Source: Gammaproteobacteria bacterium
Lineage (GTDB): Bacteria; Pseudomonadota; Gammaproteobacteria; DSM-19610
Assembly (NCBI GenBank): GCA_026197075.1
Contig: JAPHQV010000054.1
Coordinates: 1 to 39,939 of the forward strand
Length of the DNA stretch: 39,939 bases
Direction of reading: 5' to 3'
Each line of letters opens with the position of its first letter. Positions within the stretch are counted from its first letter, which is position 1. This document shows positions 1 to 39,939 of this stretch, in pieces. The notes beneath the pieces were generated by a model. It searched no databases, was not told the DNA's origin, and saw nothing but the letters and a program-made list of their open reading frames with translations. The position numbers were made by a program, and so were the translations under genes.

Positions 1-152
1 CATTGCCGGCCATCAAGGGCATCTGGTGAGCAATGCAGGGCTTCTTACGAATGTGCTGGAGCGAATCAGTGCCTTGATGGTCATTGCCGGCCATCAAGGT
101 CGGCTGGTGAGCAATGCAGGGCTTCTCATGAATGTGCTGGAGCGAATCAGTG
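1..152. repeat. 81-bp tandem repeat, about 1.9 copies
   Basis: Bases 1-81 and 82-152 are near-identical copies with a period of 81 bp, and the array may continue left of the window. The junction contains a perfect 9-bp inverted repeat, CCTTGATGG (72-80) and CCATCAAGG (91-99), so each unit can form a hairpin. The period is a multiple of three, so one forward frame stays open through both copies, but it has no convincing ribosome binding site and runs into the start of the next gene. I read it as a noncoding repeat, or possibly the 3' end of a repetitive gene cut by the window edge. Confidence 0.75.
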
Positions 153-237
153 TATCCAAGGGAGATGTCTCTGACGTTATTTCGCAATTCTGCGCATTGA
201 TCATAACAAGTGACTATTTGAGTAATCTAGGAATAGC

Positions 238-1902
238 ATGCAAGTACTTAAAAAGCGTCACCTTACTACCACGTCACTGCATCAATCACCATTTTCAATC
301 TTAGGTGTGACGATCCGCGATGACCGCAGGCGCATCGTTGAGATGGCAGAAGAGAAATCTTTGGAGCTGGATTACGATGCATGCCAGAAGGCGCGGTCAG
401 ATTTGACGAACCCCCGGAACAGATTGGGTGCTGAGATCGCATGGCTGCCTGGGGTCTCACCCAGGAAGGCCTTACAGTTGTTGGAAAATATGCTCCAAGA
501 CCCTATGGCCGTCAGAGAAGAATCTGGCCTGCCAACACTCGCACACTTGAATTCGCTGGCCGCAGCGTTGGAGGCTGTGGATGGCGAGCACGATGCGGAC
601 GACTTGGCCCGCCTCATTCAGGAAGTCGCTTACCTCGCAGATGACCTTGATCCAGAAGATGTTCTGAGGGACATCAATGAAGACCGCGCCGTTTCCGGGT
701 TCCCGGAGGTGCGATCCTTTGAGCAGGTCGAATCCGAACTGGCAGAGCGCAAGCGATACTACCGTACCGCAATCAAGGACGCCCTCGACAGGTTGCCACC
801 CACGACGCTCATCGAAGTGATGACGGAAGTTGTGGATGAGGTTACTGCAGGCGGCGAGGATCATGCGCCTGAGCTGATTGATGAGCTTGTTGACGCCTAC
901 GAGGTTGAAACCCAGGGCTTCCTTCATATGGAAGGTGAAAACGTTCATAAGCTGATTAAAGCCGCTCGTGACTCGGCGAGCGCTGGCGAAGCAGCTGTTA
1001 AACCATATGTGGACAAGCTTGATGCCGTGGCACGCAATTGGGACAAAGTAGCACAGCCTATCCAACTAAGCGCTAAAGCGCGGGGCATCGATCATGAGGC
1101 AAGCCATGACTTGGCATATGAAATACGCAGCCTAGCCATCGACCTGTTCAACAAGCACGACATGCTGACGCAGTCCAAGAAGCTCACTGGATTGCTTCAG
1201 GAGTTGTTCGCCGAACTACCAGAAGTGTCCGAGCGAGTCGAGCAGGATGCGGATGCGCTTGCTGATATCTTTCGCGAGCGCAAGCAGGCCGTTGCGCATA
1301 GAGACGAGTGGGCGCGCGAGATAACTTACCGTGCTGAAATTGGTGTGATATTCAAGGACACACTGAGTATTTCGCCCGACGGCCTCTCCTGGAAAGGGAA
1401 GAGTTTTCCTCTAGACTCGATCACGCGGGTTCGATGGGGTGGCGTAAGTCATTCCGTTAACGGCGTGCCCACGGGAACGACCTACACGGTTGCGTTTGGA
1501 GACAGCCGCTCCGAGGCGGTTATCGAGCTAAATAAATCTGACATTTATGGTAGGTTTATCGAAAAACTTTGGCGAGCTGTCTGCATCCGCCTGCTGGGTG
1601 AGATGTTGGAGGCCCTAAAGGCTGGAAGCGACCTGTACTTCGGCGAAGCACTGCTTCATGATGACGGCGTTACCCTAGTGAAGCATAAGTTTCTTGGCGC
1701 CAATGAAAAAGTGCGGTGCACCTGGGGGCAGGTTCAGGTTTGGAGTGCAGATGGGTCGTTTTGCATCGGGGCCAAAGACAGCAAGAAAACTAATGTCTCC
1801 ATTTCCTATATCCACGTCGCAAACACGCACATTCTGGAACAGGCCATTCACATGGCTTTCAAAAAGCCCGGCTTGCGGCGACTGAGCGATTTGTTGCAAT
1901 GA
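238..1902 (+). CDS. J-domain-like protein with C-terminal PH-like repeats
   Basis: A 554-residue cytoplasmic protein with no signal peptide or membrane helix. Residues about 18-80 (from SPFSILGVTIRDDRRRIVE through NPRNRLGAEIAWLPG) resemble the J-domain-like start of a family of bacterial proteins usually annotated as DnaJ-like or hypothetical. The middle is acidic and helical. The last 200 residues hold two beta-rich stretches (near 365-430 and 465-540) that look like bacterial PH-like domains. The ATG at 238 has AGGA at 229-232. The gene lies inside the putative island that ends at the tRNA fragment at 2374-2418. Its role is unknown; a J-like domain suggests chaperone recruitment, but I cannot confirm the HPD motif, so Hsp70 stimulation is doubtful. 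Confidence 0.7.
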   Translation: MQVLKKRHLTTTSLHQSPFSILGVTIRDDRRRIVEMAEEKSLELDYDACQKARSDLTNPRNRLGAEIAWLPGVSPRKALQLLENMLQDPMAVREESGLPTLAHLNSLAAALEAVDGEHDADDLARLIQEVAYLADDLDPEDVLRDINEDRAVSGFPEVRSFEQVESELAERKRYYRTAIKDALDRLPPTTLIEVMTEVVDEVTAGGEDHAPELIDELVDAYEVETQGFLHMEGENVHKLIKAARDSASAGEAAVKPYVDKLDAVARNWDKVAQPIQLSAKARGIDHEASHDLAYEIRSLAIDLFNKHDMLTQSKKLTGLLQELFAELPEVSERVEQDADALADIFRERKQAVAHRDEWAREITYRAEIGVIFKDTLSISPDGLSWKGKSFPLDSITRVRWGGVSHSVNGVPTGTTYTVAFGDSRSEAVIELNKSDIYGRFIEKLWRAVCIRLLGEMLEALKAGSDLYFGEALLHDDGVTLVKHKFLGANEKVRCTWGQVQVWSADGSFCIGAKDSKKTNVSISYIHVANTHILEQAIHMAFKKPGLRRLSDLLQ

Positions 1903-2373
1903 CGTAATCCATTCAACTATGGGGCAGAACATATGGGATTTCCATCAAACCGATTCTGAGGGCACATTACGCTCTCTGTCTTCGATGCCAGGCTTCACGG
2001 TTAACTCCAGGCTCACCGTATTTCCATATACGTAATGCGGTTGCCTGCTGCATGCCTTGCCCTGTTTTTGGCATGGTAATTATCATCGTAGAATTACCAT
2101 CATTAAAAAATGCAAAAGTCCGAGCCCCATTGAAATACCCTTTTAAATCAATAGTATTTAAGATGTAATCCGCATCAGGGCACTATGGCTTGTGGTCAAA
2201 TCGAGCATTATAGTATAATATCAGCATTAACATTCTGCGCCCATCTCTTCCGGCTATGCACGATATTAATCGACTTGTGGTGGCCGATCTGGTTTGGCGA
2301 AGAGCAGATAACAAGCTGATAATACGCAGAATATGGACGATTAGCACCGATTAACGCTATTGCTTGTTCTGTT
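1903..2373. other. AT-rich noncoding end of putative island
   Basis: No credible gene is visible. The stretch is AT-rich, contains the inverted repeat at 2073-2100 and a TATAAT-like motif near 2214-2219, and runs into the tRNA-Arg fragment. This is the usual look of the inner arm of an integrated element next to its att site. Confidence 0.5.
2073..2100. repeat. 9-bp inverted repeat (possible operator or terminator)
   Basis: ATGGTAATT (2073-2081) and AATTACCAT (2092-2100) form a perfect inverted repeat around a 10-nt spacer, followed by an A-rich stretch. It lies 170 bp downstream of the J-domain-like gene. It could be a binding site for an element-encoded protein or a weak hairpin; nothing else indicates which. 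Confidence 0.45.
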
Positions 2374-2418
2374 CTCCGAAGGCGGGGGTCACAGGTTCGA
2401 ATCCTGTCGGGCGCGCCA
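2374..2418 (+). other. 3' half of tRNA-Arg(CCG): probable att site
   Basis: The sequence reads as anticodon loop CTCCGAA (2374-2380, anticodon CCG at 2376-2378), 3' anticodon strand GGCGG, variable loop GGGTC, a perfect T arm (ACAGG-TTCGAAT-CCTGT, 2391-2407), acceptor strand CGGGCGC, discriminator G and an encoded CCA (2416-2418). The 5' half is absent: the bases before the anticodon loop do not pair properly and no D arm is present. A precise 3' half starting at the anticodon loop is what tyrosine integrases leave at the distal end of an element inserted in a tRNA gene. By that geometry the intact tRNA and most of the element lie left of the window. The antisense frame across it translates as GAPDRIRTCDPRLRR, a well-known false protein. 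Confidence 0.85.
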
Positions 2419-2915
2419 TTTTCCCTTCTGCTTCGCACACCACCCACCCCCGTCATCGCGAGCCACCCGTCATTGCGAGCGAAGCGAAGCAATCTCCCAA
2501 AGCCCCCTCCAACCCCGTTTCTTGACCCCAAGCAAAACCCCTTAAGGCTTGAATCTCCACAGACATTGCGAGACCCTTACCCCAAGCCAAATAAAGCAGG
2601 CATGACTGATTCCGCGCTCCCCAACCCCCGGAGCTTGCGCCAGGCATGAAAAAGAATGAATCGGCGTATCCAGTGAACTTGTGCATCCTCATTCCGTCGG
2701 CTGAAATGCCGAACCCGGATAACTGTGCGCGCCTGAGCACCATGCTTTGTAGGGGTAGGATCTGGCGGGCATGACAGCTTGCCTGGAGGTGATGGCGATG
2801 CTTCGGATGCTAGACAGAATTGGTCATTCGCATGAATAGACCGACACAGCCTATCACCCAATATAGCTAATTTATGCGAATCGGCCTATTAAGCTGCTGG
2901 GCGGGAGCAAAGAAT
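2419..2915. other. Noncoding junction region with dispersed repeat
   Basis: No gene can be supported between the tRNA fragment and the membrane protein start. Bases 2469-2498 hold the dispersed motif CATTGCGAGCGAAGCGAAGC followed by AATCTCCC, with a degenerate partial copy just before it (2452-2467). The rest is mixed-composition sequence with short overlapping frames on both strands and no homology I recognise. Confidence 0.55.
2469..2498. repeat. Dispersed CATTGCGAGCGAAGCGAAGC repeat
   Basis: This motif and its AATCTCCC tail are familiar as a dispersed intergenic repeat in many bacterial genomes. It sits 50 bp beyond the tRNA-Arg fragment, in what should be chromosomal flank or a neighbouring element. 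Confidence 0.6.
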
Positions 2916-3344
2916 ATGCATACTGAAACAGTCGCAAGCGGCCGTCCTGGCTGGGTATGGGCGATCTCGATCTTCTTTGGGGTATCAGCTGGATGGACAC
3001 TTCTATCCTTTGCATTGATTCGCTCAGGAGCCGTCACACTCAACGCGGCGCAGATCGCGTATTTTGATAGTCTCAGCCCTTTAGACTACATATTCAGCAT
3101 CGGTATAGGGCTGGCAAACTTGCTCGGCGCCATCTCGCTCCTCCTGCTTCGAAAGATTGCTTTCTATCTCTTCGCATCGGCGTTAGTGGCCAATCTTCTG
3201 ATGACCCTGTGGCATATCGCGGCTAAGGGCTGGGTAGCAGCGATAGGAGATACGGGGTTGGTTGGCGCAATCATCGGCTTAGGCTTGCTGGTTATCGTCT
3301 GCGTGTATAGCCGCCGCCTTTTGAAACGAGGCGTTCTACGATGA
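2916..3344 (+). CDS. Small four-helix membrane protein, unknown function
   Basis: A 142-residue hydrophobic protein with four predicted membrane helices (near residues 13-33, 52-74, 76-98 and 112-134) and a basic C-terminus (YSRRLLKRGVLR). I chose the ATG at 2916 because GGGAG at 2902-2906 is well placed; an in-frame ATG at 2874 would add 14 polar residues with no clear ribosome binding site. No family recognised. It lies 100 bp upstream of the TIR/2TM gene on the same strand, so co-transcription is possible, but a functional link is inference only. Confidence 0.65.
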   Translation: MHTETVASGRPGWVWAISIFFGVSAGWTLLSFALIRSGAVTLNAAQIAYFDSLSPLDYIFSIGIGLANLLGAISLLLLRKIAFYLFASALVANLLMTLWHIAAKGWVAAIGDTGLVGAIIGLGLLVIVCVYSRRLLKRGVLR

Positions 3345-3444
3345 CGCGTTTGCTCAACACGTGGCTGCAGGCGACTTGCGAAGACACTCGCGTCCGTGGC
3401 GTCTCGTTAGCCAAGCCAGAACTCAAAAGAAAAGGTTAGCGGAT

Positions 3445-4131
3445 ATGGGAGATTTCCGACCTGCCTCATTGTTTATTTCTTACAGTCATAAGGATAAGCG
3501 CATAGTTTACCCTCTAGTCGATATGAATGAAGACCTACAGCGTGCAGCTTGGGTGGACTACCTGCATACAACACCTGGTAGTGACTGGAATGAAGAGCAT
3601 AAGAGCGCAATTAAACGCTCTTATCGGTTAATACTTCTCTGGTCTGTAAATTCGGCCCAATCAAAAACTGTAGAAAAAGAATGGAGATGGGCGCTTAAGT
3701 GTGGAACGCAAATCGTTCCTGTGCTGCTTGATGAGACTCCATTACCCCCAGAAGTATCACATCTTCACGGTGTTTCGCTGAAAGATTATGTGGTTACTCG
3801 TAGGGGAGGTCTCTCGCTAGGTCGTTTCCCGCCGTCGGAATGGATGGGGCTTGGTTCTGCATTCGATGTACTAGTGTTAATCATGAGTGCGCCATTATTT
3901 TTTGCTAGCGGTTGGCTGTTCTTGGAAGGTATTAGCCATGATTGGATTATTGTGAATATTCTAGCTTGGATATGTTTACCATTTTTTGCTTGGTATGCTT
4001 TAAATGCGGTGTTGCAAATCCCATTTCTAATCAAAAGGGGGAGACTCCGGCATCGCTTATCTAGGATTGTGGTTGAAAATCTGAAGGAGTGGGCGCGAGA
4101 AAACAGGGTGGCCCAACAAAAAGATGGCTAA
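3445..4131 (+). CDS. TIR domain protein with two C-terminal membrane helices
   Basis: A 228-residue protein. Residues 7-125 form a TIR domain: the first strand is SLFISYSHKDK, and the segment S73-x-x-V-x-x-E79-W matches the region holding the catalytic glutamate of NAD-cleaving TIR enzymes, making E79 the likely catalytic residue. Two membrane helices follow (about 138-162 and 167-194), then a basic, amphipathic tail. The ATG at 3445 follows AAAGG at 3431-3435; a GTG at 3361 in the same frame would add 28 residues unlike a TIR start. Such TIR proteins are common in phage defence, where NAD+ is consumed or turned into a signal. It is upstream of the TIR-TIR-SLATT cassette but separated by about 380 bp containing a repeat, so it may be independent. 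Confidence 0.8.
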   Translation: MGDFRPASLFISYSHKDKRIVYPLVDMNEDLQRAAWVDYLHTTPGSDWNEEHKSAIKRSYRLILLWSVNSAQSKTVEKEWRWALKCGTQIVPVLLDETPLPPEVSHLHGVSLKDYVVTRRGGLSLGRFPPSEWMGLGSAFDVLVLIMSAPLFFASGWLFLEGISHDWIIVNILAWICLPFFAWYALNAVLQIPFLIKRGRLRHRLSRIVVENLKEWARENRVAQQKDG

Positions 4132-4180
4132 TAGGTGGGCCTATCCGACGTCAAACTCTTCGCTGCGCTACGCGTTTTCC

Positions 4181-4261
4181 GATAAAAGGGGACACGATAA
4201 AAGGGGACAGATTTATTAGAAGCGGAGAAAAGGGGAAAACGCAAATAAATCTGTCCCCTTT
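4181..4261. repeat. Inverted repeat of the AAAAGGGGACAGATTTATT family
   Basis: AAAAGGGGACAGATTTATT (4199-4217) and its complement AATAAATCTGTCCCCTTT (4244-4261) face each other across 26 bp. A partial direct copy, GATAAAAGGGGACA, precedes it at 4181. Sequences of this type are found in REP-like elements and around REP-associated (IS200-like) transposases; no transposase gene is present here. A further copy lies at 6386-6405, on the other side of the TIR-TIR-SLATT cassette. Confidence 0.85.
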
Positions 4262-4514
4262 GGCGAGAAAATTGTGACTATGAATCCTTATCTTGGACAT
4301 TAGAGGCTTTTCAAATGATAGATATTGCAGGCGATTACGTGGAGGGTTGACGTGGTATCTTGAATACATGGGGTTTTGGGCTTGATCTCGATAAATTGCG
4401 ATAAGAAACCATCTGATCGCGAAAAGCTACCTGTCATGTCTTTTGCAGAGCAAATGCCGCGCCAGAATCTTTGTCCGGTAAGTAGGGGCGTAATTCACTA
4501 AATGGAGAGTCTGG
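4262..4514. other. Leader region of the TIR-SLATT cassette
   Basis: AT-rich sequence without a credible gene. A TTGACG at 4347-4352 lacks a convincing -10 at the usual distance, so I do not call a promoter, but transcription of the cassette most likely begins in this stretch. Confidence 0.4.
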
Positions 4515-4979
4515 ATGGTGTTCCCCGTAGCATATGCAGCAGTGGCAGGGGTTATTGGTATTGCGGGTTATTTGTATATAAATGGAAGGCCAACAAAAGT
4601 TTTTATTAGCTATCACTCTAAGGGGGACGGTCACTTTAAAAATATGATAATGGCATGGGCTAATAATGAAAAATTCAAACTCAATATTGAAGATTTCTCA
4701 ACAGATACGAATATAAAAAGCAAGGATGAGGCATACCTAAAGAGGCGGATGAGAGAGCAGATCAGAAAAGCCGACAATTTTATAGTGTTTATAGGTAAAG
4801 ATACGCATAAGAGGCCGTGGGTAGCCTGGGAAATCGAACAGGCTAAAGCCTTAAGTAAAAGAATTATTGCCGTAAAAGAAAATAGGAAACATATATCACC
4901 AAAGCCATTGCTGGGTAGTGGAGCTATTTGGGTCTACGGATTTTCAGCGAATGGCATACGGAACGCATTGAACACGTAA
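4515..4979 (+). CDS. Membrane-anchored TIR (ThsB-like) protein
   Basis: A 154-residue protein with one N-terminal membrane helix (residues 4-22) and then a TIR-like domain (28-152). The first strand is KVFISYHSKGD; the W102-V-A-W-E106 segment gives E106 as the probable catalytic glutamate. The fold and length resemble the Thoeris ThsB/DUF1863 group, although ThsB itself normally has no anchor. The ATG at 4515 follows GGAGAG at 4504-4509. Codon use is clearly AT-rich (some stretches about 35% GC by eye), unlike the GC-rich genes after 7300, which points to transfer. It is the first gene of a cassette: 37 bp separate it from the second TIR gene. Likely role: an NAD-dependent signal producer or sensor in phage defence (inference). 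Confidence 0.8.
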   Translation: MVFPVAYAAVAGVIGIAGYLYINGRPTKVFISYHSKGDGHFKNMIMAWANNEKFKLNIEDFSTDTNIKSKDEAYLKRRMREQIRKADNFIVFIGKDTHKRPWVAWEIEQAKALSKRIIAVKENRKHISPKPLLGSGAIWVYGFSANGIRNALNT

Positions 4980-5016
4980 AGCGAGAATGCAAAAAGAGAT
5001 AGAAAAGGAAATATGA

Positions 5017-5448
5017 GTGAGCACAAAACAAATACATGTTTTTGTAAGCCATTCATGGGCATATTCCAATCACTATACAACGCTGGCAGATTGGATTTTC
5101 AATAGGAGCTGGAGGGTTGGGCAGGCTTCATTAGATTTCAGGGATTATTCTGTCCCCCAGAATAACCCAATACATAATGCCAATAACGACGCTCAACTAC
5201 GGCGCGCACTCTACAACCAAATCTCCAAGAGCCACGTTATAGTGATTCCGACGGGAATGTATGCTAGTTACAGTAAATGGATACAAAAAGAAATTGATGG
5301 GTCGAGTATTTACGGCAAGGCTATTTTGGCGGTAAATCCATGGGGTGCCAAGAGGACTTCTGCAGATGTAAAAGATGCAGCAAGCAAAGTTGTAGGGTGG
5401 AATGCAGAGTCTGTTGTCGGCGGCATATGGGAGCTATACAAGCTGTGA
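5017..5448 (+). CDS. ThsB-like TIR domain protein
   Basis: A 143-residue soluble protein consisting of one TIR-like domain of the Thoeris ThsB type. Visible features are the first strand HVFVSHSWAYSNHY, the DYSVPQNNPIH motif (43-53) typical of ThsB-like proteins, and SYSKWIQKEIDGS, where E92 takes the place of the catalytic glutamate. In Thoeris, ThsB senses infection and makes a cyclic ADP-ribose-type signal from NAD+ that switches on ThsA. The start is GTG 5017 with AAGGA about 7 bases upstream; the nearby ATG at 5013 is out of frame. Its stop overlaps the GTG of the SLATT gene by four bases, so the two products are translationally coupled. No ThsA (SIR2-SLOG) gene is visible. Confidence 0.85.
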   Translation: MSTKQIHVFVSHSWAYSNHYTTLADWIFNRSWRVGQASLDFRDYSVPQNNPIHNANNDAQLRRALYNQISKSHVIVIPTGMYASYSKWIQKEIDGSSIYGKAILAVNPWGAKRTSADVKDAASKVVGWNAESVVGGIWELYKL

Positions 5449-6329
5449 GCGAAATCAAGGTAACAGAAAGTGATATGCCTGGTTTGTATCAATCTGCCGA
5501 TCAAGCTTCGCTCGATGCGCAAAAAATATATTTTAGAGGGCTAAGGTGGTACCTCATCCTATTAGTATGCGCGGCGTATATTTCGTATGCCCAGCCTAAT
5601 GACATTATTGGCGCTCTACTGTCTGCTGGGCTTTTTTTAATTACTCTTGGAATCCTAATTTTTATCCGTGTACAACGGCCTGATGATACTTGGTATAACG
5701 GAAGAGCCGTCGCTGAGTCTGTTAAGACAAGAGCTTGGAGATGGATGATGAGGGCCGACCCATACGAAGATTGTGATAACATTGAGATTGTATCAAAACA
5801 ATTTATCAGTGATCTAAAAGCAATACTTGAGCAAAACAAGAGCCTTTCTCATTCGCTTCAGTCCACAAGCGCCGTCAAAGACCCAGTATCACATTCAATG
5901 AAAGTCATTAGGGCTCTCCCGGTCGCAGATAGGCTCGCACTCTATGTCGACCAAAGAGTCCAAGATCAAGTTGAGTGGTATTGGCAAAAATCGCACTTTA
6001 ATAAGCGTCGAGCTCAACAATGGTTTTGGGTGTCTGTCTCGTTGCATGGTGCCGCTATTGCTATGTTGTTGTATCGAATAAATGACCCAACTCTTTCTCT
6101 TCCGGTTGAGGTTATTGCTACCACGGCAGGTGCAGCCTTCACGTGGCTTCAAGCAAAGAAGCATAACGAGTTGAATTCAGCCTATGCCATGACTGCTCAT
6201 GAGATAGTTCTCATAAAGGGTGAATCGGCTTCAGTCCATGGCGAAGAACAGCTATCGGAGTACGTGGTCAATAGTGAAACTGCGTTCTCTAGAGAACATA
6301 CCCAGTGGGCAGCCCGTAAGAGTAATTAA
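5445..6329 (+). CDS. SLATT/DUF4231 four-helix membrane protein, putative effector
   Basis: A 294-residue protein with two pairs of membrane helices: about 34-49 and 54-74, then 193-211 and 220-236. The second half carries the DUF4231/SLATT_1-type signature YVDQRVQDQVEWYWQK (167-182) just before its helix pair; the first half (VQRPDDTWYNGRAVAESVKTRAWR) fits a SLATT_3-like unit. SLATT proteins are predicted membrane effectors that respond to nucleotide signals and damage the membrane, usually beside SMODS cyclases or SLOG sensors. Here the partner is a ThsB-like TIR whose stop codon overlaps this GTG start (5445), with GGGAG at 5429-5433. In-frame ATGs at 5427 and 5475 are alternatives. The likely role is pore formation triggered by a TIR-made signal (inference). 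Confidence 0.8.
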   Translation: MSEIKVTESDMPGLYQSADQASLDAQKIYFRGLRWYLILLVCAAYISYAQPNDIIGALLSAGLFLITLGILIFIRVQRPDDTWYNGRAVAESVKTRAWRWMMRADPYEDCDNIEIVSKQFISDLKAILEQNKSLSHSLQSTSAVKDPVSHSMKVIRALPVADRLALYVDQRVQDQVEWYWQKSHFNKRRAQQWFWVSVSLHGAAIAMLLYRINDPTLSLPVEVIATTAGAAFTWLQAKKHNELNSAYAMTAHEIVLIKGESASVHGEEQLSEYVVNSETAFSREHTQWAARKSN

Positions 6330-6385
6330 TGAATAACAATGCCATTAAATCCGACGCTCGTTCCTCGAGCGCTTTATGGAACGGC

Positions 6386-6437
6386 AAAAGGGGACAGATT
6401 TATTTGACAGCAGCAATGTGATCAAGGGGTCAGAGTA
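6386..6437. repeat. AAAAGGGGACAGATTTATTT repeat plus GGGGTCAGAG motif
   Basis: Bases 6386-6405 repeat the arm found at 4199-4217, here as a single copy. Bases 6424-6436 (AAGGGGTCAGAGT) share their first 12 bases with the hairpins at 13206 and 26165. The pair lies just downstream of the SLATT gene and so closes the bracket around the cassette. Apart from these motifs, the 300 bp between 6330 and 6630 hold nothing I recognise. Confidence 0.75.
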
Positions 6438-6630
6438 CTTGAACCTACCTGAGTAGAGAAAATGCATGCCCAGCTGTATGTTCGAGAACAATAACAATGC
6501 AGGCAATAGCTCCATGCTGTGCGCCGCTTACCTTTCTATTAGAAGTCATTGAAAATCTGCGGCTTATTGGTCGTTGAAATCCTTTGGTAAGGGTTATAGT
6601 GTAGATGTATGGCTTGATGAGGAAACGGCA

Positions 6631-6861
6631 ATGTCAGTTACGTTGAAAGACGTTGAGAATCAGGTGGAGCAGCTAACGGAAGATGATCGAGCTCTGTTGG
6701 TAGAGCACCTGATCCGCTCCCTTGACTCTGGTGAGGATGTAGATGCTGAAAAAGCCTGGTTAGATGAAGCCGAAAGGCGGTACCAGGAATACAGAGCAGG
6801 GAAGCTCACTTCAAAAGCTGCAGACGCAGTATTTGAAGATGTGCTATCAAACCTTAAATGA
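6631..6861 (+). CDS. Addiction module antitoxin (Unstab_antitox family)
   Basis: A 76-residue acidic protein matching the short 'putative addiction module component' family (TIGR02574-like): it starts MSVTLKDVENQVEQLTEDD, continues LLVEHLIRSLD, and ends with a charged helix containing an AWLDEAERRYQEYRAGK-type segment. These proteins neutralise RelE/ParE-like toxins. TGAGGA at 6618-6623 selects the ATG at 6631; an ATG at 6574 would add 19 residues untypical of the family. Its stop overlaps the toxin start (ATGA at 6858), giving the usual antitoxin-first order and coupling. Confidence 0.85.
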   Translation: MSVTLKDVENQVEQLTEDDRALLVEHLIRSLDSGEDVDAEKAWLDEAERRYQEYRAGKLTSKAADAVFEDVLSNLK

Positions 6862-7148
6862 AGACCGTACGCTTTCTTTCTCCAGCGGAGAGAGAGATGG
6901 CGCAGGCGGCGCAGTACTATAATTCAAAGGTGCCAAATCTCGGCACCGAATTTCTTCGTGAAGTAAAGCATGCCGTAAAGCGGCTTGAGGCTGATCCTGA
7001 AGCGGTTCAAGCCGTTCGAGGTGATGTCAGGAGATGGCTGATTCGGCGTTTCCCATTTGGCATTCTTTATCGTGTAGATCCTGGGGAAATTGTAATTCTT
7101 GCTGTGATGCATTTGGCGCGACAGCCTGATTACTGGCATGGTCGATGA
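6858..7148 (+). CDS. RelE/ParE family toxin
   Basis: A 96-residue basic protein with the RelE/ParE fold pattern: an N-terminal strand and helix (MKTVRFLSPAEREMAQAAQYY), a central basic stretch (VRGDVRRWLIRRFPFGILYRV) and the ending VILAVMHLARQPDYWHGR. This ending is typical of ParE-like toxins paired with the TIGR02574-type antitoxin encoded upstream. The target is either ribosome-bound mRNA or DNA gyrase; sequence alone does not decide. A complete toxin-antitoxin pair at the right edge of the AT-rich block is consistent with stabilisation of the island. Confidence 0.88.
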   Translation: MKTVRFLSPAEREMAQAAQYYNSKVPNLGTEFLREVKHAVKRLEADPEAVQAVRGDVRRWLIRRFPFGILYRVDPGEIVILAVMHLARQPDYWHGR

Positions 7149-7205
7149 AAGCTTCTAGCAAGTAAATCCGGGGACAGGCCAAAGGGCCAAAGAAAAATGA
7201 CATGG

Positions 7206-7225
7206 ATTCCGGCATTCGCCGGAAT
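7206..7225. repeat. REP hairpin ATTCCGGC-attc-GCCGGAAT
   Basis: Perfect 8-bp inverted repeat with a 4-nt loop, followed by GACGG. It belongs to the same family as 12800-12825 and the cluster at 23150-23302. It sits between the toxin gene and the MscS gene. Confidence 0.85.
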
Positions 7226-7302
7226 GACGGAATGAATTGGTGATTTCCTAACCCGTAGGTGTGACTGGGCTCGATCCCCTGCCAAGTTTATATGGAAGCG
7301 CG

Positions 7303-8634
7303 ATGAAACGAATACTCGCAATGGCCTTGCTGGTCCTCCTGTCCTGGTATCTCCCAGCCTGGGGCCAGGAGTTGTACGCACCCGAAGCCGCCGTCACGGC
7401 CCCGGAGATCCAGGTGCAGGATGTCCCGGAGGACGACGCGATCCGCAGCCGTCTGCTCGCCGTGCTGGGCGCGATCGAAGGCCTGCAGGACATCGAGGTG
7501 CAGGTCACTTCGGGTGTCGTCACCCTTCTGGGCGAAGTCCCCAGCGCCCGCCTCAACCGCGCGGCCTTCGAGATCGCGAGCCGTACCGATGGGGTGGTCT
7601 ATGTCCTGAACCGGCTCGGCGAGGAAGCGGACGTGGCCAGCCGCCTGCGCCCGGCCAGCCGCAAGTTCCAGGAAATCGGCACCGACCTGTTGCGCGCCTT
7701 GCCGGTCGGCCTGATCGCCCTGCTGGTGGTGGTGCTGTTCTGGTTCCTCGGCCAGTGGGCGAGTTCGCGCGGAGCCTGGCTGCGCCGCGCCGGCATGTCC
7801 GACCTCACCGTGAACCTGGGGCTGCGCATCGTGCGCCTGCTGGTCATCGGCATCGGCTTCCTGATCGCTCTGGAGATCCTGGACGCCACCGCCATGGTCG
7901 GGGCGCTGCTCGGCATGGCCGGCATCGCCGGCATCGCACTGGGCTTCGCCTTCCGCAATATCGCCGAAAACTACCTGGCCGGCGTGCTGCTCAGCGCCCG
8001 CAATCCCTTTGCGATCGGTGACGACGTGAAGATCGGGGAATTCCTCGGCAAGGTGGTGCGCCTGACCTCGCGCGATACGGTGCTGATGACCCCGGACGGC
8101 AACCACCTGCGCATTCCCAACAGCAACATCATCACCTCGGCCATGGTGAACTTCAGCCGCAATCCCCTGCGTCGCTTCGAGTTCAAGGTGGGGGTATCCG
8201 TGGACCTGGACGTGGCGACCGCCCGGGAGCTCGGCAGTGCGACCTTGCGGGGGATGAAGGGGATCCTGCCCGACCCGCGCCCGCAGGTGCTGATCTCGGA
8301 ACTGGGTGACAGCACGGTGCAGCTGAGTTTCCTCGCCTGGATCGACCAGCGTGAAACCGATTTCCTGAAGGCGCGCAGCGAGGCCATCCGCCTGGTGAAG
8401 GCCGCCTTCGACGCAGCGGGCATTGAAATGCCCGAACCCATCTACCGCATCCACCTGCGCGACGCGGCTTCCCTCAAGGCGGGCGAAGGCGCGGAAGCGC
8501 GACCTGAACCGGCCCCGCCGTCGCGTCCGGCGGCCGCCGCGGCCGAAGCCAGCGATGTGACGGTGGACCATGCGATCGATGAGCAGGTGGCCGAGGATCT
8601 GCGTATTTCTGACGAGGAGAATCTGCTCAAGTAG
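7303..8634 (+). CDS. BON-domain MscS-type mechanosensitive channel
   Basis: A 443-residue inner-membrane protein. Residues 1-21 are a signal peptide (MKRILAMALLVLLSWYLPAWG). A BON domain follows (about 45-105: DAIRSRLLAVLGAIEGLQDIEVQV through VVYVLNRLG), placed in the periplasm. Three membrane helices lie near 130-153, 172-195 and 205-232. The last is the pore-lining helix of MscS channels (GALLGMAGIAGIALGFAFRN), followed by the beta domain (FAIGDDVKIGEFLGKV, TPDGNHLRIPNSNI) and a C-terminal vestibule domain. The tail after about 395 is Ala/Pro/Glu-rich and likely disordered. Function: release of osmolytes under hypo-osmotic shock, possibly gated or tethered through the BON domain. The ATG at 7303 gives a clean signal peptide; an upstream GTG at 7261 does not. 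Confidence 0.9.
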   Translation: MKRILAMALLVLLSWYLPAWGQELYAPEAAVTAPEIQVQDVPEDDAIRSRLLAVLGAIEGLQDIEVQVTSGVVTLLGEVPSARLNRAAFEIASRTDGVVYVLNRLGEEADVASRLRPASRKFQEIGTDLLRALPVGLIALLVVVLFWFLGQWASSRGAWLRRAGMSDLTVNLGLRIVRLLVIGIGFLIALEILDATAMVGALLGMAGIAGIALGFAFRNIAENYLAGVLLSARNPFAIGDDVKIGEFLGKVVRLTSRDTVLMTPDGNHLRIPNSNIITSAMVNFSRNPLRRFEFKVGVSVDLDVATARELGSATLRGMKGILPDPRPQVLISELGDSTVQLSFLAWIDQRETDFLKARSEAIRLVKAAFDAAGIEMPEPIYRIHLRDAASLKAGEGAEARPEPAPPSRPAAAAAEASDVTVDHAIDEQVAEDLRISDEENLLK

Positions 8635-8708
8635 GGTGGGTGAGTTTTCGGCTGGGAAGGGCGTAGGCGTGCCTGCGCCGGCATCAGAATCGCCGCGCTG
8701 GCGGTCGT

Positions 8709-8760
8709 ATGACGGGTAAACCGGTTGCCATATAATACGCCATATAAAAATATGTACATA
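8709..8760 (+). promoter_or_regulatory. Promoter and operator of the BrnT/BrnA-type module
   Basis: A -10 TATAAT (8731-8736) has a weak -35 ATGACG (8709-8714) 16 bp upstream. GCCATATAA occurs twice across and just after the -10, followed by the perfect palindrome TATGTACATA (8751-8760), about 27 bp before the brnT start. Toxin-antitoxin promoters are usually autoregulated by the antitoxin, here CopG/BrnA-like, and these repeats are the obvious candidate operator. Confidence 0.55.
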
Positions 8761-8787
8761 TAGCCATAAGCCTGCTAAGGTTCCCGC

Positions 8788-9075
8788 ATGAGCAAGGAAT
8801 GCTTTGAATGGGATCCGGTGAAGGATCGTGTCAACCAGGCCAAGCACGGCGTTTCCTTCTATGAAGCGCAGTTTGCTTTCGCTGACCCGGATCGCGTTAT
8901 TGCGGAAGACCTGTCCCACAGCCACAGTGAACAACGGTATTACTGTTTCGGGAAAGCTGGGGACGGCATCCTGACTGTCCGATTTACATACCGTGCTGGT
9001 CTCATCCGGATTATTGGCGCGGGCTATTGGCGTAAGGGTAAGCAGATTTATGAGCGCGAAAATCAAATACACTGA
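8788..9075 (+). CDS. brnT: BrnT family ribonuclease toxin
   Basis: A 95-residue protein of the DUF497/BrnT family. It shows the family features FEWDPVKDRVNQAKHGVSF, an FADPDRV segment, an E-x-R-Y-Y-C-F-G strand and the ending RIIGAGYWRKGKQIYE. BrnT is a RelE-like ribonuclease that stops translation and is held by BrnA. The ATG follows TAAGG (8776-8780). The antitoxin gene overlaps its 3' end by 26 bases in another frame, giving the toxin-first order normal for brnTA. Confidence 0.88.
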   Translation: MSKECFEWDPVKDRVNQAKHGVSFYEAQFAFADPDRVIAEDLSHSHSEQRYYCFGKAGDGILTVRFTYRAGLIRIIGAGYWRKGKQIYERENQIH

Positions 9076-9325
9076 CGAACCCGTTGGCCCGGTAAAGGTC
9101 ATACCGGATTTTCTCCCTGCTCCAGAGGAGCTCGTCTTCAAGGAGGATACGGTAAAAGTCACGATTGCCTTGAGCAGGGAAAGCGTGGAATTCTTCAAGC
9201 ATGAGGCGGAAAAACACCATACCCAGTACCAGAAGATGATCCGTAGCTTGCTGGACGCCTATACCTCGGCCCATAAGCAGCCTCCGGCCAAACGTGCCAC
9301 CCGACGGAAAAATACGCGGGATTGA
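9050..9325 (+). CDS. BrnA/CopG-type antitoxin
   Basis: A 91-residue protein. Its core VKVTIALSRESVEFFKHEAEKH with YQKMIRSLLDAY is a ribbon-helix-helix DNA-binding domain, as in CopG and BrnA antitoxins; the N-terminal segment (KVIPDFLPAPEELVF) would contact the toxin and the tail is basic. It should bind BrnT and repress the shared promoter, probably at the palindrome at 8751-8760. The start at 9050 lies inside brnT, so translation is likely coupled. I use no symbol because CopG-type partners of BrnT vary. Confidence 0.82.
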   Translation: MSAKIKYTDEPVGPVKVIPDFLPAPEELVFKEDTVKVTIALSRESVEFFKHEAEKHHTQYQKMIRSLLDAYTSAHKQPPAKRATRRKNTRD

Positions 9326-9334
9326 CGGTCTACT

Positions 9335-9937
9335 CTACGTCTCTGAAGAGCTGCGCATATCCCGCTCCAGGCACCGCACCAGGTACAGCACGCTGGCAAG
9401 GTGGCACAGCGCCAGCACCACCGCGAGCCCGGCATAGAGGACTGCCCAGATCCCGAAGCCCTGCAACACCATCAGGGTCGTGGGAAACAGGATCAGGATC
9501 ATATAGAAGATGATGAAGGTGGGGATGGCGATGCGGTCATGCACCCGCCGTTGCCACTCCGGCCATTTCAGCGCCAGGGCGAAGATGGGTTCTGCGCCGG
9601 GGTAGTGGGTGTTGAGCCGGGTTTCGAAATGGCGCATGCGCGCTTGGTGGAAGAAGAAGATCGACTGCTTGAGCAGGTTGTAGAACAGCAGGAACATGAC
9701 CACCAGCATCAGCGTGGTGAAACCCACCGGTGTCACCGGCTGGTTCATGCGCGCATCCAGTTCCAGCATCCGCGCCACGGGATCCCAGGCCAGCACCGCG
9801 CCGATGGCGCCCAACAGCTTGATATCCGAAAGGGAATCCTTGATGTAGCCGTTGCAGCAGTCGGCCAGGCGCACGTATTCCTTATATAGCAGGTCCCGGT
9901 CTTCGCCGTCATCCATACCCCTGGAGGTCTCGTTCAT
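9335..9937 (-). CDS. Integral membrane protein of unknown function
   Basis: A 200-residue protein with about four hydrophobic segments: IKLLGAIGAVLAW, FTTLMLVVMFLLFYNLL, IPTFIIFYMILILFPTTLMVL and VLYAGLAVVLALCHLASVLYLV. Between the second and third is a soluble stretch with many aromatic and charged residues. I do not recognise the family. The ATG at 9937 follows GGGGA; an upstream ATG at 9961 would add eight residues with no better signal. It converges with the antitoxin gene (9 bp apart) and diverges from the P-type ATPase gene. Confidence 0.7.
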   Translation of the reverse strand: MNETSRGMDDGEDRDLLYKEYVRLADCCNGYIKDSLSDIKLLGAIGAVLAWDPVARMLELDARMNQPVTPVGFTTLMLVVMFLLFYNLLKQSIFFFHQARMRHFETRLNTHYPGAEPIFALALKWPEWQRRVHDRIAIPTFIIFYMILILFPTTLMVLQGFGIWAVLYAGLAVVLALCHLASVLYLVRCLERDMRSSSET

Positions 9938-10048
9938 GGCGCGATCCCCTGCCAAGTCCATTTATGGTTGCTTGAGTCAGTCTAGCAGTCGTGGGGGAGT
10001 CGACAAATGCTCCTTCGCGGGCATGACGGGTTAGTTTGCGCCTCTTGC

Positions 10049-10054
10049 TATACT
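10049..10054 (+). promoter_or_regulatory. -10 element 7 bp before the ATPase start
   Basis: TATACT at 10049-10054 would place the transcript start at about 10061, next to the ATG at 10062. No Shine-Dalgarno sequence is visible, so the mRNA could be leaderless. The best -35 (ATGACG, 10023-10028) is 20 bp away, longer than usual. Confidence 0.3.
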
Positions 10055-10061
10055 CTGGGTC

Positions 10062-12794
10062 ATGTCTTCGGAAAGCCCCAACCCCAGTACGAGCCCCACG
10101 TCCGACGCCACTGCCTGGCACAGCCTGGCCGGTGACGAGGTCCTTGACCGCCTCGACGCCACTGAACACGGCCTTTCCAGCGAGCAGGTGCAGGCGCGCC
10201 TGGAGGAGTATGGCCGTAACCGCCTGCCTGCCGCGGAACGCACCGGCCCGCTGAAACGTTTCCTGCTGCAGTTCCATAACGTACTTATATATGTGCTGAT
10301 CGCCGCCGCGGTGGGTACTGCCTTCCTGCAGCACTGGGTGGATACCGGGGTGATCCTGGGCGTGGTGCTCATCAACGCCATCATCGGTTACATCCAGGAG
10401 GGCAAGGCGGAGCAGGCCCTGGATGCCATCCGCGACATGCTCTCGCCCAAGGCACTGGTGCTGCGCGACGGGCAGCGCCACACCGTGCCCGCCGAGGAAC
10501 TGGTGCCCGGCGACCTGGTGTTCCTGCAGGCGGGCGACAAGGTGCCCGCCGACCTGCGCCTGCTGCGGGTGCACAATATGCGCATAGACGAGGCCATGCT
10601 CACCGGTGAGTCGGTGGCCGTGGACAAGCGCGCCGAGACGGTGGACGCGGAGGCGGACCTGGGCGACCGGGTCGGCATGGCCTTTTCCGGGACCCTGGTG
10701 GCCTTCGGCCAGGGGCGCGGGGTGGTGGTGGGTACCGGCGCGGACACCCAGATCGGGCGCATCTCCACCCTGCTGGGCGAGGTGGAGACCCTCACCACGC
10801 CGCTGTTGCGCGACATCGCCGATTTCGGGCGCTGGCTGTCGCTGGCCATTGTGGTGCTGGCCCTGTTCACCTTCGCCTTCGGCTACTGGGTGCGCGACTA
10901 CAACATCATGGACACCTTCCTCGCGGCGGTGAGCCTGGCGGTGGCCGCCATCCCCGAGGGTCTGCCCGCCATCATGACCATCACCCTGGCCATCGGCGTG
11001 CAGCGCATGGCCGCCCGCAACGCCATCATCCGCCGCCTGCCGGCGGTGGAGACGCTGGGCTCGGTCACCACCATCTGCTCCGACAAGACCGGCACCCTCA
11101 CCCGCAACGAAATGACGGTGTTGTCCCTGCTCACCGCCGAGGATGATTTCGAGGTGAGCGGCGTGGGCTACGAGCCGCACGGTGGCATCTCCCTCGACGG
11201 CGAGGACGTGGATCCGGACGATCACCCGGTGCTGGCCGAGACCCTGCGCGGCATCCTGCTGTGCAACGATGCCGAGCTGCACCTGCGCGAGGAACAGTGG
11301 GTGCTGGAGGGCGATCCCACGGAAGGGGCGCTGGTGACGGCGGCCCTGAAGGGAGGGCTGGAGCACAGGGAGATCAACGAACTGTATCCGCGCGATGACG
11401 TCATCCCCTTCGAATCCAGCTACAAGTTCATGGCCACCCTGCACCATCACCACGAGAACACGCACAGCTTCATTTATCTGAAGGGTGCGCCGGAGCGGGT
11501 GCTGGCCCTGTGCCACCGCGAGCGCACGCGCGACGGCGATCGGGAGATCGACACCGACCGCTGGCACAAGTACATGGACGAGATCGCCGCCCGTGGTCAG
11601 CGGCTGCTGGCCCTGGCCGTCAAGGACGTGGATGCCGGCAAGCGTGACCTGGCGTTTTCTGACATCGAGGATGGCGGGCTCACCATGGTGGCCCTGTGCG
11701 GCATCATCGATCCGCCCCGGGAAGAGGCCATTGCCGCCGTGGCCGAATGCCAGGCGGCGGGCATCGTGGTGAAGATGATTACCGGTGACCACGCCGTCAC
11801 CGCCCGGGCCATCGCCGATGACCTGGGCATCGACGCCGGCGGCCGTGTGATGTCCGGCCATGAACTGGAGCAGATCTCCGACGAGGAGATGCAGGAGCAG
11901 GTGCGCGAGGTGCATGTGTTCGCCCGTGCCACGCCGGAGCACAAGCTGCGCCTGGTGCGCGCCATCCAGGCCAACGGTCATGTGGCCTCCATGACCGGCG
12001 ACGGGGTCAATGATGCGCCGGCCCTCAAGCGCGCCGACGTGGGTGTGGCCATGGGCATCAAGGGTACCGAGGCTGCCCGCGAGGCCGCCGAGATGGTGCT
12101 GGCCGACGACAACTTCGCCTCCATCGCCCATGCCGTGGAGGAAGGGCGCACTGTCTACGACAACCTGCGCAAGGCCATCCTGTTCCTGCTGCCCACCAAT
12201 GGCGGCCAGGCCTTCACCATCGTCGCTGCCATCCTGCTGGGACTCACCCTGCCACTGACGCCGGTGCAGGTGTTGTGGGTGAACATGGTCACCGCCGTGA
12301 CCCTGGCCCTGGCCCTGGCCTTCGAACCCACCGAGCCCGGTGTGATGAAGCGGCCGCCACGTCCGCCCAACACCCCCATCCTGTCCGGATTTCTGATCTG
12401 GCGGATACTGTTCGTCTCGGCCCTGCTGGTGCTGGGCACCTTCGGGCACTTCATGTGGCTGGATGCCCAGGAGGTGCCCGTGGAACTGGCGCGCACCGCG
12501 GCCATCAACACCCTGGTCATGGGCCAGGTGTTCTACCTCTTCAACAGCCGCTACATTCTGGAACCGGCCTTCAACCGGGAGGGCCTGTTCGGCAGCCGTC
12601 CCGTGCTCATCGCCGTGGCCATGATGGTGGTGTTGCAGGGCCTGTTCACCTATGCCCCGCCGCTGCAGTACCTGTTCGGCACCACCGCCATCGGGTGGAA
12701 GGAATGGGGCTGGATCCTGCTCTTCGGGGTGGTGCTGTTCGTGCTGGTGGAGGCGGAAAAGGCGTTGTTCCGGCGCGGGCGGGAAGAGGTTTGA
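10062..12794 (+). CDS. P2-type cation-transporting ATPase
   Basis: A 910-residue inner-membrane pump of the PMR1/SERCA-like P2 group. In order: an N-terminal cation ATPase domain (WHSLAGDEVLDRLDATEHGLS), helices 1-2, the actuator loop with LTGES, helices 3-4 with the ion-site motif PEGLP (298-302), the phosphorylation motif DKTGTLT starting at D341, a nucleotide-binding domain with KGAPERVL, the hinge TGDGVNDAP (645-653), and six C-terminal helices. All catalytic residues are present. The helix-6 segment NMVTAVTLALALAFEP lacks the N-x-x-x-D pattern of true Ca2+-ATPases, so the ion (Ca2+, Mn2+, Na+ or K+) is uncertain. The gene stands alone; the opposite strand stays open for 846 codons purely because of GC-rich codon use. 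Confidence 0.93.
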   Translation: MSSESPNPSTSPTSDATAWHSLAGDEVLDRLDATEHGLSSEQVQARLEEYGRNRLPAAERTGPLKRFLLQFHNVLIYVLIAAAVGTAFLQHWVDTGVILGVVLINAIIGYIQEGKAEQALDAIRDMLSPKALVLRDGQRHTVPAEELVPGDLVFLQAGDKVPADLRLLRVHNMRIDEAMLTGESVAVDKRAETVDAEADLGDRVGMAFSGTLVAFGQGRGVVVGTGADTQIGRISTLLGEVETLTTPLLRDIADFGRWLSLAIVVLALFTFAFGYWVRDYNIMDTFLAAVSLAVAAIPEGLPAIMTITLAIGVQRMAARNAIIRRLPAVETLGSVTTICSDKTGTLTRNEMTVLSLLTAEDDFEVSGVGYEPHGGISLDGEDVDPDDHPVLAETLRGILLCNDAELHLREEQWVLEGDPTEGALVTAALKGGLEHREINELYPRDDVIPFESSYKFMATLHHHHENTHSFIYLKGAPERVLALCHRERTRDGDREIDTDRWHKYMDEIAARGQRLLALAVKDVDAGKRDLAFSDIEDGGLTMVALCGIIDPPREEAIAAVAECQAAGIVVKMITGDHAVTARAIADDLGIDAGGRVMSGHELEQISDEEMQEQVREVHVFARATPEHKLRLVRAIQANGHVASMTGDGVNDAPALKRADVGVAMGIKGTEAAREAAEMVLADDNFASIAHAVEEGRTVYDNLRKAILFLLPTNGGQAFTIVAAILLGLTLPLTPVQVLWVNMVTAVTLALALAFEPTEPGVMKRPPRPPNTPILSGFLIWRILFVSALLVLGTFGHFMWLDAQEVPVELARTAAINTLVMGQVFYLFNSRYILEPAFNREGLFGSRPVLIAVAMMVVLQGLFTYAPPLQYLFGTTAIGWKEWGWILLFGVVLFVLVEAEKALFRRGREEV

Positions 12795-12799
12795 GGGCC

Positions 12800-12825
12800 G
12801 TCATTCCGGCATACGCCGGAATGAC
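12800..12825. repeat. REP hairpin, 11-bp perfect stem
   Basis: GTCATTCCGGC (12800-12810), loop ATAC, GCCGGAATGAC (12815-12825). It starts six bases after the ATPase stop codon, so it may also protect or terminate that transcript. Confidence 0.88.
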
Positions 12826-12966
12826 GAGGAGAGGGAGTGACGGGGGAAGGTAAGCCTCTTTTATGTGCGATACCGTACAGCCCGCAACCGTCGTCTATGG
12901 GATTGTGTAGCCAGTCCGCAGGCAAGGATTCGGAGTCCTCATCGGGCGGCGGACAAAGGAGATCCC

Positions 12967-13197
12967 ATGTACACAAAAATTGTCACGTTCCTGTTGGTCG
13001 CTTCTTTCGTGCTGGTGCTCGGCGCCTGCTCGACACGCGAGGTTGCCACCGGTGCGGCGGTGGGCGGTGCCGCGTATGAATACTCCAACAAGCGCGCCAT
13101 GGACCAGCTCAAGGAAGACCTGGATGCGGGCCGCATCACGCCGGAGGAGTACGAACGCCGCAAGAAGGAGATAGAAGGGCGTTCGCTGGTCTACTGA
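12967..13197 (+). CDS. Small lipoprotein with SHOCT-like C-terminus
   Basis: A 76-residue protein. Residues 1-21 form a lipoprotein signal with lipobox LVLGAC, so C20 or so would be lipidated. A glycine/alanine-rich stretch (TGAAVGGAAYEY) follows, then a charged helix pair, LKEDLDAGRITPEEYERRKKEIEG, resembling the SHOCT motif of short oligomerising proteins. AAGGAG (12957-12962) marks the start at 12967. It ends at the strong hairpin at 13202-13228. Function unknown; a small envelope structural or stress lipoprotein is likely. Confidence 0.8.
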   Translation: MYTKIVTFLLVASFVLVLGACSTREVATGAAVGGAAYEYSNKRAMDQLKEDLDAGRITPEEYERRKKEIEGRSLVY

Positions 13198-13201
13198 TAG
13201 A

Positions 13202-13228
13202 TGAAAAAGGGGTCAGAGCCCTTTTTCA
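13202..13228. terminator. Bidirectional terminator hairpin (GGGTCAGAGCCC core)
   Basis: TGAAAAAGGG (13202-13211) pairs perfectly with CCCTTTTTCA (13219-13228) around a 7-nt loop. Each strand has a T run after a GC core, so it can terminate both the lipoprotein gene and the convergent outer-membrane gene. Its 19-bp centre, AAAGGGGTCAGAGCCCTTT, recurs in reverse orientation at 26147-26165. Confidence 0.85.
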
Positions 13229-13233
13229 CATTT

Positions 13234-14727
13234 TCATTTGGAAAACTCGAACCGGGCCATGGCCTGGTAGTCGGCCGGAGCCTGGACCGCCGCGCCTTCC
13301 GTCTCGGTCTGCTGGTAGCGGCCACTCAGGGAAAGCTGGATCCCCGGTGCATGAACCCGTGGAGTACGCAGGGTCCAGGAGAGCGAGCTTTCGATGCCCA
13401 ACATACGGGTGTCCGGCGCCGTGTCCTTACCATACTGGTGGCTTGCCAGCAGCACCACGCGCGCCTTGAGTCGCTTGCGCATGAGGGTGGCGGAGCTGCC
13501 CAGTGAACCCGTGACCATGGTGCGCTGATCTTTACCCGAGGGACCTTCGAGCCTGCCCCAGCTGATCTCGGGCATGAGGCTGAGCCGTTCGCCCAGAGGC
13601 AGATGCAGCCGCAGACTGGTGGAGTCATTGCCGTTCAACAACATCCCTGACCCCGCCTCGTAGGTGGCGGCATAGGCGTGACCGAGTTCCCACCACCAGG
13701 GCCCTGGGGCAAAGTGCGCGCTCAGGTTCGCGCTCTCCGTATAAAGATCGGCAGCGGCATTCCCCCCGCTGGCGTAACCGGTCCACTGCCGTTGCATGGC
13801 CAGGCGATAGCGCATCGCCCCGAACCATGCCCCCTTGCCGGGCATCCAGGCGGGAACCGATGCCTGGTAGTTCAACTCGGCGGCCTGGGTATCCAGGCGC
13901 AACGCCGGGTGGCCGTCCGGGCGGACCTCGTTGGCACGGCTGTAACTGACCCTGGCGTTCAGGGTGCCCCAGCCGAGATGCCCCGCGGCCCGGTCCACCA
14001 CCCGCTCCCGGGCATGATCCAGGTTGGCCAGGCTCCAGTACCCGGCGTCGGCGTAGGCGCGGCTGAACTCGAGGCCCCAGCGGGATGGCCGCCCGGCGAG
14101 ATTGGAAGGCGTGCCCTGGTAACGGGCCAGCAGGCTATGGGCCGCGCCTCCCTGCCGCGCTGGCGGGCCGGCTTGCTCCTGGATCTGGTGGCTCACCGCA
14201 TACTCGCCTTGCAGTAACAGCCGGTTGTCCAGCATGCGACGATTCGCGGCCAGGCTCCAGACATTGTTCTGGCCACTCGTCTGACCGGGGCCCGTGCCGC
14301 CGACCACCTGTTTTATGTGCATCGCCTCGAGGGCCATACCTCCAGCCGTGGGTGCGAACGGCTGGAACCGGGTCCCCATGCCATGGATGCGGCGCTCTTC
14401 ATCCAGGAAGCGCACGCCCGCTCCACCCCCGGAAAGATTGTCACCATGGCCCGGAAACCCCGTCAGCCGGGAGCGCAGCACCGGTACGTTTTCGCCAGGG
14501 TCGGCCGCGGACAGTTCCGGGAGCAGGAGGCCGTCGACGGGATGCTCCCCGGCCTGCGAAGTGCCGGTGCTGTACAGGAGGAAGCCCTGCACGACCAGCA
14601 GCAGGAGCAGGGCAAGTGACTGGCCTGTCGGGAATTTTTGGGTCGACGGGGTGCGGTGTCTGGGTCCAGGGGAAAGGCTGTGCCGGATCATGGGTATTGA
14701 AAGCCCCTGGGGACATTCGGCTGTCAT
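13234..14727 (-). CDS. Probable outer-membrane beta-barrel protein
   Basis: A 497-residue protein. A hydrophobic signal segment (ALLLLLVVQGFLLY) ends near ...TSQAGE at about residue 60, so the first 35 residues may be an over-extended start; an ATG at 14691 (residue 13) is the alternative. The mature part alternates polar and aromatic residues in strand-like runs (RWGLEFSRAYADAGYW, WWWELGHAYAATYEAG, RLSLMPEISWGRLEG) and ends ADYQAMARFEFSK; a penultimate aromatic strand of this type is typical of outer-membrane proteins, though the last residue is K rather than F. No family recognised. It is divergent from the AI-2E transporter gene. Confidence 0.65.
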   Translation of the reverse strand: MTAECPQGLSIPMIRHSLSPGPRHRTPSTQKFPTGQSLALLLLLVVQGFLLYSTGTSQAGEHPVDGLLLPELSAADPGENVPVLRSRLTGFPGHGDNLSGGGAGVRFLDEERRIHGMGTRFQPFAPTAGGMALEAMHIKQVVGGTGPGQTSGQNNVWSLAANRRMLDNRLLLQGEYAVSHQIQEQAGPPARQGGAAHSLLARYQGTPSNLAGRPSRWGLEFSRAYADAGYWSLANLDHARERVVDRAAGHLGWGTLNARVSYSRANEVRPDGHPALRLDTQAAELNYQASVPAWMPGKGAWFGAMRYRLAMQRQWTGYASGGNAAADLYTESANLSAHFAPGPWWWELGHAYAATYEAGSGMLLNGNDSTSLRLHLPLGERLSLMPEISWGRLEGPSGKDQRTMVTGSLGSSATLMRKRLKARVVLLASHQYGKDTAPDTRMLGIESSLSWTLRTPRVHAPGIQLSLSGRYQQTETEGAAVQAPADYQAMARFEFSK

Positions 14728-14843
14728 TACAAGGCGTATCGACTACAGCGGGAAGGCCTTTAATCACTGGGGTCGGGGGTTTCTGCTCCATTGTGTACGC
14801 TACCGTACCGATGACGCAGGCCGGGTCACGGACAATCGACCGG

Positions 14844-15995
14844 ATGGATACCATGCCCGACAAGGCCCAGACGAATGCTTCGGACGCGGAGAGGGTGGTG
14901 CCTCTGTCGGTGGACATGCGCAGCATTTCCCTCGTGGTACTCGCGGTGCTCGCGGTTGTTTTCATGTTGCACTGGGCTCGTGCGGTCTTTATCCCGCTGT
15001 TCCTGGGGCTGATGATCAGTTACACGCTGTCACCCGCCGTGAACAGGATGCAGAAGTGGCAGGTGCCGCGCGCCATTGGCGCCGCGGCCTTGCTGCTGGC
15101 CATCGTGGGGGGCATGGGCGGGACGGTGTACTCGCTGAGTGATGATGCGGCCGAGTTGATCGAAATCCTTCCCGAAGCGGCGGTGAAGATCCGCCTGGCG
15201 ATGTTCAAGGGGCTGGGCACATCTGAAAGTACGATCGAGAAAGTGCAGGAGGCCGCCAGCCAGCTGGAAAAAGCGGCAAGCGAGACCACATCCACCGAAA
15301 CCACCGAGACGGCCGGCGTGACGCGCGTGCAGATCGAGAAACCGACGTTCAAGGTCAAGGACTACCTGTGGATGGGAACCAAAGGGGCGCTCGGGTTCGT
15401 GGGGCAGCTCGGCATGGTGTTGTTCCTGGCGTATTTTATCCTGGTGTCGGGGGATGCATTCCGGCGCAAGATGGTGCGAATCGCCGGCCCTACGCTGAGC
15501 AGCAAGAAAATCACTCTCCATGTCCTGGATGACATCACCGGTCAGATCCAGCGCTATTTTCTGGTGCAGATCTTTACCAGCCTCCTGGTGGGTGTGGCGA
15601 CCTGGCTCGCGTTTCTGTGGATCGGCATGGAGTATGCGGCAACCTGGGGAGTCATCGCCGGTGTTTTGAAAATCATTCCCTACCTCGGACCGGTGATCGT
15701 GTCGGTGGCGACCTTTATCGTGGGCTTTCTTCAGTTCGAAGCGATCCCCATGGCGCTGTTGGTGTCCGGCGTGTCTCTGCTTATCACGTCGCTCGAGGGC
15801 TACCTGCTGACACCCTGGCTGATCGGGCGGGCAAGCCGCATGAGTCCGGTCGTCATTTTTATCGCGGTGCTGTTCTGGGGTTGGTTGTGGGGCCTGTGGG
15901 GTTTGTTGCTGGGTGTGCCCATCATCATGATCATTAAGGTGGTCTGTGACCAGGTGGAGGACCTGCGGCCGGTCGGGGAGTTGCTCGGCGAGTGA
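14844..15995 (+). CDS. AI-2E family transporter
   Basis: A 383-residue inner-membrane protein of the AI-2E/PerM family: helices near 29-47, 49-65 and 71-94, a long soluble insertion (about 95-175) rich in Thr and Glu (ASETTSTETTETAGVTRVQ), and a C-terminal block of about five helices with the family motifs IIPYLGPVI and TPWLIGRASRMSPVVIFI. Members export quorum-sensing or other small molecules, or act as Na+/H+ antiporters; the substrate here is unknown. The frame is open far upstream (to 14085) because of GC-rich bias, but homology begins at MDTMPDKAQ; an ATG at 14853 is equally possible. It converges with the Mur-like operon, 28 bp away. Confidence 0.87.
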   Translation: MDTMPDKAQTNASDAERVVPLSVDMRSISLVVLAVLAVVFMLHWARAVFIPLFLGLMISYTLSPAVNRMQKWQVPRAIGAAALLLAIVGGMGGTVYSLSDDAAELIEILPEAAVKIRLAMFKGLGTSESTIEKVQEAASQLEKAASETTSTETTETAGVTRVQIEKPTFKVKDYLWMGTKGALGFVGQLGMVLFLAYFILVSGDAFRRKMVRIAGPTLSSKKITLHVLDDITGQIQRYFLVQIFTSLLVGVATWLAFLWIGMEYAATWGVIAGVLKIIPYLGPVIVSVATFIVGFLQFEAIPMALLVSGVSLLITSLEGYLLTPWLIGRASRMSPVVIFIAVLFWGWLWGLWGLLLGVPIIMIIKVVCDQVEDLRPVGELLGE

Positions 15996-15998
15996 TAT

Positions 15999-16012
15999 GG
16001 GAATGAATTCCC
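15999..16012. terminator. Short hairpin between convergent genes
   Basis: GGGAA-TGAA-TTCCC (15999-16012) lies in the 28-bp gap between the AI-2E gene and the Mur-like operon. The stem is only 5 bp and has no T run, so its function as a terminator is uncertain. Confidence 0.25.
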
Positions 16013-16023
16013 GCTACCGAATA

Positions 16024-17367
16024 CTATACACAAGAGCCCGGTGGCGACATGAGGCCCTCAAGGCTGGGGTTCCAGGAAAAACCAAGCTCTGGGCAATTAT
16101 CACAGCCTGTTTGTTTCTGGCAGATATCCAGCGTGCATTTCACGTCGCCGATGAGTCCCAAGTAGATACGTGGCAGGTGGTGGCTCATGATCCCCTTGAT
16201 CATCATCAGGTCGCCGTCGTGTAAATGGGTCTTGAGGAAAGCGGTCGTCTCTGCCGTGGTTGCGAAGGCATGACTATGCGCGGCATCGAAGCCTGCGGCG
16301 AGCGCCGCCTTGTGTGCACGCTGGGCGACGGGGCCGACAAAGACCGCCACATCGGCGCAACGCATGACCATCTGCCCCATGGCCTTTGCGCGCGCCGGGG
16401 TGCGCAGGTTTGAGTCGGAGAAGTCGCTGATAACGAGGATCTTGCGCTTGGCATGTGCTTCTTCCATGAACTTCAGCGAGACCTCGAAGGAGTCGAGCTG
16501 TCCGTGGCTATCCTCGCGAATAATGGTTGCGCCATAGGCCGGCAAATATACCGGTTGCATCCGCGACCAGAATGGCTCGATGGATCGGATGGTATCGATG
16601 GCATCGTGGAGTTCCACGCCGCACTGGCTGGTGGTGGCCAGTGCGGCCAGCACGGTCGGGGTCCAGTGGGTGCCGAGCAGCCGCGTCTGTACTTCGTGGG
16701 TCTCTCCCTGCGCGGTAATGGTGAGCTTGAGGCGTTCCGGCCATCTGGATTCTGCCTTGAGCAAGTGATAATCAACCGGCTCGGTTTCGCCAAAGCGGAT
16801 GATGCGGGTTTTTGCCGGTACGGCAGCAATGGTGAGCTGGGCGTTATCCTGGTTGATGATGGCGCAGCCACCGGGGCGCATGTGCCTCAGCAGTTGGGAT
16901 TTTTCCTGCGCGACGGCCTCCGGGGTCGGGAATGACAGGGTATGGGAACGTTTCACGTTGGTGATCACCACAATGTCGGGCTTGATGAACTTTGCCGCGG
17001 ATTCCATGTTGCCGGGCTTTTCGGCGCCCACCTCGAGGACCGCGAATCGGTGCCATGGCCTGGTGCGCAGGATGGCCATTTCCGGGCCCTTGAACTTGCG
17101 GTGATTCCAGTTGCCGATGGTCTTGCTGACGGCATACTTGCGCGCCAGGATGTCGGCGATGAATTCCTTGGTGGTGGTCTTGCCGAAGCTGCCCGTGATG
17201 GTGATGAAGGTGGTGTTGAACAAGAGCCGCCGCCAGAGGTACGCGGCTGAAATGATCAGCTGGTTTCTGAGGGTAGTGGTAATCAGCCGGCCGCTGTTCC
17301 TGCCACGCAATATCCAGTAGATATTCTTGATTCCAAGGATGATTTTTTGTGGCATTGCCTGCTTCAT
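16024..17367 (-). CDS. MurF-like Mur ligase without the UDP-MurNAc domain (copy 2)
   Basis: A 447-residue ATP-dependent ligase of the Mur family. The P-loop TGSFGKTTTKEF is at about residues 58-69, some 50 earlier than in MurF, so the UDP-sugar-binding N-domain is missing. Instead there is a basic, partly hydrophobic segment (LRNQLIISAAYLWRRLLFN). The central ATPase domain (AVLEVGAEKPGNM, NVKRSHTLSFPT) and the C-terminal ligase domain (SRMQPVYLP, ILVISDFSDSN) are present. The tail carries a four-cysteine cluster (CTLDICQKQTGCDNCP), perhaps a metal site. It follows its paralogue by two bases in one operon. The substrate is unknown: an acid joined to an amine by an ADP-forming step, not necessarily peptidoglycan. 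Confidence 0.82.
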   Translation of the reverse strand: MKQAMPQKIILGIKNIYWILRGRNSGRLITTTLRNQLIISAAYLWRRLLFNTTFITITGSFGKTTTKEFIADILARKYAVSKTIGNWNHRKFKGPEMAILRTRPWHRFAVLEVGAEKPGNMESAAKFIKPDIVVITNVKRSHTLSFPTPEAVAQEKSQLLRHMRPGGCAIINQDNAQLTIAAVPAKTRIIRFGETEPVDYHLLKAESRWPERLKLTITAQGETHEVQTRLLGTHWTPTVLAALATTSQCGVELHDAIDTIRSIEPFWSRMQPVYLPAYGATIIREDSHGQLDSFEVSLKFMEEAHAKRKILVISDFSDSNLRTPARAKAMGQMVMRCADVAVFVGPVAQRAHKAALAAGFDAAHSHAFATTAETTAFLKTHLHDGDLMMIKGIMSHHLPRIYLGLIGDVKCTLDICQKQTGCDNCPELGFSWNPSLEGLMSPPGSCV

Positions 17368-17369
17368 CC

Positions 17370-18698
17370 CTAGACCGATGAGCCTGGCGCTGCGCGGAAG
17401 GGAGCCATGTCATGCGTCCATTCAAAGCCAAGGTCGGGGCACCGGTCGCACAGGATCTGTTTCGAACAGGACGGTAATGAGCAGGTCACCTCCCCGAGCA
17501 AGCCGAGGTAGACCCTGGACAGGTGATGGTTCGCTTGTCCCTTGATCAGCACCAGGTCACCTTCGCGTAATTCCTTCTTCAGGAAGTCGATCGCATCGGA
17601 AAGATTGAAAAAGTCATGGACAGATTCAGGGTCCATGCCGGCTTCGATCGCGCTTTGTGTGGAGCGATCCGCATAATCGCCAACGAACACCGCGTGATCT
17701 GCGTGCGTCGCCGCGATCTTCCCCAGGTAGTTGGCGCGGCTACGCAGTTTTTTCCTGGAGTCGGAGAAGTCGCTGAATACCACGATCTTGCGCGTGGCTT
17801 CGGCATCTTGCAGGAATTGCAAGGCAACCTCGAAGGTGTCGATGGAACCATTCCAGTCATCACGGATGATGGTCGCCTTGTTGGGCAGGGTGATTGGCTG
17901 CATTCTCGCCCAGAAGGGCTCGATGGTGCGGATGGCCTTGATTGCATCAGGAATGCTGATGCCGCACTCATGCGCGGCCGCCAGGGATGCCATGATGGTA
18001 TTGCTCCAATGCGTGCCGATCAGGCGTGTTTCGACCTTGTAGTGGTTGTTGTTGTGGGAAACGGCAAGTGTAAGGCGTTCAGGCCATCTGGATGTGGCAT
18101 TCAGCATGCGGAATTCGGCCTGCTCGTGGGTGCCAAAGCTGATTATCCTGGCCTTGGTGACAGCGGCCATGGCTGCCACATGGTTATTGTCATTATTGAG
18201 GACCGCGCAGTCGCCTTTGTCCAGCGCCTTTACCAGCTGTGATTTCTCCTCGGCGATGGACTCGAGCGATTTGAAGACATTGGTGTGACAATGCTTGATG
18301 TCGAGCACGACCGCCATGTCCGGTTTGAGGAACCTGGCCGCGGAGGCCATGTCGCCGGGCTTTTCGATACCCAGCTCGACGACGGCATATCGATGCCAGG
18401 GGCGTGTTTTCAGTATGGTTTCTTCGAGCCCCTTGAAGCGCCGCAGGTTTGCGTTGCCGGGCGTCTTCATGACGGGGTAGTGCTGCGCGAGGATATCGGA
18501 CAGGAATTCCTTGGTGGTGGTTTTGCCGACGCTGCCGGTGATGGCGATAAAAGTGGTGTTGAATAGCAGCCGGCGCCAGAGATAGGCGGTTGCAATCAAT
18601 AGCTGCTTGCGCAGGTAGGCGGATACAGCCCGCGTGCTGTTATTCCCCCTTGCGAACCAGTAGATGTTTTTGAGTTGTTGTATTTTTCTTGTGAGCAT
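17370..18698 (-). CDS. MurF-like Mur ligase without the UDP-MurNAc domain (copy 1)
   Basis: A 442-residue paralogue of the following gene, alike along its whole length (shared: KNIYW at the start, AYLWRRLLFNTTFI, GKTTTKEF, TRPWHR, RWPERL, FWARMQP / FWSRMQP, a C-terminal cysteine cluster CSLPSCSKQILCDRCP). The P-loop is TGSVGKTTTKEF near residue 56, so it too lacks the N-terminal UDP-MurNAc domain. It is the promoter-proximal gene of the pair. A tandem duplication kept with both P-loops intact suggests two successive or alternative ligations in one pathway, or a heteromeric enzyme (inference). No other dcw-cluster gene is nearby, which argues against a normal MurF. Confidence 0.82.
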   Translation of the reverse strand: MLTRKIQQLKNIYWFARGNNSTRAVSAYLRKQLLIATAYLWRRLLFNTTFIAITGSVGKTTTKEFLSDILAQHYPVMKTPGNANLRRFKGLEETILKTRPWHRYAVVELGIEKPGDMASAARFLKPDMAVVLDIKHCHTNVFKSLESIAEEKSQLVKALDKGDCAVLNNDNNHVAAMAAVTKARIISFGTHEQAEFRMLNATSRWPERLTLAVSHNNNHYKVETRLIGTHWSNTIMASLAAAHECGISIPDAIKAIRTIEPFWARMQPITLPNKATIIRDDWNGSIDTFEVALQFLQDAEATRKIVVFSDFSDSRKKLRSRANYLGKIAATHADHAVFVGDYADRSTQSAIEAGMDPESVHDFFNLSDAIDFLKKELREGDLVLIKGQANHHLSRVYLGLLGEVTCSLPSCSKQILCDRCPDLGFEWTHDMAPFRAAPGSSV

Positions 18699-18826
18699 AA
18701 GGAGGTCGTTGCCTCATTCATCAACGGATGTGCTGATTATCCCATTGTTGTGGATCGACGTTCTCGCAAGCGTAGTTTATCGCATAAGACGTTGATACAT
18801 AATATATTGATTGGCGGTCTGTTGCG

Positions 18827-18866
18827 CTGACCGACATCCGATCGAGGGTGTATACTGCTTATACAC
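18827..18866 (+). promoter_or_regulatory. Candidate promoter with palindrome before the L,D-transpeptidase
   Basis: CTGACC (18827-18832) and TATACT (18851-18856) are 18 bp apart. The -10 is embedded in the inverted repeat GTGTATA-ctgct-TATACAC (18848-18866), a possible operator. The GTG start follows at 18888. Confidence 0.4.
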
Positions 18867-18887
18867 GCAGCAGTCAGTGCCTCTCTT

Positions 18888-20552
18888 GTGACCTCCACTC
18901 CACGATACCACGTAAGCCTGTTCCTGTTGTCCCTCAGCCTGCTGGGTGGCTGTGGTTCTCCCGGTGTAGTGCCGCTGGAAGCGCCCGCCGCACCCGCCGT
19001 GGCAACGGCCCCCATCCCATTGCACGAGGAAATCCAGCGTCTGCTGGAACAGGCCGCTGCGGGGGTGCCCTGCTGCGCACTGGACTGGTCGCGCCAGGAG
19101 CGCTTCTATGAACAGCAGGCCTACCTGCCGGTGTGGTGGAATCCTCTGACCGGACAGCGCAAGCCGGCCGCCGATGATCTGCTGGAGATTCTGGCGCAAA
19201 GCCCGCGTCACGGACTGGATCCGGCCGATTACCATGTGGACACCCTGCGTGCGTATTGGTCCGTGAGCGAGCCGGCGGGTATCGCCATGCGCGACCTGTT
19301 GCTCACCGATGCCTTTCTTGCTTATGCGCGCCATCTGCACAGCGGTCGGCATGCGCCGCGTGCATTGGATCCCGGCTGGCGCATCGAACGCCAGCCACTG
19401 GATGCCGGTGAGTTGTTGCGCCGTGTGGTGGACGGTGCCGACTTTCGTGCACAGGTCGAACGCCTGGCGCCTCTGCACAGCGGCTACCATCGCCTGCAAG
19501 TCAGCCTGCAGCAATATCAACAGCTCGCGGCGGCTTCCCCCTGGCCGCTGGTCGTCGGCGGGCCTTTGCTGCGTCCGGGTGAACGGGATATTCGGGTGCG
19601 CGACCTGCGCGAGCGGCTGCGCCTGGAAGGCTATTCCGTGGGCGAGGGATATGATGACTTTCTCTACGATGCGGACCTGGAGGCGGGCGTGAAGCAGTTC
19701 CAGCTACGGCATGGCCTGAAGGTCGACGGGGTGCTGGGCGCGGGTACGGTGGCCGCGTTGAACGTCAGACCGGAGCAGCGTATCTGGCAGATCCTGCTCA
19801 ACATGGAGCGCTGGCGCTGGCTGCCGCGTGATCTGGGTGAGCACTACCTGATGGTGAACATGGCGGGCTTCAATCTGCGGGCCGTGGAGCAGGATCGTAC
19901 CCGGCTCGACATGCGGGTGATCATCGGCACGGCCTACCGTTCCACGCCGGCCTTCATCGGGCGGCTCAACCACCTGGTGGTGAACCCGGAGTGGAACGTG
20001 CCGAAGACCATCCTGCGCGAGGACATCGTTCCCCGCCAGCGTGAGAACCCGGATTACCTGGCGAGCCAGCGTATCCAGGTGCTGGATGGATGGCAGCCCG
20101 GTGCGGAGGAGATCGACCCCGCGGCTGTCGATTGGCAGGCCATCGATCCCACGCGCTTTCCCTATCGCCTGCGCCAGAAGCCGGGCCCCACCAACAGCCT
20201 GGGCCGCGTGAAGTTCATGCTGCCCAACGAATACGACATCTATCTACACGACACACCCAACCGACAGCTGTTCGCGGAAACGGTGCGCACCTTCAGTTCC
20301 GGTTGCATTCGCGTGGAGCAGCCGCTGGAACTGGCCGAGTACCTGTTGGCCAGTGGCGGAAAATGGGATACGGAGCAACTGCGTGCGCTGATCGAGAGCG
20401 GTGTCACGCGTACCATCCTCCTGCCGGAGGTCATCCCGGTCTACATCCTCTATTGGACGGCCTGGGTCGACGACGAGGGTCGGACCCACTTCGTGGATGA
20501 TATCTATGGCCTGGACCGGAGCATGCTGGGGGATAGCGCAAGCCCGCGTTGA
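18888..20552 (+). CDS. ldtD: LdtD/YcbB-type L,D-transpeptidase, lipoprotein
   Basis: A 554-residue periplasmic enzyme that forms 3-3 cross-links in peptidoglycan. The signal peptide ends in a lipobox (LSLLGGC), so it is probably a lipoprotein, unlike E. coli LdtD. Then follow the YcbB scaffold domain, a peptidoglycan-binding domain (VRDLRERLRLEGY, FQLRHGLKVDGVLGAGTVAALN) and the YkuD catalytic domain: strand LNHLVVNPEWNVPKTI, the conserved YLHDTPNRQLF and the active-site motif FSSGCIRVE with the catalytic cysteine. The length is close to E. coli LdtD (about 615). The start is GTG with no clear ribosome binding site. A MepK-type endopeptidase, which cuts the bonds this enzyme makes, lies 2 kb away, separated by an opposite-strand SulP gene. 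Confidence 0.92.
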   Translation: MTSTPRYHVSLFLLSLSLLGGCGSPGVVPLEAPAAPAVATAPIPLHEEIQRLLEQAAAGVPCCALDWSRQERFYEQQAYLPVWWNPLTGQRKPAADDLLEILAQSPRHGLDPADYHVDTLRAYWSVSEPAGIAMRDLLLTDAFLAYARHLHSGRHAPRALDPGWRIERQPLDAGELLRRVVDGADFRAQVERLAPLHSGYHRLQVSLQQYQQLAAASPWPLVVGGPLLRPGERDIRVRDLRERLRLEGYSVGEGYDDFLYDADLEAGVKQFQLRHGLKVDGVLGAGTVAALNVRPEQRIWQILLNMERWRWLPRDLGEHYLMVNMAGFNLRAVEQDRTRLDMRVIIGTAYRSTPAFIGRLNHLVVNPEWNVPKTILREDIVPRQRENPDYLASQRIQVLDGWQPGAEEIDPAAVDWQAIDPTRFPYRLRQKPGPTNSLGRVKFMLPNEYDIYLHDTPNRQLFAETVRTFSSGCIRVEQPLELAEYLLASGGKWDTEQLRALIESGVTRTILLPEVIPVYILYWTAWVDDEGRTHFVDDIYGLDRSMLGDSASPR

Positions 20553-20559
20553 TGAGCGG

Positions 20560-22365
20560 TTATTCCCGGTCCTGGCGTGGTGTTCCGTCGGGCAGGATGA
20601 CATGGCATTCATGGAAGATACGTGCCGTGCAGGCGCGGCAGATCTCGCTGTCCAGTCGCGAGTAGATCGCCTGGATGGCCGCACCCTTGTGGCGGAAAAT
20701 CTGTCCCTCCCCGATGGCGTCGACCTTGCCGCTGCGGCGCAGCATTTCGCACAGGTCCGGCTGCACGCCCACCAGGTACAGGCCCCCGCCCATCTTCTGC
20801 CTGCGCAAGGCTTCCTTGGCCAGCAGTTCCGCACCCGAGAGGTCGATCATGCCGATGGCGCGCGCGCTCAGCAGCAGGTGTTTCTTCTGTGGGTCGGCTT
20901 CGTCAATATTGCGGAAGTGCTGCTGGATGTACTCGACGGCGCCGAAGAAGATCGAGCCTTCCACGCGCAGTATGGTCATTTGCGGGCAGGAGGGGTTTTC
21001 ACTGCTGGTTGGTGCGAACTTGCGGCGCGGGTTGTCGCGGTTGGCGGCAATGGGTACCAGTTCGCGGATCGAAGGCCGCGAGGTGCGATACAGGTAGAAC
21101 AGCAGCGATACCAGGATACCGAGGAAGATACCCTTTTCCAGGTCGACCAGGGTACCGAAGAAGGTGAGCGCGAGCACGATGCGCTCGCGCTTGTGGAGCC
21201 GGATGATTTCTCCGATGTGATGGAAGTCGATCAGGTTCCAGGCCACGATGAACAGGATGGCCGCCATCGAGGCCACTGGCAGGTAGGCCGCGAGCGGCGC
21301 CACCAGCAGCACGATGACCAGCAGGAACACCGCCGAAAGCGCGGCGGCGAGCGGCGTCCTGGCACCCGAGGTGTAGTTGACCGCGCTGCGGTTGAAGGAG
21401 CCGCTGCCGGCATAGCTGGAGAAGAAGCTTCCGGTCATGTTGGCCAGCCCCTGGCCGACGAATTCCTGGCTGCTGTCGATGCGCTGGTCGGACAGTGCGG
21501 CAATGGAACGGGCGATGGCGACCGCCTCGGTGAGGGCCAGGATTGCGATGACCATGGCGGGAAACAGGGTCTGCTTGATGGCGGTAAGGGAAAAATCCGG
21601 CAATGACAGGGGCGGGAACGAGGCCACCAGCGCGCCCACGGTGCGGATGCCGGTGGTCTCGGCCCCGTACAGCTCGTTGATGATGGCGGCCGCGACGCCG
21701 CCCACCACCATGGCGACGATCATGTAGGGCAGTTTCGTTATATAGCGCCGGGCGAGCAGGCCTGCTGCCAGCGTGATCAGGCCCACCGCCATCACCCAGG
21801 GCTGGATGTCCGGGATGTGCGAGCCGAACTGGATGAGCACCTCGTGGAAGTGGGCGCCGCGCGGCATGTCGATGCCGAAGAAATTCTTGATCTGGCTGGC
21901 CGCGATGAGAATGGCCGCGCCGGCGGTGAAACCGATGATGACCGTGTGGGAGATGAAATTGACCAGCGTGCCCAGGCGCGCCAGGCCCATGGCCAGCTGG
22001 ATCAGCCCGGCCAGGAAGGTAAGGGTGAGCACCAGGCCGATGAATTGCGGGCTGCCGGGCTCGGCCAGCGGACTGATGGAGGCGAACACGACGATCGAGA
22101 TCGCCGTCGTGGGACCCGACACCAGGTGCCAGCTCGACCCCCAGAGCGCGGCCACGATGGCCGGCACCATGGCCGCATAGAGACCGTATTCCGGGGGCAG
22201 CCCGGCGATGGTGGCAAAGGCCACCGCCTGGGGCAGCACGATGAGGGCACCGCTGAACGCCGCGACTGCATCCGTCCTGAGGGTGCGCGGCGAGACCTTG
22301 GGCCACCAGCGCAAAAAGGGCAGCAGACGATAGAGCCAGAGCGGGCAGGCTTTGAGATCTATCAT
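20560..22365 (-). CDS. SulP family anion transporter with STAS domain
   Basis: A 601-residue inner-membrane protein. The first 440 residues form the multi-helix SulP core, with family features such as ALIVLPQAVAFATIAGLPPEYGLY (in parts), SGPTTAISIVVF and GQGLANMTGSFFSSYAGSGSFNRSAVN. The C-terminal STAS domain contains the signature MIDLSGAELL. About 40 residues beyond the STAS end include RLDSEICRACTARIFHECH, with three cysteines. The substrate may be sulfate, bicarbonate or a dicarboxylate. GGGAG five bases upstream selects the ATG at 22365 over one at 22413. The 3' end is seven bases from the end of the L,D-transpeptidase gene. Confidence 0.93.
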   Translation of the reverse strand: MIDLKACPLWLYRLLPFLRWWPKVSPRTLRTDAVAAFSGALIVLPQAVAFATIAGLPPEYGLYAAMVPAIVAALWGSSWHLVSGPTTAISIVVFASISPLAEPGSPQFIGLVLTLTFLAGLIQLAMGLARLGTLVNFISHTVIIGFTAGAAILIAASQIKNFFGIDMPRGAHFHEVLIQFGSHIPDIQPWVMAVGLITLAAGLLARRYITKLPYMIVAMVVGGVAAAIINELYGAETTGIRTVGALVASFPPLSLPDFSLTAIKQTLFPAMVIAILALTEAVAIARSIAALSDQRIDSSQEFVGQGLANMTGSFFSSYAGSGSFNRSAVNYTSGARTPLAAALSAVFLLVIVLLVAPLAAYLPVASMAAILFIVAWNLIDFHHIGEIIRLHKRERIVLALTFFGTLVDLEKGIFLGILVSLLFYLYRTSRPSIRELVPIAANRDNPRRKFAPTSSENPSCPQMTILRVEGSIFFGAVEYIQQHFRNIDEADPQKKHLLLSARAIGMIDLSGAELLAKEALRRQKMGGGLYLVGVQPDLCEMLRRSGKVDAIGEGQIFRHKGAAIQAIYSRLDSEICRACTARIFHECHVILPDGTPRQDRE

Positions 22366-22413
22366 GGTGGCTCCCTGGGCAGAACGGCGGCTGGTACTAT
22401 AACGCACTTGCAT

Positions 22414-22487
22414 ATCAGTGAGTTATGATTCTCATGCGTTTGATCCGATGGGTGGGTCGCACCACCACATATCAATAACTTACTGAT
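22414..22487. promoter_or_regulatory. Nested inverted repeats in the sulP-mepK divergent region
   Basis: ATCAGTGAGTTATGAT (22414-22429) and ATCAATAACTTACTGAT (22471-22487) are inverted copies with one mismatch and one inserted base. Between them lies a smaller hairpin, GGTGG-gtcgca-CCACC (22451-22466). The symmetry in a divergent intergenic region suggests an operator or a structured leader. A TATACT at 22528-22533 is a possible -10 for the mepK-like gene. Confidence 0.4.
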
Positions 22488-22586
22488 TTTGTGAACTGTT
22501 TCACCGGCATTCGCGGCCGGCAACCGGTATACTGCCCGGCAGTTGACTGGCACGCATGATGCCTGCCTGAACAGGGACTGTAACGG

Positions 22587-23141
22587 ATGGATTGTAGTAT
22601 GAGTATCTTGTTGAAAAGACGTGAATTATTGAAAGGCTGCCTGGGCCTGGGCGCCATCCTGGCGGCACCTTCCGTCCTGGCCGGCGCCATTTCCCCGGCG
22701 CAGCGCAGCCTGGCGCTGCGCAACCTGCACACCGGCGAACGGGCCGCCGTCACCTATTGGGCCGATGGCGACTATGTCAGCGATGAGCTGCTGTCCGTCA
22801 ACCAGGTGCTGCGTGACCATCGCAGTGGCGAGGTCTATCCCATCGATGCCAGCCTGCTGGACCAGCTTTACCTGCTGCAGCACAAGCTGGGCACCGACCG
22901 CGCCTTCCATGTGATCTCCGGCTACCGCTCCCCGGCCAGTAATGCAAAGCTCAGTGCCAACAGCAATGGTGTCGCCAAGCGCAGCCTGCACATGCAGGGC
23001 CGGGCGATCGACATCCGCCTGCCCGGGGTGAAGCTGGCTCACCTGCGCCAGGCGGCGCTGGACCTGAAGGCCGGCGGCGTGGGCTATTACCCCAAATCCG
23101 ATTTCATCCATATCGACACCGGCCGGGTACGCTTCTGGTAA
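22587..23141 (+). CDS. mepK: MepK/YcbK-type murein endopeptidase (DUF882, M15 fold)
   Basis: A 184-residue exported protein. The N-terminus has a Tat-type signal (KRRELLKGCLGLGAILAAPSVLAG). The catalytic domain carries the M15/DUF882 zinc motifs: ISGYRSPASN, SLHMQGRAIDIRLPG (the H and D are metal ligands) and the C-terminal FIHIDTGRVRFW with H as the third ligand. E. coli MepK cuts the 3-3 cross-links made by L,D-transpeptidases and is encoded beside ldtD; the same association is seen here. The start may be 22587 or the ATG at 22599; neither has a strong ribosome binding site. Confidence 0.92.
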   Translation: MDCSMSILLKRRELLKGCLGLGAILAAPSVLAGAISPAQRSLALRNLHTGERAAVTYWADGDYVSDELLSVNQVLRDHRSGEVYPIDASLLDQLYLLQHKLGTDRAFHVISGYRSPASNAKLSANSNGVAKRSLHMQGRAIDIRLPGVKLAHLRQAALDLKAGGVGYYPKSDFIHIDTGRVRFW

Positions 23142-23149
23142 ACCTCGTC

Positions 23150-23302
23150 ATTCCGGTGAATGCCGGAATCCAGTGGTATTCCAGACATGGATTCCGGCAT
23201 TCGCCGGAATGACGGGTAGTGGCGCAGGCCTGCAATTCCCGTCATGCCGGCGCAGGCCGGCATCCAGGTTTTGGGTTTATGGATTCCCGCCTTCCCGGGA
23301 AT
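23150..23302. repeat. Cluster of four REP hairpins
   Basis: Four inverted repeats follow the mepK-like gene: 23150-23169 (ATTCCGG stem), 23191-23210 (ATTCCGGC stem, as at 7206), 23244-23263 (ATGCCGG stem) and 23283-23302 (ATTCCCG stem). Spacing is 20-33 bp and the flanks (GTCATTCC or GGAATGACGGG) show alternating orientation. Stem changes are compensated on the other arm, so the fold is conserved rather than the sequence. The 276-bp gap before the next gene holds little else. Confidence 0.88.
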
Positions 23303-23417
23303 GACGGGTAAGCGCCGCCCCTGAATGACGAGCGGAACGCCTTCCATGTACTACCCTTGAGTTTGTGTGCCGGCGCGTGATCTTTGGATTGCGAGCCGCT
23401 ATCGTTGGGGTCACTGC

Positions 23418-25556
23418 ATGGAAGAAAACAGAGACAATCACGTACTGAAACCCGGCTCCAATTGCTGGCGCATGGAACAGGCGCGGCGGGTGGCGTTCCT
23501 GGTCGATGGCGAAGATTATTTTCGCGCTGTGCGCGAGGCCATCCTGCAGGCGCGGCACTCGGTCTTCATCCTGGGCTGGGATATTCACAGCCGCCTGGTA
23601 CTGGTACGCGACGAAGACGACGATGGCCAGCCGCGCGAACTGGGCACGCTGCTCGATACGGTGGCGCGCGAGCATGGTGTGGAAGTCCATGTGCTGAGCT
23701 GGGACTTCGCCATGATCTATGCCATCGAGCGCGAGGCGGTACCGCTGTTCGTGCTCAACTGGAAAAGCGATGCACGCGTGCATTTTCACATGGACGACAA
23801 GCATCCGCTGGGTGCGTCCCGGCACCAGAAGGTGGTGGTGGTCGACGATGCAGTGGCCTTCTGCGGCGGCTTCGACCTGAGCCAGTGGCGCTGGGATACC
23901 TCGCAACATCGCATTGACGAGCCACGGCGCATCGATCCCGATGGTGAACCCTACCCTCCCTTCCATGACGTACAGATGCTGGTCGACGGCGATGCCGCCG
24001 CCGCACTCGGGGAACTGGCGCGGGCACGCTGGAAGCGCGTCAGTGGATCAGCGCCTGGTGTCGGGGCCGTTGCGCCTGATCAGGACCCCTGGCCGGCCTC
24101 GATCGATCCGGTCATCCGTGACACGCAGGTGGCCATCGCCCGCACCGAGGCCGCCTACGAAGGCGAGGAAGAGATCCGCGAGGTGGAACGGCTGTACCTC
24201 GACAGCATCGCCGCCGCCGAGCGTTTCATCTACATCGAGAACCAGTACCTCACCGCGCACTGTATCCGCGAAGCCCTGGTGGAACGCATGCGGGATGGGG
24301 ATGCGCTGGAAGTCGTCATCGTCATGCCGGAAAAAACCGGGGGCTGGCTGGAACAGCACACCATGGATGTGTTGCGCTCGCGCTTGGTCAGGCAACTGGA
24401 TGAGGTGAGCGATGGCAAGCAATTGCGCCTTTATTATCCGAGGCTATCGGCTGATTCCGATACCACGCTGATGGTGCACGCCAAGGTGATGGTGGTCGAT
24501 GACCGACTGGTGCGGGTGGCCTCGTCGAACCTCAGTAATCGTTCCATGGGTCTGGATGGTGAGTGCGACCTGGTCATCGAGGCCGAGGCCGGCAGCGACA
24601 CGCAGACCGCCATCAGGCAGTTCCGGGAACGCCTGTTGGCCGAACATCTTGGCGTCAGCGAAGCAGCGGTCGCCGATGCCATGGAAGCACAGGGTTCGCT
24701 GATCGCGGCCATCGAACACCTGCGCGGCGGTGATCGTAGCCTGCAGCCGCTGACGACCGAGGTCGACGAGGATGTCGATCAAATGGTGCCTGACTCGGCC
24801 CTGCTCGATCCGGAGCGGCCGATTGATTCCCATCGCTTCATCGAGCATTTCGTGCCGGAAGAGCACAAGAGCCACACGTTCCGGCGTGTGCTGGTGGCCG
24901 TGGCGACATTGGCTGTCCTGTTGGGGTTGGCAGCGGCCTGGCGCTGGACAGACCTGGGGGACGCGCTGGATGTGAACACGCTGGTCGGATACGCCGGTGC
25001 CCTGAACACGCACCCCGGTGCGCCCCTGCTCGTGATCGCCGGCTTTACCCTGGCCGTGGTACTCATGGTGCCGTTAACCCTGCTGGTCGTGGCGGTGGTG
25101 CTCGGCTTCGGTCCCTGGCTGGGGCTGGTATATGCGCTGGCAGGTGCCGAGCTCGGCGCGCTGCTGGGCTATTTTATCGGCCAGGGGGTCGGTCGTGACC
25201 TGGTGCGGCGCCATGCCGGTGAATGGGTGAATAATGTCAGCAAGCGATTGTCGAATCGTGGCTTGCTGACGATTATCACCTTGCGCATCGTCCCGGTAGC
25301 GCCCTTCGCGGTCATCAACCTGGTGGCGGGCGCGTCGCATATCCGCTTGCGGGATTTCGCGCTGGGTTCTCTGTTGGGGTTGCTACCTGGCGTGTTTGCC
25401 ATCGCCCTGTTCGCCGACGGCCTGATCCGGGCCATTCGTGCTCCGGACAAGGGTACCTTTGCCTGGTTGGCCGTCGCAGTCGTGGTGGCCCTGGGGCTGT
25501 TATTGGGTGTGCGCAGATGGCTGCGTACGACAACATCGGAAAAGGAGTCGGTATGA
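23418..25556 (+). CDS. Phospholipase D-like enzyme fused to a VTT membrane domain
   Basis: A 712-residue two-part protein. Residues 1-440 form a phospholipase D superfamily domain with both HKD motifs intact: H136-Q-K-VVVVD followed by GGFD, and H354-A-K-VMVVD followed by SSNLSNRSMG. Residues about 495-700 are membrane-embedded: a single helix, then a VTT/DedA (TVP38/TMEM64-type) domain with GFGPWLGLVYALAGAELGALLGYFIG and LRIVPVAPFAVINLVAGAS. The likely role is cleaving or transferring phosphatidyl groups at the inner membrane, with the VTT part moving lipid between leaflets. It overlaps the next gene by four bases (ATGA). The ATG at 23418 follows GGGG; a GTG at 23367 is possible. Confidence 0.9.
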   Translation: MEENRDNHVLKPGSNCWRMEQARRVAFLVDGEDYFRAVREAILQARHSVFILGWDIHSRLVLVRDEDDDGQPRELGTLLDTVAREHGVEVHVLSWDFAMIYAIEREAVPLFVLNWKSDARVHFHMDDKHPLGASRHQKVVVVDDAVAFCGGFDLSQWRWDTSQHRIDEPRRIDPDGEPYPPFHDVQMLVDGDAAAALGELARARWKRVSGSAPGVGAVAPDQDPWPASIDPVIRDTQVAIARTEAAYEGEEEIREVERLYLDSIAAAERFIYIENQYLTAHCIREALVERMRDGDALEVVIVMPEKTGGWLEQHTMDVLRSRLVRQLDEVSDGKQLRLYYPRLSADSDTTLMVHAKVMVVDDRLVRVASSNLSNRSMGLDGECDLVIEAEAGSDTQTAIRQFRERLLAEHLGVSEAAVADAMEAQGSLIAAIEHLRGGDRSLQPLTTEVDEDVDQMVPDSALLDPERPIDSHRFIEHFVPEEHKSHTFRRVLVAVATLAVLLGLAAAWRWTDLGDALDVNTLVGYAGALNTHPGAPLLVIAGFTLAVVLMVPLTLLVVAVVLGFGPWLGLVYALAGAELGALLGYFIGQGVGRDLVRRHAGEWVNNVSKRLSNRGLLTIITLRIVPVAPFAVINLVAGASHIRLRDFALGSLLGLLPGVFAIALFADGLIRAIRAPDKGTFAWLAVAVVVALGLLLGVRRWLRTTTSEKESV

Positions 25557-26140
25557 ATATCATCCGTAATCTTCTCGCCTTGATCGGGTTGCTGGCTGTA
25601 CTCGCCAGCGGGTATCTGTACCTGACCTACAAGGACGATATCGCGGCCTTCCGCGCACTGGATCCCAATGCGTCGGAGATGTACCTCAGTATGTGGGAGC
25701 GACTCAAGGAGACCGGCAACAGCGCGGACGCCACCGTATGGAAGGTGCCGCTGGCGGATGGCATCGGCCCGCAGGAAGCCGAGGAGATCATGAATTTCGT
25801 CGCCAACGAGCACAACATCATGGGTGTCGGCGAGCTGCCCCTGTCGGAGCAGGTGGCGCTGATGACCGGCGAGGAACAGCGCCTGCTGAAGATCTACCAG
25901 TACTGCGATCCGCGCACGGCGATGAAGATGGTCGACTACAGCGATGCCTTTTCCGCCTACCTGCCCTGTCGCATCGCCCTCGTGGAAGACCAGCAGGGCA
26001 ACCATGCCCTGTATTCACTCAACATGGACTTGATGATCTACGGCGGGAAGACCTTGCCCCCGGACCTGCTGGAAGAAGCGATGAAGGTGAAAAAAATCAT
26101 CCTCGATATCATGGAGCGTGGCGCGAAAGGGGCGTTCTAG
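25553..26140 (+). CDS. DUF302 domain protein with N-terminal anchor
   Basis: A 195-residue protein with one N-terminal membrane helix (NLLALIGLLAVLASGYLYL) and a periplasmic region whose C-terminal half looks like DUF302 (IYQYCDPRTAMKMVDYSDAFSAYLPCRIALVED, given here only as landmarks YQYCDP and YLPCR). Two cysteines there (about 122 and 143) could bind metal or form a disulfide. AAGGAG and the ATGA overlap with the PLD-VTT gene show translational coupling, so the products probably act together. DUF302 has no settled biochemical function. It ends on the shared GGGTCAGAGCCC hairpin. Confidence 0.78.
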   Translation: MNIIRNLLALIGLLAVLASGYLYLTYKDDIAAFRALDPNASEMYLSMWERLKETGNSADATVWKVPLADGIGPQEAEEIMNFVANEHNIMGVGELPLSEQVALMTGEEQRLLKIYQYCDPRTAMKMVDYSDAFSAYLPCRIALVEDQQGNHALYSLNMDLMIYGGKTLPPDLLEEAMKVKKIILDIMERGAKGAF

Positions 26141-26146
26141 TTCTGC

Positions 26147-26165
26147 AAAGGGCTCTGACCCCTTT
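26147..26165. terminator. Bidirectional terminator hairpin, second copy of the GGGTCAGAGCCC core
   Basis: AAAGGG-ctctgac-cCCCTTT: the complement reads AAAGGGGTCAGAGCCCTTT, identical to 13206-13224. It separates the DUF302 gene from the convergent TetR gene and overlaps the TetR stop codon (26164-26166). Confidence 0.8.
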
Positions 26166-26835
26166 ATCGTTTGGTGGCCACTCCCCGCACCCCCGCCCAC
26201 AGCACCTGCAACTGCTGCTTGTACATGCCGCCGATCCCCTGAGGACTGGCGACCCGCAGCGCCAGCGGAACCCCGAAGAAGATCGACACCAGCGCCACCA
26301 TGACGGTGTTCATGTGGGTGTTGGGGGGCAGTTCCTCCAGGTGCACCGCCTCCTGCAGGCTGGGGACCAGCACGCTTTCGATGCCCTTGTCCGGGGTGTT
26401 CTCGATGCCGTCCAGTTCCGGGAAGGCGAGCAGACGCTCCGCCAGGGTCAGGTCCGGCAGCCGGGGGCGTTCCCGCAGCCGCCCCTGGTGGGCGATGATT
26501 TCGCCCATGAGGCCGGGGTGGCGCTGGATCTGCACCGCGGCCCGCTCGAAGATGGCCTCGATCACCGCCAGGCCGGCCCCATTGCGGGCAGCCTGCTGGC
26601 CGTGCCAGTTCACCTCCATGGTCCAGAGCTGGATCAGGTAGTTGATCAGGTCGGCCTTCCTGGGGAAATAGTTGAAGAAGGTGGCCTCGGACACCAGGGC
26701 GGCATCGCACAGTTCCTTTACCGGGATGTCGTCCAGGGTGCGGGTTTCCAGTCGCTCGGAAACGGCCTGGCGCAGATTGAGCTTGGTCTGGGCGTACTTG
26801 CGTTCCCGGAGGGGGATTTTGTTGACCTCGGGCAT
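26164..26835 (-). CDS. TetR family transcriptional regulator
   Basis: A 223-residue regulator. The N-terminal helix-turn-helix has the TetR pattern: RQAVSERLETRTLDDIPVKELC followed by VSEATFFNYFPRKADLI (quoted as landmarks; the recognition helix is ATFFNYFPRK). The ligand-binding region shows no close match that I recognise. It is divergent from the TauE/SafE-like gene, with a 10-bp inverted repeat between them, so autoregulation and control of that gene are plausible. Part of its stop codon belongs to a terminator hairpin. Confidence 0.87.
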   Translation of the reverse strand: MPEVNKIPLRERKYAQTKLNLRQAVSERLETRTLDDIPVKELCDAALVSEATFFNYFPRKADLINYLIQLWTMEVNWHGQQAARNGAGLAVIEAIFERAAVQIQRHPGLMGEIIAHQGRLRERPRLPDLTLAERLLAFPELDGIENTPDKGIESVLVPSLQEAVHLEELPPNTHMNTVMVALVSIFFGVPLALRVASPQGIGGMYKQQLQVLWAGVRGVATKR

Positions 26836-26903
26836 TTTGGTAAGTCACTCATCGGGTTGGGATAATTCAGAAATATATAGCAGGATGGAATTATTGGTGC
26901 AAC

Positions 26904-26932
26904 CATTAAAATAATGCTCTCCTATTTTAATG
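26904..26932. promoter_or_regulatory. 10-bp inverted repeat, candidate TetR operator
   Basis: CATTAAAATA (26904-26913) and TATTTTAATG (26923-26932) are perfect inverted copies with a 9-nt spacer. The site is 69 bp upstream of the TetR start and 92 bp before the TauE/SafE-like gene. TetR dimers bind inverted repeats of about this size, so this is the best local operator candidate. Confidence 0.5.
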
Positions 26933-27023
26933 ATGGTAGATGGATAATTTGAGCTGGGTGCCGGGATGACGGATCTGGCCATTCCGGGTACAGTGGCGCG
27001 CATCCTTCGCCAAGCCCGTTCCC

Positions 27024-27761
27024 ATGGAAAGCATCAGCTGGGTTCCCTTCACCATCGGCCTGTTCAGCGCCGTGCATTGCGTGGGCATGTGCGGCGGGAT
27101 CATCGGTGCCCTGAGCATGAGCCTGCCGGCCCGGGTGCGGGACAGTCGCTGGCGTCTGTCCCTGTACCTGCTGGCCTACAGCCTGGGGCGGGTCAGCAGC
27201 TATGCCCTGGCCGGGGCCCTGATCGGGGTGGTGGGGCAGCAGCTGTTCGATTTCATCAGCCCCCAGTACGGCCATCGCATCATGCAGGCCTTCGCGGCCC
27301 TGCTGCTGGTGGGCATCGGCCTGTACCTGGCGGGCTGGTTCCCGCGCTTCGCCCAGCTGGAGCGCATCGGGGTGCCCCTGTGGCGACGCCTCGAACCCCT
27401 GGGCCGACGGCTGCTTCCCGTGAAATCGCCATTCCATGCCCTGGCTTTCGGGTTGGTGTGGGGCTGGCTGCCTTGCGGACTGGTATATTCCACTCTGTTG
27501 TGGGCAGCGGCGGCGGGCACGGCGGGGCAGGGTGCCCTCTACATGGCGCTGTTCGGGCTGGGCACGCTGCCGGCGGTCATGGGCGCCGGTCTGCTGGCGG
27601 GCTGGCTCACCCGCTTTGCCCGCCAGCCACGCGTGCGCCAGGTGCTGGGGGGCTTGCTGGTGGTGATGGCGCTGGGTACGCTCTGGTACCAGGGGCAGGT
27701 GGTCGACCACTCGGCCCATGGGCCCGGGCATGAGCATCATCAGCATGAGGCTGTGGATTGA
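27024..27761 (+). CDS. TauE/SafE (DsbD-like) family membrane protein
   Basis: A 245-residue inner-membrane protein with six or so helices. Key features are the N-terminal HCVGMCGGIIGAL motif and a second WGWLPCGLVYSTL motif; the paired cysteines C19 and C23 and the lone PC in the fourth helix are typical of the DsbD_2/SafE group found beside cbb3 oxidase genes and linked to copper or heavy-metal handling. The C-terminus is histidine-rich (HSAHGPGHEHHQHEAVD), which supports metal binding. The FNR-type site at 27758-27771 overlaps its stop codon and serves the next gene. No cco genes are in the window. Confidence 0.85.
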   Translation: MESISWVPFTIGLFSAVHCVGMCGGIIGALSMSLPARVRDSRWRLSLYLLAYSLGRVSSYALAGALIGVVGQQLFDFISPQYGHRIMQAFAALLLVGIGLYLAGWFPRFAQLERIGVPLWRRLEPLGRRLLPVKSPFHALAFGLVWGWLPCGLVYSTLLWAAAAGTAGQGALYMALFGLGTLPAVMGAGLLAGWLTRFARQPRVRQVLGGLLVVMALGTLWYQGQVVDHSAHGPGHEHHQHEAVD

Positions 27762-27799
27762 CCTGACTCAAGTCCCGATTGGATTTGATTTATTAGAAT
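27758..27799 (+). promoter_or_regulatory. FNR/CRP-type site with matched -10
   Basis: TTGACCTGACTCAA (27758-27771) fits TTGA-N6-TCAA, the core shared by FNR, ANR and DNR sites. TAGAAT (27794-27799) begins exactly 22 bp beyond the site, which places the site centre at -41.5: the class II activation geometry. The sigma-54 activator gene starts 86 bp further on. Confidence 0.6.
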
Positions 27800-27884
27800 G
27801 TAATGGCACTGAATCGGTCTTTTTTTCGTCGTGCGCGAGCAGGGGCATGACGAACTGGGGAATGCGTAACCAACGGAGCGCCGT

Positions 27885-28844
<960 letters not shown>

Positions 28845-28862
28845 GCACGGTGTGACTTGCAT

Positions 28863-28880
28863 GCCTGCTTCCCGGCAGGC
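28863..28880 (+). terminator. Hairpin after the sigma-54 activator gene
   Basis: GCCTGC-ttcccg-GCAGGC, beginning 19 bp after the stop codon. The stem is GC-rich but has no T run, so it may stall polymerase or protect the mRNA 3' end rather than terminate strongly. Confidence 0.45.
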
Positions 28881-28889
28881 GTCACACGG

Positions 28890-28907
28890 CTGTCATCCCG
28901 CCTTCAT
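28890..28907 (+). promoter_or_regulatory. Candidate Pho box before the GT4-PAP2-GT4 operon
   Basis: CTGTCAT-cccg-CCTTCAT (28890-28907) matches the two 7-bp repeats of the PhoB site with its 4-bp spacer: 7/7 and 5/7 against CTGTCAT. The nearest -10-like hexamer, TAGCAT (28928-28933), is 20 bp downstream instead of the usual 10 or so, which weakens the call. Confidence 0.4.
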
Positions 28908-28964
28908 ATCCCCGTAAAGCCTACCCCTAGCATGGCGTCATCTGAAGTCGCGCCAGGGTGATGC

Positions 28965-30149
28965 GTGCTGCAATCCATGCAAGTGGGGATCGTGACCGAA
29001 ACCTTCCGACCCGAGGTCAATGGGGTCGCCATGACCCTTGGCCGATTGGTGGATGGCCTGCTCGAACGCGGTCACCGTATACAGATCATTCGCCCGGCAC
29101 AGGGGCGCAATGACCGCGCAGCGGTGAACGGCAGCCTGCGCGAGCATCTTGCCCCGGGTTTCCGCATCCCCTTCTATCCCGATATGCACACCGGTCTGAT
29201 CAGTCGGATGCGCCTGCGTCGGTTGTGGTGCGAGTTCCGGCCCGATGTATTGTACGTTGCCACGGAAGGTCCTCTGGGCCGTGCGGCGGTACGCCAGGCG
29301 GCTGCCTGGAACATCCCGGCCCTGAGCGGGTTTCACACCCAGTTCGCGCACTACAGTCGACATTACCGCCTGGGCTGGCTGGAACCCATGGTGGAGCGTT
29401 ACCTGCGAACTTTTCACCGCTCCACGGCCTGCACACTGGTGCCGACCCGGGATTTGCAACGACAGTTGGAGGAAAAGGGGTTTGGCCGGGTTGAGGTGTT
29501 GTCCCGTGGCGTGGATTGCAGTTTGTTTCACCCGCGTCGGCGCAGCGCGGACCTGCGCGCCGCGTGGGGCCTGGCGGACAACGAACTCGCCGTGCTCTAT
29601 GTGGGGCGGCTGGCGGCGGAAAAGAACCTGGAGGATGCCGTGGCCGCCTTCGAGGCGATCCAGTGGGAACAGCCCACGGCGCGTTTCGTGCTGGTGGGCG
29701 ATGGTCCGGAACGCGCGCGGCTGGCTGTCGAGCATCCCGAGTTCATATTCTGTGGCACACAAACCGGTGAGTCTCTTGCGCATCACTATGCCTCGGCGGA
29801 CCTGTTCCTGTTTCCCAGTCGCACCGAGACCTTCGGTAACGTGGTGCTGGAGGCGATGGCGTCGGGCCTGCCGGTGGTGGCCTATGACTACGCGGCCGCG
29901 GCCCAGCATATGGCCGGAGGCCAGGCCGGCATGGCCGTCCCCCTCGAGGATCCCGCAGGCTTCACCCGTGCGGCACTGAGGCTGTCGCGCAGTCCGCTGC
30001 TGCGCGCGCGCATTGGCAGCCTGGCATGTGAGCAGGCCTGCCGCGTGGACTGGGCCGACGTCGTGACGCGATTCGAAACGCTGTTACACCAGTATGGGGC
30101 AAGGGGGCAACGTGCACGCAATGCAGCAAGCCTGGCAATGGTTCGGTAA
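28965..30149 (+). CDS. GT4 family glycosyltransferase, probable lipid glycosyltransferase
   Basis: A 394-residue GT-B enzyme. The N-terminal half has the acceptor-binding start GIVTETFRPEVNGVAMTLGRL, typical of glycosyltransferases acting on diacylglycerol or phosphatidylinositol. The C-terminal half has the nucleotide-sugar site: LYVGRLAAEKNLED, LVGDGPER and the E-x7-E motif in SRTETFGNVVLEAMASGLPVV. It contains no membrane helix and would act at the inner face. It is the first gene of an operon with a PAP2 phosphatase and a second GT4. The GTG at 28965 follows AGGGTG; an ATG at 28977 is an alternative. A PhoB-type site lies upstream. The sugar donor and acceptor cannot be read from sequence. 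Confidence 0.88.
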   Translation: MLQSMQVGIVTETFRPEVNGVAMTLGRLVDGLLERGHRIQIIRPAQGRNDRAAVNGSLREHLAPGFRIPFYPDMHTGLISRMRLRRLWCEFRPDVLYVATEGPLGRAAVRQAAAWNIPALSGFHTQFAHYSRHYRLGWLEPMVERYLRTFHRSTACTLVPTRDLQRQLEEKGFGRVEVLSRGVDCSLFHPRRRSADLRAAWGLADNELAVLYVGRLAAEKNLEDAVAAFEAIQWEQPTARFVLVGDGPERARLAVEHPEFIFCGTQTGESLAHHYASADLFLFPSRTETFGNVVLEAMASGLPVVAYDYAAAAQHMAGGQAGMAVPLEDPAGFTRAALRLSRSPLLRARIGSLACEQACRVDWADVVTRFETLLHQYGARGQRARNAASLAMVR

Positions 30150-30648
30150 GTGGGACCTGTCCCTCTGCCTGTCCTGCAACCGCCTGGGACGTTTCTGGCC
30201 GATCACCGGCCTGTTGCGCATCTGCAGTCGTCTGGGTGACGGGGTATTCTGGTACAGCCTGATGGCTGTGCTCCCCCTGGCCTATGGCTGGCAGGGCCTG
30301 CAGGCCTCCTTGCATATGCTGCTGGTGGCCGTTCTGGGACTCATGGTCTACAAGTGGCTGAAGACGCGCACCGTGCGTCCCCGCCCCTGTGCCGTAAGCC
30401 AACATGTCACCCAGCATACGACGGCTCTGGATCAGTTCAGTTTCCCCTCCGGCCATACCCTGCACGCCGTCTGCTTCAGCACGGTGCTGCTTGCCTATTT
30501 CCCGGGCCTTGTGTTGCTCGTGGTGCCTTTCACCTTGCTGGTGGCGATCTCGCGTCCGGTACTTGGCCTGCACTATCCCAGCGACGTGCTCGCCGGTGCC
30601 GCCATTGGATACCTGCTGGCCAGTGGGAGCCTCCTGTTACTGGTCTGA
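30112..30648 (+). CDS. PAP2 family membrane phosphatase
   Basis: A 178-residue protein with about five helices and the three PAP2 motifs: KWLKTRTVRPRP, FSFPSGHTLHA and SRPVLGLHYPSDVLAG, with the catalytic histidines present. Such enzymes remove phosphate from phosphatidic acid, phosphatidylglycerol phosphate or undecaprenyl pyrophosphate on the outer side of the membrane. Between two lipid-type glycosyltransferases, phosphatidate to diacylglycerol is the attractive reaction, since it would supply their acceptor (inference). The gene overlaps the end of the first GT4. AAGGGGG at 30102-30108 favours GTG 30112; ATGs at 30094 and 30121 are in the same frame. Confidence 0.88.
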   Translation: MHAMQQAWQWFGKWDLSLCLSCNRLGRFWPITGLLRICSRLGDGVFWYSLMAVLPLAYGWQGLQASLHMLLVAVLGLMVYKWLKTRTVRPRPCAVSQHVTQHTTALDQFSFPSGHTLHAVCFSTVLLAYFPGLVLLVVPFTLLVAISRPVLGLHYPSDVLAGAAIGYLLASGSLLLLV

Positions 30649-30676
30649 CGACCCGGCAGGCGGACACTACCCACCC

Positions 30677-31879
30677 ATGCGTATCCTGATGGTTTCGGAT
30701 GTGTATTTTCCCCGTGTCAACGGGGTGTCGACCTCCATCGCCACCACGCGCAAGACACTGCACGATCTGGGTCACCGCACCACTCTGGTTGCTCCTGCCT
30801 ATCCCGGTGCCGATAGCAGTTCCCATGCTCCCGGTGATGTGCTGTTTCGTGTGCCGGGGCGTCGTGTGCCCTTCGATCCCGAGGACCAGTTGATGCGCTG
30901 GGGCAACCTGCGTCGCCTGGGTGAACACCTGAATGCAGATGACTATGATGTGATCCACATTCACACCCCCTTCATGGCGCATCGCCTGGGTGTGTGGCTG
31001 GGACGACGCTGGGACGTTCCCGTTGTGGAGACCTACCACACATTCTTCGAGGAGTACCTGCACCACTACCTGCCGATCCTCCCGTCCTCTCTGGCACGTG
31101 CAGTGGCGCGCCGGCTTTCGCGCAATCTGCAGCGTGGCGTGGATGGCTTTGTGGTGCCCTCGAGCGCCATCGCAGCCGCGCTGCAGGACTATGGCATGGA
31201 TATCCCCTTGCGGGTGGTGCCCACCGGGTTGGATCTGGATGAATTCACTCCAGGTGATCGTTCTGCATTCTGCCAGCGTCACGGCCTGGACCCGGTACGG
31301 CCGATCCTGGTCTACGTGGGTCGCGTGGCCCACGAGAAGAACATCGGCTTTCTGCTCGAGGTGTTGGCGCGCGTGCGCAAGCGGGTACCCGAGGTGATAC
31401 TGATCGTTGCCGGTGACGGCCCTGCCAAGGCCTCGCTGCAACGCAAAGCGCAGCAGCTTGCGCTCGCGCGCAACGTACTGTTCATCGGCTACTTACCGCG
31501 CGGCCAGACCCTGTGGGATTGCTTTGCCGCGGGTGATGCCTTCGTGTTCGCATCAAAGACAGAGACCCAGGGTCTGGTGCTGCTGGAGGCCCTGGCACTG
31601 GGTGTTCCGGTAGTGTCCTATGCCGCGCTGGGTGCGCGGGATGTATTGGTACCTGGCTGTGGCGCGGTCATCGTGGAGGGCGGCGTGGAGGATTTTGCCG
31701 CCGATGTCATTAGCCTGCTGCGTGACCCGCTTCGTCGCAGCTGTCTGTCCGAAGAGGCTGTGCGCTATGCTCGTGACTGGTCCACGCACCAGACCAGCCA
31801 GCGCCTGGTGGCTTTCTACCGGGATGTGATCGATGGGCGCCGGAAGCAAGAGGCATGCGCGCTGTACGAGAATATCTAG
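30677..31879 (+). CDS. GT4 family glycosyltransferase, diacylglycerol type
   Basis: A 400-residue GT-B enzyme. The start MRILMVSDVYFPRVNGVST and the HIHTPFMAH and ETYHTFFEEYLHHY segments are characteristic of diacylglycerol glucosyltransferases and their PimA/MgtA-type relatives. The C-terminal domain has YVGRVAHEKNIGFLLE, AGDGPAK and SKTETQGLVLLEALALGVPVV, with both donor-site glutamates. It is related to, but clearly different from, the first GT4 in the operon, so the two may add successive sugars. It begins 28 bp after the PAP2 gene and converges with the OlsB-like gene. Confidence 0.88.
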   Translation: MRILMVSDVYFPRVNGVSTSIATTRKTLHDLGHRTTLVAPAYPGADSSSHAPGDVLFRVPGRRVPFDPEDQLMRWGNLRRLGEHLNADDYDVIHIHTPFMAHRLGVWLGRRWDVPVVETYHTFFEEYLHHYLPILPSSLARAVARRLSRNLQRGVDGFVVPSSAIAAALQDYGMDIPLRVVPTGLDLDEFTPGDRSAFCQRHGLDPVRPILVYVGRVAHEKNIGFLLEVLARVRKRVPEVILIVAGDGPAKASLQRKAQQLALARNVLFIGYLPRGQTLWDCFAAGDAFVFASKTETQGLVLLEALALGVPVVSYAALGARDVLVPGCGAVIVEGGVEDFAADVISLLRDPLRRSCLSEEAVRYARDWSTHQTSQRLVAFYRDVIDGRRKQEACALYENI

Positions 31880-31939
31880 CCCTGCACAGGCGAATGACTC
31901 TACGTAGTGAATCCGTGGATGCCGGCCTGATGACCGTAT

Positions 31940-32707
31940 TCAAACGCAGGTAAGGAAGCCTCGTTCATGATGAGTCGTCAGTTGCTCGCGCTGCAAGATC
32001 ACGAACACATCGGCCACGTTGAACACCGGATCCCAGCAGGCTTCGCCGCCGATCCTGGCACCCAGGCGCAGGTACGCCTTGAGTAATGCGGGCAAGACGA
32101 CCGGCACGTCATGGGGCAGTGGGAAAATCTCCGACAGGGCGAGCCGTGGTGCGACCCGCAGTTCCGGGTCAGTGAAATAGCGCGGGCGGATACGGTCCAT
32201 GATGGCTTGGGCGTGGGCACCCTGGTCGTCCATGGGCAGACTTGCGCACCCGATGAGGTAATCGATGTCATGCTCTATCACCTGCTGAGCGATGCCGTTC
32301 CACAAGGTATGGATGGCGGCGCCGGTCCGGTACTCGGGATGGATGCATGTGCGACCCACTTCCATGAACCGGCCATCTAGGGACAGTACCGGCTGCAGGT
32401 GAAACTCGGTTTCCGAGTAGAACATGCCGGCGGCGCGCGCACCTTCGGCCAGTAGCAGGCGTGTGGAACCCACCAGTTGGCCGCAGCGCGGGTCAGTGAC
32501 CATCAGGTGCAGGCAGTGAGGATCGAATTCATCCTGTTCGAGACCATCGGGGTCCCGGGGCAGGTTTGCACCCATTTCCTCAACAAACACCTGATGGCGC
32601 AGTCGCTGGGTGGCGGCGATGTCCTCGGCGCTGGAGGCCAGGCTGACCTGCAGCGATTCCGCCGGCGAGGCGGCAACAAAATCCAGTGATTCGTGTGCTA
32701 GCGACAT
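31940..32707 (-). CDS. olsB: OlsB-like ornithine N-acyltransferase (GNAT fold)
   Basis: A 255-residue protein of the OlsB/Acetyltransf_5 group: an N-terminal segment with RLRHQVFVEEMGANLP, then LEQDEFDPHCLHLMVTD, LVGSTRLL, the FMEVGRTCIHPEYR strand and LIGCASLPM. OlsB transfers a 3-hydroxyacyl chain from acyl-carrier protein to ornithine, the first step of phosphate-free ornithine lipids; OlsA (not in this window) adds the second chain. AGGGA (32717-32721) selects the ATG at 32707 over those at 32716 and 32755. Convergent with the GT4-PAP2-GT4 operon, it fits a shared theme of phosphorus-free membrane lipids. Other acyl-amino-acid synthases of the same fold remain possible. Confidence 0.75.
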   Translation of the reverse strand: MSLAHESLDFVAASPAESLQVSLASSAEDIAATQRLRHQVFVEEMGANLPRDPDGLEQDEFDPHCLHLMVTDPRCGQLVGSTRLLLAEGARAAGMFYSETEFHLQPVLSLDGRFMEVGRTCIHPEYRTGAAIHTLWNGIAQQVIEHDIDYLIGCASLPMDDQGAHAQAIMDRIRPRYFTDPELRVAPRLALSEIFPLPHDVPVVLPALLKAYLRLGARIGGEACWDPVFNVADVFVILQREQLTTHHERGFLTCV

Positions 32708-32760
32708 GACAGTCATCCCTATTGATACATATGGGTGACTGTAGCCGGCTTGCATAGCGG

Positions 32761-32792
32761 ATTTATATAATTTCTATGACCGCTATGTTACA
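32761..32792 (-). promoter_or_regulatory. Candidate Pho box and -10 of the olsB-like gene
   Basis: On the minus strand, ATGTAAC-atag-CGGTCAT (32792-32775) matches 4/7 and 6/7 of the PhoB repeats with the correct 4-bp spacer. TATAAA (32766-32761) follows after 8 bp, close to the spacing in known Pho promoters. The predicted transcript would start about 45 bp before the ATG at 32707. Confidence 0.4.
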
Positions 32793-32842
32793 TCTACATT
32801 GCTTCTGTTGATTTATCCATTGCGGGCGATTGAGATACTTCA

Positions 32843-33799
32843 ATGCTTGCCAAGGTGGAACGGCTTATTTTCCATCGGATGGAAAATCAGGATGATATCC
32901 CGCTGCAGCGAGTGCTGATCACGGGTGGCACGGGCTTTATCGGCACGGCATTGAGTGAGCATCTGCTCGGGGCCGGCGTCGAGGTTACTGTCCTGACCCG
33001 TGACAGGGCGTATGCAGTAGACCACTTCTCGGGCCGTGTGCGGGCCGTGGAGCGATTCGAGGAAATCGACGAAGGCCAGGCGCCAGAAGTGATCGTCAAT
33101 CTGGCGGGAAAGAATCTCGGCGCCGAGCGTTGGAACGAAGAGGTGAAGCGTGAATTGGTCGCGAGCCGCGTCGATACCACGCAGAGGGTGATCGACTACA
33201 TAGCGGCGGCCGGCTCAAAACCCCGATTGCTCATCAGCGGGTCCGCGGTTGGCTATTATGGCGCGCGTGGCGATGAACCACTGGATGAACAGCAGCCGGC
33301 AGGTGAGGAATACCAGTCCCGGTTGTGCGAACAATGGGAGCAGACCGCGCGTCGGGCGGAGCAGCTTGGCGTCAGGGTGTGCATATCCCGCACCGGCGTC
33401 GTGCTGGGCCGCGACGGTGGCGCGCTTTCCGGGTTGCTTCCGCAGTTCCGTTTGGGGCTTGGCGCCATTGCCGGATCGGGGCGTCAATGGGTGTCCTGGA
33501 TACAGATGCAGGACCTGATCGATCTTTTCGTACGCTTCATGCATGACGATTCCCTGCATGGCGCTTTCAACAATACCGCACCGAACCCCGTCACTAACCG
33601 GGAGTTCTCAAAAGGCATCGGCAGGGCGGTCGGCCGTCCGGTGTTCCTGCGTGCGCCAGGGTGGTCGATACGCCTGGCCATGGGAGAGATGGCACATCTG
33701 TACCTTACCGGGCAGAGGGTTGTTCCCGAGCGTCACCTGCAGGCTGGTTATCAATATCGCTATCCGGATATCGAGTCGGCGTTGGCGGCATCGATCTGA
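32843..33799 (+). CDS. TIGR01777/YfcH-type NAD(P)-binding epimerase-like protein
   Basis: A 318-residue short-chain dehydrogenase-like protein. The Rossmann motif VLITGGTGFIGTALSEHLL is near residue 24. Family markers are VIVNLAGKNLGAERWNEEVKR, SGSAVGYYG (active-site tyrosines), SRTGVVLGRDGGAL and the C-terminal AHLYLTGQRVVPERHLQAGY segment. E. coli YfcH and human SDR39U1 belong here; the physiological substrate is unknown. The first 20 residues before the Rossmann fold are longer than usual, and an ATG at 32879 would give a more standard start. Divergent from the olsB-like gene. Confidence 0.9.
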   Translation: MLAKVERLIFHRMENQDDIPLQRVLITGGTGFIGTALSEHLLGAGVEVTVLTRDRAYAVDHFSGRVRAVERFEEIDEGQAPEVIVNLAGKNLGAERWNEEVKRELVASRVDTTQRVIDYIAAAGSKPRLLISGSAVGYYGARGDEPLDEQQPAGEEYQSRLCEQWEQTARRAEQLGVRVCISRTGVVLGRDGGALSGLLPQFRLGLGAIAGSGRQWVSWIQMQDLIDLFVRFMHDDSLHGAFNNTAPNPVTNREFSKGIGRAVGRPVFLRAPGWSIRLAMGEMAHLYLTGQRVVPERHLQAGYQYRYPDIESALAASI

Positions 33800-33861
33800 T
33801 GATGATCATAAGCATGGATGCCCGGATTCCCGGTAACGGCCGTGGCGCCGGGACACGTTGG

Positions 33862-34434
33862 TTACACGATTACCGGAGTACCGAACAGCCAGGTATGCAG
33901 CCAGAGAGCAAATGCCGCATAGAGCGCCAGCCCGAGGATGACGGCGATGAAATCGTTCGCGGCCCATGTTGGTGCGCGGGGTACCGACGGTGCGGACCGG
34001 TATTGTAGGGATACCAGGTCCGCGATGGACCACACCAGGAAGGTGCCGAACAGTAATACATCAGACAGTGTTCCGTTTACCAGCAGATGCGCGATCGCCC
34101 AAAGCATGGTTGCTACCAGCATGGGATGCCTGGCTACGCACTGGATACGTCCCGGGAGGTAGGTTGAGAACAGCAGGGGAAAGACCGGCAGCAGTACCAG
34201 GAGTGCGACCAGCCGCAGCTCTCCTGGCGGCGAATACAGGATAATGAGTTCCTGTCGGGAAAGCGCATAGCCCCAGACGATGAGCAGCAGGCCGAGCAGG
34301 GCGATCAGGGAATAGATGGCCTTCCATGGATACTCGCCCAGCCGGGCGGCCATATGGTTTCGCCAGTCGTGATTGACGATGGAGATGGAGTGTACGGCGA
34401 AGAAAATCACGAGACCGGAAATAAGTGTAGTCAT
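33862..34434 (-). CDS. nnrU: NnrU family membrane protein
   Basis: A 190-residue inner-membrane protein with about six helices. NnrU features include FFAVHSISIVNHDWRNHMAARLG at the start, AIYSLIALLGLLLIVWGYA and the VARHPMLVATMLWAIAHLLVNG segment with its conserved histidines. NnrU is linked to nitric oxide and nitrite reduction and resembles isoprenylcysteine methyltransferase-like membrane enzymes; its precise activity is unsettled. It is the last gene of a three-gene operon with an FNR/NNR-type site in front, a type of regulation known for nnr genes. Confidence 0.88.
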   Translation of the reverse strand: MTTLISGLVIFFAVHSISIVNHDWRNHMAARLGEYPWKAIYSLIALLGLLLIVWGYALSRQELIILYSPPGELRLVALLVLLPVFPLLFSTYLPGRIQCVARHPMLVATMLWAIAHLLVNGTLSDVLLFGTFLVWSIADLVSLQYRSAPSVPRAPTWAANDFIAVILGLALYAAFALWLHTWLFGTPVIV

Positions 34435-34443
34435 TGCGCATCC

Positions 34444-34779
34444 TCACGCCTGATCGATGGGTGGCGGTGCGATCACGAGCATCGGCGGGCTCAGAAGGTG
34501 CAGCGAAGCGTGCGCCGCAGTCAGTGGCTCGGTGAGTCCCGTGAGTTTTTCCAGGCCGCGAACGCTGGCGATGTCCGCCAGTAGCTCCGGGCCGGCATGG
34601 ATATCGAGCTCTTCCGGTTCCGATGCCGGCGCATCGGGATGCAGTGCGCGAAACAGCGCGTGGTTATAGTCAGCAGGCAGCGTGATCTCGATCGGTTGGT
34701 CGCGCCTCAGGAGTTCAGGTATGGCTGCAATGGTTTCATCGTCGTTCCAGTTCACTCTGATAACCGCATCCCTGTCCAT
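34444..34779 (-). CDS. Hypothetical soluble protein, middle gene of the nnrU operon
   Basis: A 111-residue acidic protein with no signal or membrane segment. It begins MDRDAVIRVNWNDDETIAAIPELL, contains PADYNHALFRALHPDAPASEPEEL-type acidic and proline-rich text near the middle, and ends with a hydrophobic strand LLSPPMLVIAPPP. No family recognised. Nine bases separate it from nnrU and 67 from the upstream gene, so all three are probably one transcript. Confidence 0.65.
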   Translation of the reverse strand: MDRDAVIRVNWNDDETIAAIPELLRRDQPIEITLPADYNHALFRALHPDAPASEPEELDIHAGPELLADIASVRGLEKLTGLTEPLTAAHASLHLLSPPMLVIAPPPIDQA

Positions 34780-34846
34780 GATTGCCTCCTCTGTGGCCTG
34801 TATTCGTACCGAGCCAGGTATGCTTGTCGAAGCGGTCCTGTTCCGC

Positions 34847-35170
34847 TCAATCGTGTACGATCAGCCGTTTGTTTTCCTGGTCGATGTCGACCTGTGAGCT
34901 CGATAGCTCGCAGGCCTCGGCCAGGACGAGCAGGTCGGGGAGCGCGTTCTTTGTTGCCAGGCGGTTGAGAACCTTGCCACCATCGCAGTCATAGAGGATC
35001 CCGCTTTCCTCGTGCAGCGCACAACCAAACTGGCTGCCATCGATGCCTGCGTCGAAGTCGTCCGGCATCTGCAGAATGACCGGTTCCTGGTGAAGTATCT
35101 GGGCCCTGGCCTTTTGCGAGGCGTTGGCGTCGCGCCATTCCAGAACAGGCATGTTTCCGTAGTCGCGCAT
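34847..35170 (-). CDS. Hypothetical soluble protein, first gene of the nnrU operon
   Basis: A 107-residue acidic protein without signal or membrane segment. It contains LEWRDANASQKARAQILHQE, a run LQMPDDFDAGIDGSQFG, and two cysteines in CALHEESGILYDC. No family recognised. GGAG before the ATG at 35170 supports this start rather than 35293, which would run back into the regulatory region. The FNR-type site at 35247-35260 lies 76 bp upstream. Its position suggests a role in respiration or NO response, by association only. Confidence 0.68.
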   Translation of the reverse strand: MRDYGNMPVLEWRDANASQKARAQILHQEPVILQMPDDFDAGIDGSQFGCALHEESGILYDCDGGKVLNRLATKNALPDLLVLAEACELSSSQVDIDQENKRLIVHD

Positions 35171-35218
35171 GGTTTTTCTCCAGTGGATGACGGAAAGTGG
35201 ATTCGTCAGAGGTTTCTC

Positions 35219-35260
35219 ACAATCCCATACGCGAGGTAATGCGGCATTGAAAATTGTCAA
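35219..35260 (-). promoter_or_regulatory. FNR/CRP-type site before the nnrU operon
   Basis: TTGAAAATTGTCAA (35247-35260) is a TTGA-N6-TCAA palindrome. On the minus strand, GATTGT (35224-35219) lies 22 bp beyond it at the position expected for a class II -10 and keeps the key second A and sixth T, although the match is only 3/6. The same kind of site precedes the sigma-54 activator at 27758. Confidence 0.5.
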
Positions 35261-35299
35261 TGAACGGGTGCCATGCCGGCCTTGTGGCCGCAACCGGGC

Positions 35300-35611
35300 T
35301 CAGTTTGGCGGGCCACGCCGCATTGGCGGTTTGCGTACCTGCCAGATGGCGAGCCCGAGGGCGGGCAGTGAGGCCAGGACGGCCAGCAGGAGTATCGCAC
35401 CTACTTCCTTCAGCGTGGCGCCCAGGCCCAATAGCCCTGCGAGCCAGCCGAGCACGTTGAACAGCAGCATGGTGACTACGACGAAAATGGTGATGAATAT
35501 CAGGTAGGCCGCGAATGGCTTCTGTCCGGGGTGGCGGACCCGTGCTACGACGGGAATTGCCATCGCCAGCAATGCAATACCCACCAGTGTTCCGATCCAG
35601 TAACTCAACAT
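35300..35611 (-). CDS. Small membrane protein, unknown function
   Basis: A 103-residue protein with three hydrophobic helices: MLSYWIGTLVGIALLAMAIPVV, AAYLIFITIFVVVTMLLFNVLGW and VGAILLLAVLASLPALGLAIW, then a short basic tail (VRKPPMRRGPPN). No family recognised. The frame extends to 35917, but the extra N-terminal text overlaps the GGDEF remnant and a hairpin and is not credible; MLSYW is the natural start. It may precede the nnrU operon on the same transcript. Confidence 0.65.
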   Translation of the reverse strand: MLSYWIGTLVGIALLAMAIPVVARVRHPGQKPFAAYLIFITIFVVVTMLLFNVLGWLAGLLGLGATLKEVGAILLLAVLASLPALGLAIWQVRKPPMRRGPPN

Positions 35612-35708
35612 GATCCAGATTCCCTGTCTGCGGGATGCAGGTGTAGGTCGTGCGTTTGCGGCTGCACGAGTGCCGACCAAGGATAAGACTAGAATGTAAC
35701 GGGATACG

Positions 35709-35732
35709 CGGCATTGCGATACCGCAATGCCG
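35709..35732. repeat. 10-bp perfect hairpin
   Basis: CGGCATTGCG-atac-CGCAATGCCG, 12 bp downstream (on the minus strand) of the GGDEF remnant. It may be the old terminator of the lost cyclase gene or an unrelated REP element. The surrounding 300 bp (35612-35919) hold no complete gene. Confidence 0.6.
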
Positions 35733-35744
35733 AGGGATTGCGGT

Positions 35745-35795
35745 TCAGGCTTGTACCAGCTCGCAGCGGTCGCGACCCAGGTCCTTGGCCGAGAT
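35745..35795 (-). pseudogene. Remnant of a GGDEF protein C-terminus
   Basis: On the minus strand the codons read SAKDLGRDRCELVQA and stop, matching the end of the diguanylate cyclase at 38808 (RAKDLGRDRCEFAAT). At DNA level 35760-35789 and 38823-38852 differ at one base in 30. An in-frame TAA lies directly upstream (35796-35798), so nothing more of the gene survives. It marks an old deletion or a partial gene duplication. Confidence 0.75.
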
Positions 35796-35919
35796 TTACC
35801 TCGATCCCGATCCATCGACCGGTTGATGCGGTAAGGTAGCCACCCATAATGGGATTTACTGGGCCTATGAAATATACTGCCCGAGAGTCGCACCCTGCGG
35901 GCCCTGAACTGAGACAATT

Positions 35920-38676
35920 ATGGCGCAAGACACAAATACCAGCTCCAGCCACAAGCTGGGTTTTCATTTCATCCCCGCTGAAATCCTCATACACACGCTT
36001 GCGGCGGCGCTGGTGCTGTACCAGGTTGGAGCGAGATTTCACCAGGATGCGTTTTATGTCATCACCGGTGGTTTCATCCTGGGTGCCGCGGCGCGCATTG
36101 CCTGGATGCTACAGCAGAACTCCAAGGGAAAACCCGATACGGGTCGTGTGGAGGTCCTGGGCCTGTTGCTGTATGGAGTTGCTTGGGGCGGTACCGGCTT
36201 CCTCGCTCTGTACAACGGGGCTACCGAGCACATCTTCCTTTTGGCGGCGGCCATGATGGCAGCCATCGTCGCGTCCCTGGCGGGTGCCGGTCTGCAAGGG
36301 CGTAATATCCTCTTTCTTGCAATACCGGCGATCCTGCCCTCGTTAGGCCTGAGCCTGTATGCCGGCCACCGGGACCAGACCCTGCTCTGGTCTCTTCTCA
36401 TGGCCAGCGCATGGATTCTGGTGGGTGCTGGCCGTCAGATGAGCCGCCTGATCGAGCGCCTGCAACTCGTGGCACAGAGCAATACCGATCTGGTGGCCAA
36501 GTTAGCCGTGGCGCGCGATGCAGCCCTGAAGCAACAAACCGACCTGGAGCGCTTGAATCAAGTGCTGAATGGCGAGATTACGGAGCGAAATCAGGTCGAG
36601 CAGAGGTTGCGCGAATCAGAGCAGGAACTGACGCGGATTCTCGACGACATGATGGACACATATTTTCATGTGGATTTCGACGGCAATATTCAGCGCTTGT
36701 CACCATCGATGGAGGACATGGTCGGCGAATCGCTGAGGGCCTGCATGGAAAGGAATTTCATCAGCTTTTTCTCCAGGGCTGAGGATTTTGAGGTTCTCAG
36801 GGAGTCTCTCAATCAACATTTCGGCAGGATCCAGAATCATGAAAGTTTATGGAAAAATCATGAAGAACATGAGCTCTGGGTGAGCTTCAACGCACATTTT
36901 CATGAAGACCGTAATGGCAAGCCCGATGGCATCGAGGGAATCGTACGCAATACCACCGAGGTGAGGGCTGCGCGCGAGGCCTTGCATAGCGAAAAAGAGT
37001 GGTGGAGGGTTACGCTGGAATCGATCGCCGACGGGGTGATCACGACCGATCTGCAGGGCACGGTCCGCTATATCAACCCGGTAGCCGAGGGCAAGACAGG
37101 CTGGAAGAACGAAGATGCGGCAGGGAAGCCGCTGGAGAAGATTATCTGGCTGGTGGATGATGAAAGCCGTGATCGTGTGCGGCTTCCGATTAAGGAATGG
37201 TTGGACAAAGGCAAGCGTGCAAGTCTTGAGAGGCCGGCCATTCTTATTCATCGCCGTGATGACAACGAATGCGTCATCGAGCTCAGTGGTGCACCGATTC
37301 GTGATTCCCAGGGGAGCGTCATTGGTTCCATCATGGTATTCCATGACGTCACCAAGACGCGCGCGCTTGCGACACAGCTTGCCTACCAGGCAACCCATGA
37401 TTCGCTTACGGGTCTGATCAATCGTATTGAATTCGATCAACGTGTCGAACAGGCGATCCATAGTGCAAACAAGAGTGAAAAAGTACACGTACTATTTTAC
37501 ATAGACCTCGATCAATTCAAGATCGTGAACGATACCTGCGGACACCATGCGGGCGACGAACTCCTGCGCCAGGTCACCAGGCTGCTGCGCGGCGGCCTGC
37601 GCGAGGCAGATACGCTGGCGAGGCTGGGTGGGGATGAGTTCGGTGTGCTTCTCAGCGGATGTCCTCTGAATGTGGGTGCGGAGATCGCCGAGAAGCTGCG
37701 TGCCCTGGTCGAGGAATTCAGGTTTGGCTGGGAGGGGGAAGTGTTTCGAATCGGCGCCAGCATTGGTGTGGTTCCCATAACCAATGCCGTAACCGGGCTG
37801 ACGGAATTGCTTAGCGCGGCGGATTCAGCCTGCTATGTGGCGAAGGAGGGTGGGAGGAATCGTGTCCATGTGCTGAAGCCCGATGACCGGGAGGTAATGG
37901 AGCAGCATGGTCAGATGCAGTGGATGCGACGCATACAGCTTGCCTTGGAACACGATCATTTTGCGTTGTTTTCCCAGCCGATTGTTTCGGTCGAGGATGG
38001 TTCCATCCTGTTCTCCGAGTTACTGCTGCGCATGGTGGATGGTGCTGGAACCGCGGAGGAGCGCTTGTTCCCTCCTTCTGCATTCATGCCTGCTGCGGAG
38101 CGTTACCATCTTATGCCAATGATCGATCGCTGGGTCATCCGCCATGCGTTCCAGGCTATGTCGCTTCCGGATAGCCGGCTTGGCACGCAGGCTGTCGTTA
38201 CCATCAATCTATCAGGACAATCCCTGGGTGACCTGTCGCTTTCCGATTATGTCATCAAGGAGATCAAGGATAGCGGCGTAAGGCCCGACCAGGTCTGCTT
38301 TGAAATTACCGAAAGCGCGGTTATCTCTAACATGGAAGTCGCGCGGCAATTCGTTGATATCCTGAAGGAGAAGGGCTGTAGATTCGCGCTCGATGATTTC
38401 GGTACCGGCTTGAGCACCTTCGACTACCTGAAAAATCTGCCGGTTGATTTTGTGAAGCTCGATGGGATTCTGGTGCGTGAATTGGGGACCAGCCGGGTCA
38501 GTCAGGCCATGGTACACGCAATCAACTATGTAACTCATGTCATGGGTATGAAGTCGGTCGCGGAGTTCGTGGAAAATGATGCTATCCTGGACAATCTCAA
38601 GAAGCTCAAGATTGATTATGCCCAAGGCTATGGCATTGGTAAGCCCGTTCTCTTCTATATGAATGCACGAGGCTGA
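35920..38676 (+). CDS. PAS-GGDEF-EAL c-di-GMP enzyme with membrane N-terminus
   Basis: A 918-residue inner-membrane regulator. In order: about six helices (22-165), a coiled coil (185-240), two PAS domains (about 235-350 and 362-480), a GGDEF domain and an EAL domain. The active loop LGGDEFG (570-574) is intact, with the inhibitory RxxD site five residues before it (READ), so cyclase activity is likely. The EAL motif is E700-L-L-L-R rather than E-A-L; the other catalytic positions are kept (INLSGQ, FEITES, LDDFGTG, FVKLDG, VAEFVEN, YAQGYGIG), so phosphodiesterase activity is probably retained. It converges with a second cyclase gene, linking this locus to c-di-GMP control. Confidence 0.93.
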   Translation: MAQDTNTSSSHKLGFHFIPAEILIHTLAAALVLYQVGARFHQDAFYVITGGFILGAAARIAWMLQQNSKGKPDTGRVEVLGLLLYGVAWGGTGFLALYNGATEHIFLLAAAMMAAIVASLAGAGLQGRNILFLAIPAILPSLGLSLYAGHRDQTLLWSLLMASAWILVGAGRQMSRLIERLQLVAQSNTDLVAKLAVARDAALKQQTDLERLNQVLNGEITERNQVEQRLRESEQELTRILDDMMDTYFHVDFDGNIQRLSPSMEDMVGESLRACMERNFISFFSRAEDFEVLRESLNQHFGRIQNHESLWKNHEEHELWVSFNAHFHEDRNGKPDGIEGIVRNTTEVRAAREALHSEKEWWRVTLESIADGVITTDLQGTVRYINPVAEGKTGWKNEDAAGKPLEKIIWLVDDESRDRVRLPIKEWLDKGKRASLERPAILIHRRDDNECVIELSGAPIRDSQGSVIGSIMVFHDVTKTRALATQLAYQATHDSLTGLINRIEFDQRVEQAIHSANKSEKVHVLFYIDLDQFKIVNDTCGHHAGDELLRQVTRLLRGGLREADTLARLGGDEFGVLLSGCPLNVGAEIAEKLRALVEEFRFGWEGEVFRIGASIGVVPITNAVTGLTELLSAADSACYVAKEGGRNRVHVLKPDDREVMEQHGQMQWMRRIQLALEHDHFALFSQPIVSVEDGSILFSELLLRMVDGAGTAEERLFPPSAFMPAAERYHLMPMIDRWVIRHAFQAMSLPDSRLGTQAVVTINLSGQSLGDLSLSDYVIKEIKDSGVRPDQVCFEITESAVISNMEVARQFVDILKEKGCRFALDDFGTGLSTFDYLKNLPVDFVKLDGILVRELGTSRVSQAMVHAINYVTHVMGMKSVAEFVENDAILDNLKKLKIDYAQGYGIGKPVLFYMNARG

Positions 38677-38807
38677 CTTAGCGAGCCGCATCTGCTCGCA
38701 CGCTGGCGGCCCGCTTGATGTGCAGGGATGCTGCTGGAGCGGCGGTGACAAATACCAGTGATTCCCGTGCCGGCGGGCGAGGCTGCTCCAGTCTGAAGTG
38801 TCTGTGA

Positions 38808-39939
38808 TCAGGTGGCGGCGAACTCGCAGCGGTCGCGTCCCAGGTCCTTGGCACGGTAGAGGGCGCGATCGGCACGTTCGAACACGGTTTCGGGAGTGTC
38901 TTCCCCGGCAAACGAGGCGATGCCGCAGGAGATGGTGACCTGTACCGCGTTGCCACGAAAATGGAAGCCGCAGCCTGAAACCGCGCTGCGCAGCTTGTTG
39001 GCCACTTCCTCGAGGACGTCAGGCTCGGCACCACTCATGATGAGTACGAACTCCTCGCCGCCATAGCGGGCGATGAAGTCGGTTTCACGGATGTGCTCCT
39101 GCAAGGTCTGGGCCACGGCCTTCAGCACCTTGTCGCCGGCCTTGTGTCCATACTGGTCGTTCAGGTCCTTGAAGCGGTCCACATCCCATACCAGCAGTGC
39201 CAGCGGAGTGTGGAAGCGTTTCCAGCGCGCGAATTCCCCCGCCATGCGTTCATCGAAGGCCAGGCGGTTGGGAATGCCGGTAAGGCTGTCGGTCATGGCC
39301 TGGTGGTGTTCGTCGCGGGCACGGTTGCGCAGGCGCTCGGCCTCCTCTTCCATGGTCTGCAGGCGGCTCTGTAACCGACTCATTTCCTCGCGCGCCTGCT
39401 GGTGGCTTTGCTCTTCTTCGCGCTGGTGCTGGCCCAGTTGCTGGACGATGTTGTCCAGGTGGGTCTGCAGTTCGCTCTTGAGCTGGTCCAGGTCCTCGGC
39501 GGCCTGCACCCGTGATTCCATGCCGCGCACTTCCTGTTTGACGGCGGCGTCCAGCTCGCGGCTGCTCTGCAGCCGCGCCTCGCGCAGGGATTCACTGCCC
39601 TGCAGCTGGGCATCAACTTCCTGCAGGCGTTCGGTGAGCTGACGCAGAAAGGTTTCCAGTTCCTTCTTCTCGGTCTGGATGCGCTGTCGGATCTCGCGTA
39701 CCAGCCCGGCGATCTCGCCGAGCAATGCGGGCCAGTCCCGTTCCTGCACTCCCTGTTCCAGGCGGTCCTGCAGAACCTCCACGCGCGCGCTGTATTCCGC
39801 CGGCAGCTCGAGCTGTTCCAGCAGTTGCAGCAGGGCCTCTTCGGTGCGCAGGCCCGTGGGTTCCGGGGTGCGGGTTGCCGGTGTGACAGAGTCTGGCGCA
39901 GCGGCAGCGGCAGCGGCAGCGGCAGCGGCAGCGGCAGCG
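38808..39939 (-). CDS. Diguanylate cyclase with coiled coil, 5' end outside the window
   Basis: At least 376 residues are visible and the true start lies beyond 39939. The visible N-terminus is a polyalanine run encoded by a hexanucleotide repeat, then a Pro/Thr-rich linker, a helical region, a long coiled coil (residues equivalent to 39740-39310) and a C-terminal GGDEF domain with SLTGIPNRLAFDERM and an active YGGEEF. The RxxD inhibitory site (RETD) is present, so feedback inhibition by c-di-GMP is expected. No membrane helix is seen in this part. A GTG at 39782 is an internal codon, not the start, because the frame continues openly to the window edge. Confidence 0.9.
   Translation of the reverse strand, partial: AAAAAAAAAAAAAAPDSVTPATRTPEPTGLRTEEALLQLLEQLELPAEYSARVEVLQDRLEQGVQERDWPALLGEIAGLVREIRQRIQTEKKELETFLRQLTERLQEVDAQLQGSESLREARLQSSRELDAAVKQEVRGMESRVQAAEDLDQLKSELQTHLDNIVQQLGQHQREEEQSHQQAREEMSRLQSRLQTMEEEAERLRNRARDEHHQAMTDSLTGIPNRLAFDERMAGEFARWKRFHTPLALLVWDVDRFKDLNDQYGHKAGDKVLKAVAQTLQEHIRETDFIARYGGEEFVLIMSGAEPDVLEEVANKLRSAVSGCGFHFRGNAVQVTISCGIASFAGEDTPETVFERADRALYRAKDLGRDRCEFAAT
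39898..39939. repeat. Hexanucleotide repeat (GGCAGC)n encoding polyalanine
   Basis: Six or more perfect copies of GGCAGC run into the end of the window. On the minus strand they read GCT-GCC, so each unit adds two alanines to the diguanylate cyclase without shifting the frame. The array may be longer than shown. Confidence 0.9.

Follow-up and report, generated by a model that had tools for sequence, protein, structure and literature searches.

Within the window, the whole 39,939-nucleotide stretch of DNA analysed here (contig C51 of a 2.99 Mb gammaproteobacterial genome in 59 contigs), two genes encoding Mur-ligase-like proteins lie in tandem on the minus strand. Both open reading frames are intact, the gap between them is exactly 2 bases, and their products of 442 and 447 residues share 52% identity, in agreement with the two full-length paralogues two bases apart described in the initial annotation. 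The features of the pair, followed by two neighbouring genes listed for context only, are given below.

17370-18698, minus strand: P0002, the upstream copy, 442 residues, a MurF-like ligase without the UDP domain
18555-18698, minus strand: P0002 N-terminus, residues 1-48 (AlphaFold model, charge and hydropathy, alignment)
17973-18542, minus strand: P0002 Mur middle (ATPase) domain with the P-loop, E108, H138 and K152 (Pfam, alignment)
18516-18536, minus strand: P0002 P-loop GSVGKTT, residues 55-61
17535-17906, minus strand: P0002 Mur C-terminal domain, residues 265-388, with R265, D280, R303 and an altered K-G-x motif
17439-17483, minus strand: P0002 Cys4 tail, C406-x4-C411-x5-C417-D-x-C420, a putative metal site (alignment)
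16024-17367, minus strand: P0001, the downstream copy, 447 residues, a MurF-like ligase without the UDP domain
17212-17367, minus strand: P0001 basic N-terminus, net charge +9
16633-17199, minus strand: P0001 Mur middle domain (Pfam)
17173-17193, minus strand: P0001 P-loop GSFGKTT, starting at residue 59
16192-16563, minus strand: P0001 Mur C-terminal domain (Pfam score slightly below the cut-off)
16093-16137, minus strand: P0001 Cys4 tail, CTLDICQKQTGCDNC
18888-20552, plus strand: L,D-transpeptidase of YcbB type (Scaffold, PG_binding_1 and YkuD domains), divergent from the pair
22587-23141, plus strand: MepK-type peptidoglycan L,D-endopeptidase (NF053624 above cut-off)

The Pfam domain Mur_ligase_M matches both copies, at 119.1 and 113.4 bits, and Mur_ligase_C is found at 56.8 bits in P0002 and at 27.8 bits, slightly below the 28.4 cut-off, in P0001; the Mur N-terminal domain gave no Pfam match in either protein at E values up to 0.1. 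The best NCBIfam model for the pair is murF, at 220.6 and 183.9 bits, below its curated cut-off of 288.6. Because the murF profile aligns to the two proteins only from profile position 60 onward, we conclude that the UDP-MurNAc domain is missing. The P-loop correspondingly starts at residue 55 in P0002 and 59 in P0001, compared with about 110-127 in MurF frames with an ordinary upstream part, so that the earlier description of a P-loop some 50 residues early, with no UDP-binding domain ahead of it, holds. The pair is also far from the dcw genes, as had been claimed: murC, murD, murE and murF lie together on contig C8 of the same genome, mpl on C38 and folC on C19. Since the genome carries these genes separately, the pair is additional to the normal set.

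An AlphaFold2 model of P0002, built on a 33-row alignment from which an outlying Gemmobacter relative was left out, has a pLDDT of 93.1 and consists of two N-terminal helices followed by the Mur middle and C-terminal domains. The closest solved structure is Acinetobacter baumannii MurF (4qf5; Z 35.2 over 383 residues, rmsd 3.7). The ATP/Mg core that the family shares with MurF (P-loop, E108, H138, K152, R265 and D280) is well preserved: G55, G58, K59, E108, H138 and K152 are kept in all checked rows, and R265 and D280 in nearly all. We take the position of K152 to be that of the lysine carbamoylated in Mur ligases. This complete ATP/Mg/lysine core, together with the predicted MurF fold, is consistent with the ATP-dependent amide formation put forward in the initial annotation. 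On the substrate side, the MurF motifs YNANP, GEMLELG and KGSR, near-invariant in 30 MurF sequences, are replaced, and other residues are near-invariant in the ligase family instead: W41-R42, RPWHR, W205-P-x-R-L, T224, R279, R303, H392, R395 and cysteines 406, 411, 417 and 420. With both the UDP domain and the second-substrate motifs of MurF absent, the suggestion that a different acid is used gains ground, and the substrate is probably not UDP-MurNAc-tripeptide.

The C-terminal cysteine cluster noted earlier is borne out by the alignment, in which the strict pattern Cx4Cx5CDxC fits 32 of 33 members; the tandem copies at one locus (L022) have x4 in place of x5 in the second gap, the spacing elsewhere being C-x4-C-x5-C-[D]-x-C. 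The window sequences at this site are CSLPSCSKQILCDRC and CTLDICQKQTGCDNC, the latter in P0001. A profile of the Cys4 tail matched no PDB sequence at E values up to 10, and the tail folded in isolation gave a poor model (pLDDT 69).

In the P0002 model the N-terminal helices span residues 2-16 and 19-44, and W41, R42 and R43 are conserved in the alignment. The N-terminal region carries a net charge of +9 in each window copy, and the family mean is +6.2 as against +0.4 in the matching region of MurF. The most hydrophobic 15-residue stretch averages only 0.97-1.01 on the Kyte-Doolittle scale in the window copies. Of the basic hydrophobic N-terminus proposed in the initial annotation, the basic and helical character therefore stands, whereas hydrophobicity was overstated for these two proteins. 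Given such modest peak hydropathy, an amphipathic or peripheral membrane helix would fit better than a clear transmembrane one.

A pattern scan over 85,000 species genomes returned full-length relatives, 37-52% identical, at about 19 loci, and all of them keep the short N-terminus and the Cys tail; the next matches fall to the MurF level near 30%. Whole-genome searches added G003 and G006, from the window's taxonomic family, and two other genomes in the class. In total there are about 40 relatives, mostly 37-52% identical, in Acidobacteriota, Pseudomonadota, Nitrospirota and Verrucomicrobiota, and one member (L171, genome G338), missed by the gene caller, was taken from the sequence of L099. 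Full-length members score 310-630 bits and all other matches at most 252. The 52% mutual identity of the pair and the recurrence of its architecture among relatives from several phyla indicate that the arrangement is more than chance. The distribution is sporadic: the window's class has the family in about 4 of 369 genomes, and the phylum to which G392 belongs in 4 of 199, and up to eight scattered copies occur in one acidobacterial (Bryobacteraceae) genome. A virus-borne origin was considered and set aside: the two relatives from viral contigs were weak and partial, and among phage records the best matches reached 26-30% identity over the Mur core, which is the MurF range. Base composition was likewise examined for signs of horizontal transfer; the pair (GC 0.56-0.59) is poorer in GC than its immediate neighbours, but window genes as a whole have 0.60 ± 0.065, and since the pair falls inside this scatter, composition alone is no proof of transfer.

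In a careful maximum-likelihood tree of 70 sequences, the ligase family forms one clade (support 100/98) and MurF a separate one (97/87), and the two together exclude MurE, MurC, MurD and Mpl (100/98). A long branch sets the Gemmobacter relative (L013) apart from the other members, and the MurF label of one row (L069), which falls with MurE, was taken to be an error. The split holds in a quicker tree with 20 more MurF sequences from the window's class, 49 in all (family 99, MurF 85 SH-aLRT). By these trees the ligase family is a sister clade to MurF, outside the MurF clade, and this placement argues that its members are not MurF proteins with a moved N-terminal domain. The position within canonical MurF that the initial annotation named as a refutation of its reading is therefore not the one observed. 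Profile scans of 33 members found generic Mur domains only, with no UDP-type N-domain in any of them and murF heading the NCBIfam list for every one. The single annotated relative to turn up carries no more than the label "Mur ligase family protein", none of the profile libraries used names the family, and the open-licence literature searched contained no description of it. The family is probably a rare and undescribed group whose amide ligases diverged from the MurF line.

Comparison with known ligases helps to define what is particular to this group. MurF is closest by profile, tree and structure and shares the middle and C-terminal fold and the ATP/lysine core; it differs in having the UDP-MurNAc domain and the YNANP, GEMLELG and KGSR motifs, and the pair differs in its Cys4 tail and new invariants. 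In PgsB/CapB a Mur core without a UDP domain follows immediately after a membrane segment at the N-terminus, an arrangement like that of the present family, whose N-terminal segment is basic. This shared architecture and a weak similarity to cyanophycin synthetase could point to a poly-amino-acid polymerase of either kind, a reading to which we give very little weight: no PgsB/CapB model of NCBIfam matched the pair at E values up to 0.1, cyanophycin synthetase models scored P0002 at 38-50 bits against cut-offs of 850-877, and MurF is the nearest family by profile, tree and fold. Across FolC, cyanophycin synthetase and CfbE, model scores were 20-50 bits against cut-offs of 163-877.

MurT offers a further parallel. 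It too is a Mur core without a UDP domain, its substrate is lipid II, and its authors argue that with such a substrate the UDP domain is needless and would clash with the membrane (PMC6113224). The likeness to the present family extends to a Cys4 site and, as a working model, to a membrane-linked acceptor (PMC6113224). The Cys4 zinc ribbon of MurT lies in the middle domain, whereas here the cysteines follow the C-terminal domain at residues 406-420. The MurT C-terminal model had no match at E values up to 0.1 in the 33 members, within the limits that HMMER filters set on weak matches, and Mur_ligase_C was found instead. MurT is partnered by the glutaminase GatD, whereas some of the ligase relatives adjoin AsnB, another fold, and MurT chains give structural Z scores of 24-26 against the model compared with 35 for MurF. 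On our best reading of this comparison, the pair would resemble MurT in logic and not in descent. The MurT precedent (PMC6113224) and the basic N-terminal helices together lend credence to the possible membrane association raised in the initial annotation.

The genes surrounding the relatives suggest what the ligases may act upon. An AsnB-type amidotransferase adjoins the ligase at 5 of 32 loci (G003, G006, G390, G393 and G396) against 0.34 expected (Poisson P = 3e-5, or 4e-4 with two close relatives counted once); at L095 the AsnB and ligase genes overlap. A sugar-transfer-associated ATP-grasp ligase (ATPgrasp_ST) adjoins it at L032 and lies two genes off at L014, ATP-grasp and GNAT genes lie upstream at L029, and a formyltransferase lies 1 base upstream at L161. 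The Gemmobacter copy is carried on a plasmid, where its surroundings include a formyltransferase, a pyruvyl transferase and glycosyltransferases. At several loci the presence of an AsnB, ATP-grasp or GNAT enzyme next to the ligase recalls NAGGN-type pathways, which combine a GNAT/ATP-grasp ligase with an AsnB-type amidotransferase; the AsnB proteins, however, score 307-368 bits against TIGR03104, below its cut-off of 570, that model has no Mur ligase, and the window has no such partners. At many loci the ligase stands alone or next to unrelated genes, and the window pair has no AsnB, ATP-grasp or GatD-domain neighbour and no biosynthetic cluster around it. Paired-CXXCH multihaem cytochromes occur near the ligase in two genomes (L164:2311-3333 and L028:8063-8989).

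Some of these neighbourhoods would suit a soluble peptide ligase whose acceptors are small peptides, nonribosomal or otherwise, and which joins amino acids or amines to them, any membrane contact being incidental. At L169 (5229-15640, minus strand), two single-module C-A-PCP-TE NRPS genes lie directly upstream of a tandem pair in what appears to be one operon; radical SAM/SPASM, methyltransferase and AMP-ligase genes are also among the neighbours of the family, and the many copies in the Bryobacteraceae genome would fit such secondary-metabolite tailoring. Only a single locus shows the NRPS link, however, and with no cluster around the window pair we regard this role as unlikely.

The window itself could be read as pointing to the cell wall, since the pair lies close to MepK and is transcribed away from the gene of a YcbB-type L,D-transpeptidase. 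A MurT-like enzyme might add an amino acid or amine to the stem-peptide carboxylate of lipid I/II or of recycled peptides and so serve the L,D-transpeptidase pathway of the window. MurT (PMC6113224), likewise without the UDP domain and acting on lipid II, lends this some plausibility, as do an S13 D-Ala-D-Ala carboxypeptidase near the ligase at L019, with a homologue at L021, and a transglycosylase/PBP about 48 bases from the ligase at L160. We nevertheless find modification of peptidoglycan precursors improbable. The YcbB-MepK adjacency is kept in several relatives in which the ligase pair is absent, so that YcbB next to the pair is weak evidence, and a cell-wall role drawn from these neighbours was rejected because it is their adjacency, and not the position of the pair, that is conserved. 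Moreover, peptidoglycan is nearly universal but the family is found in so few genomes of the class, and at other loci most neighbours are not cell-wall genes.

Other features of the window and its genome were recorded in passing. An AI-2E family gene is convergent with the pair. A 497-residue open reading frame at 13234-14727 (minus strand) has a signal-like hydrophobic stretch near its start and no Pfam or NCBIfam match at E values up to 0.1. About 10 kb from the pair, at 28965-31879 (plus strand), a GT4 glycosyltransferase gene is followed by a related paralogue, and beside them are two open reading frames without a Pfam match (26922-28862, minus strand). A low-GC stretch at 2874-6861 (genes of 0.45-0.53 GC against 0.60-0.67 nearby) carries genes for a protein with a TIR domain (3361-4131) and for one with SLATT_3/SLATT_1 domains and two transmembrane segments (5340-6329); TIR and SLATT domains are often met in anti-phage defence islands. 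On contig C19 (32187-51256) three asparagine-synthetase-type genes, none near the pair, lie within 20 kb, possibly as an exopolysaccharide cluster.

Most family loci are single-copy, and adjacent same-strand copies occur at seven: the window, L015, L017 (three copies), L022, L028, L169/L025 and G574. In the tree the copies of the window, L015, L017 and L022 group by locus, and approximately unbiased (AU) tests reject upstream/upstream and downstream/downstream clades for the window and L015 (p = 7e-4 and 2.5e-5). The duplications of the window and of its nearest tandem relative, L015, thus appear to be independent, although gene conversion could mimic locus-wise grouping of tandem copies. Because these two pairs duplicated separately, a conserved A/B pair is unsupported, and an ancestral heteromer from one old duplication is rejected for the window and L015. 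The initial annotation's step from the duplication to two related substrates or a heteromer is not supported as it stood, since tandem copies arose repeatedly within lineages. We also considered a functional heteromer, with one copy catalytic and the other diverged and regulatory, which would account for the repeated tandem duplication. P0001 has the ATP-side motif REDSHG where P0002 has RDDWNG (D280E and N283H) and a longer branch (0.53 vs 0.27), and in the downstream copy of L028 the P-loop is changed to GKSI and N84 is missing. Such an arrangement is nonetheless highly unlikely in our judgement, since no consistent A/B split is seen, the L017 and L022 copies cluster by locus, the ATP core is intact in both or all copies of L015, L017 and L022, and most loci manage with one copy. 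Sub-functionalisation of the window copies is possible, as the two substitutions in P0001 may indicate.

With moderate confidence, we propose that these proteins are MurF-derived, membrane-acting amide ligases for a lipid-linked glycan or peptide, or a free peptide, with a metal-binding Cys4 tail. Mur ligases convert a carboxylate and ATP to an acyl phosphate, which an amine then attacks, and the present enzymes would likewise activate a substrate carboxylate and join an amine. Given that there is no nucleotide-sugar domain, the substrate would be either a glycan or peptide intermediate carried on a lipid and presented at the membrane, or a peptide in free form. We infer a membrane-sited acceptor from the loss of the UDP domain and the basic helices, with MurT as precedent, and the N-terminal helix would dock the ligase there. 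The neighbours of the relatives suggest that these ligases could usually serve to tailor intermediates of exopolysaccharides or secondary metabolites with amide groups, often together with an AsnB-type amidotransferase. The Cys4 tail may bind a metal (Zn2+ or an Fe-S cluster) that supports the structure or helps to dock a partner, and the window pair would be a lineage-specific tandem duplicate in which both copies probably perform related chemistry. Several points count against this proposal: at many loci, that of the window included, the ligase lacks such partner genes beside it, the members may not all share one role, and the window-copy helix is too weakly hydrophobic for a clear membrane anchor. 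More tentatively, the family might constitute a separate class of MurF-derived, metal-tailed ligases that make amide bonds on glycans or peptides linked to the membrane but not part of peptidoglycan; horizontal transfer would have scattered the family, and repeated tandem duplication would have diversified it, each copy having its own amine or acid.

Few antibacterial targets have been studied as closely as the Mur ligases, and each of the rare departures from their UDP-substrate plan (MurT, PgsB/CapB, cyanophycin synthetase, CfbE) opened a pathway. A clade beside MurF in which the catalytic core is intact, substrate recognition is lost and a new conserved Cys4 site is present would be a natural experiment in how the substrate specificity of MurF can be replaced. 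It also offers a testable enzyme family that may decorate envelope glycans or acidobacterial metabolites with amide groups.
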